DNA from: Escallonia rubra
Lineage: Eukaryota > Streptophyta > Magnoliopsida > Escalloniales > Escalloniaceae
Direction of reading: 5' to 3'
Assembly: GCA_033065855.1 (NCBI GenBank)
Contig: JAVXUO010000067.1
Coordinates: 124,001 to 188,000 of the forward strand
DNA: 64,000 nucleotides
Shown: one piece after another, positions 1 through 64,000 of the stretch
Position numbering within the stretch: the first letter of the stretch is position 1
Layout: the number at the start of each line of letters is the position of its first letter
Made by a program: the position numbers and the translations under genes
Notes under the pieces: generated by a model
The model's database searches: none
What the model was told of the DNA's origin: nothing
The model's input: the letters and a program-made list of their open reading frames with translations, nothing else

Positions 1-1740
1 TGCTGGCGATTTCCCTGCCAACATTCCGTAGGCCAATACAAGTATTCTCCTCACAAAGGACAGAACCCTGAAGGGTCCGGGTTTGAAGTTTCTCCTTATA
101 AAATTGGTGTAAAGGTCACTCCTATCGGCTCGACTGTACGATATACCTCTGCCCGTAACTAGGAAGTACGCATGCAAGTCATTTGATATATAAGAAGACT
201 AAGAGGAATCTTTAGTACAAGGTCATGGAGTTGAAAGATTAATCAAAAGATCGCCTTGAGTACAGAAGAACCAATGGCTTCAACTGTCACTTTCAAATCG
301 GTAGGTCTGGGTAAGACATGCGCATGTGTGAGGTATGTAAATAAAAGATTAAATACCACAGTTTTGTCATATTGTACATGCCATGAAATACAAAGGAAAG
401 TACAACAAGGCCAAAAATCAAAAACTTTTCAAGTCTAGTCCTCTTAGTGTTTTCCTTTTGTCCCTAGTGGAATCGCCACTATGGCGCACCATCTCAGAAA
501 AAATCTCATCGAAAAAAGAATTTTAAATGGAGTCGCCTTCTTATTTAATTAAAGGAAGGGAAAATAAAAAAAGACCTAAAATTACTCTAAAAGTGTCCAA
601 TAGGACGACTGATCTTATCAAAACCAAAAGAGGAGTCCAGGGAGTATGTTACACAACGGGAAGGTGTTAGGCACCCACCGCGCCTTTTCAGTCTTTACTT
701 CGTTTTTAAAGAATTTTAACCTTAAGAACACATGACATCTAAAATATGATTAAAACACATCCTAAGTTAATTTTTAGATTTTTGGCTTGAGCTGAACAAT
801 ATGGGTCGAATTGCCTATGTATCCCATCAGACAATCATAATTAAAACTTCCGTGATTCGACTCTGGTCCTTCGGGAAATAATCTACATTTCGAACTTGGA
901 CTTTAGACAAAGAAAATGTAAAAAGACTATTTTTGTTATTTTTGAAATGAAATGAGATCACATGGAAGAAGACAATCTATATGATTTCTACCCCAGAAAA
1001 GTTAGTGAATATTACCTCGCAATGTAGCTTGTTTGGATGACTCGAGGATATTCTCCGTAGAATCCACGATGCAAAGAGCAAAAAGACGTTTTGAGAATGA
1101 TTTAAAGGGCTTGAATTCTCGAGAGAGATATTATGTCCTTTCCATGAAGAAATGGCACACAAGCTCCAAGGAGAATAAGCTTCCTTACTTAAAACCTAAG
1201 ACCCCTAAAAATGAAGACAAAGGGCCTTAATCATAGTGTTTAGGGTCGCAGAATCTGATAAGATTGACAATACCAATATGTAATGCTGGAAATAAGTCAT
1301 AATAAGTAATAAAATCATAGATTGACAATAGTCAACTAACCGCCCGGTTAGTCGAATATTGGCCGGTTCACCCCATTAATTAAAAATATTTTCTCCCAAT
1401 TTCGAGACATTATCTGCCCTTATTTTTGGTAATTATCTCTAATATCACATATGTGATGTACCAGATTCGGGATAAGTCATTTCCTAACCAAAAAATAAAT
1501 TGATTTGATTTTTATATCAAGGATAAATCATGGATAATTTTTTCAAAATATCTAGACAAACTATATTAATTAGAATAATCTAGATCTTGGAACGGACTTG
1601 ACACAAATGGACATGACTAATGCAATTAGACTGGATTGATGGACCAGACTTGGACTAGACATGCCACTTGACTGGACTAGACTAAATTAATTAACTAAAT
1701 AACATTTTTAAGCCTAGACTTAATAATACACACTCTCATT
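1..1740. mobile_element. Ty3/gypsy-like relic (LTR/leader region)
   Basis: There is no gene here. At about 465-700 the text has the layout of the LTR/leader segment of many dicot gypsy elements of the Tat type: a 'GGAGTCGCC' block, an AAA-rich stretch, then 'GGGAAGGTGTTAGGCACCC'. The rest is AT-rich with runs of GACTGGACTAGAC-like words at 1590-1690 that recur, apparently inverted, near 52390-52450. No pol domain was seen and the edges are not resolvable. I infer an old, broken LTR-element fossil. Family assignment rests on that one motif only. Confidence 0.4.
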
Positions 1741-1789
1741 AATAATAAAGCTCATTACTTGTTTAATTGAAAATGCCTACAATAATGGG

Positions 1790-2405
1790 GTGCTTACATG
1801 TACTTTTCATAATTAATGATAGCAACTTTGTAAGATTGTTAGTTAGTTTTGAGCTGATTTCTTTATCCAACTATGCTGTCAATAATCAACATAAAGTTGC
1901 ACTTTGTTGTAATTTGAGAGACTATTCGTTGTATCCAGTTTTTGCACTAAGTTTATCAAAGCTGTAAATTATTTTAATGAAAACGATTCAACTTTTGGCG
2001 CCATTAGCAACATCGTAGCATCAACAATCTTAAGCCGTAATTTCATTTCTTTTCGAGTGGCACGCTCATAGAAAGCTTTTTTTGTGGACTTTCGTCAAAC
2101 TTGAGAGCAACTTGAAGGTAAAAAATTTTGGCATTAGCAAATAAAAGTTACATTTTCTTTAATCTTAACTTAGCATAGTTTACGTTCTCACAACCCGGAA
2201 GACTGAGGAGCTTGAGAATGAGACCGTGGCAGAGACTCCAAAAGGACCGAAGCAAGAGCAAGATGATTATTACCAGAAAGGCCATGTAGGTAATTCGCTC
2301 TCAAACATACTTACTTGTAACATGAGAAATCAACGGCGAAAGATGTGTGGGGTGCTTTGCAGAGCACTTACTAGGTAAAACTTGGTAAATGAAGGCGCTT
2401 AGTAA
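1790..2405 (+). repeat. Exon-like tandem unit, block A copy 1
   Basis: First of three tandem copies of a roughly 615 bp unit. Landmarks are TTTTGGCGCCA at 1993, 2607 and 3237. The unit looks like a duplicated gene piece rather than a satellite. One stretch reads like coding sequence (TRLEDSSFGA-like, then MARSLKAF-like), followed by AAGGTAAAAAAT resembling a splice donor. After a short gap comes a second stretch reading LENETVAETPK and QDDYYQKGHV. I do not recognise the parent gene. The same unit occurs twice at 53395-55025. Confidence 0.6.
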
Positions 2406-3045
2406 AACTTAAATAATGGGATTCTAAATATAGTTAGAAGTTCTTGATTGACTAAATTGATTTTTACGAAATCTTTCATAGGTTTCACTTCGTTGCAGTC
2501 TGAGAGACTATTCATCATTCCCAGTTTGCGCAGTAATTTTACTAAAATGGAAGGCACGATTATGTTTTGGGGAAAACGACGCTCTAACACGCCATGAAGA
2601 TTCATCTTTTGGCGCCATCAATATCAGCATAGCACCAGCAATCTTAAAATGTAACTTCATACTTGTACTAATGGCACAATCATTAAAAGCCTTTTTTTGT
2701 AGAGTTAGTCAATCTTAAATAGTAGCTTGAAGGGAATAATTTTAGGCATTGGCAAAAAAAAGTTACAATTTCTTTAATCTAAATTCAACGTGGTATATGT
2801 TCTCAGAACCTCAAAGACAGAGGAACATGAGAATAAGACCGTCTCAGAGACTCCAAAAGGACTAAAATAGGAGCACGAAGATTATTACCGAAAGGGCCAC
2901 ATAAGTATTTCTCTCTCAAACATACTTACTTGTACCATGAGAAATTAGCGGCAAAATATAGATGTGTGTGGGGCGCTTTGCAGAGCACTTACTTGGAAAA
3001 CTTGATAAAGGATGGCACGAATTACTTGGTAAAACTAAAATAATG
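2406..3045 (+). repeat. Exon-like tandem unit, block A copy 2
   Basis: Second copy of the unit, about 630 bp to the next landmark. It keeps the 'gattcatcttttggcgcca' stretch, the 'atggcacaatcattaaaagc' stretch and the GAGACTCCAAAAGGACT block, with scattered substitutions and small indels that break any common frame. It is directly joined to copy 1 and copy 3. Confidence 0.6.
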
Positions 3046-3326
3046 GGATTTTGAAGATAGTTAGAAGTTATTGATTGACTTGATTGATATTTATGAAATC
3101 TTTTCATCGGTTGGACTTCATTGTAGTCTGCTTGACTATTCGTCGTACCCAGTTTGCACACCAATTTTATAAAAAAATGGAAGGTGAGATTATGCTTTAA
3201 AGAAATCGATGTTGTAACGCGCCTTGAAGATTCATCTTTTGGCGCCACCAATAACAATGTAGCACCAATAATCTTAAGCCGGAACTTTAGACTTGTACTA
3301 ATGGCACGATCATTAAAAGCTTTTTT

Positions 3327-3349
3327 AATTATTATTATTATTATTATTA
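3327..3349. repeat. (ATT)n microsatellite
   Basis: About seven uninterrupted ATT units lie immediately left of the inverted-repeat element that splits unit copy 3. The homologous position in copy 2 has only a T-run, so the array probably grew at or near the insertion junction. Confidence 0.85.
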
Positions 3350-4178
3350 GAGTTAGAGACTGTTTGATAAAACTGAAACTTAAATACTTAAAAGTTAAGC
3401 TTTGAATTTGTAAAATTGAAAACTTTAAGCAAATGAATTTTTCTTGAAAAATAAGTTAACCTCTTCGGTAACCAAAAGCAAATGTCTGAAAGATTATTTC
3501 ACTGATAAACTTATTCATACCAAAATTATGTGTTTATTTATGTACTTTATAACTTTGTTTTTGCCAAAATCTCGTTGTTGGTGTGGTGGTGATAGCGGCG
3601 ATGGACTAATGGTAGTGGCGGTGGTGGCGGTGAAATGTTTCAATGGTGGCGGTAGTAGTGCATGAAGATGTGGTTCGATAATCGTGGTGTGATTCGATAC
3701 GCAGTGACATAACGGTCATGGCAGTGATTGTAGTGTGGTGGATATATAGATGGTTTTGCCAAAAAACATGGATGTCGTGACTCCGGTGATTGTCTGGTGG
3801 AGCTGACGGTGTCCTTTTGGTGATGGTGGTGGTGATAGTGGCTAAGTTATGGTAATTGTGGTGGCGGTAGCAAAAGGGAATAATGGTGTGGTGGTTAATG
3901 TGTGGCGGAGGCGGTGTTACTGGCAAATTAATTGAGGTGACATCATGGTGGTAATTCTTTCTTATGTAAACTTATATTCAATAACGTTTAACCATCTTGA
4001 CTTAAAATTAATTGATAAGTATTAAGTAAGTCCATCCTGACTTAAAACTTTAGTCTATTTTTCATAAGACTTAATTGTTTAAGTAATACAGCATTAAGCG
4101 TTATCAAACACACTTAATTAAAAATCATTTAAAATTTTATAATTTTAAGTGTTTAATTGTTTTATCAAACACACCCAT
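3340..4178. mobile_element. Non-autonomous TIR element (MITE-like)
   Basis: The left end reads GACTGTTTGATAAAAC and the right end reads GTTTTATCAAACACACCC. These are inverted copies of about 15 bases with AT-rich, similarly inverted subterminal DNA. Compared with copy 2 of the surrounding repeat, this is extra DNA, so insertion is supported. No clean target-site duplication is visible and a few tens of bases of the host unit are missing. The interior at 3570-3930 is a degenerate GGT/GTG trinucleotide tract. The superfamily is probably hAT-like but this is unproven. Confidence 0.55.
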
Positions 4179-4811
4179 TAGCAAAATCAGAGTTACTCAT
4201 TTTTTAATAAAAAAATTCAGCGTGATATACCTTCTCACAACCTCGAAGACAGAGGAACGGGAGAATAAGACTGTGGCAGACACTCCAGAAAGACTGAAAC
4301 AGGAGCAAGATGATTATTACCAGAAAGGTCACGTAGGTAATTCACTCTCAAACATACTTATTTCTGCCATGAGAAATCAGCGGCAAAAGATGTTGGGGCG
4401 TTTTGGAGACCGCTTACTTAGTAAAGGAAGCGACCGCCCAGAAGCGCCGGATGTCTTGCTCTTATCTTCGTCTTTGTGTTTCTGCACAAATGGACTTGGC
4501 ATCGCACATATCCCAGAGACGTTGAGTCACAGCTTTTCCGTTTTGTTCAGTGTGCAATGGGGTACCAGATGTAATTGGGTGATAGCTGTAGATAACTTTG
4601 CAACTTGATTCAGATTATATGCAAAGTTTGGGTGTTAACGTAACAGTGTTGCTAATTGTATTTTGCTGGAGAATCGTTGTAATAAATTTTAGCAAGAGCG
4701 AAATACATTTTTAGCGGCTTTTGACGAGATGATGCAAATCTTCTGAAGATCAGTACTTCTGAATCTCCAACCCTTCAGACATAATAGTTTTTTATGTGGG
4801 GGGAATCGAAA

Positions 4812-6644
4812 TTAACTTTCATGAGGGAAGAGCTGAATCGGAAGACCATCTACTGGAATCGGAGATGGTTCATTGATGATCTTTTCATCTGGATTCAACC
4901 TCTTCCATTTGAACTTTGTGACCAGCCTATGCATGAAGATCAGTACTTCTACACGGGCATACTCTCTGCCGGGGCACATCCTGGGTCCTCCTCCAAATGG
5001 TACAAAACTGAATGGCAGAGGTCCATTTCCTTCAAACCTTGACGGGTCAAACTTCTCCGGATTAGGAAAGTAATTTGGGTCTTTATGTGTTGAATAAACA
5101 CTCCAAAAGGCCTGTTATTGTGATTATGACAAAAAGGATCAATATATACATTCATGGAACTACACGGTAATATGACAACAAGGATCAATATATACTTTCA
5201 TGGAACTACACGGTAAAATGAAGCAAAAATCATTGAAAAAGGTTTCATGTACAAATAGTGAAAACTCACCTTCCATCCCTTTGGTATCTTAAAGCCCGCA
5301 TATGTGAAATCCTTAATAGCTTGTCTGAAAGATCCTAGAGAAGGAGGTTGTAGCCTCAATATCTCATTTAGAACACACCGAGAATACTTCATCTTTTGGA
5401 CGTCTTCCCAATCCAACCGCTCTCTTGGTCCTTTTGAGTTCGAAATCTCTGTTTGTTCTATTTCAAAGGTAAACCAAGTTTAAGGAAAATGAAAACCACT
5501 CGGTTAACATTTTCAGGAAATAGCTCTAGTTATAGGAAATGCATAAACAGAACGGATAGTATATCTGCTTTAAGGAGACGGTGGTGTTCGGTTTAAGATC
5601 ACTATAGGTGCATGTCCAATATTTGATTTGTTTCAGATATAAAGTAAGAAATAAAGCATGAATTTGACCCTGAGATTGGGATTTACCTTTGAAGACTTGA
5701 GCATAGACATCAGGATGATCTGCAAGATAGTATACAACAAAAGCAATAGCAGTGGTCACTGTATCATGGCTCGCAAAAAGTATGCCCAAGATCATGTCAG
5801 CAGCCTCCATCTCTGTCAGGAATTTGCCATCCTCGTCGGCGGAAAACAGTAAGTGGGACAAAAGATCGCGAGTTCGCATTTCTATCTTCTCATTCGGTTG
5901 CCTCCTTCTCTCCTTGAGGATAGGCGACAGCTCGTGCCTGATGTGATCGGCGGCCTTTATTGCACGATTGAAAGTCGTGCCAGGGAAGTTTATTGGCACG
6001 GCTAAGAACCCGGCGGCGACGAGGCCAAAATGGTTTGCGAAACTCGCCACCTGATTGGGATCCTCCACGCTCATAAAAAGCCGGCACGCCATCTCGAACG
6101 TGAACTTCTTCGCTAGGGTGAAAGCCTTAACTTGCTTATTAGATGCACCACTCCAGTCTCTCTTCAAGTGTTGCATGGCAATGCGATCCATTATCGGCAC
6201 GTACTTTTGAAGCGCTTCCGGCTTAAGGAATTCTGGGAGGATCCTTCTCAGCTTTCTCGCCCGTAAGGTAGCGTTGGTTTCGCTGTTTTTTGCAGTGCCG
6301 ATCTTCTCGATGGTGGGTGGCCACCAGGATCTCACAAGCTTGTTCTCGTTGGAGAACAAAAACTTGTTACCCGATGCTCCACAGAACACTGCTACGGTTT
6401 CTCCGGCAATGGAGGTTTTGAATATCTCCGGTGAGAATTTGTCCATCCTCTCTCTAACGAACTTATCAGGAGTGCCATTCCGGCCTGAGGTGATGAATTC
6501 AAGCGATTCTCCGATAATTGGCCAACCAGTATTGCCAGGAGGAGATCTCTGGTCACGAGGGGATTTTTTACGGAAGATGAAGAATAAAGAGAAAGATGCA
6601 TAGAGTAGCCCAAAGAGCAGTAGACATGTGAGAGTGAGATCCAT
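4812..6644 (-). CDS. Cytochrome P450, CYP716 family (triterpenoid oxidase type), three exons
   Basis: Exon 1 is 6644-5687, exon 2 is 5457-5270 and exon 3 is 5111-4812. All introns are GT-AG and the joined length is 1446 bp (481 residues), the usual size for CYP716. The N-terminus has a hydrophobic anchor ([19 protein letters not shown]) followed by the proline hinge [16 protein letters not shown], typical of CYP716. The I-helix motif is A291-S-H-D294-T295, with Ser where most P450s have Gly. The K-helix ExxR is E351-ILR354. The heme loop [13 protein letters not shown] has its thiolate Cys at 428. Family members are ER-bound monooxygenases using NADPH-P450 reductase; CYP716A enzymes often oxidise C-28 of beta-amyrin, alpha-amyrin or lupeol. 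The family call is strong but the substrate is inference. The start is the first Met before the anchor. It looks intact. A broken paralogue lies at 62093-62801. Confidence 0.9.
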
Positions 6645-6689
6645 ATGGTCAAGCGAGCAAAGGATGAAGTTGGGTAGTAGAAGATGTGT

Positions 6690-6702
6690 TTCTTATAGGT
6701 AA
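6690..6702 (-). promoter_or_regulatory. Possible TATA box of the P450 gene
   Basis: Read on the minus strand, CCTATAAGAAACAC lies about 45-55 bases before the P450 ATG. A TATA box here would give a very short 5' leader. Position and sequence fit but nothing else confirms it. Upstream of it the DNA soon becomes the Pack-MULE-like segment. Confidence 0.35.
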
Positions 6703-6734
6703 TCAAGGTGTGCAAATTAAGCTTTCAAATGTCC

Positions 6735-6835
6735 AAATGATTTAATTAGGGTTTCAAAATCAACCCTAATTTAAAAGTTAGGGTTTTGAAACCTTAAAAT
6801 TAGGGTTTCAGAACCCTAATTTTGAAATTAGGGTT
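6735..6835. repeat. Dispersed TTAGGGTTT / AACCCTAA motifs
   Basis: Five or so copies of TTAGGGTTT or its complement are spaced irregularly and in both orientations. They resemble the plant telo-box but are not in tandem 7-bp phase, so this is not an interstitial telomere array. Confidence 0.6.
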
Positions 6836-6974
6836 TATCCACATCTGGAATCTTGCCGCCGGCAGCCCCAGCTCCCTCCCTCGATCCATGTCGCCGGTAA
6901 CCCAAGCCCCCTCCCTTCCCCAAAACCCACATCGTCGCTGCCCTTCCCTCAGCCCCACATCGTCGCCGCCGTGA

Positions 6975-7211
6975 CAAATCTCCACAAAGCCCAGGGTTCC
7001 CCAAAAAGCTGCTCCTGTAAATCTTCTTAGCATACATTGAAGGAATTTCGCCCGAAAGGCGATTACTTGACAAATTGAGCTGATTGAGCTTCAAATTTTG
7101 CAACCCAACTGGGATTTTCCCAGAAAACCGGTTACCCCTGCCGAAAAACTCCACCAAGTTCTCCAGCCACCCAATTTCTTCCGGTATACTACCGGAAAAG
7201 TTATTCTCCAG
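6975..7211 (-). pseudogene. LRR receptor-like kinase fragment (HAESA/HSL type)
   Basis: The minus-strand frame contains two to three leucine-rich repeats (NNFSGSIPEEIG, then GNRFSGKIPVGLQ, then LNQLNLSSNRLSGEIPS). These are followed by the cap region YRSSFLGNPGLCGDL that closes the extracellular domain of HAESA-like receptor kinases. No transmembrane segment or kinase domain follows: after CGDL the frame runs into low-complexity, arginine- and glycine-rich sequence. The parent would be a plasma-membrane peptide-hormone receptor, but this is only about 79 codons of it. It sits in GC-rich DNA beside a Mutator-type terminal repeat, so capture by a Pack-MULE is the likely origin. Confidence 0.75.
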
Positions 7212-7289
7212 CCACCTTCGCTGCAGATCTCCCATAGTTGCAGATCTCCAGTTGCAGATCTCCACCGTCGCTGCCCTTCCCGCAGTTGC

Positions 7290-7525
7290 TGATCCTGGGT
7301 GGGCGGTGACGGGGAAGGGGGAGGTAGGCGGTGACGGGGTGACGAGGAAGGGGGAAGCAGATGGGGTGCGGCGCCGGGGAAGGGGAGGAAGAAGGGGCTG
7401 GTGGGTGACGGGGAATGGGGAGGCAGGTGGGGTGCGGCGCCGGGGAAGGGGAGGAAGAATGGGTGGGTGGGTGACGGGGAAGGGGGAGGCAGGGGTGGGT
7501 GGGTGACGGGGAAGGGGGATGCAGA
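7290..7525 (+). repeat. GC-rich minisatellite
   Basis: About four imperfect copies of a unit built from GGTGACGGGGAAGGGGGAGGCAG and GTGGGGTGCGGCGCCGGGG, overall period near 60 bases. A run of nine to ten G follows at about 7540. The open frame across it has no meaning beyond base composition. Confidence 0.75.
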
Positions 7526-8519
7526 TGAGGGGGCTAGGGGTGGGGGGGGGGGGGTTAAGAGTAAAGTAAAGATGAAATAAAGTCTTTTTTTTAATGAAGT
7601 AATGGCATTAAAAAAAATAAGGTTCTAACTCAGGGGCAATACAGTCTTTTTATTAAAACCGTTAAGATTTTTAGGGTTCCGTTTGTCGATGGACATAAGT
7701 GTTACATTTTGAAACTTTGTGTCCTTGAGTGTAATTACCCCCAAACCTCAGGGACATAGGTGTAATTAGCCCTACTTATTTTACTCCGTAATAAGGTTGC
7801 TTATAAAGATCTAGTCAAGGCAAAGAAAGCCATTGGGTGATAAAGTCAATCTTATTTAGTAATCTAGTGGGTAATAGCTGGAACGAGGTGCACTGCTTTA
7901 ATTTAGTAATGATTAGCTAAACTTCATCCGTGCCTTGTATTTGACTAATCAAATTTGTGTGGAAGTTTACTCCCTAAAGCTGAATATTGCATTGTCAAAT
8001 GACATTGCACCTGAAGTGTTTTTGAAATGATTATTGATTTAAGGGATTGAGTTGATACTCATCCCTATGTTTATATTGAAATGTTGTGATTTTCTTTGAA
8101 AACCCTTTTAAAATTATCATTTGATTGTATATAGAAAATCATTTGAATCGTTCTGTTTCTCCGTTTTGAAAGTTGTTATTTGGTTTAAATGTAAAATCGT
8201 CCGAATCATTTTTGTTCTTTTTAAATCGTTGATCGACCTTACTCGGCTCTGAAAAGCTCACTCCCGTTTGACTTCCTTTCCGCATGCGATAAGCAGAAAT
8301 TAAGTTGCCCGAATAAGGATCAGAGTCGAGCGAGCTAAAGAAAAGGAATTAAATTTTGGTATTGATCGTTAGAACCCCTACGGAAGTTTACTAAGATTAT
8401 GTTTAATGGTTTAGTTGCTCTGACAGCTTGTTGCATTATTTATTGAGGTGGAGGATATATTTGTCTTAGTGAACTGATCGAGCGAGTGTCTAACGTTCCA
8501 AAAATTTTAGGATGTAGCA

Positions 8520-9466
8520 CTAAATACCATGAATCAGATTCTGGCATTCATGGCCCAGCATTTGGTTAATGAGCAGCAAGGTACACAAAACCCTATTCTG
8601 CCGCAACCACAACCAGAATGCTTTGAATTTTAGTGGATCAGTGGACCCTATAGAGGCAAAGGCTTGGATTGCGGAGATGGAGAATGTCTTTCGAGCCATA
8701 AAATGCACCCAAGAAAGAAAAATTAGAATTTGCGGTGTATAAGTTGAGGGGTGAGGCCGACCAGTGGTAGAAGATGGTGGAGAATGGTATGACTCCTCAG
8801 CAAAAGACTGAGATGACTTGGGAACGATTTAAGGAACTGTTTGACAATAGGTACTTTTATGTGAGCTATCGTGAGCAAATGTTGAGGGAACTTACCAATG
8901 TGACCCAAGTGGATCAGGAGACAGTGGATGAATTTGAGGTGCGGTTCGCGTGTCTGGCGAGGTTTGCAACTAGGATGTTACCTACTGAGGTGGATAGATG
9001 TCGGAAGTTCGAGTGGGGACTTAAGCCAGGACTGAGAGATGGGGTGATTTCTGCTCGTTTCTCGAGCTATGTAGAGTGTATTGATTTGGCATGTGCATTA
9101 GAACAGTCCAGGTCGGAAAATAAGAAGAGGATTGAACAAAGATAAGGTGGTCAGAAGAGGGATAGAGAGGAGAATAGAACTTCAGAGGCTGGCAAGCGTC
9201 AACAGTTCTCTTCTTCAGCACATCAGGGTGCTCAGAGTCAGAAGATGGGACATGTACAGGGAATTAGGTCAGGGCAGAGTGCTGAATTCAGAGGAGCACA
9301 GAGCGCAGGAGCTAGATCGGTTCAAAGTGCTAGGTCGGATCTTTCGGCAATTCTGTGTCCTACATGTGGAAGGAACCATGGGAATAAACCATGCTACATA
9401 CTTACTGGAGGATGTTTCAAATGTGGCAGTATGGAACATCAAGTTCAAAATTGTCTTTTAGTCTAG
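8520..9466 (+). mobile_element. gypsy gag relic with CCHC zinc knuckle
   Basis: The central part (8774-9145) matches the plant retrotransposon gag domain: WERFKELFDNRYF, then VDEFEVRFACLARFA, then CRKFEWGLKPGLRDG. About 300 bases on is a zinc knuckle of the form CX2CX4HX4C (CFKCGSMEHQVQNC, ending near 9457). Gag would form the virus-like particle shell. The region is broken and belongs to the surrounding gypsy fossil. Confidence 0.85.
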
Positions 9467-10318
9467 GAGAATCACTCAGCCATCAGCCTCGCACCTACAA
9501 CTAGTTTGGCTATGAGTAGTGCACCTCGTCCGGGAGCAGGTCAGAGTCAGCAGGGTCAAACTCAGCAGGGGCAGAGGCCTAGGACATCGGCCAGACTTTT
9601 TGCTATGTCAGCTCAGGATGATACGACGTCCAATGATATGGTGCCAGGATCATATGTCATGGTGAGATATTTGAAGTTGTGAAATTGTTGAGGCTACCAT
9701 GGATGTTCTTGACTAACGTTTTGAGGGTTATGTGTAACATATGCATTCGGTGACACCTTCTTTTGGGAATTACCTGGTGAAAGCGTAGTGCTTCGATATT
9801 ATAAGTATGTGAAATTTTGAGAACGAAATTTTATAAGGGGGAGATAATGTAATACCCCGATATATTTTAACGGGTTAATTTAAATTTTTTGGCAATTAGC
9901 AAGACCAAATTTTTATCGGCAACCTTTAGCGACAATTTTTAGAAAACATAAGTTTTAGCTAAATGATAGCAGTTATAGGAGATATCGATTTAGGTCTTCA
10001 GCGATGATTAGCGTTAATGATATTTTTAGAAACTTTTGGCGATGAATTTTCTTTTAGTTAGCGTTGATATTTTTATGTAGCCACTTTTAGTGTCAAATAG
10101 TGAAGCGGGTTAGCGTAACAGCCGTTAATAATTTTCCAACATATAGTTTATCGTAAATATTTTATTTTTGGATCATTTCGCAATAATAAGTTTGGGTTTG
10201 AAGTTTTAGTGACAAATGGACGTGTAGGGTTTTCTTTTCATTTTCTAACTAGGATTTTCATTATATATATAAAAGACATGTTATGGGGCAGCCACCCCTT
10301 CTAGCCGTCAGGCCACTG

Positions 10319-10342
10319 TGAGAGAGAGAGAGAGAGAGAGAG
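10319..10342. repeat. (GA)n microsatellite
   Basis: About twelve GA units in the leader part of the gypsy 3' LTR. A purine-rich GGAAGG stretch follows. Confidence 0.9.
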
Positions 10343-10760
10343 GGAAGGAAGGGGAAAAGGAAGGAGGTTTTTTCAGCGGACGTATTGTTTTTCCCGGCGA
10401 TTTAGAACAATTTCTCGGTAAGCCTCTTACAATTTTTCAACATCTTTTGTTTGTCATTTGTATACTGCATGTACAATATGTGGGTGTAGCGATGTAGACA
10501 TGTGATGGGGAATAAAGCCTCTTACAATTTTTCATCATCTCGGTAAGCTGAATATTGCATTGTCAAGGCAAAGAAAGCCATTGGGTGATAAAGTCAATCT
10601 TATTTAGTAATCTAGTGGGTAAATAGCTGGAACGAGGTGCACTGCTTTAATTTAGTAATGATTAGCTAAACTTCATCAGTGCCTTGTATTTGACTAATCA
10701 AATTTGTGTGGAAGTTTACTCCCTAAAGCTGAATATTGCATTGTCAGATGACATTGTCTA

Positions 10761-11226
10761 CTAGTTTTCAAGTCACTGTATCCTTAGAATGTTATGATAA
10801 TATCAATAGTAAAAAACTTCCCAAATTTTCGAGTTAATTGAGTGAGGAGCATTCCTCCAACCGGGGTAGCAGCCAAAATTGATTGTCACTTTATAGGGGG
10901 TAGGAGGAAGATTCCTCCAACCGGGGTAGCAGCCAAAAATTTTCCTTCCATCAATGGGCCAATCAGTTTATCATTGTGTCGGTGTTGTTTAAGTATGTGG
11001 GTTGAGTGACTCCTAATGTTGGCTAAGAATTAGAGAGTGCGTCCGGAGTGCCTTTAGAAAGTAGATATAATTTGTTATCATAGTATTCAATACTCTTTTG
11101 TTTGATGGACCGCATCGTACATCAATTCGAAAGTAAGACCCCATGAGTCAAGTTTTGCATGTAGGGCAGGCACAAGACGCCTTGGATGCGTGTTGTCATG
11201 CCTCACTAATATTGGCCCGTTCACCA
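10761..11226. other. Non-coding interval with a 28-base direct repeat
   Basis: No gene is seen. 'ATTCCTCCAACCGGGGTAGC' plus eight more bases occurs twice, at about 10853-10881 and 10912-10939, about 58 bases apart. A related phrase (CTACAATCTGGATAGCAGC) recurs near 21373. Nothing else is recognisable. Confidence 0.6.
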
Positions 11227-12744
11227 CCATATGTGCCTCTTTCCAACTTGCTCAAACCACGAGGGGCGTGTTTCGAATTTCCTTAAAATAAAACAATCAA
11301 ATGGGTGTCAAAAAGCTATTGGCCACTTGATATTTAATTTTCTCAAACATCTAACGTCATTATAAAAAGGTGGTAATTTTATTTACTTTTTCTTAATTTT
11401 ATCTCTCTATCCCTCTTCTTTTGTTCCCAGCAACACTAACTAGCCATGGTCTAGCCATGCGCAATTGCCTTATCGCCGGCAAGACTAATCGTAACACCAC
11501 CACCAGCCTGAGGCAATATTATCACAGGCGAGCATAGATTATGAGTTATTCATCCTTGTGCCACCACTAGAATCCTAAAAAATTAATATGTCCCAAGTTT
11601 GCATCAAATTGGCGGAAGACTTTAGGGGTTCCAACCCTCATGTGATAACAATGATCCCACCGTGGATTTGAGATGCGACATCGTCTTATCGGGCTCAACC
11701 TTGCCGGGGAACTCCATGACTTGCCACTTAGAATTCCCGTGGGAACTTCGTGTTGCAGATTTGGTTGAAGGTTTTGTTGACGGAGGTGAGATGGGCCTGG
11801 CTTTTGTGGACAGTGAGAGTAAGGTTTGTTTATGATGAAGAGTGGTAGATGGAGATGTGATGGCAAATGAGTGAGTCGACAAGTTGTTTTTGAATCTACG
11901 GTTTCTTCAGGTCTTTGTTTGTCGCAGAGGTTATCATTATAGGAAAGGCAAATTGGCAAGTTTAGAATTTAGCAATTGATTGCAGATGGTCACTAAGGCA
12001 TACAAGTCAGTGATTGGCGCTTTAAGGTAGTGGTGCAATGGTGGCAGATAGTTGTTCATTTCTTGAATTGTGTTTTTATATTTTAATAAGTATCTGACTT
12101 AAAAACCCCCACGAAAGAGTCACATTGTTGGCACATTGTCATAGAGCCATTAAAATTCTCACGTCGGCTATACCTTACGAGGCTCCCAAATGCTTTCCTA
12201 ATAGATTTCTCAGATGTCTGGCGATGTTCAGATCGGTGGAAAGCCAATTGCGTAAGGCTTATGAATTACACCTCAGGCCCGTTGCTTATTTCAGTGCATA
12301 TCCATATGCGCACCATTGCGCCATCACTTATACAATGAGTCCGGTGTCAACATGCTCAAGTTTAAACTCGGACCATGCTCTAATTTAAAAATATTACAGG
12401 TTAGTAGCTTAATTTGGAACTTCAGAGTTTTATTTGTCAAAACAGATAAACCATAAGTGCTTAAAAGCTATTTAGCCTACTTAAAAGTTCAATACTTAAA
12501 ATTCTTAAAGTTTGTTGTGGACGTGGCCGAGGTTAGGTGATGGTTCCTTTCTCATACAGTAATTTCTGAGACTTTTCGTATTGCCAATATAGCCTTCAAG
12601 ACTGAAGTAATCCATGTTCATCTGGGTTGACTCAACGAAGATCCCTAATCCCCAGTTTATGTACATCTGGTGTATTTTATTTTATTTTACTATTTACCCT
12701 TCTCGTATCACCCATTTCAACGGGATTGTCATCAATTAACACAT

Positions 12745-14438
12745 TTTAAAGTCCCACATTGACTATACATGCTGATTGAGTTGGGTTCTTATATCCAGTA
12801 GGCTTTTTCTCTCATCATCATGCTTTTGGGTTCGACACCAGCCTTTAATATAGTATCAGAGCTTGGCTCTGCCTGTGGCCCATGGTCTTCAAGTCATTAC
12901 GTCATAATCTATTAGGGGTGAGCATTTGAACCGTCGGAACCGATCCAACTGCGAAAATCAAACCGACTAATTACAAATCGACCAAAAAAACAATCGGTTT
13001 GGTTTTGTTTTTTTCAACCCGAATGTTCGGTTCGGTTTTTTTGAAACCTATGTAAACCGAACCAACCGTAGCATTTATATATAATAAAATATTTTAACCT
13101 AACTCCAGTTAGTTTTACTAACTACTTTAGTTATATTTAACCACTTATACAAATAAGTGAGTAACCCTAATTTCATTCAACCCTAACACATTTTCTTGGT
13201 TCTCAATCACACGCCGCCCACATCTGCCGACTTGCTCCAGTGCTCAACGCCTTTACCACGCCTCCAGTCCTCCACCTCCCACTCCCCGTTCCGATGCCCA
13301 CATCTCATACGACTCTTGCTTGCCCTCTGATCTAGCAAGATAATGAATATAAAGCAATTGAATGAATTCCTACTTTGTGGTGCCCATCAAAATCTCTACA
13401 AAACACAACACTCAAACCGCTAACCCCTCCCCTACGTTCATCGTCCAGCTGCCCCTTCTCCGTTACCGAACTACAGACAGAGAGGGGGAGAGAGAGAGAG
13501 ACTCAAACGGTGCCGTATAGATATGTAATGGTTCGACGCCTTTGCAACATTGCTGGGATTCTCCTCAGATTTCAGTTCTTGATCCGATAATCAGGTGAAG
13601 TTTTTGAACTTTACTTTCCCATTAGTTTTATTGGGGTTTCTTGAATTTCTCCTTATTTTTTAGTTTGTTTAATGGGGTTGTTGATTGTGTGTGTAGTGGA
13701 TTTGGGGTTTGGCTGGATGTGGTTATGAGCTGATTATGGGATCACTTTCAGAAAATTGAAGGGACTACACCGACTGACTCTGACCGACCGTGAAGTAACA
13801 GTTTGTAATTATTGTTGTGAATGCTATAGCTACACTTGAAAAATGGTACAAGTACTTTGTGAAGCCATGTAAGGTATAGATGCAAAATTAGGTGTTCTAA
13901 GTAGATTGGTGAAGTAGTGAAGGTATTTAGATTGAATTTTGTAAGCTAGTGCTCTCTGTTCTTTAAAATCCTATATTTCCTTACGTATGTTAACAATTAT
14001 AAATAAAAATTCTATTTTTTGTGGTTTGCTAGCGTGGCTAAGTTAGGCCTAAATTTGATCAAAATTGAGTTTGGCCCAAACCGTTCAATCCGTCCAAACC
14101 GATCCGTTCAACCCGCGAAAACCGAACCGTGGAAACTGAACCGTTCAACTACGGTTCAGTTTCTTTTTTTTCAAACCGAGGTTAGTCGGTTCGGTTTGGT
14201 ATTCAGCCTCTAAACCGAACCGACCGAACCGTGCTCACCCCTAAATCTATGATGTGCATGAGGGTCTGCTTTACTTGAATTAAGGCTTGAGATCACCTCA
14301 TATTTCATGTTGTACGTGAGGGCGGATGTTAAAGTCCTACTTCAATTACACATGGGGATTTGGTTTAGTTCTTAACTACACCTGGTGGGCTTTTCCTCCT
14401 CTTGGTCATGCTTTTGGATTGGACACTAGAATTTAAAG
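12745..14438 (+). mobile_element. TRIM-1 element, copy 1 (split by a hAT)
   Basis: A miniature LTR element with no coding capacity. The left LTR (about 12745-12850) resembles the right LTR (14327-14438): both carry TTAAAGTCC, an AGGCTT or GGGCTTTT stretch and a TTTTGG run. Right after the left LTR comes a tRNA-iMet-type primer site (AGTATCAGAGC at about 12852). The interior is only about 140 bases once the hAT insertion at 12913-14243 is set aside. It is an old fossil. The same element is present without the hAT at 18182-18535. Confidence 0.7.
12913..14243. mobile_element. hAT element, non-autonomous, with captured leader-like DNA
   Basis: The perfect 12-base inverted ends are TAGGGGTGAGCA and TGCTCACCCCTA, flanked by AATCTAT on both sides (12906-12912 and 14244-14250). 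The corresponding place in duplication copy 2 (near 18345) has no insert. Subterminal DNA carries many CGGTTCGGTTT words in both orientations, usual in plant hATs. The interior has no transposase. At 13190-13610 it holds a GC-richer stretch with CCTCCC runs, a GAGAGAGAG tract and ATCAGGTGAAG resembling a splice donor, which looks like a captured 5' leader and first exon of an ordinary gene I cannot name. Confidence 0.85.
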
Positions 14439-14450
14439 TTGGACCCCTTA

Positions 14451-14947
14451 TGTGGTATCCTACATCTAATGTCAGATGGTATGAGAGTTCCCTTATGAAC
14501 ATCTTGCATGTGATCTTAGAAGTACGTATTGGCTAGCACTTTTAAGGGAGACAATATCCTATTGTGGGGTCGTAGACTAAGTTGTTACAGATGGTATCAA
14601 AGCCAGCTCTTGAAAACTCGAGCTGGACTATCCAATCGGGATGCCGATGTTGGGAAAAATAAAGGTAAGTCTGTATGTATCCCACATCAAGACAATGGTT
14701 GGGTTAATGAAAAGTGAGGTGGGTAAATTCTACATTGTCTAAAGAGGAAGATTTTGAGCTATGTGTATCGAGCCTTAGCTAGGATACTAAGGCATAAGAA
14801 TAAGGAGATTGTGATATCCCACATTGGATGCCAGATACTATGAGATTGCCCTTATAAGACATTGCCTATGATCTTAGAGTACTTATTAGCTAGCCCTTTT
14901 AAAGTAGCAACAACCTGTGGTTGGGCCGAGGACTAGGACGTTAGACA
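14451..14947 (+). mobile_element. TRIM-2 element, copy 1
   Basis: Second miniature LTR element, unrelated in sequence to TRIM-1. The left LTR is 14451-14589 (TGTGGTATCC...GTTGTTACA) and the right LTR is 14810-14947 (TGTGATATCC...GTTAGACA). A primer-site match TGGTATCAAAGC starts at 14592. A purine-rich AATAAGGAGAT stands just before the right LTR. The interior is about 220 bases and non-coding. The LTRs differ at many sites, so it is old. Confidence 0.8.
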
Positions 14948-16190
14948 TCAAATTAAGCTTTCCTACTAGACATGTCAAAGCCTACTGATGACCTATGCGT
15001 AGACTGTACGGCATTCATCTTGTCACCTAAAAAATTATAGGTTTTACCAGTAACAAAACGGGTCGGGTAAGAGCGGCTCAGGCATGGCATAGCCAAGGCT
15101 AAAATGCTTAGATGGTGAGAATAAGCTTTTCAAAGAGTTTGAATCCTACTAGGATGATATAATGGAAACGATTAAGCAAGGTGAAAGCCATGCAGTGTTG
15201 AAACATACTCTTTATGTTCTTTTGGAACTTTGAATTTGAGGATGCATCTTGAACGCCGTTCAACAAATATGAACCATTTGAAGTGTCATTTCATGTTGAA
15301 GGTTTGGATTTTGCATAGGAGTGTATCTACCTTTTTATTTTTATTTTTTATTATAGACTATTTTCTATCTATGGTTAGAGACGATGTTTAAGACTAATTT
15401 TGTTCTATATTGGTGAAGTTCCTGTACCTTTTTAAAAACTTAGATGTCTAAATTTTTGTTAGTTTAAAATGTCATATTTAAAGCTTAAGGTTCCATGAAA
15501 GCTTTTAGGTAATACAAGTAAAAGCTGTTATTTGTTTGTTTTTTTTTTTTTGTATAATGCATCTACAAAAACTCGGGGTAAATCCATCCTGTACTCTTCA
15601 GACTCCATCCGTACGAACTCTAGTTATCTTCCATCGTCTAGCTATAACAATGAATTGGATTAGATCTCAAGTTCCTAATATATCAGGTGGTCTAGATAGG
15701 TACATCGTTTAGAATTCTGGAAAACCTGGTAGAGAGAAAAGGGATAGAGAGAGCAAAAGCCAAGGAGAATAGTTGGAGTTTGTGCTCTGTAACGGGAAAA
15801 GTAGGCTTCTATGTTATCTATAACTGTAATGACTTTTGCTAAAGCGAGGCATGCTTTAAAATCATTGCACTTCTTATATCCATAGTTTCATAATGCTTTA
15901 GCAAAACTACATGTGCTCTGTGATCAGAACTTGCCAATAGTTAAATGCATAGTAAAAAGAGAGCAATTTTTGCTTCACATGTGATGTTATAAAGGTCAAT
16001 TCTTATGCACGTTGAGACCGTTCAATTTTGTCTAGTTGACTAACACAAGTAAGATTTTACCAAATACCTCATTTCGAGTTACCTCCTAAGTTGAGGAAGT
16101 TATTGATGTTATCCCTTGAAAATATTAGGTGCTAGGGGAACAAAATACATAGAGTTTCCCTGGTGCTTGAATTTGAATTATGTGGCCACC
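14948..16190. other. Non-coding part of duplication copy 1
   Basis: No intact gene. At about 15175-15290 the sequence is clearly homologous to the BED-type zinc-finger stretch at 19440-19551 of copy 2, but no continuous frame is left here. The rest is AT-rich, with a T-run at 15538-15551. Confidence 0.5.
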
Positions 16191-16201
16191 CCCTTCCTTT
16201 C

Positions 16202-16208
16202 TATAAAA
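16202..16208 (+). promoter_or_regulatory. TATA-box-like element in duplication copy 1
   Basis: TATAAAA follows a CCACCCCCTTCC stretch. The same arrangement (pyrimidine-rich tract, TATAAAAA, GACATCAAAA) is kept in copy 2 at 20446 although flanking DNA has diverged. It reads like a plant core promoter, but no gene follows in either copy, so the body was lost or lay outside the duplicated unit. Confidence 0.4.
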
Positions 16209-16275
16209 CGACATCAAAAAGGTTTGTCCATGTCTGAATTCAAGCCACATTTCGAGCTCAATTCTGCAGTCCAGT

Positions 16276-16669
16276 ACACCACTAACCCAACCCTGACCAA
16301 CACTGCCACTCACTTTCTCCACCCCATTCACGCCCGCTATTAACGCACCATTTCCCAATATTTCCGCTCACTTCCACCATTAACCTAGCCCCTATCCGCG
16401 ACTACTCACGCCTACCTCGGCTAGATTTTGTTTGATTGTTGTGATGGTTGTTCAATTATTACAAATCTATAAGGTCAGATTTGGTTTGGCGGGATCCTAA
16501 AATCCATGGGTTGCTTGCTGAATTTTATTAAATGTTAGGGTGTTCGGACAATGATGATTGTGGAGCACAAATTTCTGAGGGGTTAATTGAAATTTTTTTC
16601 TACTATGTTACGATTTTAACAGATGCAACCCAATTAGTTCCACGGGGGATCATTTCTAGAAAAATAGAA
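16276..16669. other. Spacer between the tandem duplication copies
   Basis: About 390 bases found only once. Pyrimidine-rich at the left (CACTCACTTTCTCCACC), then AT-rich. No gene, repeat or inverted end recognised. Confidence 0.5.
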
Positions 16670-18181
16670 CCATATTTGCCTCTTTCCAACTTGCTCAAAC
16701 CACGAGGGGTCTGTTTCGAATTTTCTTAAAGTAAAATAATAAATTGGGTGTCAAAAAGCTATTGGCCACTTGAATATCTAATTTTCTAAAAAATTTAACA
16801 TCATGATAAATTTGGATTTTTTTTTTCTTGATTCTCTCTCCCTGTCCTCCTCTCATGTTCCCAACAACCATTAACCACCCATGGACAGCTAGCTACCTTG
16901 TTGTTAGAAGACTAATCGTAATAGCACTACCGGCCTGAGATAACATTATCGCCAGATGAGCATAAATTATGAGTCATTCATCCTCGTGCCACCACCAGAG
17001 TCCTAGGAATTTAATTTGGCCCAAGTTTGCGTCTAATTGGCTGAAGACCTGAGGGGTTCTAGCCCTCATGTGATAATAGTAATACCACCATTTTGAGATG
17101 CAATTTTGCCTTTTTGGCCTCAAGCTTGCACGGGAAACTCCAAGACTTGCCACTCAAAATCCCCTGGGGAACTCTGTGGTGTGGATCTGGTTGAAGGTTC
17201 TATCGATGGAGGTGAGGTGGGACTTGCTTTCATGGACAGTGAGAAATGGGAACTATTTTCCAATTAAGAACCTAGGTTAAGGGTTTGTCTATGATGGAGA
17301 GTAGCTGGAAATGTGATGGAAAATAAGTGAGTCGACAAGTTCTTTTTCAATCTACGATTTCTTTAGATATTTGTGTTTGTCACAGAGGTTATCATTATGG
17401 GAAAGGCAAAATGGGCAAGTTTAGACTTTAGCGATTGATTGCATATGGTCAATGAAGCATGCAAGTCAGTGATGGTGTTTTGAGGCGATGGTGCAATGGT
17501 GGTAGACAATTGTTGATTTCTTGAATTTTCTTATTATATTTTAATAATTATCTGGCTTTTATAACCATACGAAGGAGTTATGTTTTTGGCATACTGTCAC
17601 ACAGCTATGGAAATTCTCATGTCGGCTATATCTTATGCGGCTCCCAAACCTTTTTCCTAATAGATTCTCTCAGTGTTTAGTGATGTTCGTGTCGGTGTAA
17701 AGCCAAATGAGGTTGTTGAATTACACCCCAGACCCGTTACTTAGTTCAACACATAACCCATGCACACCCTGGCGCTAGCACCTATACAGTGAATCCATGA
17801 CAATATGCTCACATCAAAATTCGGACCATGCTCTAATTTAAGAACATTGCACGTTAATAGCTTAATTTGAAACTTCAAAGTTTCATTTGTCAAAACAGAT
17901 AAACCATTAGTGATTGAATGCTATTTAGCCAACTCAAATTTTGAAAAGTTTGTTGCGGACGTGCCCAAGATCAGATTATCATTGCTTTCTGATACATTAT
18001 TTCATAGACATGTCTAGTGTATTTTGCATTGTCAATGTAGCCTTTAAACAGCATATTCATCTGGGTTGACTCATTGCAAGTCCCTAATCCCCAATATATG
18101 TACGTCTGGTTCTTTTATTTTATAACTTTTCACCTTTCTCATTTCACCCATTTCAACGTGACTGTCATCAATTAACACATT

Positions 18182-18535
18182 TGTTAAAGTCCCGTGTTGA
18201 GTATACATGTTGATTAGGTTCGGTTCTTATGCCTGGTAGGCTTCTCCTCCTTTTAAGCATGTTTTTGGGTTCGACACCAGGCTTTGATATGGTATCAGAG
18301 CTTGTCCCTGCCCGTGGCCCATGGTCTTTAGGTCACTACTTCATTCTCTTTGCTATACGTGAGGGTCCGCTTTACTTGGTCGAGGCTTGGGATCACCTCA
18401 TATTTCACGATATACATGAGGGCCGGTGTTAAAGTCCCACGTGGATTATACATGGAGTTTTGTTTGGTTCTTAATTTTACCTGGTCAGCTTCTCTTTCTC
18501 TTTATCTTGGTTTTGGGTTAAACATTAGACTTCAA
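18182..18535 (+). mobile_element. TRIM-1 element, copy 2 (uninterrupted)
   Basis: The left LTR (18182-18289) begins TGTTAAAGTCCC and the right LTR (18427 to about 18535) begins the same way. The primer-binding site TGGTATCAGAGC, matching the initiator-Met tRNA end, starts at 18290, and a purine-rich stretch (ATGAGGGCCGG) precedes the right LTR. The interior is about 137 bases with no coding capacity. This is the clearest TRIM in the window and defines the structure of the split copy at 12745-14438. Confidence 0.85.
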
Positions 18536-18549
18536 AATTGAACCCATAA

Positions 18550-19013
18550 TGTGATATTCCACATCGGTGGTTCGATAGTGTGAGATTGCCCTTATAAACA
18601 CCTTGCATGTGATCTTAGAAGTATCTATTAGCTAGCCCTTTTAAGGGAGGCAATGCCCTATTTTGGGGCCGTAGATTGGGTTATTACCAATGGTATCAAA
18701 GCTGACTCTCGAAAGCTTGGGCTAGACTATATAGTCTAGTTGCTAATGGTTGGGGAAATCAAAGGCAAGTTTGGATATATCCAACATTAAGAAGATGGTT
18801 GGGGCAATAAAAGGTGAGGCGGGTAAATCTAATACTGGCTAGAGAAGAAGATTTTGTGCTATGTGTGATCGAGCCTTAGCAAGGATGCCAAGTCCTAAGA
18901 ATGGGAGATTGTGGTATCCCACAGTGGATGTGGGAAAGTATGAGATTCCCCCTAATTGACTAGCCCTTTTGAAGGAGGCAACACCATGTTATGGGACGGA
19001 GGGGGACGCTACA
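18550..19013 (+). mobile_element. TRIM-2 element, copy 2
   Basis: The left LTR is 18550-18689 (TGTGATATTCCACATCGG...) and the right LTR is 18910-19013 (TGTGGTATCCCAC...). The primer site TGGTATCAAAGC is at 18691 and a GAATGGGAGAT purine stretch precedes the right LTR. The interior is about 220 bases and non-coding. It lies 14 bases from TRIM-1, as in copy 1, so the pair predates the duplication. Confidence 0.8.
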
Positions 19014-19349
19014 AATTAATTAAGCTTTCGTCTAGACGTGGAAAGCCTACTTATGGCTTGTGGGTAGACCGGCTTGGGGCCATAAACACTAAGTATATGT
19101 GGGCATTTATCACGTCTACTTGGAAACTTATGTGTTTTACCCGTAACCGCACGAGCTGGGTAAAAGTGGCTCATGCATGTACATAGCCACGGGTAAAAAT
19201 ACTTAGATGATGAAAATAAGCTTTTTGTGGTATGTTCAGCTAAGAACACTTAATTACCCAATTCTAGATTTTAATGCAAATTTTTTGAATTTATCTTTTA
19301 TTTACTTTAATCCATCTCTCACAACAAGTTCAAATAATCAAGTTGAGTA

Positions 19350-19551
19350 TGACAGAGAAGGACCATCAAAAGAAGGAATTAGTACCTAGAAAAGAAAAGG
19401 AAGGATTGAATCTTCCCGATTAGCATCCAGGAAAAGATAGAGTAAAGTGCAAGTCATGCAACGTCGAAACATATACCACACATTCTTATGGTACTTTGAA
19501 ATTGAGAATACATCTTGAACTTTGTTCAACAAAGAAGAACCATTGGTAGTG
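19350..19551 (+). pseudogene. BED-type zinc finger relic (hAT-transposase-like)
   Basis: A plus-strand frame at about 19449-19551 reads VKCKSCNVETY, then GTLKLRIHLELC. This is the CX2C...HX4C arrangement of the BED finger found at the N-terminus of hAT transposases and their domesticated relatives. A lysine-rich lead-in (EKDHQKKELVPRKEKEG) precedes it, interrupted by a stop. A stop follows shortly after the finger and no dimerisation domain is found downstream. The homologous stretch in copy 1 has decayed. Origin from a hAT transposase or a host gene cannot be told apart here. Confidence 0.6.
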
Positions 19552-20445
19552 TCATTTGGATGTTTCACGTTGGGATTCCATATAGGAGTGTCTACCTTTT
19601 CAATATTAGATTCGTTTCTATTTATGGTCTGAGATGATGCTTAAGACTAATGTTATATTTTGGTGAAGATTTAAAAATACCTTTTCAAAAACTTAGATGT
19701 CTAAATTACCATTAGTTGAAAGCTTCATGTTTAAATCTTAAGGTTTCATGAAAACTTTTAAATAAAAAGGTAAAAGCTGCTATTTGTTTATTTTGTATTA
19801 TGTGAATAGAAGATTTAGAGTAAATCTTGCCCGTACTCGTCAAACTCCATCCACCCGAACTCTCGATGTCTCCCATCATCTAATTTAAACAATGAATTAA
19901 ATTAGATCTCAAGTGGCCGGTATATCAGGTGGTCTAGATGGATACATGGTTTAGAATTATTGAAAATCCAGTAGAGAGAAAGGGGATAGACAACGAAAAA
20001 GCCAGGGAAAATTGATGAAGTTTGTGCTCTGTAATGGAAAATTTAGGCTTTTATGTTGTAAAAAATTATAACGATTTTTATTAAAGTGATTCATGCTTTA
20101 AAATGATTGCACTTCCTATTTCCGGACATGCACATTGCTTTAGCAAAATTACATGTGCTTTAACATCAAAATTTGCCAAAAAAACATATGCATAATTAAA
20201 AGAGAGCAATTTTTGCTTCACATGTTCTATTATAAAGTCAATTTTTTATGCACATTAGGACTGTTCAAATTTGCCTAGTCTATTGACACAGGTAAGATTT
20301 TACCAAGTACGTCTTTTGGAATTACCTCCTAACATGAGGACCTTATTGATAGTATCCCTTGGAAATATTAGGCGCTAAGAAAACAACATACATGGAGTTT
20401 CTCCGGTGGCTCAGTTTGAATTCCATGCCCACCGCCTCCTTTCTA

Positions 20446-20453
20446 TAAAAAGA
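20446..20453 (+). promoter_or_regulatory. TATA-box-like element in duplication copy 2
   Basis: TATAAAAA in the context CCTTTCTATAAAAAGACATC, the counterpart of 16202. The DNA after 20526 is unrelated to copy 1, and the next gene fragment (peroxidase) is on the other strand, so this promoter-like element has no partner. Confidence 0.4.
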
Positions 20454-20632
20454 CATCAAAAGGTTTGTCCATGTAAGAATTCGAGCCATATTTCGAGCTC
20501 AGTTTTGCAGCCACGTCCAGTCCAGTTAAGTCATTAAGATTAAGGGGTTACCACTGAAGATGAAAAGCTCCCATTTAGTCGATTGCAGCCGATATAGAAT
20601 CCATGTAAGACATACTTTTTCTTTCCCATGTT

Positions 20633-20965
20633 TCATCCATTGATCACTGAACAAGATCGTCTGATCTCGCCTTCATCACTCGTCTTGACTACAACACTAG
20701 CGAGCTTAAAAAATGATTGACTCCAGCTCTCAAAAAAATTCTCTTGGTTATTAGCAAAATTCACCACTTTGTTCATTGTTCTGGCATTATTAAACAGAAC
20801 AGAATCAGATTGGAAGAGACCCTTGTGAGCCAATAGATCACCGTAGTACTGGTTGCCAAAAATCATGGGTGTTTGGGGATTGTTGTTTATTGTTACAGAC
20901 ACGCTTGCTCCTACTGGGCACTTTTTAGTGATCGAGCATGGCTGCATAGTCTTTATCCATAGATG
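20633..20965 (-). pseudogene. Class III peroxidase, C-terminal exon fragment
   Basis: The minus-strand frame ends with NFFESWSQSFFKLASV, then DEGEIRRSCSVING and a stop at 20633. Upstream are TPMIFGNQYYGDLLAHKG and LFQSDSVLF. These are the last-exon blocks of secreted plant class III peroxidases (heme enzymes oxidising phenolics with H2O2; lignin and cell-wall roles), about 105 residues of a ~320-residue protein. A splice-acceptor-like ATGCAG precedes the Pro-Cys that opens the homology. No heme-histidine or distal exons are found above it. Where active enzymes have TPxxFDNxYY, the Asp (a proximal calcium ligand) is Gly here, in keeping with a dead fragment. Confidence 0.8.
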
Positions 20966-21423
20966 CGTCAATGAGTGCGAATTTTCTAGTTGAATTATCG
21001 TGGAATCACTCACTGAATGCACTGCAGTGAGTTGATCCAATAATAATCAAGCATGCAACATCAAGTAATTTCAGTGCCTATAGTTTATGCTATAATAGTT
21101 TAGAACCTAAGTAACTAAAGTTTACATTCCAATAAGTGTAAAGAATAGGTTAGTACGATCAAATTTTGACTGTTACCAACTTGGGAGGATAATAATTATA
21201 ATCCTTTGTATCGTGATAATTAATGGTCGTTAAATGACTTTAGAGGCTTGTATTTAGTGACACTGAAAAAATGTTACTAATAATTGTCACTTAAAGTATT
21301 AGCTGAAATGCAACTATCTATCTTTAGTGACCATTAACTTGTTGCTATGCAAGAAATTATAGCTATCTTCCTACAATCTGGATAGCAGCAAAAAGTTTTC
21401 CCTTCTATGGGTAGGAGCCTCTT
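20966..21423. other. Non-coding interval with CACTA-like subterminal words
   Basis: No gene. 21236-21345 holds TTTAGTGACA-type and GTCACTTAA-type words in both orientations, resembling the subterminal repeats of CACTA elements, but no CACTACAAG terminus is seen. Possibly a remnant. Confidence 0.35.
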
Positions 21424-21854
21424 TAAAGGTGTCAATTGGATGGGCTTGGACCTGCCAAACCCGGGCCCAGCGGGCCAAAGAAAAAAAAGCGAGCCAACCA
21501 GGATTCGGGCCATGGGAAATGGGCTGGGCCCAATTGGGGGGGTATTTGGGCCCTGTCCAAGCCTAAGCCCTAGGCCCTAACTTTAGGACCGAGATAGGGC
21601 TTGGCCCAGGCCTCAATAAAAAAATATTTTTTAAATTCTTTTTATTCATGTTTTGTGTTGCGAAAAAAATTAAATTTTAGATAAATTTTTCTTTTTATCC
21701 GGCCTTGAGACCGGCTGCATGTAAACAAGCGGACGAAGTTACCTATTATATATATAAAGGATTCATTTTTCAAAAAATGTGAGGAAAAATATCTATTTTT
21801 CTCATGTGCAATGCTTAGTTTAAACAAGCTTAATTTGTTTGAAAATACTTTATT

Positions 21855-24000
21855 CTAAAAAATTGAGAAAAGGAAAAAAAAAGGAAATTGCCTAATCATT
21901 TGGACGCTTGAACCCTTGCTCCTCCTATCATCAATCAATTTATTTTGCTCGTTGTATTTTGCATCAAGATAATCCTTCCAACATATACATAACTCGATTA
22001 ACTCAGGGTTAAGACGACTCATCCCGTTATCCAACACCCTCCTGCTCGCTGAAAATGTCAACTCTGAAGCAACATGGGAGACTTGCACCGGTAGTACATC
22101 TCGGAGAATTTGGGATACAGTTTTATAATTTTTTTCATTTTGTTTACAAAAAATTAACAAATTAAAATTCATATGATCTTCCATTGGTAAACAAGAATAG
22201 TGATTAGTATTTTCATAAAAACCAATTTCATTAAAAGAGAAAAAAAAGAGAGATGAACTTGCAGAACTAGAAGTACCTTCCACTGGTAGTTGTCTTGCCA
22301 CTAAATGTTCAAGGCCCTTAAAATATGGCCCATAATATATTTCACCAGTCGACAATGTAGCTCACCCGTGCACGTCAGCGGTATTTCGATATAGGTTATA
22401 CAGATCTTCAAATGTCGTAGTCACTTTCTTTGTAAGATCAGTTGTGGCCTCATCCGTGTAGCACATTCGTCTGGATATTTCTACTATCGAGACATTTGCG
22501 CCATCCTACTTTAGCCTAGCATCCAAACAAGTGGCAACAGTAAAAAGAGTAGGAAATTCCGCCCAATATTTGTTAAACTTAATATCCATCTGTTCTAATA
22601 TATGCTGAAAAGGTCCTATATATCTCCATTTCGATAATATTGTAGCAATTATTAGAATTTCTACTAGAGCGATAGGGGAGGTGGGATAGTACGTACCAGA
22701 TAATAAATTGGTAGACGTGTAAAATACCTCCTAAATTTTGGATAGTTGTGCAGCTATCTACTATTCCGCCCGACTTGGCAAGCCATGTGAGAACATGGTT
22801 AGTAGGCAATGCATATACACTTCGTTGTATACCAAGACATGTAAAAGCATATGATATGTGGAGTTCCACCTATGAACAACATCTGTAAGTGGTCTCTTAC
22901 GAGGCAAATTATGTTAAACACACAAACCTTTAAATTATTGTATTCTCGGACCCGAACTATTAATATATACTGCCATACCCCTCATTCTGTAAAGAATATC
23001 TCCTGCAGCAGCTAAACCATTTTGAACAATTAAATTAATTATATGGCAAATACATAGAACAAGAAGTCATTTACCATCAAGTACAGGTCAAAGGCTCTCC
23101 TTTAAGATTGAAACAACAGTTGTATTGTTAGAAGCATTATCAAAATTGATACTCATAATCTTATTCTTTATTTTAAATGTGGTACATGTATTGATTATAC
23201 TAGTAGCAACATTAGCTGCATCATGCAGATAAGGAAAGAGTTCAAAATCGATGATTCTCTTGTTCATAGATCAATCAGGATCAATCCAATGGGCCGTCAC
23301 ACAAGCATTACTAACTAGAGTAAAAGGAGATTTCCAAACATCAGAAGTAAGACTAACTCTACCATCAAAATAATCACAATAATCGATCAAGCGTGCTTTA
23401 CAACATTATACTGTCTAAGTGCATCAGATCTAGTTGTGTTTCTATGAACCTTTTTGTACAAAGGTTGTACGTATGTATTCATATATATATCTAGAGTGCT
23501 TAATATTATTGGCAAAACTAAAAACTTGTTCACTATGAATAAGAAATTCAGCAAGACCGTTTCTTTGGCTTAGCTGATTATAAATAAATAATTTACTGTC
23601 AAAAGATAACTGCATTTGGCTAGGTTCGACATGACCTGCTTAGGTGCACACAGAGGGTAATGCCTATTAAGATGTCCATTATCTTGACTACACGAAAATA
23701 ATTTACCACAGGACTTACATTGAGCTCTTCGAACGCCATCAATCATAATATCCTCAAAATGAAGACCGCTCATCAGGGTAAATTCTGGCTCGGATTAGTT
23801 GCTTCATCAACCGAGCTGCATTTTTTACTAAATTTTTGGGTATCTTATGAACGTGTATATTCAAAATCTGGAATGTTTTGGTTAAACTCTCAATTGGCTT
23901 GGGTATCTATACCCATTAGTGGCGGATCTTGAAAATCAAATGATTGTGGTGGTGCTTGTCGTGGTGCTGCATATTTGCTACGTGATCTAAATAATCGAGA
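21855..24000 (-). pseudogene. hAT transposase relic
   Basis: In order on the minus strand: MSRLFRSRSKY at about 24000; a BED zinc finger with CKSCGKLF and HLNRHYPLC (23648-23719); the central RNase-H-like part, where KIMSINFDNASNN is readable near 23110-23165; and the hATC dimerisation domain (YKTVSQILRDVLPVQVSHVA, then RRVLDNGMSRLNPELIELCI; 21963-22130). The frame is broken repeatedly by stops and shifts between these blocks, so no active enzyme is expected. hAT transposases cut and paste elements with 8-bp target duplications. Confidence 0.8.
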
Positions 24001-25090
24001 CATATTTAACGCTAAAACTGTTTGACAAGAATGAACAAATAAAATTAGTAAGATTAATTGAATAAGAGTAGTAAATAATACTAGTAAATAATTGAATAGG
24101 AATAGCAAAGGACTAAGAGTAATAAATAATTAAAGACTTGTAATTAAAAATTGGAGAGGGTTAGTACTTAGTAACAAATAAGAATGATAAGAAAGCTTGT
24201 AGAATTTAGATAAGAGAGAGAATGAGAAGATTGGTGTGAAAAATATGAAGAAGAGGGGGTGAATTTATAGATTTTTCAAAGTTCATAAAAGACAAAAATA
24301 CCCCTGAAAACTAGTCATTCATTGGGGAGGGTAAAACTATAAAAATCCATAAAATAATTGTTAAAAACTTTTTTAACAAAAATGTAATACCCCGACCTTC
24401 GGGAGCCGGTTAAAACAATCATCTGAGCTCCGAAAAATAAACGGGTGGTAATTTTGGGCATTGCTCAGGTATTAGTGGCGTATTGGAGCTTAAAAGAATT
24501 TTGTGACAAAAAGGTCAATTTTGAAATTTTGGGGCATTTTCGTAATTTTGGAAAACTATGGGGTATCAATGTAAATTAATGTTTATGTGATAAAAATGGT
24601 AAAATGGGTGATATTGTACATTTTAGCGACATATGATCTAATAATAAAGATTAGGCAAGTTTCTGAGGCTTAAATGCAATTATATGAAGTTTGGGGGGTT
24701 ATTTTGCAAATATGAAAACTTTGGGGGCCAAATCACAATTTTTGGAAAATGGCACTTAGGTGTCAACGTTTTGGGAGTCAGATTATGTATAACAGCCGCC
24801 TGGCTTGGTGACTAATGTTGAATTATTCAATTGCTTAGGAAAAGAGAGAGAGAGAAAGAAGAAGAAAATCAAAAGGGAAATTCGGGAGGGGAGGAAAATA
24901 GAATTAAGGAGAAGATAAGGAAGAACACAAACAGAGCAAGGAAGAAGAACCCAAAAAAAACAAAAAGAGAGAAAGAGACGAAGAACACGAGCTCGGTAGA
25001 AAATCATATAAAGAAAGGGATTAGGATGATTTTTCCAAAGGGTAAATCCTTCACCCCTTATGATGTGTTAAATTCAGTAGGTTTGTGTGG

Positions 25091-25092
<2 letters not shown>

Positions 25093-25122
<30 letters not shown>
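25093..25122. repeat. (GT)n microsatellite
   Basis: About fourteen GT units, within the LTR at 24383-29545. Confidence 0.9.
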
Positions 25123-25126
<4 letters not shown>

Positions 25127-25392
25127 ACTATATATGTTTAGGTATGGAATTTAGGTTCTAGAAGAATGGTAAAGTGTTTTGGTGGGTTTCATGTGGGTGT
25201 ATGCAAGTTGGAGGTGAGTATCAAGGCTTTGGCAGAGGAGGTGAAGTGAGACGATGTGCGCAGGTGTGTGTTCATGGCTGCGGCAGTGGGTTTGTATGTA
25301 CAACTTGAAAGTTTAATTTGCATTGATGTAAAAATAAGTAAAGGGGGGGGGGGGTGTTTCAGTGTGTGTATTTGGGGATGGTAGTGTGTATG

Positions 25393-25930
25393 CAGGAGCG
25401 GATCCAGAAAATCTAAGCGAGGGGGGCCAAAAAGACATTAAATAAAGTTGATGGCTAACGTAAAAGTACTGCTTAATTTGACTACTAATCATTTAATTTT
25501 GCTTCTCATAATAATTTATTTAACTTGGTAAGGTTAATCTAGAACGAATTGCTAATCTTGCATGAAGAAACTTAACTCTTACTCTATAGATGAATTACTA
25601 ATGTAATTATTAACTGTATGAGTATAATAGTCACGTATAAGTTAACATACTATAAGAATTTAAACTTCCAAAAAAAACTAACCTTGATGAATTCGTATTT
25701 TTTCGTGATTAGGAGATTTGAAATATAGAATTTGGAAGAACGGAGATGGAGCAAAAGAATGAGAAAGAAGAAGACAATGACGACCGGTGACATAAAGAGT
25801 AAAAAATACAACGAACGAAACCCTAATTAATTAACGTTACGAGATAATGTCATTTGTGTAAATATGAAAAAAAAATTTCCAAAAGTTGGGTGATGCCGTG
25901 GGACCCCTGGTCATGAAAGAGATCCGCCCA
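25393..25930. mobile_element. MITE with GGATCC-type inverted ends
   Basis: The left end is GGAGCGGATCCAGAAA and the right end is AAAGAGATCCGCCC. These are inverted relatives of the widespread plant MITE terminus GGGCGGATCC. The interior is AT-rich and non-coding, 538 bases in all. Flanks on both sides are TGTGTATG-like, so a target duplication is possible but blurred by the GT-rich target. Confidence 0.6.
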
Positions 25931-27545
25931 TGTGTGTATGTATGCATGGAAGTGAGGTTGGTCTCGGCCGTGAAGAGAAAAGAGGAAGAAGACACTGTGT
26001 TCTCAAGGTGTAATAGCGTGTGTTCAAATTTGAATAGTAACCGTTGTTGTTGCTAAAGATGAAAATTTATTTAGGCAATCTTTCCACAAATTTTTATAAA
26101 TATTTAGGACCAAAATTAGGCAAAGTATAAAACTGTAACCCCCAATATTCTACGAGACCTATACTCTAGAATGTTTTGGGAATTTTCAGTATCCACGAAG
26201 GGCGCTAAATAAGGGCATCGATTAAACTAAATTAGCGAATTATTTAACCAAATAAACCAAGTTATTTTAATCTAAAAATTTATAAAAATCTTATTTTACT
26301 GATATGATTCATATTCTAAAATTTCGGGCTATTATGAGGCCGATAGGTATTTTTCGCGAAACTTGCCTTTTAGCTCTCGATCCGGACACTAGTTCGAGAT
26401 TTTCGGGCAAAATTTTTCTAAAATATCTTTTAGTTCATAAATGACATCATGATGCTTAAAATAGCGTTTTAAGATATTTTGGAATTTTTTTGATGCCGAA
26501 AACCCCCATGGGTATTTTGGTAATATACCACCCCGATGGGGTATTTTTGAGTAAATTTACATACGGTAAGGATATTGTAGTGATTTGGCTTACAGAAAGA
26601 TTATTTTGACAATTTAAGTGTAACGGGGGGTATTTTGGTAATTTGCCACCCGAAGGAGTATTTTGGTAATTTAACCTAAGAAATGTATTTTGCGTAAATT
26701 GACATATAACAAGGTTATTTGGGTGATTCAACTTGTGAGAAGACCATTTTGGCGACTTAAGTCCGAGATGGAAATTTTGGTAATTTTACATACGCGGTGA
26801 GGGAGAATTTAGAGATGTCAAATGGGCCGGGTGGCCCGCGGCCCGGCTCGAAAAAAGTCCGGGCTGGCCCGGCCCTCTTGTGAACAGTAGCGGCTCGCAA
26901 AAATAGGGCTTTGGGCCTGGGCTTGGACCAGGCCGGAGTTTTCAAGAGAAAGACCCAGGCCCGGCTTGAAAAAAGCGCACAAAAATTTAACTCATTTCCT
27001 AGATACCCATTTCGAACAGATACAAGCTGTGGCTGAGAATGCTACAAACTACTCCACAATATTGGAGCTGACAATTAAATGGGCTATCCATCAGAAAATT
27101 CTTAAGACTAGGAGTTTCAATTTGTAGAGCTCTTCAGAAGCTTTGTTTTTAAGTATAATTAGCTTGACAAGAACCTGTGAAACTAATCATGACTAGTCGT
27201 ACCAACCAAAATTTACTCATTATACTAACACCAACTTACATAGCATCTGCTATATGTCAATTAAGTGACCCCAAGCAACAAAGCAAATAACCTATGTATT
27301 TGTCTAAAGTTGTGCTTAAACAGTCTATAGTATACTCAAATACTCAAAATATTTTGACGAAGTTCTTTCTCTAATATGGGCCTATCTCAAAACCTATATA
27401 ATCTCTTGCACAAGAACCACCAAAATGTAGACTCAATAAATTTCCTTCTCCAGTCAAAACAATAAATGTTCCATCATTTAGCACGACAAAGTTATTAAGC
27501 AAAACTATTATAATAGATTCACCTATACAGCTCAAAATGACCTAC

Positions 27546-27650
27546 CAGGTATAGTATAGGCCCCAAGAGTGAGAATATTTGCAAATGTCAGCCATACACC
27601 ATGATCACATTTAAGGTGACCTAGCTCGTGAGCCAAGACAGCCTGCTCGT
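27546..27650 (-). pseudogene. M48 metalloprotease exon captured by a hAT
   Basis: The minus-strand frame reads EQAVLAHELGHLKCDHG, then VWLTFANILTLGAYTIPG. It contains the zinc-binding HExxH motif (HELGH) of M48-family membrane or organelle metallopeptidases and closely resembles the plant M48 protein of the At3g27110 type. It stops at CCTGGTAGGT, which fits an exon 3' end with its donor site, so genomic DNA with introns was taken up. About 35 codons only; it cannot be functional. The third zinc ligand and the rest of the protein are absent. Confidence 0.75.
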
Positions 27651-27672
27651 AGTAGAAGTTCTACTACGAGTC
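27646..27672. repeat. Short palindrome beside the captured exon
   Basis: CTCGTAGTAGAA and TTCTACTACGAG face each other around a single base. This 25-base perfect palindrome marks the upstream edge of the M48 exon homology and may be a capture junction. Confidence 0.7.
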
Positions 27673-29830
27673 AGTTGTCTTACCACAAAATACAAAGGAA
27701 AAGAACTTGAAAATCCAGACATAAGTGATCCAGCTGAAGATTCAAGCATACATTAGACATGGTAAGAAATAGAAATAAAGAAGCGGTAGGCAACTTTTAT
27801 GCATATGCTTCATGAACTACATTACCATATAATAGGCAAATTTGATATATTCTTGTTGGTCATCGACGCAAATAAATAATAAGGAGTTGGGAACAAAAAA
27901 AAATTTTTTGGGCCCGAGCCCGGCCCTAAAAATTGGGCCTAGGGCCAGGGCTTGGACTGGGCCCATATATCCAGATTCCAGGCCCGACCCATTTTCATTA
28001 GAGGCCCGTTGGGCTTGGGCTGGGCCAGCGCAAGCCCGGCCCATTGACATCTCTAAAGGAGATTCATTTTGGGAGTATGTGTGAGTTCGTATTAAGTTAT
28101 AATATTGTACTGTAGGATGTATTCTAATGATTCGATTATTCCGTTTAGGTTAAGGCTAAAGACTTCCAGTTAGGATAATTTAGCTGTGGATCAGAGTAAG
28201 GGATTCTATCTGAACCCTGGGTAAGGACGTCTATCCGAACCCTTATCTGATAACTTGTACTTGTAAGTACTCCTTTGAATTACTTACGACTAATGTCGAA
28301 CTCTGAAGTATGCATTGATATCAGCATGTTCTTGTCTAGAAAACCCTAATATTGAGCCTGAATCGATTATTTGGAAATCTTGTGATGCTCGCGTATATTG
28401 CGTGCTGAGCAAATTTGACAATTGTTTGTATCCGTTCTTTTGAATTATTGTGCTTAAATTCGATAGTTATTCGCAATCGTTTTTGTTGTTTATTTGTGAT
28501 TTTCTTCTGAAAATTCCGAATGCTGACTTATATCAGTATGATTATTGTTATTGAAATTTGAATTGATTTCGGTGATTGAGCTTATGTTAAAGCTCATTGA
28601 TATTGTTGATTTTTCTGTGTTGACCTGGGTTTCCGTTCTGTGGGATGGCATAATAAGGCTGGTCTGAATCCTGCAGGAAACGCAGGCTAGTACCCAAGTG
28701 GACTAGTAATTATTTTGGTACATTATGCATGTGTACACTCTGTTAGCTTGCCGAAACGGAAATGCAATCACCCCAGGATCAACGTTGACTTTTGATTTTC
28801 TCTGCTCTGTATATTGCCGTGACTGCTACGGAAATGACTGGAAAGTATTCTCTGAAATAATTTGTGCTCGTGTTGAAATCTTTTCGAGAAATCTTCAGTG
28901 TATTTTGGAGAGAACTATCTCAGGTGATCTGTGTACGTTTTGAAATCCTTTGGAAACCCATCACCGTATTTTGGAATGATGGCTTCAAAGATGATCTTTT
29001 ATTAATCATTTTGAAATCCGTTGTGATTGTATTTGTCTGTTCTGATATCTATTTCTGATGAATTTTGATCCTTTTCAAAATCATTGAGTTTTTGACCGTG
29101 TGAAGTATTCTAGAAATTTTCGTCGGTTGGATTCTTTGGAATCATTTTGTGATTCTTTTGTTAGTCCTTGTATGACCTTATTACTTCTCAAAAGCAACCA
29201 CTTCGTTTGATTCCCTTCTGCAGGTGATGATCAGTTGTAGCATATTCGGGAATGAGATAAAGTCTTTGTGAGATTCCGGTGAGCCCACCACTACTGTGTA
29301 GTGAGACCGCTGCGTGGGTCAGTACTGTCAACTCTTTCTATAAGGACTCGAGTTTGTAAAGAACCTAGGTCTTATTAGTTCAAGTTTAAGAAGTTTTCTA
29401 ATATTGTATGTGAAGAATTGGAGTTGATATCGGATTAAATGTTTTGGAGTATGTGCCAGTGAACATGATCTGGTATGATGTGATCCGCTAGGTTAACGTT
29501 TCGGGAGTTCAGGCGGTAGAGCTCTGGATTTCTGGGGCTGTTATAAAAAATACCTCCCAAAGTAGCCGTTAATCTGTTATATAGCTATTGGGAGTAAAAG
29601 TGAAATTTTGCAAAAATATGGCCGTTGGAGGGAATCTGGGAAAAAGAGAAAATTTTTAAAAAAGGCACCGGGCCGTGGCAGACCCGATTCATTCGGGCCG
29701 GCCCTAAAAATGTGCCAATTTAGGGCTAGGCCATTTTTTTAGAGCCCGACCTGAACCTTTTTAGGACGAGGCCGGGTTGGACTTTTTTGGGTAATTTCAC
29801 GGCGTGGCCCTGGACCATAGGTCCAGGGTG

Positions 29831-30224
29831 CAACATAACACAAATTCTATCTAGTTAAACATTTTAGTTGGAAGTAAGGTTTAAATTAAAGTCTGAAAAG
29901 CAACCTTAAACGGTATACTATGATGACTTAGTGTAGGACATATATTATGCATACATATTTCTAATAAATTCCCACATCAATTGTCACTGACTGTTAATCA
30001 CCACTGTAGTTAGCCTACTATCGTCTCTAAGTACAACCAATAACAAATTATAATTGTAGTTAACCACTTAATACCTCTCAAGTTTATTAGGACTATTAGC
30101 GACAAATTGCTTTCACTACAAAAAAAATTGTCCACTAAGTGTTACCAAAAGTTCCACTAATAAAGTATACTGACAAATCTTTCCCTAGAATGGGGGTTTG
30201 CAAGATTATATATTACTAACTAAG
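29831..30224. other. Non-coding interval with a CACTACAA terminus-like word
   Basis: No gene. CACTACAAAAAAAATTGTCC at 30114 looks like the end of a CACTA element facing right, followed by about 80 bases with CCACTAA words. No partner end is seen. Confidence 0.35.
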
Positions 30225-31099
30225 AGTGTGTTTGGAACCATATAATTGATTGGATTTCATTTCAGATACAAAATTTTTGTTGTTTCGAACATTAAAAAAA
30301 AGGAATTGGAATTGGATTTCATGAGATTTGACTAAATTTGTTTCTATAGTACGAAATTCGATGAAAAATGGTCGGATTTTATGGGATTTGAATTTACTTG
30401 AATTAAAAGTAATTATTTACTCATCTTACCCTTTTTTGGATCTCTCTGACAATAAACCCACTACCACCATCTTCATTGCCGCTATCACCACACACTTTTA
30501 CTACTATCGCCGGCACTACTACTGCCACCACCGCCACCGCCACGACTGCCACCACTATTGCCGCTGCCACCACTACTACCACCACTAGCACTACTGCCAC
30601 CCCTGGCACCCACCGCCACCACCACTACCACCACCATTGCCATCACTGCCACCACCACTGCCACCGCTACTGCCACCACTAGCACCACCGCTTCCACCAC
30701 CACCGCCTCCACCACCACTACCACCACCACCACAATCCTTACCACTGCCACCACAGCCACCATTTCCACCACCACTGCCACCACTACCACCGTCGCCATT
30801 ACTACTGCCACCACTTCCACGGTCGATGCCGCTACCCCGTGTGGTCCCGCCAACACCACCACTATATGGTGGTACTAGCACACTTGAAATCACTTACGGT
30901 AGTTCGTTTTTTATCGTAAGTCAAAGATATAATTGTCTAAAAAATTATTACCTTTCCAATTCTATTGTTCTCCAAACACAGAATAGGAATTCTGTGATTT
31001 GACTTCCCTTCTGTTCCGAAGAAAAAAAAAGAATTGAATTCCAAAACTAATTCCGAATTTGAAATCCAAACTCTAAAAGAGATGGTTCCAAATGGACCG
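30225..31099. mobile_element. Non-autonomous TIR element with a trinucleotide core
   Basis: The left end GTGTGTTTGGAACCAT is matched by the inverted right end ATGGTTCCAAATGGAC; nearby GGAATTGGAATTG and AATTCCAAAAC words are also inverted. The middle (30470-30875) is a degenerate ACC/CCA/GCC trinucleotide tract. About 875 bases, with no transposase. The target duplication is not clear. Confidence 0.55.
30470..30875. repeat. Degenerate (CCA/ACC)n tract
   Basis: About 400 bases of imperfect CCA, ACC and GCC triplets, open in several frames on both strands (Thr-, Pro-, His-, Val- or Gly-rich). The frames are a by-product of the triplet period and are not called as genes. Confidence 0.85.
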
Positions 31100-31490
31100 T
31101 AAGTTCTCTTATATGTCGACATTTGGTGTCCTTATTGTTTATATCCCAATTCTCCCTATGGAAATTGATGCATTGAATTGTTAGTAAAGGATACTATGGT
31201 AAGTGGTAGAAATCATACAAAAGTCTCTTAATGTTGTGCCACTTAAGCTTACAATGTCTCGCATGGTATACCAATCAATAAGCTCTAAAGTTGCCCTGTT
31301 ACATATTTTAAATCAACTTCTTCGTGATTCTAACGTCTTCCAAGCCCTTTTTACAATAATAACATTTCTTCTTACTAGTATTAGAGCATTAAATTGTGTT
31401 ACTATTGGTCAACCAATGTCTTCAAAAAGGAGAAATGATAGATATCCCCCCTCAAGTATTTCAGGTTTGCGGGTCGACCCTTCAGGTATT
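31100..31490. other. Non-coding interval
   Basis: No gene supported. An open stretch at 31203-31571 has no recognisable domain and runs into the inverted-repeat element that follows. Confidence 0.4.
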
Positions 31491-32554
31491 AATTGTGACA
31501 ATCAACCACCTTTATCTATCAATAATTACACCCGAATAAATTTGGACATGAAACCCCAAAAATACCCCTAATTTCCCCTAAAATGCCAAAGTTTTTATGT
31601 GAAAAGAAAAAAAAAACAAGAAACAACGAACCCCTTCCCTGCCCCCACCCCTGCCGCAGCCAATTGAACAGCGCCCCTTCCCTCTGCCCATCCTCGGCGC
31701 CTCATCAAGCTACCGCCATCAGTGACAAGATCCCAGCCACCACAGTCGCTGCAGTCAATGGAGCACCGCCTACCTTTCTTTTCCCCGCCACATCCATCAT
31801 TGACCGAAGGCCCCCCTTTCTTCTCCCACACCCCACCACTGCCATCAACCATCACCCCCGACCCATTCAAACCCACATCCATAAACATCAACAATATAAA
31901 ACAAAACCTCAACCTCTTTGTTGATGATGATGGGCAACGGTTTAGTGTTGTTGTGGAAGTTGGGTGGTAATTTTTTTGGGGGGGGGGGGGGGCGGCTCGT
32001 TAGCGGCGGTGGTGGTTATTGGTGTGGGCTGGTTAGCGACAACTATTCCACTTGTTAGGGTGCAAGTGGACAGGTTATTTTTGGGTGGGTTCTGTTAATG
32101 GTGATGTGCGAAAGTTTTTCGGTATTGAAGGCAGGTGGCTCGACGGCTTGGGTGGGATTTGTAGGTAGAGGAATGGCTGTGTGGTGGCTGTGTGGTGGTT
32201 CTTAGGGTAGGCAGATGGGGTTGCTGGCGGTGGTGGTTCTTTGGTGGTTGGGGTTGGTGATGATGCTGGAGTTGGGGTTGGGGTTGGTTGACAGTGATGG
32301 TGTTTGAGTTGGGAGTGGTTGTGGTGTAGCGGTGGCGGTGCTTGAGTTGTTGGTTGTGTGGGTACGATGGTGGAGGCGGCGCTTGAGTTGGTGATGAAGA
32401 ATTGAGGAAGGGAAAGGTAAGGAATGAGAATGATCTGATGAAGACGAGTATATTTTTTTCTTTTTACAGGCCAATTCTTCAAATAAGTGTTCAAAAAACG
32501 GCCAATTGGACTCAATTGCACCAAATTGATAGATAAAGGGGCCATTTGTCTCAA

Positions 32555-32557
<3 letters not shown>
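31491..32557. mobile_element. Inverted-repeat element with a Pro/Thr-codon-rich interior
   Basis: The left end (AATTGTGACAATCAACC, then CTTTATCTATCAAT) is matched, inverted, at the right end (ATTGATAGATAAAG, then CCATTTGTCTCAATT). The interior is CAC/CCA-rich at the left, holds a G-run (31978-31992) and is GGT-rich at the right, again a triplet-biased tract. About 1.07 kb. No transposase. Likely a degenerate non-autonomous DNA transposon; the superfamily is unknown. Confidence 0.4.
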
Positions 32558-32618
<61 letters not shown>

Positions 32619-32640
32619 TATATATACATATATATATATA
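32556..32640. repeat. (TA)n microsatellite, left of the MULE
   Basis: About 85 bases of TA repeats with a few C interruptions, abutting the left end of the Mutator-like element. A matching TATATGTATG and (TA)n tract continues to the right of the element at 37364-37404. The element therefore sits inside one TA array. Confidence 0.9.
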
Positions 32641-33290
32641 GGGGGCCGATCCCCATCGACCGGTGGGAAAATAACAATTTTCCCACCGAATCGCAGGTAA
32701 GAGCAGCGATTGGGAAGCTGGCACAAAAAGCAAATAAATCCAATCGCAAGAAAGAGTTGCGATTGGAATCATTGGACAAAAATGCCAATCGCAAGATGCC
32801 AATCGCAACTCTTTCTTGCGATTGGAATGATTGAAAAAACAAAACAATCATTCCAATCGCAACAAAGAGTTGCGATTGGAATCATTGCACAAAAATGCCA
32901 ATCGCAACTCTTTGTTGCGATTGCTTTTGTCCTTTTTTCTCCCCCCACCCCTCCTCCGGTCAACCTTCCTCCCCCCCCCCGTGGCCCCCACTTTCCTTTT
33001 TCTTTCTCTCTTCTTTCCTTTTTTTTTCTTTCTTTCTTCTTTCCTTTTTTCTTTATTGTCTTTTCACCCCATAGCCCATTTTTATGAGCATATTCAAAAA
33101 ATTAGACTCGTTAATCTCAGGGTTTTCCAATGAAATGTATTTCGGCGAAAAACGAGACACGTTATTTTTTGGATTTTCCTATGAATGACCTATTCGGGCA
33201 CACTTTAGGGGCCAATTCATAACGTTCGAAAAATCTTGTAATTTTTTTTGTCACTTTTTTTTCGCTCATTGCACATGAGGCATGCTAGTT
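32641..33290 (+). repeat. Left terminal inverted repeat of the MULE
   Basis: Contains four hairpin modules at about 32748-32930. Each is CCAATCGCAA, seven bases, TTGCGATTGG. Then follow a C/T-rich stretch (32938-33070) and one copy of the 167-base unit. It is the inverse of 36646-37363. Confidence 0.9.
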
Positions 33291-33741
33291 AGCCCATTCT
33301 TATATATTTCGGCGAAAAACGAGACACGTTATTTTTTGGGTTTTCCTATGAAGGCCCTATTCGGGCACACTTTAGGGGCCAATTCATAACGTTCGAAAAA
33401 TCTTGTAATTTTTTGTCACTTTTTTTTCGCTCATTGCACATGAGGCACGCTAGTTAGCCCATTCTTATGTATTTCGGCGAAAAACGAGACACGTTATTTT
33501 TTGAGTTTTCCTATGAAGGGCCTATGAAGGGCACACTTTAGGGGCCAATTCATAACGTTCGAAAAATCTTGTAATTTTTTTTGTCACTTTTTTTTCGCTC
33601 ATTGCACATGAGGCACGCTAGTTAGCCCATTTCTATGAATTTCGGCGAAAAATGAGACGTTATTTTTTGAGTTTTCCTATGAAGGCCCTATTCGGGCACA
33701 CTTTAGGGGCCAATTCATAACGTTCGAAAAATCTTGTAATT
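33141..33741 (+). repeat. 167-base tandem repeat, four copies
   Basis: TTCGGCGAAAAA occurs at 33141, 33308, 33473 and 33641, giving a period of 165-168 bases. Each unit holds GTTATTTTTTG, TTCGGGCACACTTTAGGGGCC and CGCTCATTGCACATGAGGC-like stretches. The first copy overlaps the left TIR. A single inverted copy forms the inner end of the right TIR (36646-36820), and two or more decayed direct copies lie at 35575-35925. Confidence 0.9.
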
Positions 33742-33748
33742 TTGAAAA

Positions 33749-34905
33749 ACTTACATTTCTGGACTAAAAAGTCGTTGGAAAAACTTGGCGCGGGAAAATT
33801 ACCAAAACACCCATCGCGGGGTGGCAAATCACAAAATGCCCCTGGCATCAGGAAAAATCTAAAAAATGCCTAAAAATGCTATTTTAGGCTCCCTGAATTC
33901 ATTCTTGACCTAAGAAGTATTTTACGGATCTTTCGCGCAAAAATCGCGAACCGGTGTCCGGATCGAGCGCTTAAAAGGCCGTTCGACCAAAAAAATAGCT
34001 AACGGCTTCGGAATGGCGCGAATTCCTGGGGAATGGAACTTCCCAACATCCTAGGGTTCTCATAAAAGTTTCGCGTGAAATTGCGCTAGCTTGGTATTTT
34101 AAATTAGACTGCGAATGTACAAGATTCCCCGTATCAGTTAGCCCCTTTACAGTCTTTGGAAAAATCTGAAATTTTTACCTGATACAGATCTTTTGAAAAT
34201 ACCTAGGGTCTCTGTTTTGCACTTTGGAAAAATCACGCTCTAGCTATTTTTTATAAATTCGTGAAAAAACTGTCTAATTAAGTTTTCACCCCTAGCGACA
34301 ATTACGCCCCCGAACCAGCTTCAAAACAACATTTCAGGTGGTTTACTTACATTTCTGGACTAAAAAGTCGTTTGAAAAACTTGGCGCGGGAAAATTACCA
34401 AAACACCCCACGCGGGGTGGCAAATTACCAAAATGCCCTAGCATCAGGAAAAATCTAAAAAGTGCCTGAAAATGCTATTTTACGCTTCCTGAGTTCATCC
34501 TTGATCTAAAAAGTATTTTACGGATCTTTCGCGCAAAAATCGCGAACCGGTGTCCGGATCGAGCGCTTAAAAGGCCGTTCGGCCAAAAAAATAGCTAATG
34601 GCTTCGGAATGACACGAATTCCTGGGAAATGGAACTTCCCAACATCCTAGGGTTCTCATAAAAGTTTCGCGCGAAATCGCGCTAGCTTGGTATTTTAAAT
34701 TAGACTGCGAAGTTACAAGGTTCCCCGTATCTGTTAGCCCCTTTACAGTCTTTGAAAAAATCTGAAATTTTTACCTGATACAGATCTTTTGAAAATACCT
34801 AGGGTCTCTTTTTTGTACTTTGGCAAAATCATGCTCTAGCTATTTTTTATAAATTCGTGAAAAAACTGTCATTTTAACGCCCTAAAAAATCGCTATTGTG
34901 GAATC
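33749..34905. repeat. Two direct copies of a ~580-base LTR-like unit
   Basis: 'acttacatttctggactaaa' begins both copies (about 33750 and 34347). The rest matches closely through CGGTGTCCGGATCGAGCGC and ATCCTAGGGTTCTCATAAAA. Read on the minus strand, the text (GGTAATTTTCCCGCGCC, GGTAATTTGCCACC) resembles the mid part of the gypsy LTRs in this window, so this is probably old LTR DNA, inverted and duplicated inside the MULE. Confidence 0.8.
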
Positions 34906-35218
34906 TTTCGAGTGTAATACCCCGATTTGTAAAAACGTAATTTTGACGCCCTAAACACGAATATTATACTGTGGTAAGAACAATTTAAGCGTAACACAAT
35001 TTAAACAATCAATTGGTAAGAACAAATTGAAAAATACTTACTTGTTTTAACTTGATATATTTATGCAAAAAATCCACCGATCTTCTAGCGTAAATTTTTT
35101 TTGTTTGTATGTAGGTGAGATAGGGAGAATGAGGAGAGTGGAAGAAATGATTCGGGGAGGAGGGATTTTATAGAGATAAAAGTGAGAGAGGAAGAGAAGA
35201 AAGAAGACAAGTCCGTGA

Positions 35219-35464
35219 GTGAAGGGGGAGGGGGGAATGACACGTGGGGGTGGGGGGTATGGTGGTAATGACACGTGGGGGCAGGGGGTATTACGAGCAA
35301 TACGTATGAAGAATCCGATTGAAGAAGCAACGGGTCAAAAAAAATTGCGAAAGTGTGCGTTGTGTAATAAGATGACTGATCATGACAAGAGAAATCATTA
35401 TAAAGTGCTAGGTATCGAACCTGGCGTTATGGTCGAGGAGGACGATGATGAGGAAGAGTGTTAG
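35219..35464 (+). pseudogene. MULE/FAR1-type zinc-knuckle tail (fragment)
   Basis: An 81-codon frame whose middle reads KKLRKCALCNKMTDHDKRNH and which ends in an acidic tail (VEEDDDEEEC, stop). A CX2CX5HX4H/C knuckle near the C-terminus is the usual finish of Mutator-type transposases and FAR1-related proteins (normally ending in C; here the last ligand is His). The 5' part is low-complexity Gly-rich sequence from a GGGGG-rich stretch. Probably the last exon of the element's own transposase, with the catalytic part gone. Small size keeps confidence modest. Confidence 0.45.
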
Positions 35465-36053
35465 GATTAATGTTTCAGTTGTATAAATTAAACTTTTATA
35501 ATGTATATATTTGTGATTTGGTTTGTGAAATCTTTAATTTGTGATTTGGTTTGTGAATTATTGATATTTTTGGAAGGGCCTATTCGGACACACTTTAGCG
35601 CCCAATTCTTAGCTTGCGCAAAAAGTTGTAATTTTTTTTTTCACTTTTTTTCCCTCATAGCACCTCAGGCACGCAAGTTAGCCCAATTCTATGAATTTCG
35701 GCGAAAAACGAGACAAATTATTTTTTGGGTTTTCCTACGACGCCCCTATTCGCGCACACTTTAAGGCCCAATTCTTAGCATTCGAAAAAAGTTGCAATTT
35801 TTTTTGTCACTTTTTTTTCGCTCATTGCACCTCAGGCACGCTAGTTAGCCCACTCTAGGCAATCTATTTTTTTCACATTTTTTTTTGCTCATTACACCTT
35901 AGGCACGCTAGTTAGCCCATTGTCCAAAGTCATTCTAAAGTAATAATAAGGCTAATTCAATTTGAAATCTTAATATCCAAAATCCAACAATACTAATAAT
36001 AATCCATACGAACGTCAACTACATCTCAAGGGAATGGTAAGGAAGGCGTCTAG

Positions 36054-36629
36054 CTACACCCTTTTCAGCTCCCAGGCTATCCGATATCTAAACGTCAATG
36101 CATCCCTTCGAGACCACGACGTATATTCGAGCACATCCGAGCGAGCTATGTAGTCCATGTACTTGATGACGTAAATCCCGCAATCATGACTGTTATATTG
36201 CTTTGGTCGGTTTTGAATCATCACGACCGTCCAAGGCTCTATCATTGTTGAGCTCGTGATGGCTTCCCCCGTAACATGTCGGCACGCTAGTGGAATGATA
36301 GTAGTCTGCATCCAACAGTAAAAAAAGTTATCAAGCCTACTTAACAAGAAGAATAGACTATGAGCGAAGCTCTAGAAATATAAACTAACCACCGCATTGA
36401 TGTACGTGGAGTACATCTCCGCCAGCTGCCCACCAGGTCCATCTTCCATTAGGCTATCGTATATGTGGACCGTTTTGTTCGCTGGATGGAGAACTAATAG
36501 GAAGAAGTGGCACCCGTGAAGACACGGTATCATGATTAGGTTAGCCTCAGATGCGTGACATTGATCGTCCGAGTTCAATAAGGCAAGAGCGTGATTTTGC
36601 CAAAGTGCAAAACAAAGACCCTGTCTCAT
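36054..36629 (-). pseudogene. Ulp1-like (C48) cysteine protease fragment, two exons
   Basis: Exon 1 is 36629-36390 and exon 2 is 36305-36054, with GT-AG borders. Joined, it reads through the C48 fold: His in CHFFLLVLHP, Asp in VHIYDSLMEDG, the oxyanion Gln and the nucleophile Cys in QYNSHDCGIYVIKYMD, then a C-terminal helix DALTFRYRIAWELKRV. All four catalytic residues are present, with Phe replacing the usual Trp after the His. About 163 codons, so the N-terminal part of a full Ulp1 protein is missing; the frame begins close to the inner TIR edge. Family members remove SUMO. In transposons their role is unknown. Cargo of the surrounding MULE. Confidence 0.75.
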
Positions 36630-36645
36630 TTTTTGCCGAAATTCA

Positions 36646-37363
36646 TAGAAATGGGCTAACTAGCGTGCCTCATGTGCAATGAGCGAAAAAAAAGTGACAA
36701 AAAAAATTACAAGATTTTTCGAACGTTATGAATTGGCCCCTAAAGTGTGTCCGAATAGGCCCTTCATAGGAAAACCCAAAAAATAACGTGTCTCGTTTTT
36801 CGCCGAAATACATTTCATTGGAAAATCCTGAGATTAACGAGTCTAATTTTTTGAATATGCTCATAAAAATGGGCTATGGGGTGAAAAGACAATAAAGAAA
36901 AAAGGAAAGAAGAAAGAAAGAAAAAAAAGGGGAAAGAAGAAAGAAAGAAAAAAAAAAGGAAAGAAGAGAGAAAGAAAAAGGAAAGTGGGGGCCACGGGGG
37001 GGGGGGGGGGGGGAAGGAAGGTTGACCGGAGGAGGGGTGGGGGGTGGGGGGAGGAGGGGTGGGGGAGAAAAAAGGACAAAAAAAAGGACAAAAGCAATCG
37101 CAACAAAGAGTTGCGATTGGCATTTTTGTGCAATGATTCCAATCGCAACTCTTTCTTGCGGTTGGAATGATTGTTTTTTTTTTCAATCTTTCCAATCGCA
37201 AGAATGAGTTGCGATTGGCATTTTTGTCCAATGATTCCAATCGCAACTCTTTCTTGCGATTGGATTTATTTGCTTTTTGTGCCAGCTTCCCAATCGCTGC
37301 TCTTACCTGCGATTCGGTGGGAAAATTGTTATTTTCCCCACCGGTCGATGGGGATCGGCCCCC
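36646..37363 (-). repeat. Right terminal inverted repeat of the MULE
   Basis: Inverse of 32641-33290, with an extra GAAAGAAAG-rich stretch and a run of about 18 G at 36996-37013. It carries four AATCGCAA...TTGCGATT hairpin modules. The open frames across it in both strands are mirror artefacts of the repeat. Confidence 0.9.
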
Positions 37364-40063
37364 ATATCTGTATATATGTATGTATGTATATATATATATA
37401 TATAACTTTTTAAATTTCATATTTTACTTATAATCTTTACTTTTTCCAAACGCTGTTTAGGATTTCTTTCTTATCCGGTCTTATCCGACGGTATAGCTTG
37501 TCCGGCCTTGTCCGGCCTTATCCGGCCTTATCATGTCCTTATCCTTGTCGCCAAACGCAGCCTATAAGTTTATGGTCTTCCTTTGGCGAGCTCTCTGGAA
37601 GACTCTACCTCTTATATCTACCCTCTTTTAATTTTCTTCTGGAATTGATAATGTTACAAGGACTTGTGCGGTTTGGTCTTTCCCCCGGTTTATATGCACC
37701 GTTATTGACAATTTTTGTTCGAGAATGGCTCGTAGCCTAGATTTGTAGCTCGACTCCCAGAATAAGACACCACCCAAAGTCGGTCACTACATCTTTTCAA
37801 CCTTGTAGTATAAGTCACATCGAAATGCGATCATATTCTGTGATGCATCCCTTGACATTCACCATAATGTTTAGCCAACCACCCTTTTGGTCAACCCACT
37901 TGAGAAGTTATCTCTTTCAGTTACTCATAGTACTTGAAAATCACTCGCTCGTCCCTTTTTCATGCATTACGGTGCCTGTAAAGTCAAGAGAGCTTTGTAT
38001 ATCTCCCCAATAATTCTTGGGTGTTCTTTTGATCGTGTAACACTTAAAGTTGGCATAAGGTTGGTGGTAACTCTTCCTTCTGCTAGAGTCATTTTGGGGT
38101 TGGCCTAAACTTTCAAGTCCTTAAACCATCCTATTGTTCAGGCTATTTGCTATCCTTTTAGAGTGTTGGAGATCTAATGTTGGAGAATGTAGGAGAAGCA
38201 AATATGCAAGGATAAAAATCAGACCTTTGATCTGACCATCTTATGTGTAATGTTGAGTGAAGTTTTATTATCCTATAAGAAGTCTTATCCATTGTTGTTA
38301 ATACATGTACGGTAATATACCGACCGGTAGGTACAGTTTTGCGCTTCTACTAGTATGGTAAGACTATAAATTTTGTACAAGTATCAATACCGGTCGAAAT
38401 AGATGATCTGCCCGAAACCATCCCCTTTGTACTAGGATTCTGCCTTTCTGGAATTGCATATCTAATGGACAATTGAGTAATTTAACGTAGACGAAGACGG
38501 AAACCTAGTTAACTTCATATGTATACCGGCAGGTACATACCGTGCTTAAATCCCAACCAATAATTTATGAGCTACAGTAGCGGGGATTTGTAGCCGCTAT
38601 CGTATATAATAAATAAAAGCGATTTTTGTGACCGATGCTGTAAAGCGCTGCTACAGAGCATTTTTCCAGTTAGGGTTTTGCTTGCTCCAGTTATGCAGAG
38701 TAGATAAAAAGCCAAAAAGAAAATGAAATCAAGTGTGTTCAAACAGCAAGGACAAGCGAATGGAGAGTAAAAAAAAGCAATGGTGATGTCTGCCAAGTGG
38801 GAAGCCATGGGGTCAGAGAAACACTTCAATGTAATGGTGATATTGGTGATGTTACGATGATTGTTATGACTTGGTTTAACCGACTAATAAAATAAAAAAA
38901 CTATGATGTCTTCGCCCTCATCGTACCAGAATCTCCCTATCTCCTTAGATTTCACCCCTGTGTTAAACCATGCATAATAATCAATGTAGGCCGAAGATTT
39001 TTGCTGACGTCTAAAGCATAGAGGCATGAGTGAATAAATTTAAGTTTTTGCCTTTTATGCCCTAAATTAACGGAGAGGTACATATTAATAAGAATTAATG
39101 GATATATATATATGGCTTGGTGCAGTTAAACCTGTAATTTTTTGTGACTTCAATATTTTTGCACCATAACAAAGCCTATACCCAGTCAAAGTCATAACCA
39201 CGCAAGTGCGTGCGTGTGTGTGCGGGGGGGGGGGGGGGGGGGGCGCTCTCAGTTGCAAGGAAGAGGTTTTGAGATGGGAATGCAGAGCTGTCATATGGAT
39301 CGGCCCAACCCAGCCTTTTAACATTACACTTTAACGATCAGGCTGTGCTTGTGGTTCCAAATGTAGGGCTGGCGCTGGCCGACCCGGTCCATGTTTTTTT
39401 AACTTCTATTCATATATACATAAACCATTTTCCTATTACCTAAATTAATTGTATGATAAAACATTTTTATGTCGTTAGGCCCTTCACTTTATTCGAGCTG
39501 GAATGATAGCTTACAAACAACTATCTAAAGTTGCATGCTTTTTTTCTTTGAAAAATGTAACTCCTTAAAAACAATTTGGAAAAGAAAACATAAAAACTAG
39601 TAGTGTTCACATACAGTTCATCTGTTTTGGGTTTGATTTATAATATATCTAGATTGACAAAATACTATATATTTTTTGAAAAGAAAACTCGTCTAAAGTT
39701 AAGAAAAGAAAGGAGAAAGAAGTCCGGTTAGTTGTGTTGATCTTCTACAGGTTGTCCCGTCGGAGTTTACGTGTTAATTATAGTCAGAAGGTTGGTTTTT
39801 ATAGAAGAAAATTGATCATAATTCCAAGCCAAGAAAGAATCCAAAATTGTGCAGGACTTTTAACAAATTTGGATGGTGTCCCAGGTGGAACTAAGTAAAC
39901 CGGCCAATACACAAATTTTCAAAATCTAGCCTTTAATCAGGGTCCTAATGCCTGCTAGTGGTCCGGCCGGTACACCCATTACTTTATTGAAAAGCGTGGC
40001 TTATTTATTTGACTCACTCTTTTACATGTGCAATTTCAATTAAAATTACAGTGTGTTCTCTTA
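37364..40063. other. Intergenic DNA with MITE remnants
   Basis: No gene. 37440-37570 holds repeated CCGGCCTTATC words ending in CGCCAAACGCAGCC, which looks like one end of a GGCTGCGTTTGG-type MITE whose other end is missing. 38297-38550 has GGTAATATACCGACCGGTAGGTAC facing TATACCGGCAGGTACATACC, a possible 250-base MITE. 39223-39243 is a G-run after GTGTGTGTG. 39270-39400 has GGCCCAACCC and CCGACCCGG words like a hAT edge. 39720-40060 is plain AT-rich sequence. Confidence 0.45.
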
Positions 40064-40640
40064 GGGTCCTATTGGCAAACGGAATTGAAATTAGAATTGA
40101 GAATTGTAATTCAATTTCAATTCCTATAGGATTGGAATTGACTTGGAATTGAATAGAATTTGTAATTCCATTGATAAGTTAGTACAAAAAATTAGATTAA
40201 GAATTAGAATTGCTAAAGTAAAAAAAAAACAAGATGTAAATATGCAAAACGGGAGTTTCATATCTGTCTTACTAAATCGTACCCAATAACGCTCCCCGCC
40301 TGTCCCGCCCCAGCCCAGAGAACAAAAGAAAAAAAGAAAATAAAAAAAAATACACACAAGATGACTTAAGTACAAAATGAAAAATACAACTAATCCATAA
40401 GCAAACTTGAATTTGCAACCTAACAGTTATATATTAACACTTTAATTCTCTGCTAGGACTTGACAAGAAGAAAATGTTCTCAAATATAGGAATGTGCTTA
40501 GACTTAACAAAAAGAAGTAGCTCTTAAAAGTACAAGTGATTAACACGTTAGATCTCTAGTAGTAAATAAGAAAATAGCTCCTAAAAAACTTAAACTTGAA
40601 AACAATTTAAAGTTCATAAGTTCTTTATTGGCTCCATATC

Positions 40641-40889
40641 TTAAGTCTTATGACACCTTATTTCCATCATTAACCATGACTTCCTCAAGTGAAATGGAAG
40701 GGACATGAATGAATCAAGCTTCCTCGCATTGCTAGTGAGCACGTCATAAGCTTTGAGCAATTCAAGCTGATCCAGATCTGGCATTTCTAATAACTTCTCA
40801 TCATATGAAATCCGCACTTGAAATTGTAGCTTCGAGAAACTGTGCATAGAGGAAATATGAAGAAGTAAGCCCTCACAAGTCAAATTCAT
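40641..40889 (-). CDS. Unrecognised open frame in PIF element A
   Basis: 82 codons. The coherent part is at the C-terminus: YDEKLLEMPDLDQLELLKAY, then ARKLDSFMSLPFHLRKSWLM, leucine- and charge-rich and probably helical. A CAG/AAG acceptor-like site precedes the coherent part, so it may be the last exon of a captured gene. The frame is identical in length in element B (44226-44474). I do not recognise the family. It could be cargo or an accessory protein of the element. Expression is unknown. Confidence 0.35.
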   Translation of the reverse strand: MNLTCEGLLLHISSMHSFSKLQFQVRISYDEKLLEMPDLDQLELLKAYDVLTSNARKLDSFMSLPFHLRKSWLMMEIRCHKT

Positions 40890-41026
40890 AAACTAGTTAA
40901 TTTAACTTTTCCTCAATGAGGTGAACACAACAATGCTACATTTCAAATTGCTACTCTTTGTTTATAATACCCAGGAGTTAAGGTAACCTTAGAGTATAGT
41001 AAAGACAGAAGAATGCTCGATACCTG

Positions 41027-41299
41027 TTAGATGTAGCCAGCGAATTTTAGAACTGAAACCACCATGGAAGATGCTTCACCACTCAAAGCTGAAATGGAGA
41101 ATGACCGACTTAACGAGTTTAAATATGAGGCAATTGACGGCATACACTGTGATCCAACAAAAAGAACACAACCAATCACATGAAAGGTAAAAGGCATGAA
41201 AGCAAAGAATGCGAAATAAAATAGTGCACAGAGGACATGAAAGAAGTAAGCCGTCACCAAGGCAAATTCATAAATATAAAATCTCAATTTTTTTTTCAA
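41027..41299 (-). CDS. Unrecognised open frame in PIF element A, hydrophobic
   Basis: 90 codons. The first half is strongly hydrophobic (FALVTAYFFHVLCALFYFAF), which could be read as membrane segments. The second half reads CMPSIASYLNSLSRSFSISA, then LSGEASSMVVSVLKFAG and looks more like exon sequence. A shift from intron to exon around the QCMPS position is likely. Same as 44612-44884 in element B. Function unknown. Confidence 0.3.
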   Translation of the reverse strand: MKKKLRFYIYEFALVTAYFFHVLCALFYFAFFAFMPFTFHVIGCVLFVGSQCMPSIASYLNSLSRSFSISALSGEASSMVVSVLKFAGYI

Positions 41300-41790
41300 G
41301 AAGTGTACACACTACACAAGAATGCTACATCTGATTTTCTCACATTGTTTTTAATTTTTTCTTTTTTTTCCCCTCAATGAGAACTCTTAATTCTCAACAC
41401 CAAGACCATACAAAGCCTTGTTTGGCACTCATAAAATGACAATCAGATAACTCATTAGTCTACCCATGACAATGGAAGCAAAATACACAGACCTAGTGTG
41501 CTTAAAGCCCCTCCCTTGAGTTGATCTTGGGCCTGCTTCCAAATTCCTTTCTTTTACGGTGATATGGAAATATGTTGAGTGAAAATACTAGGAAGACATT
41601 ATTCGAGTAACCGATGATCACAAATGATCACCATGAAGAACTAAAGTGAACATGAGTTGTAGAATTCTCAATTCTAGTGAGGCACATGTGATTCCACCCC
41701 GAAACCTTGCTCCCGTTCCTGCTCCCGTTCCTGCTCCCATGCTGAAAACTACTAAACTGGTAATGTTTCCCTCTCTGGAGGCTCACACCT

Positions 41791-43060
41791 TGTAATACCC
41801 CGCACCTAGAATACGGTTTACGCTGAATCTTAGGATTTTAGTTATTCCTTTAGAGGCAATTGTGGTAATATACACTAATTTGGGGTCTTTAGCGACGATT
41901 ATTACTAGCAATATTGATTGTGACCTTTAGTGACAATTTATAATGCTCCTAAGTTGCAAATTAGTGGGTGGGGAGAATGTAACGCCCGAAATTTTATTTT
42001 CATCGACGAAACTTTATGTGTCAAAATTTTTTATTGTTCCTTACTTTAAGTAAAAAATTTGTAGTCTTTTAAAGGAATGTGGGTGAGACGAGAAAATAGC
42101 TAAGTGTGAGAGGGGTCTTTAGATATTTCCAACCTAGGGCAACCATATATAAAGAGAGCCTCGAGAGGGCAGCCGTCCAAAAAGTCTGCCTACCACCTTT
42201 ACGTGAAAGTCAAAGAGGAAGAGAGAGGGGAAAACCAAGCTAGGGAAAGGAAAAATTCAAGGTAATAAAATCCTTATACTCTCTCCTTAGTTTAGCCATG
42301 AAATTGGATGATTAATATATATGTTTGGTGTGAAATTGGTAGCTTTTGGTGTGTTTGAGAAGAAGGCTGATGTAGAGAAACATAAGAGTGAGTTAGAAGG
42401 TTTATCATATCTCCTTTATTTCAAATCCATTTGAGATGATTTTTCTTTTTCTGAAAACCTCATTGTGTCTCCTTCAACTTTGTAATTTTGAGTTTTCTCA
42501 GAATCCCACGTTGGAAAATTGAAAAATGACCTTAAAATTAATTCACTGTAGAAGTCCAGAATTTTCGATTTCTGGCAGCCACTTCAATTTGTCATAGAAA
42601 ATTAGTTACTCATGGGATGTTTGTGAAATTTATATTTCTAGAAATATCATAAAGTCCTCTTAAACTTTCTAGTTTTTAGGTTTCTTATATTCCTAGTATT
42701 TCTACTCCAAAATAACCATTGAATAAACATGGTCTGCTCAGAGATGTGCTGTTTTTATCAGCCACATCGATTTGATATAGAAACTTCATTACTCGTTGTA
42801 TTTCTTTTATCCTTATATTTATGAAACCCTTAGAGAATCTATGTTAAGTTTGTAATTTTTAGTTTTCGAAGATTATTCATGTTTCGGCCTCAAAATGGTC
42901 AATGTACAAAACTAGGGTTTGTCGAAAAATGTTATTTCTAAAATTACATATCAGTCAATTGCCCAAACCTTTTTAAGCCATTAATGAGCATACTTGGGCC
43001 TACTACAAAACGAAAACTCCCATTATTTTTGCAAAACCTTGGACTTGGAATTTTCTTTGA
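41791..43060 (+). mobile_element. Gypsy LTR piece in PIF element A
   Basis: Starts TGTAATACCCCG after CACCT and follows the LTR in element B (45364 onward) almost base for base, but ends early where element A is shortened. The same insertion point in A and B shows that the LTR was already present when the two copies separated. Confidence 0.75.
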
Positions 43061-44225
43061 TTTGAATTGGCAAATGGAATTGGACTTGGCAAACGGAATT
43101 GAAATTGAAATTGCACATGTAAACGAGTGAGTCAAAATTAGCATAGATGCTTGACTAACCTAGACTGTCGCCATTGCCGCCGTCAAAATAGTAGATTGTC
43201 GCCGCCGTTGCCGTTAAAATACTATATCGTAGCTGCCGCCGTCTGCACAGTAGATCGTTGCTACCATGATCAGGTTGAATCAAATAGAGAAGAGAAGGAA
43301 GATTATCGCTAGCGATCGAGGTTGAATCAGAGAGGAGAGAAGGAAGAGAAGCTCCTAGCTCAGAGCTCAGAGCTCCTTACTCAGAGCAGCGATGAGGAGA
43401 GAACGAGAGATTGTGAGTCGGGATTGGGCCTTAATGGAGTGACGGGCTTGGAATTATAACTTTGAGGTTGGGCCTTAAGAATTGGACTGTGGGGTTTAAG
43501 GTATGTTTTTAATTTCATGGAATTGGGTATGAATTGTAATTCCAATTCCAAATAAGTCGTCCAATCAGCAGAATTGTAATTCATAAGGTTCAATTCCGAA
43601 ATTTAATTCAATTCCAAGGTTAATTCCGTGATCCAATCGGACCCTTAGGGTCTGATTGGCAAACGGAATTGAAAGTGAGATTGAGAATTGTAATTCAATT
43701 TCAATTCCAATTCCAATAAAATTAGAATTGACTTGGAATTGAATATAATTTATAATTTCATTGATAAGTTAGTACAAAAAATTAGATTAAGAATTAGAAT
43801 TGCTAAAGTAAAAAAAAACAAGATGTAAATATGCAAAACGGGAGTTTCATATCTGTCTTACTAAATCATACCCAATAACGCTCCCCGCCTGTCCCGCCCA
43901 GCCCAGAGAACAAAAGAAAAGGAAAGAAATACACATACGATGGCTTAAGTACAAAATGAAAAAATACAACTAATTCATAACCAAACTTGAATTTGCAACC
44001 TAACAGTTACAGTACATATTAGAACTTTAATTCTCAGCTACTACTTGACAACAAGAAAATGTTCTCAAATATAGGAATATGCTTAGACTTAACAAAAAGA
44101 AGTAGCTCTTAAAAGTACAAGTGATTAACACGTTAGATCTCTAGTAGTAAATAAGAAAATAGCTCCTAAAAAACTTAAACTTGAAAACAATTTAAAGATC
44201 ATAAGATCTTTATTGGCTCCATATC

Positions 44226-44474
44226 TTAAGTCTTATGACACCTTATTTCCATCATTAACCATGACTTCCTCAAGTGAAATGGAAGGGACATGAATGAATC
44301 AAGCTTCCTCGCATTGCTAGTGAGCACGTCATAAGCTTTGAGCAATTCAAGCTGATCCAGATCTGGCATTTCTAATAACTTCTCATCATATGAAATCCGC
44401 ACTTGAAATTGTAGCTTCGAGAAACTGTGCATAGAGGAAATATGAAGAAGTAAGCCCTCACAAGTCAAATTCAT
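44226..44474 (-). CDS. Unrecognised open frame in PIF element B
   Basis: The predicted 82 residues are the same as at 40641-40889 in element A. The copies lie inside a duplicated stretch that is only a few percent different overall, so identity here reflects recent duplication and not necessarily selection. No known domain. Confidence 0.35.
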   Translation of the reverse strand: MNLTCEGLLLHISSMHSFSKLQFQVRISYDEKLLEMPDLDQLELLKAYDVLTSNARKLDSFMSLPFHLRKSWLMMEIRCHKT

Positions 44475-44611
44475 AAACTAGTTAATTTAACTTTTCCTCA
44501 ATGAGGTGAACACAACAATGCTACATTTCAAATTGCTACTCTTTGTTTATAATACCCAGGAGTTAAGGTAACCTTAGAGTATAGTAAAGACAGAAGAATG
44601 CTCGATACCTG

Positions 44612-44884
44612 TTAGATGTAGCCAGCGAATTTTAGAACTGAAACCACCATGGAAGATGCTTCACCACTCAAAGCTGAAATGGAGAATGACCGACTTAACG
44701 AGTTTAAATATGAGGCAATTGACGGCATACACTGTGATCCAACAAAAAGAACACAACCAATCACATGAAAGGTAAAAGGCATGAAAGCAAAGAATGCGAA
44801 ATAAAATAGTGCACAGAGGACATGAAAGAAGTAAGCCGTCACCAAGGCAAATTCATAAATATAAAATCTCAATTTTTTTTTCAA
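44612..44884 (-). CDS. Unrecognised hydrophobic open frame in PIF element B
   Basis: The predicted 90 residues are the same as at 41027-41299 in element A. See that entry for the likely exon part (CMPSIASYLNSLSRSFSISA). It lies about 140 bases upstream, in transcription order, of the frame at 44226-44474 on the same strand, so the two may be neighbouring exons of one captured gene. Confidence 0.3.
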   Translation of the reverse strand: MKKKLRFYIYEFALVTAYFFHVLCALFYFAFFAFMPFTFHVIGCVLFVGSQCMPSIASYLNSLSRSFSISALSGEASSMVVSVLKFAGYI

Positions 44885-45363
44885 GAAGTGTACACACTAC
44901 ACAAGAATGCTACATCTGATTTTCTCACATTGTTTTTAATTTTTTCTTTTTTTTCCCCTCAATGAGAACTCTTAATTCTCAACACCAAGACCATACAAAG
45001 CCTTGTTTGGCACTCATAAAATGACAATCAGATAACTCAATAGTCTACCCATGACAATGGAAGCAAAATACACAGACCTAGTGTGCTTAAAGCCCCTCCC
45101 TTGAGTTGATCTTGGGCCTGCTTCCAAATTCCTTTCTTTTACGGTGATATGGAAATATGTTGAGTGAAAATACTAGGAAGACATTATTCGAGTAACCGAT
45201 GATCACAAATGATCACCATGAAGAACTAAAGTGAACATGAGTTGTAGAATTCTCAATTCTAGTGAGGCACATGTGATTCCACCCCGAAACCTTGCTCCCG
45301 TTCCTGCTCCCATGCTGAAAACTACTAAACTGGTAATGTTTCCCTCTCTGGAGGCTCACACCT

Positions 45364-47931
45364 TGTAATACCCCGCACCTAGAATACGGTTTACGCTGAA
45401 TCTTAGGATTTTAGTTATTCCTTTAGAGGCAATTGTGGTAATATACACTAATTTGGGGTCTTTAGCAACGATTATTACTAGCAATATTGATTGTGACCTT
45501 TAGTGACAATTTATAATGCTCCTAAGTTGCAAATTAGTGGGTGGGGAGAATGTAACGCCCGAAATTTTATTTTCATCGACGAAACTTTATGTGTCAAAAT
45601 TTTTTATTGTTCCTTACTTTAAGTAAAAAATTTGTAGTCTTTTAAAGGAATGTGGGTGAGACGAGAAAATAGCTAAGTGTGAGAGGGGTCTTTAGATATT
45701 TCCAACCTAGGGCAACCATATATAAAGAGAGCCTCGAGAGGGCAGCCGTCCAAAAAGTCTCTGCCTACCACCTTTACGTGAAAGTCAAAGAGGAAGAGAG
45801 AGGGGAAAACCAAGCTAGGGAAAGGAAAAATTCAAGGTAATAAAATCCTTATACTCTCTCCTTAGTTTAGCCATGAAATTGGATGATTAATATATATGTT
45901 TGGTGTGAAATTGGTAGCTTTTGGTGTGTTTGAGAAGAAGGCTGATGTAGAGAAACATAAGAGTGAGTTAGAAGGTTTATCATATCTCCTTTATTTCAAA
46001 TCCATTTGAGATGATTTTTCTTTTTCTGAAAACCTCATTGTGTCTCCTTCAACTTTGTAATTTTGAGTTTTCTCAGAATCCCACGTTGGAAAATTGAAAA
46101 ATGACCTTAAAATTAATTCACTGTAGAAGTCCAGAATTTTCGGTTTCTGGCAGCCACTTCAATTTGTCATAGAAAATTAGTTACTCATGGGATGTTTGTG
46201 AAATTTATATTTCTAGAAATATCATAAAGTCCTCTTAAACTTTCTAGTTTTTAGGTTTCTTATATTCCTAGTATTTCTACTCCAAAATAACCATTGAATA
46301 AACATGGTCTGCTCAGAGATGTGCTGTTTCTATCAGCCACATCGATTTGATATAGAAACTTCATTACTCGTTGTATTTCTTTTATCCTTATATTTATGAA
46401 ACCCTTAGAGAATCTATGTTAAGTTTGTAATTTTTAGTTTTCGAAGATTATTCATGTTTCGGCCTCAAAATGGTCAATGTACAAAACTAGGGTTTGTCGA
46501 AAAATGTTATTTCTAAAATTACATATCAGTCAATTGCCCAAACCTTTTTAAGCCATTAATGAGCATATTTGGGCCTAGTACAAAACGAAAACTCCCATTA
46601 TTTTTGCAAAACCTTGGACTTGGAATTTTCTTTGATTTGTTTGTGCTTGGAAAGGGCTTAAAATGATTTTATTTTGACAAAAGGCTTTTGAATTATTTGA
46701 TATAATAAAAAAATTATTTACAATGATATAAACACACTGAGATACTTGAGTGCTTGAAATTTCATAGCATTTCGGTACCGTTTGAATATATTTTGAAATA
46801 GAAACCTTAGCGCTCAATTTAAGGCGCGATTTAGGATTCTGAAGGGAGAATTCCCAGAAAGGGCATTTTTGCCCGAAAAACCCACCTAGTTTTTTAAAAG
46901 GATATTTTGAGTTATATTGGGTGTATAACGGTATGTTAGGTGCCGGGGATATTTTGGTAATTTTGTGCACTTGAGAGGAAAATTAACACCTAGGCATGAT
47001 TGAAAGGCAATAAATAACATCCATATGATTATTGTTTAGGTTCTGATAGACCAGAGTTAGGACAAGTTTGGGAACAAGAACCAGAACCGCTTAGCTATCC
47101 AAGTAAGTACTCCTGTCATGTTCCTTCATATACTTTATTTGCAAAATATATAAATGTATTCATGATTTAATCAAATCAAAGTTTTTGAAGTTCTTGTACT
47201 GCTTATGATTTCATGTTAAATCATTTGATGAAAATTTGAGTTAAAAAGGCCATGGTCTATTATGTGAGTAGATGATTTAAATTCGGTACATGTTGAATGA
47301 GATGGTAAACTTGACTTGGTTGTTGTGTCCCATATCCAACGAAGGAATGTTGGATTTCGGGCCCTGGTCAACAGGACTTGTACGTTGATGCACAATAATG
47401 TTGCTTGTGGTTCGCCCTTGTGTCCACAGAATTATTATGCCGGGTGTAGGAGGGATTTCGGGCCCTAGTCAAGGGGGTTTCTACGCTGATCGCAGCACAC
47501 TTAAGTATGAAATATATGTGATAGATGCAAATGACCTTTCTTGATAATTAACTCCAGTTGGAGAACCTTTTTTGCAAATGCATATATGTATGTATATATA
47601 ATGAAGAATGTATTGTTATGGTGACATTGAATTCCTGATTTTGAAAAGAGAAATCCATGGCATGTTGTAATTTGAGAATTTTGGAGCTTAGGTCTCCTTG
47701 AATTTCTTCGTAGTTGTCAATGACTTGTGAGTGAGAGTTTTAAATTGATTGTTGAGGAAATTTTATGTGAGGCTTGTAATAGCCAATGAATCGTTTTAGA
47801 ATTTAGCAAGTTGGAATGAATTCTAAGTACAGGTTGAAGTAGGCCTGGTAAAGCCCTGGTGGAGGCTTAATGGGCCAGTGGCCGGTCATAGGCCTAACTC
47901 GTGGGCCTACCTATGGGTTCGGGTCGTGACA
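45364..47931 (+). mobile_element. Gypsy LTR inserted in PIF element B
   Basis: Bounded by TG at 45364 and CA at 47931 (GGGTCGTGACA), with CACCT on both sides (45359-45363 and 47932-47936), so this is an insertion with a 5-base target duplication. A second LTR-like start, TGTAACGCCC at 45551, follows a purine-rich GTGGGTGGGGAGAA, the look of a polypurine tract. So the segment is either a solo LTR or the remainder of an element that has lost its inside. A TATATAAAG at about 45719 would be its promoter. No domains remain; broken fossil. Confidence 0.7.
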
Positions 47932-49271
47932 CACCTGTTCACGCCCACGTTCTATGCAACTAATAAGACGTGGATCAAAACAGCCAAATTACATCCGTTG
48001 GGTTGACCATTAATGGGTGAACAAGCGATAAGGCTTAGTATTTCAAATTTTAGACAGAGAAAAACTACTCAGAAGTAAGCATCAACTATAGAGCAGTTCA
48101 ATGCCAATGACATAACATATTTTTCGAACTATGCTCATTGATGGAAATTGGCATCTTCATACCCCTGGTATAAGTTTCATAAGGAATTGATAAACAGGTT
48201 CACAACAGACTAGTATGTCCAACAGGCAACTCGTTCTCTGAATCAGTAACATTTCATATGCATTGTTTCATGGCCAAACATTCAGCCAAATGAACAAGTT
48301 CATATTCATCTGCACGAGGTTATGAAGTCTCCAGTTGCCCACTAACACAATCTTAGGAAAACCTCCAGCGTTTTGGTTTTGGCTTACGATCAAACACCAG
48401 ATGAACTGAAGCATACACATTTTGAATGGACAAGGGGAACACAGTTGCAAAATCTCATCATTCATCTAAACGGATGAGCCTTATAGAAGGCTATATGTCT
48501 GTTTATCTCAACATGCATATAATTGCGCACTCAGATTATCTCAACATGTCGTGAATCTACGACCTATCACTATAAATAAATAAGTATGAAAGGCTTTATT
48601 CGTCCTAACCCAAATTTTAGGGTTCAACTTCGGACCAATCAGAGTCCAAAGGAAGATATCAAAAGGAGAGTTAAGAAAACCCTAAATCAAGATAACATTT
48701 AAGCCATGTCCATTACAACCATATTTGAACCAAACTCAAAATCAACATCAATAACCAAGTTAATCGAGACATATCAAAGCAAAATCAGTAGAGATGCTTG
48801 ACTAACCTAGACTTTCGTCCGTTGCCGTAAAAAAAGAGTAGATTGTTGCCACTGTCGCCACCGCCGTCAAAATACTAGATCGTAACCGTCGGCGTCTACA
48901 CATTAGATTGTTATTGCTGTGGTGAGGCTGAGTCAAAGAGAAGAGAGAAGGAAGATCATCACTCCCATGGTGAGGTTGAATCAAAGAAAAGAGAAAAGGA
49001 AGAGAGCTCCCAGAACCATCGTCGGCAAAGACTTTGAGCCGATAGATAGAAACAGTGGCAAAATAAGTGGGCTGGAATTGCAAATATGAGGTTGGGCCTT
49101 AAGAATTGGACTCTGTGCTTTATAATATATTTTCAAATTCATGGAATTGGGTATGAATTGGAATTTCAATTCTAAATAAGTTGTCCAATCAGCAGAATTA
49201 TAATTCTTAAGGTCCAATTCCAAAATCTATCTCAATTCCAAGGCTAATTTTGTGATCCAATTGGACCCTTA

Positions 49272-50800
49272 CTATTTCGCACATGTGCATATCACACATT
49301 CACCTATATGTCACACTAGTCGCATTCCACATATAGGGCGAGATAAGCATGGCTTTGCCTTTAAAACAAGGAGCTTTAGTTACAATGAAAGCCAAGACTT
49401 GTTAGCATGAGCCAAATCCTAGGAGTTTAATTTCTACCCCTAGTAGTTAGCATGAACCAAGTCCTACATGTCTCATTTCTACCCCTAGTCTTTTTCCACA
49501 ATGGGCTCATAGGCAGTCGAGCCCAAACTTTCTTTTTCCTTGGAGGCGGAGTCTCTTCCCTCGATCTAATCAATCTCGTGAAGGTCATTGCCATCTTTGT
49601 TAAATGAGGCATCCAAATTCAGCTCCCAGATTTGTATTCCCTTTAATATAGAGATGAAAAAACGTGCACCTCTTCTAGGACGCAGTCAGCCGCCCTTCCC
49701 CTTCCATGAAGCCGACGCCTTTCCTTTCCTAGTATATCCTCGACATGTGCGATAAGAGGATCGGGTCATGTCACCACTCGAATCGTGATGTCCAGATCTT
49801 CAGTTTAGGTAGTCAATTTCACTACCATGTCTTTCAAGCTGTGGATCGTCTTGTATGGGCACAAGAGTTTCTTGGTGTGAACCTATGCATTTTTCAACAA
49901 GTTTAGAGTCAGATATGAAAATAGAGCATAAATGTAAATTATGTGATTTGATGTATCTCCCAAACCTACTCTAGCACCCTCAGTCTGAACACTTCCTCCT
50001 AGTCTTTTGGTCGTGGGATCGATGCCACTCCAAAACTCCCATCTAGTTGTAAGATGTTCATCGTCCAAGGTGAGAAGGGAATTCCTCGTTGTTGACCTCA
50101 TCATCATCATTATTATCGTCATTGTTGGCCCCTCAATCTGACGTCGGTTTGCGTACTATAAAATCTTGAGTCAAAGGGGTTCTAACTCTGATTACACAAA
50201 CTACTTGTATGATCTTACACCTCCTTCCTTGAAGTAGCAACTTAGAGCTACTCACCCATTAGATTCATCTGCAACGCGCGGGCTCTAGCATCATCGAGAT
50301 AAACATCTCCGGTGACAGAAATCGAAGGATTAGGGGATCCTATCCTGAGTGGTGTTGTGGCACCACCCTTTCCCCAAAGAAATTATTTATTGGAAAACCC
50401 AGCTAACAAGGGTTGACTCCATGTCATCTTGAGATTTTCTTTGTATTGTGTTGTCCATTATTTCTAGAGTGAGGTCTATATTGAGGTTTTTGTTGATCAC
50501 AATTAAACAGAACATATTGCAAAAACTAGTTAGTTCAAAATCTTACCGGTCTCCAAGTGTATTTCTTCAAGCATTCTCGATAAAGTGAGACACTAGTTCT
50601 GATTCATCCATTTGAAAGTTCCACTTGTTCATGGCTGTACCCGACCCTTAGCTTTCAGGACAAGTTCGGGGGATGATAAATCAGTACCTCATAGGCTCGA
50701 ACCTCTGTCAAGATAAAATTAGACAAGCCGAGTCATTATGAAATGCACAAACAAATGTGGAACTAAAAGAGGGCGAGTTTGAGATTGTACCTCCTAGACA
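49272..50800. other. Non-coding interval, degenerate
   Basis: No gene supported. 'tagcatgagccaa(a/g)tccta' stretches with 'atttctacccctag' occur twice at about 49403-49495 as a small tandem duplication. On the minus strand there are charged short frames (for example REETPPPRKKKVWARLP near 49520) that could be the low-complexity tail of the mobile-domain relic that follows. Confidence 0.4.
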
Positions 50801-50829
50801 TTGTCATATCCCATATTCCCTAGTTAAAT

Positions 50830-51260
50830 TCCTTTATTCGGCTCACTTCTTGGAGACGTTAAGCATAAAGTGGTTAATGTCTCATCTATCATATACAAGA
50901 TGAATCCTCGAGTAAACTGATACACCACATCTGTCTCAGCCCCCTCGAAAGTCATCCCAGAAAATGTCTTTTGAAAGTAGGGACTAAGATTTGAACTGTG
51001 GAATGTGTCCCAACATCCACCTCACATACTTTACGTCATAGTCTATTTCAAAGTCGCATCTTACATGCCGGCCCGTGACCTTGAACACAGTAGTGTTAGC
51101 AAAGTCATATAGGTTGAGCATCGCCACCCTGATGTGGAATGTATTGGTAGTGTCCCATCGACGCTCACACAAAACTATGAGTAGGCATTTAGTGAATAAG
51201 TGTACCCCGTTGAGAAAATCGCCAAACCTGCTGCCTAATCTTCACAAAGCACCTTTGGGG
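50830..51260 (-). pseudogene. Plant mobile domain (PMD, MAIL/MAIN-like) relic
   Basis: The minus strand reads LCERRWDTTNTFHIRV, then LNLYDFANTTVFKVTGRHV. After a break it reads FEGAETDVVYQFTRGFILYM. This order resembles the plant mobile domain, where a 'LVERW...THTFHLP.GE.T.T..D' block is followed by an 'RAYLLYLLG' block. The frame is interrupted several times. PMD sequences occur both in host genes (MAIN, MAIL1) and inside transposons. Given the surroundings, a transposon relic is likelier. Family call is tentative. Confidence 0.45.
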
Positions 51261-52650
51261 ATCTGCTTCCATCATTCCCATACCTTGTTCGGGAAACCTT
51301 TTAAGTCTAAATCCAGTGCGGTAGGGCTGAAACGCATTTAAAATGTTTTTAAAAAGTCAAAATTCCTTCTTTTAGGCAGTTAATCGTGTATTTTATGTTC
51401 ATTTGTTCTCTCATGCAATTGAATTATCACTAATGTCCTATCATGTTGCATATGTTAACATGAATGACACATCTAAATACACATAACTTTGACACGCATT
51501 TGTTATTCCTAACATGCATTTTTAATTTCATGAATTTGTGGGGTATACCCTGGGATTATTGCATTACGAAACAAACAAAAAATAAAAAATAAAAGAAGGT
51601 TTAGATCTTTACCTTTCATGAATTTGTGGGGTATGCTTTGATCCTTTTTGCTGTGTAGACCTAATTAACTTCTTTGAGCTTCCGACTTTAGGACCTCTGG
51701 TATGTCCCATTTTTTGTCCGTGCGGCCTGCGATAATTTTGGAAAATTTAGGGAGGAAGTGCTCTTATTTTGCCTTAATGTTGAAGGAAGCAGATTAAAAA
51801 ATTGTGAAATGAGGCCAGAAACCGTTTCTTTGCTTTATAATCTAAGTCCAATCTCAAATTAGCTCTCTGATTAACTGGCTGGTAAAAAGGCATTAAGCGT
51901 TAAGTGTAATAGCCGATAAAGTTCAAAGGTAGCAGCAGGTACAGTTAATAACTTTTTAGATATGCACTTTTCCTTGAATCTAAGCAACCAACCCGTTGTT
52001 GGCTCTGACATTTAGGTTCGCCGTTTTCTAGCGTCTAGATGACCAACAATCCCTAAACGTTGGCTCCAGCTTCTAAATATGCTTATTTCCTTAAGTCTAA
52101 GCAACCAAATGCTTCTGTGTGTTGTTGGCTCCAACATTTAGCTTCCATGCATTGTTGACTCCGGCTCTTAGTCATATATCTAGTCTTTCTAGACGACCAA
52201 CCGCTTCCATGCATTGTTAGCTCTGACTTATTCCTTTATCCAACGACCAACTGCTTCCACGCATTATTGACTCTATAATGGTGGTCTTTTTTGTACTTTT
52301 ATACAAACACGCATTATATTCCGTGATGGCGATCTCCCTCACCGAGGGGCTCTATAAATTCCAAATTTTTGTACGTTGCTTTATCTTGTATTCTATTTTA
52401 CTCTAGTCAGGTCCAATCCAGTCTAGTCCAGCTCGGTCCAATCCAATTATGTCCTGTTAGTCTATTTTTATAAGCTTTATTTTATTTTAATTTTATCTAA
52501 GTCCCCACCTTACTTGTGTTGGGCTTAATCCAGGTTAGAGTTTGGTAGTCTAGTCTACTTTAATTTGGATTCTAAGCCTGCTTTTTATTCATTTTTTATT
52601 TTTTTGATGTGCACTTTAATGGAACGTGGGCTTTTCCATCGAGAAAAAGG
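51261..52650. other. Non-coding interval with dispersed short repeats
   Basis: No gene. At 51940-52290 the phrase GCTTCCATGCATTGTTGGCTCC recurs four to five times in variants (CGTTGTTGGCTCTGAC, GTGTTGTTGGCTCCAAC, CATTGTTGACTCCGGC, GCATTATTGACTC), spaced 50-80 bases apart, a decayed tandem array. 52390-52450 has GTCCAATCCAGTCTAGTCC words. 'catgaatttgtggggtat' occurs at 51530 and 51618. It looks like old LTR-element DNA. Confidence 0.45.
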
Positions 52651-52808
52651 TTTTAACGTAAAATTCTAAGAAAAATTGTACATTCTGGTACACCCAAGTG
52701 TATCATGTACGGATATTTTTTTTCGATCATTATTTTCTTTGGTGACGGCTACGGTTGCATCTTCTTCTTTTTGTACAGCTTTTCCTTAGGCCTAGACCCC
52801 CAAGCCTT

Positions 52809-52822
52809 TATATATATAAATA
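52809..52822 (+). promoter_or_regulatory. TATA-rich promoter-like element
   Basis: TATATATATAAATAGCACC lies about 70 bases before a GAGAGAGAGA tract (52888-52902), an arrangement common in plant core promoters. No coding exon is recognised downstream before the exon-like repeats at 53395, so this may be a relic promoter of the gene those units came from or of a retroelement. Confidence 0.35.
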
Positions 52823-53159
52823 GCACCCAGACACTCCTTAAAGACATGGAGAATCTCCCAGCGGTTGCCATAATTCTGTGATATTTTGAGAGAGAGAGAG
52901 AGAAAGAGAATATTTTATGGTCTCCTCCTCGATACACTCGTACAATTGCTCTTACATTTTTGCTTCATTTTTTATACATCCAGATCAGCAGACAGAGAGT
53001 CCAAAATCAAAAGTATTCGATTTTACAGTCCTTTTACTTGTAGTACATTAAATACCTTCCCCATGATCAATTTTTCCAAAAAGTGACAACTTAAAAATCT
53101 AATTTTTTAAATGCACTTCAACACAATGCCACTTTAGAAGATTCCTAGCAAATGCAAAA

Positions 53160-53394
53160 GAAATGTCACACCCATGTCCTCAAGAACAAGGATTGAGATA
53201 CTCGTCAAGCGTCACAAAAGTGATATGATATTGCTGGAAACGTTCCAACATTTTCACCTAAAAGAGAGAAGTCGATCCAGAATGACTGAGAAATGTTGGG
53301 ATCCAAATAGATGTCTGCTTCTTAGTGAAACCCGTACGTTATGGGTACCTTTTTGTGATAGAGTAAATCCAGTGGTTTTTCCCATGAAGGTACT
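53160..53394 (+). other. Unrecognised lead-in to block B
   Basis: A stretch open in frame 53174-53536 without a known domain. It joins the start of the exon-like unit (GGTACTTTTCGGAATTAATG), which corresponds to 1797 in block A. A true exon is possible but unsupported. Confidence 0.25.
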
Positions 53395-54005
53395 TTTCGG
53401 AATTAATGATAGCAACTTTGTAAGGTTATTAGTTGTTTTTGGGCTGATTTCATTTTCCAATCATGTAGTCAATAATCAACATGAAGTTTCATTTTCTTGT
53501 AATTTGAGAGACTATTCATTCCGTTTTGCGCACTAATTTTATCAAAGGCATAAATTATTTTAAGGAAAACGACCTTGTAACCCGTCTTGAAGGTTCATCT
53601 TTTGGCGCCATAAGCAGCCCCGTAGCACCAACAGTCTTAAGCCATAAATTCATTTTTTTTCGAATGGCACGTTCATTGAAAGCTTTTTCTGTGAACTTTA
53701 AACTTGAGAGCAGCTCGAAGGTAATAATTTTATGCATTGGCAAATAAAAGTTATATTTTCTTTAACCAAAACTCAGCGTGGTTTACATTCTCACAACACT
53801 AAACATTGAGGAGCTTGAGAATGAGACCGTAGCAGAGACTCCATAGCAAGATGATTATTACTGGAAAGGCCATGTAGGTACTTCACTCTCGAACATACTT
53901 CCTTGTACCAAGAGAAATCAGCGGCGAAAGATGTGTGTGGGGGGCTTTGCAGAGCACTTACTTGGTAAAACTTGGTAAAGGAAGGCGCTTGGTAAAACTT
54001 AAATA
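53395..54005 (+). repeat. Exon-like tandem unit, block B copy 1
   Basis: Matches block A copy 1 (1790-2405) through GCAACTTTGTAAG, TTTTGGCGCCAT (53600), GAATGAGACCGTAGCAGAGAC and CTTGGTAAAGGAAGGCGC. It is closer to block A copy 1 than to its own neighbour, so the array existed before the block was duplicated. Confidence 0.6.
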
Positions 54006-55025
54006 TTGGGATTCTAAATATGGTTAGAAGTTATTGATTGATTATATTGATTTTTACGAAATCTTTTCATCAGTTTCACTTCGTTCTAGTATGAGAGACT
54101 ATTCGTCGTACCCAGTTTGTACACTACCTTTACCAAAATGGAAGGCGGGATTATGTTTTAATGAAAACGGCGATGTAACGCGCCTTGAAGATTCATCTTT
54201 TGGCGCCACCAACAATCTTAAGCCGTAACTTCATACTTGTACTAATGGCACGATCATTAAAAGGTTTTTTTTTTTTTTTTTTGTAGTTAGTCAATCTTGA
54301 GAGCAGCTTGAAGGAAATAATTTTAGGCATTGGCAAAACAAAAGGTTATAATTTCTTTAATTTAAATTCAGCATGGTATACGTTCTCACAATCCTGAATA
54401 CAGAGGAGCGTAAGAATGAGACCGTGGCGTGGCAGAGACTCCAAAAAGACTCAAATAGGAGCAAGTTTATTATTACCGGAAAGGCCATGTAGGTAATTCG
54501 CTCTCATACTTGTGCCATGAAAAATCAGCGGCGAAAGATGTTGGGGCGCATTGGAGACCGCTTACTTTGTAAAAGAAGCGACCGCAAAGAAGCGCCGTAG
54601 ATCCTGCTCTTATCTCCGTCTTTGTGTTTCTGCGCAAATAAACTTGGCATCGTACATATCCCAGAGACGTTGAGTCACAGCTTTTCCATTTTGAGGCCAA
54701 TTGCTTGAGCGGATGTTCTCAGAAGTGTCACTTTCTGACATGCCTGCCGGTGTCTGGTTCTTCAGTGCGCAATGGGATTACCATATGTTATTGGGTGATG
54801 GCTGTAGATCACTTTGCTGCTTGATACAGATTATATGCAAACTTTTCAATGGTGGAAGAGCTCTTGCTAAACTGCACGTTCTATGTTCGACAAAAGGTTC
54901 GTGAGACTTTGAATTTCGTTCTTTGCGTGTTAACGTAACAATGTTCCTAATTGTATTTTGCTGGAGCATTTTTGTTGTAAATTTTAGCAAGAGCGACAAT
55001 ATACCTTTAGCGGCGATTATTTGCA
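54006..55025 (+). repeat. Exon-like tandem unit, block B copy 2, with 3' extension
   Basis: It has TTTTGGCGCCA at 54198 and a T-run at 54265-54283. It continues past the short unit into the longer 3' stretch (GATGTTGGGGCGCATTGGAG... AGCAAGAGCGACAATA) shared with block A copy 3 (4390-4695). Homology with block A stops near 55025, where the P450 3' region would be expected but the copia element starts soon after. Confidence 0.6.
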
Positions 55026-56089
55026 TCGGGCAAGAAAAAGAAAAAGGAGTTTCTTGGCCTGTATTAGATTGTTAAGAACAAAAACTGTGAAAATCTTGTG
55101 CGTGTATTTTTAATGACTTTAGCAACGTAGCAAGAGAGCTAGAACGTCAACATCTTTTGGTCCTGATTTTCTAACATATTTGTTAGAAAATGAGCCTCGT
55201 ACTTACAGTGAAGCAATGTCGAGTCCCGAAGCTCCTCATTAGAAAGAGGCTATTAACAGTGAAATAGAATCCATCATGCAAAATCATACGTGGGAATTGG
55301 TGGATCTTCCACCTGGAAATAAACCATTAGGGTGTAAATGGATTTTCAAGAGAAAGATAAAAGCCGATGGAACGATCGAAAAATATAAGGCCCGATTGGT
55401 TGTCAAGGGATATAGACAAAAGGAAGGCCTTGATTATTTCGATACATATTCACCAGTTACAAGAATAACATCCATTCGAATATTGATAGCTATTGCAGCT
55501 ATTAATAATCTCGAGATACACCAAATGGATGTGAAAATAGCCTTCCTAAATGGAGATCTAAATGAAGAGATCAATATAGAGCAACCCGAGGGGTTTGTAG
55601 CTCCTGATCATAAAAGGAAGGTGTGCAAGCTTGTTAAATCACTTTATGGACTAAAACAGGCTCCGAAACAATGGCATGAAAAGTTTGATAAAGTCATGAT
55701 CGAAAATGGCTTTAGAATCAACGAATGTGATAAATGTGTCTACGTTAAAGGCACATAAAAAGGATATGTCATTATTTGTCTTCATGTGGATGACATGCTC
55801 ATTATTGGGAGCAATAATGAATTCATTAAGGCTACAAAGAAAATGTTGACCAGTAAATCACTACAAGAAAATGGGTTTTTAGTGACGGAATTTGGCTCTG
55901 TCACAAAAATTCTGTCACCCAACTAACCAATGATAAGCTGCAAAAACTAATGTAGGTTTAGCGACCACATAGTCCGTCGCTAGAAGTTTCAGCAACCAAA
56001 TTTCTCATTTTGATTTAAAAAAATTATTTTGAGCTTTAGAGAAAATCCCTAATGTAATAATCTTAGGTTTTCTTTTCCTTTTCATTCCT

Positions 56090-56440
56090 TTCTCCCTCTC
56101 CCGCCACCCCCTTCTCCCGAGCTCTCACCGCCGCCCCCCTTCTTTTCTCCCCATCTTTCACCGCCGGCCGATTCCCCCCGGCATCCAAGTGACCATCACG
56201 ACCAACGCCGCGTCACCTGGGTTTCCCTTCGTGCCGTGGCTGCCTATTGCTGCTCCTGCCGCACCGCGCCTTTGCTGCTCCTGCCCGACAGCTCCGATCC
56301 GTGGCTGCTTATCTCAATCTCACCGGAAATTTCATCGCCCATTGCTGCTCCTGCCGCGCCGTGCCTTTGATGCTCCTGCCACAGTGGGTTGCTCGTTTAA
56401 TAATTCCAAAGTTAGCAGGTCAGTTCCTGACATAAATAAT
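56090..56440 (+). other. GC-rich leader-like exon inside the CACTA
   Basis: The pyrimidine-rich CTTTCCCTCTCCCGCCACCC is followed by a GC-rich stretch with three repeats of a GCTGCTCCTGCCG phrase. It looks like the 5' leader and first exon of a transcribed gene, with AGTTAGCAGGTCAG as a possible donor. The coding frame 56189-56467 is not recognisable. Confidence 0.35.
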
Positions 56441-57118
56441 GGTGCTTTTCTTAGTTATAGAGTATAAATGTATTAAGCCTAGCTTAATGTTTGCATTCGT
56501 GTTTGTTTAAAGTGGATCTTTGAAAGTATCGGGTTTGCTAGTTACATATATGATGAATGTCTTACTCGATTTGTTGTTTACTATCCTTGAGCTTACATAT
56601 TGTTTGTTTATACATAAGGTATAGCAATCATAGTGCAGGGTTGTGTGAAAAGAGGTTATATGGAATTAGATGAGGGTAATTGGTGATAACTTCCCTTGAA
56701 TTTTAGTAACTAACATGACAAACTTACCTAAGTTGTCGAAATCTGTTTTGTGATGACATTGATCTTGTGGAATTGGAACTCATTGAATTTACTATTTCTA
56801 TAACTTTATGTGCTTGCCAAGTATTGGCATAATCTGTACTCAAATCACATCCGGACATAGAGAAATATGACTATAATTTATATGTCATTGCATACTTATA
56901 TGGTGGTTAATGATGGTTTAGTTTTGAATTGGTGTAATGGTGATCGTTGTGGGCTGGCAGTTTGTTGATGGAAATAATGCAAGTATAAACAGTAGAACCT
57001 TAGTTGTTGTCATGCCATTAAACTATGGGTATTGTGAGCATGGACTTATGTTGTGGATATTATTACGAGTTATCATGTTGGTTGTAGGTTATTTCTATAC
57101 ACATGTATTGCATTGTCC

Positions 57119-57310
57119 GCAGGATGCCTATAAGCCTAAGGTGGAAAGTGCTCAGGCAATGAACTCTAAGGATGATGTTAAGGAACTATGACTCTCCGTA
57201 CCGGAGGTCCTGGACAAAGAGGGACGTGCAATTGGCCTTGGAACTCGCGGACCACTGCAACGGTCGAGGTTGAGCTACATGGGAGGATCATCTAGACGTA
57301 TCACTGCCAC
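57119..57310 (+). pseudogene. Exon-like relic in the CACTA (internal)
   Basis: TTGTCCGCAG is a good splice acceptor before GATGCCTATAAGCC. The following stretch has a VPEVLDKEGRAIGLGTRG-like reading in one frame, recalling the conserved tail of the plant CACTA accessory protein family (Transposase_24), but the frame does not run through. Tentative. Confidence 0.3.
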
Positions 57311-57342
57311 ACAAAATTTGACGTAGGATATGCCTGATCACT

Positions 57343-58649
57343 GGGTTAATTTTACGCTACACCCTATACTTAGGGGTCAGTTGCACCCAGCACCTCATGG
57401 TTCTAATTTTGGCACCCGGCACCAAAATTTTGAAAATCTTGGTTTTCAACACCAGATGACGGCTGTTGACCTGACGTCCGTTAGTTTTTCAGGGGCAAAT
57501 GCGTCTTTTTGCCTGTTAATTCTTTTTCCATATGAACCGGTCAAAATCCCTAATTCCCATCTTCCCCAAACCCATCCCATGACCTTTAACATAACACTCT
57601 TGATCCCATCGATCCCCAAATGGTCTTTCCCTCCAACAGCCCCATCTTCTCTCTCGCAAGCCGTTGCCATGGATTCTGACTTCGTGGTTATTGCTCACTT
57701 TTGCTTGCTCATCTGCGACATCGTGGTGGCTCCCTCGGCAACATTGAAACCCAAAGTTGAAGGCTAGAGCTCTGGTGATGGTGGCAGCACATATTCGGAC
57801 AGGAAAACAGAGGTTGTGTGGCATTCACCCGGACAAAATGATGGTGATGATGTTCAATAAGTTCTACCACCAGCGGTGTGTGAAGTGGTTGTGGTGCGAC
57901 CGTTGTAGTCTCGTTGCAAACGTCGAGCAGTAGTGGTGGTGATGCGCCGACTGGCACTATTGCCAGTCGCGGTGGTGATGGCACCGATTGGCGCTACGTT
58001 AATCGTCGTGGTTGTTCCAATCAAAAATACTTCTTAATTTGGTTGTTGGAATTACAGAAAAATTGGTATTGGGTTGTTCACCGGCGGTGGTGGGTCAACT
58101 GGTGATTGTGGATCTGGCGGCACCACTCCTGTCTATACTCTTCTTTTTTATGGCACATCGGTGGTGAAACTCTACGGCAAACTTTCGATGAGAAATTCAC
58201 AGGTAGTGGGTGAGAAATTTTCGGCTGAGGCAGCAATCATCCAAAGTCGGCGGTTGTGCGCGATTATATTGGACGGTGTGCCGGTCGGCGTTGGTGGCCG
58301 CGATTCAATTGGAAGGGTTGCCGTGGCTTTCGTGATTGAAGGTTGTGGGTGGTCGTGGGTGGTCATGGGTGGTCGGCGGCGATGGGGTTGGGAAGATGAT
58401 AGTCAACGAGAGAAAAATGGGTGAGGAAATGACGTGGAGGGCCTGATGCAAATTATTGGTGCCATTTGGAGCTGATGTGGAAGAAAGGTGGATATAACCG
58501 GTAAAAAGACGATTTTGCCCTTAAAAAATTAACAGACGTCTGGTCAAAGACCATTTTGACCGTCAATTGGTGCTGGGTGCCAATTTTAGAACCATGGGGT
58601 GCTGGATGCAACTGACCCCAAAGTATAGGGTGTACCGTAAAATTAACCC
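57343..58649. mobile_element. Mutator-like element nested in the CACTA
   Basis: The ends are GGGTTAATTTTACGCTACACC and the inverse, with inverted homology of at least 85 bases (CCCTATACTT, GGGGTCAGTTGCA, CATGGTTCTAA), extending in weaker form to about 180. CTGATCACT stands on both sides (57334-57342 and 58651-58659), a 9-base duplication as expected for Mutator; one more C also matches. 1307 bases. The interior (57540-58490) is GC-rich with GGTGGTGG phrases and no transposase, so it is non-autonomous and possibly carries a captured gene piece. Confidence 0.92.
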
Positions 58650-58951
58650 CCTGATCACTAGAAGCCACAACTGCGTAGTTTGTTTGAAGAATTTATGTAA
58701 AAGCATAAGGAAGCAGAGGGACATCAAGCTGAGGTACATATTCATGTATGTGTGTGTATTTGTGCGTGGAGGGGATTTTGGGTGGGTTCTATCACGATGG
58801 TAATGAAAATAATGAGCTTGCTTAAAGAATGACTTAAGTGTAGTCTAATTAGATTATGTGTGGGCATATAGGATCCATGATTCTTCACCATATCATTTAT
58901 GATGTGAGTTTTTAGTAATTATTAGTTAAATTTATCTTTTATGTGATTATG

Positions 58952-59038
58952 CAGCCGTCCAGAAATACTAAGGATGATGATGGAAATGATGGTTTGGATG
59001 CCAATGAGGAGTATGACCTTGATGAGGACGGAAATTGA
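58952..59038 (+). pseudogene. Acidic C-terminal exon in the CACTA
   Basis: After the acceptor TGATTATGCAG the frame reads PSRNTKDDDGNDGLDANEEY, then DLDEDGN and a stop. Such Asp/Glu-rich tails end many plant CACTA accessory proteins. It lies upstream of the right subterminal repeats in the position expected for the element's last exon. No upstream partner exon is intact because the MULE separates it from 57119-57310. Confidence 0.4.
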
Positions 59039-59740
59039 GTGACCAACTAATCCCCTCTCTTTAATTTGATATGGTAAAAAATCAACATACTTTCATGTTC
59101 AAGGATGATCGTTACTTTATGATAGTTTAGGATCTATGTTGGACTTGGTATTTTGTGTGTTTGTGGATTTGTGAAGTTTGTGTTTATGGATTTTGTGGAG
59201 TTTATGTTTATGGAATTTGTGGAGCTTGCTATGGTAATGGCTATTGCGTTAATAGTTTTTGTGGAGATTGATGTGGTAATGGATTTTGTGTGCTTGATGA
59301 GTTCATAGATTTGTTGTATAAAGGTTTGAGAAAAAATGGGATTTGAAAAAAAGAGGCAGAACTATACTTCTTTGATTTTCTAATTTTAGCAACGATTATG
59401 ATTTGTCGCTAAATGCATAAAACATTGATAAAATTTGCAAACCAAAAGTAGTGGCGAAATTTATTGTAAAAAGGAAGTACTGACGGAATAGTTACCTTTC
59501 ATGTGACGGAATTTTCCGCCACCAATTATTTTATACAAAATAAAAAAAAACAAATAATGTTTTTCCAAATATAAAATACCTTTAGTGACGGAAATTTTCC
59601 GTCACTAAATGTCTCCATTCCGTCGCCTGTGCGCGTGACGCAATCGTTAATTTCCGTCACTAATTTTTTAGTGACGAGGTTTTACGCTACGGAATCGTGT
59701 GATGGAATTTTCCGTCACTAAAACTTTTTGTGACGGAAAA

Positions 59741-59788
59741 CAGGCTTTTATTGACGGAAATTTCCGTCACTAAAAGCCTGTTTTCTTG
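59741..59788. repeat. Near-perfect palindrome at the CACTA right end
   Basis: GAAAACAGGCTTTTATTGAC and GGAAA are mirrored, with one mismatch and no spacer, by TTTCC and GTCACTAAAAGCCTGTTTTC. A 50-base palindrome next to the terminus; DNA or RNA could fold here. Confidence 0.85.
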
Positions 59789-59796
59789 TAGTGAAT

Positions 59797-60640
59797 TGAT
59801 ATGAAAGATATGGGTGTAGCTGATGTTATACTTGGTATGAAAATTACCAAAACATCAAATGAACTAGTCTTGTCACAATCTCACTATATTGAGAAAGTGG
59901 CAGACAAATTTAAAAGTTATGATGATAGTCCGGTTAAGACACCACTAGATGTAAATTTACATCTAACAAAGAATATTGGTGAAGCAATATCTCAATTAGA
60001 GTATTCGCGCATAATTGGTAGCCTAATGTATATCATGAATTGCACGAGACCCGATATAGCATATGCTGTCAGTAAACCAAGCAGATATACTAGCAATCCG
60101 GGGAAGAATCACTGGATAGCTATTGTAAGAGTTTTAAGGTACTTAAAATATACCTTAAACTTTTGGTCTGCATTATTCAAGATATCCAGATGTATTAGAA
60201 GGATACAGTGATGCCAACTGGATATCAGATTCTAATGAAACAAATTCCACAAGTGGATATATGTTTACATTAGGAGGAGCAGTTATATCTTGGAAATCCT
60301 CTAAATAGACATGTATTGCCAAATCCACTATGGAATCTGAATTCATTGCTTTAGATAAAGCAGGAGAAGAAGCGGAGTGGCTTCGTAATTTCTTGGAGGA
60401 TATTCCAAATTGGCCTAAACATGTGCCACCAATTTGCATACACTGTGATAGTCAATCTACAATTGGAAGAGCACAAAGTAGTATGTATAACGGCAAGTCT
60501 AGACACATACGTCGCAGACACAATACCGTTAAAGAATTACTTTCTAGTGGAATTATCTCTATTGACTACGTGTAGTCAAATGATAATATTGCGGATCCGT
60601 TGACGAAAGCTTTGACTAGAGAGAAAGTAAATACGTCATC
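59797..60640 (+). mobile_element. copia RT end and RNase H relic
   Basis: [13 protein letters not shown] and [13 protein letters not shown] are the usual last blocks of copia RT. They are followed by [28 protein letters not shown] and ESEFIALDKAGEEAEWLRNF (RNase H) and DPLTKALTREK (the C-terminal tail). Part of the copia fossil and broken in several places. Confidence 0.9.
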
Positions 60641-61280
60641 GAGGGGAATGGGTCTTAAGCCTATGAACTAAAGAGTTGCCATGATGGAAACCCTACCTAG
60701 CTGACTGGAGATCCCAAGATCTAGGTTCAAAGGAAAAACCGAATTATGTAAATGCGACTCAGACAGACCACTGTGGGGGGGGGTGGGGTTAAAACCCTCA
60801 TATCCATTCATACGATGAGAAGACAGTGGCACCTACAAAAAGGCTAGGTTAAGCTATGCTTTTAATGACTCTTATATCTTGGAAATCCAAGTGGGGGTGC
60901 AGTAGGAACCTCTTAATAAGAAGTCACCTATGTGAGTAAGAAGTGGGCCGCTTCTATGAGAACTCTAAGGCAGAATTCTCAAAGAGTACTCATGAAAACC
61001 AGGAGTTGTTCAGGGCCAAAATGAACACAACAATGATAACCTCAAAACAATGTTTGAGCGATACTGTGTGAAGTTCTATTGTCTTGGTTTACACTAAAAG
61101 TTGAACAGTTCAAGACATCACGTTCACTGGTTAACCAGTAAATCCGATAGTTCTCACTAGAGAAGGTTCAAGGCCATCGGCTACCTATCCCGATGCAGTG
61201 TCGTTCTAAAGAACTCTTTCTTGTGTCAGTGTTTCCTTGTGTATAATGTCCAGTCAATTTTCTCTATTCGTGCGGGGGAT
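60641..61280 (+). other. copia 3' untranslated stretch
   Basis: Non-coding, between the RNase H tail and the 3' LTR. It contains a G-run (60774-60783) and ends in the polypurine tract TGCGGGGGA. No gene. Confidence 0.7.
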
Positions 61281-62092
61281 TGTTGGAATTGGGTTTTAAA
61301 CCCATTGTGGTGAAGCAACTTTAACTGAATTTTGTAATGGGTTCCAAACCATATTTTGGTTAGGAACAAATTGATTCATGTTCATCTATTGGAATAGATG
61401 ATCATGGTATATTCACATGTTTAAAACAAATGGAAGATGAATGAGAAAATTGAAGTTGAAGTTGGTGGTTCAACTTGAAAGGAAGAGAGAATCCCATATC
61501 GAAGAATTAAAGCCAATGTTGTCTCCTTATAAGGCTTAGCCTTGACTTAATGGTTGGGCCCCTTGGGGGTACCCATGTTTCTTAAGGAGGGAGGACCTAG
61601 GTTGACCCAAGGTCCACCACACACGCGCGCGCAGCCCGCCCCGCCCCGTCCCGGTCCGGTCAGTGGCCGTGGCTTGGGCCCATCAGGCTTTATTCTTTTT
61701 GGGACAAAAACATTTTAAATAAATAAATTTCCTGTGAAGAGTTGCACCCCCAGTGAATACTCTGTGTATTTGAACCTCAAAATTTTCTTCTGTCAAAGAT
61801 TCGGTGTTTGCCGGGTCAGGAAATTTGGTGTGCTCCTATTTTCAGATGTAGTCGTTGTATCTTGGGAGACTTTCGTCAAGAGGCCGTCAGCACCGTTGCG
61901 GGACAAATAAGTTTTAAGGACAGTGAATCAAATTCACGCCTCTGCCTTCCAGTTTGCTATTCTGTAATTTTGCTTTGAGTTAATACAAACAATTCTATTT
62001 TACTGCTGTTTTTGGTATGTTAATATTTGCATGTTAATATATCTCTCAAATTGTTTTCTGCACAAGTACACACAAAACCTATTTTCCCAACA
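61281..62092 (+). mobile_element. copia 3' LTR
   Basis: It begins TGTTGGAATTGG and ends TTTTCCCAACA, the inverted TGTTGG/CCAACA ends usual for copia. 812 bases. At 61617-61660 there is a GC-rich CACACGCGCGCG patch. The base after it belongs to the P450 copy (GCTCGTACCTGATG, compare 5930), so the insertion edge is exact on this side. Confidence 0.9.
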
Positions 62093-62801
62093 GCTCGTAC
62101 CTGATGTGCTCGGCTGCCTTTATTGCATGATTGAAATTCGTATCAGGGAAGTTTATCGGCATGGCAAATAGCCCGGCGGCGACGAGGCCGCCAAAATGGT
62201 TTGCGAAACTCGCCACCTGATTGGGATCCTCCACGCTCATAAAAAGCCGGCATGTCATCTCGAACGTGAACTTCTTTCACAAGGGTGAAAGCCTTACTTG
62301 CTTATTAGATGCACCACTCCAGTCTCTCTGCAAGTGTTGCATGGCCTGCGATCCATGATTGGCACGTACTTTTGAAGCGCTTCCGGCTTGCGGAATTCTT
62401 TCTGGGAGGATCCTTCTCAGCTTTCTCGTCCGTAAGGTAGCGTTGGTATCGCTGTTTATTGCAGTGGTTATCTTCTTGATGGTGGGTGGCTACCAGGAGG
62501 CCACAAGCTTGTTCTTGTTGGAGAACAAAAACTTGTTACCCGATGCTCCATTGCCGGATCCGGCAATGGAGGTTTTGAATACCTCCGGTGAGAATTTGTT
62601 CATCCTCTCTCTAACGAACTCATCGGGAGTGCCATTCCGGCCTCAGGTGACGAATTCAAGCGACTCTCCGATAAATGGCCAACCTGTATTGCCAGGAGGA
62701 GATCTCCGGTCACGAGGGGACTTTTTACGGAAGATGAAGACTGAAGAGAAAGATGCATAGAGTAGCCCAAAGAGCAGTAGACATGAGAGAGTGAGATCCA
62801 T
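62093..62801 (-). pseudogene. CYP716-type P450 pseudogene, 5' part of exon 1
   Basis: Starts with the same N-terminus as the intact gene ([20 protein letters not shown], then [17 protein letters not shown]) and follows its exon 1 to about residue 238 (AEHIRYE), where the copia 3' LTR cuts in. It is dead by itself: a TGA follows SLEFVT at codon 53, bases are missing near 62550 relative to 6385, and small insertions near 62380 and 62270 shift the frame. Exons 2 and 3, with the heme loop, are absent from the window on this side. High similarity to 5931-6644 shows a fairly recent paralogue. Confidence 0.92.
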
Positions 62802-63050
62802 ATGGTCAGGCAGAGCACATGATCGGGATAACCATGAAGAAGGAAGCTGTTTGTGCCTGTTGGGCAAAGCTGCAGGGTAATACTCATCTTCATACCTGCA
62901 CATGCAAATTAAAGTACCGTGCAATTGTGGTAAAGTTCATAATGAAACACCTTTTTTGGGTGAAAGTCAATCTTTTATTCCAAACAAATGTTTTACGGCA
63001 GTAAACTATATCATTCACTCATTTTCTCTTTCCTCTGTAACCATTCTATA
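62802..63050. other. Upstream DNA of the P450 pseudogene
   Basis: No gene. It matches the intact gene's upstream DNA for only a few bases past the ATG and then diverges (unlike 6650-6720), so the promoters of the two copies were never shared or one has been replaced. Confidence 0.5.
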
Positions 63051-63347
63051 TTATGTCTTCATTATTTGGAGCAGAGTTTCTTGTTTACAACTGTGTCCTT
63101 TAATCTGGTTCCAGCTTCTAGTGCACCATTGAATCCATTGTTTGATCATCATTACCAGTTTATCTTTGGATTTTTGTTGTTGCTCAAATATCCTCTTATT
63201 CATCTCAAACCAAATCATGTATACTGTAACCGACATTCCCAGCTTCCTAACCCTTGCTTGGAAGCTTTTTCCTCTGAATTTCTTGGAGGCATAACAAAGG
63301 AATTGTTCCAAAGAGTTCTCTTGAGTCTTTACCAGCAATTTCCTCAA
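63051..63347 (-). pseudogene. LINE (non-LTR retroelement) C-terminal fragment
   Basis: The minus-strand frame reads KKFRGKSFQARVRKLGMSVT, then VYMIWFEMNKRIFEQQQKSK. This matches the region after reverse transcriptase in plant LINE-type proteins (zf-RVT: 'RGKSF..RLRKLALAATVYHIWRERNNRIF'). Only about 95 codons, with no RT core. Probably the 3' end of a 5'-truncated LINE; no poly(A) tail is evident on the minus-strand 3' side. Confidence 0.7.
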
Positions 63348-63805
63348 TACTTATGTCCATACTTCTTTGGTATAATGAAACACCTTTAATACTTCTGTCC
63401 ATACTTGTCAATTCCCTCAATACTTCCAAAGTTAAGTGTGATTTTCGAAAAAAAGAAAAAAACAAAGTCAAGTGTGACCACGTGAATCAACTTGCTGTGT
63501 AGTTTATAGTTTCGCGTGTGCAGTTCAATGTTTGAAGTACATTGGAAGAAGACTCTTATTGGCCTATTTTACTCCAAAGTGATCCATACCCCTTGGATTT
63601 GCTGAAGTTACTTCAAATGACTTGATGCCTAAACTGCTTATTGGTCGAGAATCTTCTCCAAAAAGGGCAGAATGGAAAAACTGTTCTGAAGGAAAGTTTC
63701 TTCTATTGGATGAAGTTATTTCAAATGACTTGAAGCTTTAACTGCTTTTTATCAGGACTAATTTTATTGTCAAAACAGACATATATATTTTGCAGAAGAC
63801 AGTGT
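63348..63805. other. Non-coding interval
   Basis: No gene seen. 'cttatatattggc'-type AT-rich DNA; 'gaagttacttcaaatgactt' and 'gaagttatttcaaatgactt' at about 63604 and 63704 form a loose ~100-base direct repeat. Confidence 0.4.
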
Positions 63806-64000
63806 ACAGATTTAAAAGAAGGTAGTACCATCATCACAAAGGCTTTGCCGATAGGGCTTGCCTTTATCATTAATCTAATCTCCTAACATATAGTATCCAT
63901 GCAAATCGCACCACAGATCTCACATATTACAGATTTAAAAGGAGGTAGTACCATCGTCACAAAGGCTTTGCCCATAGGGCTTGCCTTTATCATTAATCTA
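63806..64000. repeat. Tandem repeat running off the window
   Basis: Two copies, starting at 63806 and 63929 (period about 123), of a stretch from ACAGATTTAAAAG through AGGTAGTACCATC and CACAAAGGCTTTGCC to TTGCCTTTATCATTAATCTA. The copies differ at about four of 75 bases. Read on the minus strand, a frame INDKGKPYGQSLCDDGTTSF is possible, so this may be a duplicated exon. The second copy reaches the window edge. Confidence 0.75.

Follow-up and report, generated by a model that had tools for sequence, protein, structure and literature searches.

Insertion of Mutator-like elements (MULEs) into TA microsatellites has been described in several plants. In Medicago truncatula, all but 14 of 218 MuTAnT copies lie in perfect TA microsatellites, with 9-nt duplications for the others; a Jittery-like transposase is reported for this family, whose AutoMuTAnT element (4,873 bp) holds a single transposase ORF (PMC4486113). 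SaTar elements of guayule and rice, with the 5.3-kb defective autonomous element AgS-MULE1 among them, are microsatellite-targeted MULEs stacked end to end, none of them interrupted (PMC5907723). TA-microsatellite insertion is also cited for Micron (rice) and TAFT (maize) elements (PMC4486113, PMC5907723), the former ~380 bp long (PMC5907723). Published accounts disagree on the way in which MULEs enter microsatellites: either a target duplication is hidden by the repeat or recombination takes place without duplication.

MULE-borne accessory domains also have precedents. A C48/Ulp1 domain lies downstream of the transposase, often reversed, in Jittery-like MULEs and KI-MULEs of grapevine, melon, rice, and Arabidopsis (PMC2528002, PMC13317346). 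The plant mobile domain (PMD) occurs within MULEs of grasses and Amborella, for which an anti-silencing use has been speculated (PMC5418596, PMC7156037). TA targeting by MULEs and Ulp1-carrying MULEs are thus already known: the first-pass annotation of our locus had supposed the former to be rarely noted for multi-kb elements, which AutoMuTAnT and AgS-MULE1 contradict, and the family and its targeting to be possibly undescribed in this lineage. Ulp1 in Jittery-like MULEs is likewise in print (PMC2528002).

An internally deleted element and its long relatives

The 64-kb stretch of Escallonia rubra DNA analysed here (the window) contains a Mutator-like element of 4,723 bp (32641-37363) with GGGGG...CCCCC ends, located within a TA array (Table 1). 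GGGGGCCGATCCCC stands at 32641, and its reverse complement closes the element at 37363. The inverted arms measure 700 and 758 bp and are identical at 662 of 685 aligned bases (88 gap columns), so the length of 0.65-0.7 kb first given for the inverted ends is correct; complementarity is 100% over 130 bp starting 24 bp inside each end (32665-32794 and 37209-37338). Long terminal inverted repeats (TIRs), a MULE trait, are hence present and distinguish the element from the non-TIR Kaonashi/VANDAL elements, while an Ulp1 domain is common to Kaonashi/VANDAL-KIU and this family (PMC2528002, PMC13317346). With MuTAnT, the family shares GGGG/CCCC ends, foldback-like modular TIRs, and TA-microsatellite insertion; however, the MuTAnT terminal mask GGGGTTTGCTAGAACA differs from GGGGGCCGATCCCC beyond GGGG (PMC4486113), and membership in MuTAnT was therefore rejected.

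Table 1. Features of the window element and its immediate flanks.
Feature	Position	Strand	Basis
Left TA-rich target tract	32558..32640	.	Flank comparison
Left outer TIR, begins GGGGG	32641..33063	+	Sequence
25-bp hairpin units CAATCGCAA-N7-TTGCGATTG, four in left TIR	32741, 32800, 32854, 32899		
167-bp tandem repeats, four copies, here adjoining the TIR too	33076..33743	+	
~596-bp tandem repeat unit, almost two copies	33749..34870		
C-terminal end of FAR1/MULE transposase, C-x2-C...H...H knuckle	35282..35464	+	82% over residues 718-768
167-bp repeats separating the two convergent gene remnants	35573..35923	+	
Last Ulp1 (C48) exon with Q and C (PKQYNSHDCG)	36057..36311	-	Pfam and relatives
Truncated Ulp1 exon with H and D (CHFFLLV, IYDSL)	36378..36578	-	Pfam and relatives
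Inverted 167-bp repeat, lengthens right arm and occupies expected place of Ulp1 exon 5' part	36611..36821	-	
Right outer TIR, ends CCCCC	36985..37363	-	
25-bp hairpin units, three in right TIR	37095, 37193, 37238		
Right TA-rich target tract, runs on into high-copy host repeat	37364..37405	.	

Long relatives of 11.4-13.9 kb encode a FAR1/MULE/SWIM transposase together with a convergent gene that joins a PMD to Ulp1, and in this differ from AutoMuTAnT with its single ORF. In a full-length relative, the 777-aa transposase ORF matches PF10551 (E 7.1e-33), FAR1 (1.9e-14), and SWIM (3.3e-7) in Pfam; the MULE-type transposase domain is thus found there, with only the transposase C-terminus kept in the window. 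By its domain order, this transposase may be Jittery-like. It is stop-free in 49 of the best 58 copies. The knuckle frame of the window (35219-35464), with no Pfam match of its own, aligns at 82% with residues 718-768 of the relative's protein. Its assignment to a FAR1/MULE-type transposase consequently stands, but only for the gene end: roughly the last 55-60 codons remain and the catalytic part is absent.

The protease call fared similarly. Peptidase_C48 is matched in frame 36057-36371 (E 4.2e-9, 37 bits against a Pfam cut-off of 20.7) and, under that cut-off, in frame 36375-36659 (E 0.12, 12.6 bits). All four catalytic residues noted earlier are there, with H and D kept in comparison with nine aligned relatives and Q and C with ten, but only the 3' end of the gene is left; i.e., two 3' exons, with the C48 domain cut on its 5' side. 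DNA similarity of this region to the relatives ends at ~36578 and a 167-bp repeat begins at 36611, and the N-terminal C48 part and the whole PMD are therefore missing. Judged by alignment to the long relatives, the window Ulp1 is the tail of their PMD-Ulp1 gene, a relationship invisible from the window alone.

The frames in the window are both short, and a C48 match, that of frame 36375-36659, falls under the Pfam cut-off, as might be expected if the Ulp1 and knuckle frames were chance or unrelated captured fragments rather than remnants of family genes. However, 10/10 long relatives contain the last Ulp1 exon together with the transposase end, in the same convergent arrangement (opposite strands, 3' ends towards each other) as the window, and the C48 residues are conserved across copies. 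The fragment reading is thus contradicted by collinearity, and we regard its likelihood as negligible. The first-pass annotation was right in proposing an Ulp1-carrying MULE. In long relatives, 167-bp-type repeats separate the two genes where their 3' ends converge, and the ~596-bp unit is a component of multi-kb inverted ends. The window copy itself is a rearranged, internally deleted derivative of the family. As a candidate autonomous element it was rejected, since it lacks the core of the transposase and the greater part of the PMD-Ulp1 gene and presumably could not be autonomous.

TA arrays as the insertion target

A genome search with the terminal 26-mer (at most three mismatches) returned 399 matches, 201 and 198 by strand, and none for the reversed-pattern control. 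Ends were read where the retrieved stretches allowed, a nonrandom sample of 137 made up mainly of exact 26-mer matches along with two types of variant and ends in the neighbourhood; a perfect TA run of at least 10 bp adjoins 117 of these. Such runs make up 0.09% of the window outside the element (52 of 59,120 bases), and perfect TA accounts for 1.5% (600 of 39,000 bases) of the outer flanks of 30 loci, beyond 200 bp from the junction. Of the 20 ends below the 10-bp criterion, 15 adjoin interrupted TA tracts as judged by eye, one (C1214) is doubtful, and four, namely one each in C289 and C1135 and two in C1004, are clearly non-TA. Both ends were read in two non-TA copies, C1004 and C289, and a single end each in C1135 and C1214. 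A genome search with variant end patterns gave few new pairs.

TA arrays are thus the usual target of the family. The first-pass annotation had placed the element inside a TA array, as the TA-rich tracts directly outside both ends confirm, and had proposed such arrays as the family's target, with which the flank tabulation agrees; copies in non-TA targets, which it had named as counting against this, do occur, with four clearly non-TA ends among the 137.

It had also raised the alternative that the TA runs belong to the element. They might be element ends or, instead of being chosen, might have been made by the element at insertion through slippage expansion of a short AT target. TA runs are indeed longer at element ends than elsewhere, and expansion after insertion at short TA sites is reported for maize TAFT-type elements (PMC5907723). 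Against this, TA arrays are missing from both ends of C1004 and of C289. The host repeat on the right flank of the window copy was also read in two copies free of the element, and each holds a TA-rich tract at the same place, with no family end within 3.1 kb. Because the two non-TA copies carry 9-bp duplications (see below) and the two empty host repeats carry TA, the tract is target and not element. The idea that TA runs are part of the element was accordingly rejected; element-made tracts are contradicted as a full explanation and, as such, very improbable, with some later expansion possible. A joined-flank genome search (40 of 274 candidates scored) found the host repeat of the right flank at 38 other places and, among the 47 matches listed, none with the two flanks together.

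Target duplication and junction phase

At the non-TA site C1004, a perfect 9-bp duplication, TTTTAAAAT, is present on both sides. C289 has the 9-bp duplication ATTTTAGAA, predicted from its right end and with both flanks read; a genome search based on ATTTTAGAA gave one perfect match, ~5.7 kb off on the same contig, and a single other match, with one mismatch, which is the C1004 end. The ~9-bp target duplication of MULEs is thus found at both sites; that of the window copy itself is imperfect, at 7/9. Guayule SaTar elements differ in having 10-bp duplications (PMC5907723). Across 18 informative junctions, four of which were entered by hand, identity peaks at k = 9 (0.642, six perfect), with no more than three perfect for each of the other values of k (range 4 to 13).

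Since 9 is odd, equal TA phase is expected at both junctions of a copy inserted in this way. Odd phase was seen in 31 of 46 filtered same-end pairs (p 0.026) and, as a weak excess, in 35 of 57 unfiltered ones (p 0.11); the filter removed 11 pairs (4 odd, 7 even) with unequal G-runs or more than two end mismatches. When split at 8 kb, a size chosen post hoc, the shorter pairs are biased (odd in 20/24 filtered, 22/27 unfiltered) and those of at least 8 kb are not (11/22 and 13/30). The sister end type by itself gave 8/14. For a second family, E, with the prediction written beforehand, 11 of 13 pairs were odd (p 0.022), these being the pairs read out of 14 picked among the first ~100 listed of 666 ends, with C520 left out. 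One family E copy in an imperfect array, C326, displays a visible 9-bp duplication, TATATACAT; another that was counted odd, C354, has an identity of only 2/9.

Most probably, then, the window copy is a non-autonomous MULE that was inserted as follows: (i) transposase supplied in trans would pair the two GGGGG ends, possibly with the 25-bp hairpin units as binding sites; (ii) the paired ends would be inserted by a staggered cut duplicating 9 bp of target; and (iii) TA arrays would be strongly preferred as the site, perhaps through recognition of TA by the transposase itself. Given this preference, the duplication would normally be hidden in the repeat. The TA array would be split yet kept on both sides, thus allowing further elements to land beside the first.

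The circle/recombination model that its authors argue for SaTar elements (PMC5907723) describes a different route, in which the element is excised as a circle, its ends separated by TA filler, and enters a microsatellite of the genome by homologous recombination, so that no target duplication arises. The stacked layout for which it was built has a counterpart here, as in 23 of 137 flanks the TA tract is bounded on its far side by a further GGGG-type end motif, akin to SaTar end-to-end joining in shared microsatellites, and the random phase of the long pairs also accords with it. However, it does not account for the odd-phase excess in shorter pairs and family E, or for the duplications visible at three sites without a perfect array to conceal them (C1004, C289, and C326), and we consider it improbable. 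Junction phase points to ordinary cut-and-paste with a 9-bp duplication in shorter copies, with the long copies left open; the random phase of the latter could stem from mis-assembly or from recombination between long near-identical copies. As a test, junction phase is simple, works from sequence without an empty allele, and is applicable to any genome. We found no such test in the literature searched, and junction-phase analysis of MuTAnT is absent from the accessible text of PMC4486113.

The convergent PMD-Ulp1 gene

In the literature searched, no PMD-Ulp1 gene was found in a TA-targeting MULE. Within the text available for each source, PMC4486113 has no Ulp1 or PMD gene in MuTAnT, PMC2528002 and PMC13317346 make no mention of TA targeting by Ulp1-carrying Jittery-like or KI-MULEs, and there are no occurrences of "Ulp1" or "FAR1" in PMC5907723 or of "mobile domain" in PMC2528002. 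Pairing of a PMD with a protease is not new as such, since PMC7156037 mentions host proteins in which a PMD is fused to a protease domain. The grass and Amborella MULEs have PMD-C fused to the transposase (PMC5418596, PMC7156037), whereas here a gene of its own, convergent with that of the transposase, unites the PMD with Ulp1. Pfam gave PMD and C48 as the domains of this gene; the exons for both run opposite to the transposase, with GT-AG borders between them read in one copy; no copy retrieved showed a single uninterrupted PMD-Ulp1 frame.

By analogy with VANC/VANDAL, it is conceivable, though unlikely, that PMD-Ulp1 acts as a transposon anti-silencing factor, with a chromatin module tied to a deSUMOylating enzyme and aimed at the family's own repeats; i.e., the fast-changing 25-bp hairpins in the ends and the 167-bp and ~596-bp arrays. 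If true, this factor and the reusable TA landing arrays would explain the family's abundance and recent activity. The presence of PMD and Ulp1 in one gene beside a transposase ORF open in many copies renders such a role testable.

Point estimates of pN/pS are 0.50 for the transposase and 0.39-0.67 for the PMD and Ulp1 exons when pooled among copies. Compared with relatives, the window Ulp1 exons give 0.24-0.49, the H/D exon value taking in ~20 non-homologous residues at the exon start, and the window transposase remnant 0.38-0.81 (at most 51 codons). One PMD exon compared with solved structures had no match at E <= 10; a SENP2 match was obtained with the spliced C48 domain of a relative, not with the window copy.

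Insertion of the family into TA arrays

The terminal 26-mer of the Mutator-like element (MULE) in the window gave 399 matches (≤3 mismatches) in the 566-Mb assembly (3,222 contigs, window included) and its reversed-pattern control none; a sister end type, GGGTTCGATACACACCC..., gave 260 (≤2 mismatches). A perfect TA run of ≥10 bp adjoins 117/137 ends with readable flanks, versus a background of 52/59,120 bases in such runs in the window outside the element, and 600/39,000 in the flanks of 30 other ends, counted beyond 200 bp from the end. The family thus either chooses TA arrays or strongly tolerates them.

The first-pass annotation had set the element within a TA microsatellite, and the TA runs indeed do not belong to the element ends, given that (i) a copy outside TA (C1004) bears TTTTAAAAT on each side; (ii) for a copy known from one end (C289), ATTTTAGAA had been predicted as the 9-bp duplication, and one perfect genome match of this 9-mer is joined to an element end, on the copy's own contig ~5.7 kb off; and (iii) in L178 and L179, the two element-free copies read of the repeat flanking the window copy, a TA-rich tract holds the equivalent position, with no family end within 3.1 kb. 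This right flank (37384-37505) is a high-copy repeat with a TA-rich part, found in at least 38 other places (most at 89-92%). In 23/137 flanks, the TA tract is bounded on its other side by a further GGGG-type end motif, the same stacked layout as that described for SaTar of guayule and rice in the available text of PMC5907723. The TA array outlasts insertion and remains available.

Junction phase and a second family

An odd-length duplication in a TA array requires the two bases that immediately flank the element, left and right, to be identical, and slippage by TA units leaves this phase unchanged. The odd phase was found in 35/57 pairs overall (p 0.11) and in 31 of the 46 filtered for matching ends and equal G-runs (p 0.026), i.e., 23/32 for the element's own end types and 8/14 for the sister type. 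By size, 20/24 filtered pairs <8 kb and 11/22 pairs ≥8 kb were odd (Fisher p 0.027; split post hoc). Random phase was confined to these long copies; chimeric assembly of long near-identical copies, or recombination among them, is suspected, and random phase may flag assembly chimeras of such transposons.

A second TA-bordering family, E (pattern GGGAGCTGATCCGTTGANAGCGC), has 666 exact ends in the genome, and 14 picked pairs span 0.2-2.2 kb. For an independent check, with the prediction written beforehand, 13 short pairs were read, and 11 had odd phase. Of the two that did not, C39 is one substitution short of matching at all 9 bp. Among the odd pairs, C354 has an identity of only 2/9. Copy C326 carries TATATACAT on both sides. 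Identity at 18 informative junctions peaks at k = 9. The GGGAGCTGATCC end of family E looks like that of a distant relative, and family E ends often face first-family ends across a shared TA tract.

Coding content of the long relatives and of the window copy

Ten long relatives (11.4-13.9 kb) were fetched. Among the matches listed, their layout comprises long inverted ends with ~596-bp repeats, a transposase gene, 167-bp repeats and a gene joining a plant mobile domain (PMD) to a Ulp1-type protease domain (C48), with the two genes convergent on opposite strands and their 3' ends separated by the 167-bp repeats. The 777-aa transposase ORF holds FAR1, MULE and SWIM domains and is stop-free in 49 of the 58 best-scoring genome copies (scoring covered 58 of 4,700 first-look candidates); in the ten relatives it is full-length and uninterrupted in five, interrupted by stops in two, frame-broken in one and partial in two. 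In C1041, PMD spans two exons (E 5.8e-25 and 1.1e-19), the second joined in frame to the C48 exons via GT-AG borders read by eye; C48 scores E 3.1e-9 there and 1.1e-18 in C2190. In the match of the spliced C1041 C48 domain to SENP2 (E 5.4e-9), H, D, Q and C all line up. Among the fetched copies, none was demonstrated to keep the whole PMD-Ulp1 frame open.

The window copy's interior consists of 167-bp repeats, a ~596-bp tandem repeat and the ends of both genes: the transposase is kept from residue ~718 to the C-terminus, and Ulp1 from ~residue 298 of the relatives' exon onward. The 167-bp repeat stands 5' of the Ulp1 remnant and also lengthens both arms. Judged by its sequence, this copy is a non-autonomous derivative. 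Against relatives, dN/dS is 0.24-0.49 for its Ulp1 exons and 0.38-0.81 for its transposase remnant, and pooled pN/pS over all copies is 0.64-0.65 (Ulp1), 0.39-0.67 (PMD) and 0.50 (transposase), values that express average constraint of unassessed significance and give no sign that the window copy works.

Its arms are identical at 662/685 aligned bases, and within them a 25-bp hairpin unit, CAATCGCAA-N7-TTGCGATTG, occurs seven times; the 9-mer CAATCGCAA does not occur between the outer 700-bp ends of the element, nor in the 59 kb of window outside it. Two long relatives, C2190 and C469 (L041-L042, L047-L048), have nearly the same terminal 26 bp. The 9-mer is absent from their ends, and their inner end repeats are apparently of different sequence, so that these repeats may turn over fast.

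Known elements, possible mechanism and neighboring features

Insertion of MULEs into TA arrays and their carriage of Ulp1 have been described before: the available text of PMC4486113 reports for MuTAnT the TA targeting, GGGG ends and 9-bp duplications common to the first family, and that of PMC2528002 reports Jittery-like MULEs with Ulp1. In the accessible part of PMC5418596, grass and Amborella MULEs have PMD fused to the transposase, whereas here the PMD-Ulp1 gene lies on the opposite strand; host PMD proteins fused to protease are mentioned in the portion seen of PMC7156037. The literature searched, which covered few subscription papers, yielded neither a TA-targeting MULE with a PMD-Ulp1 gene nor a precedent for the junction-phase test.

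Transposase would act in trans on the window copy and could itself be the source of the TA preference, with the 25-bp hairpin units as putative binding sites. PMD-Ulp1 might counteract silencing; VANC-type anti-silencing via tandem repeats is described in the available text of PMC5735166 and PMC10398659.

Features of the window
Feature	Position	Strand	Details
MULE (window copy)	32641-37363		4,723 bp; starts GGGGGCCGATCCCC, ends with its reverse complement; TA-rich tract each side
Cytochrome P450 exon	5529-6692	-	PF00067, E 3.7e-23
Peroxidase exon	20636-21046	-	near hAT piece
hAT dimerisation domain piece	21858-22361	-
Copia-type reverse transcriptase piece	55243-55755	+	RVT_2
Copia-type reverse transcriptase piece	59795-60208	+	RVT_2, under family cut-off

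By eye, a frame at 62359-62760 (+) looks like the 5' part of the P450 exon read in antisense, and is thus likely a second P450 copy.
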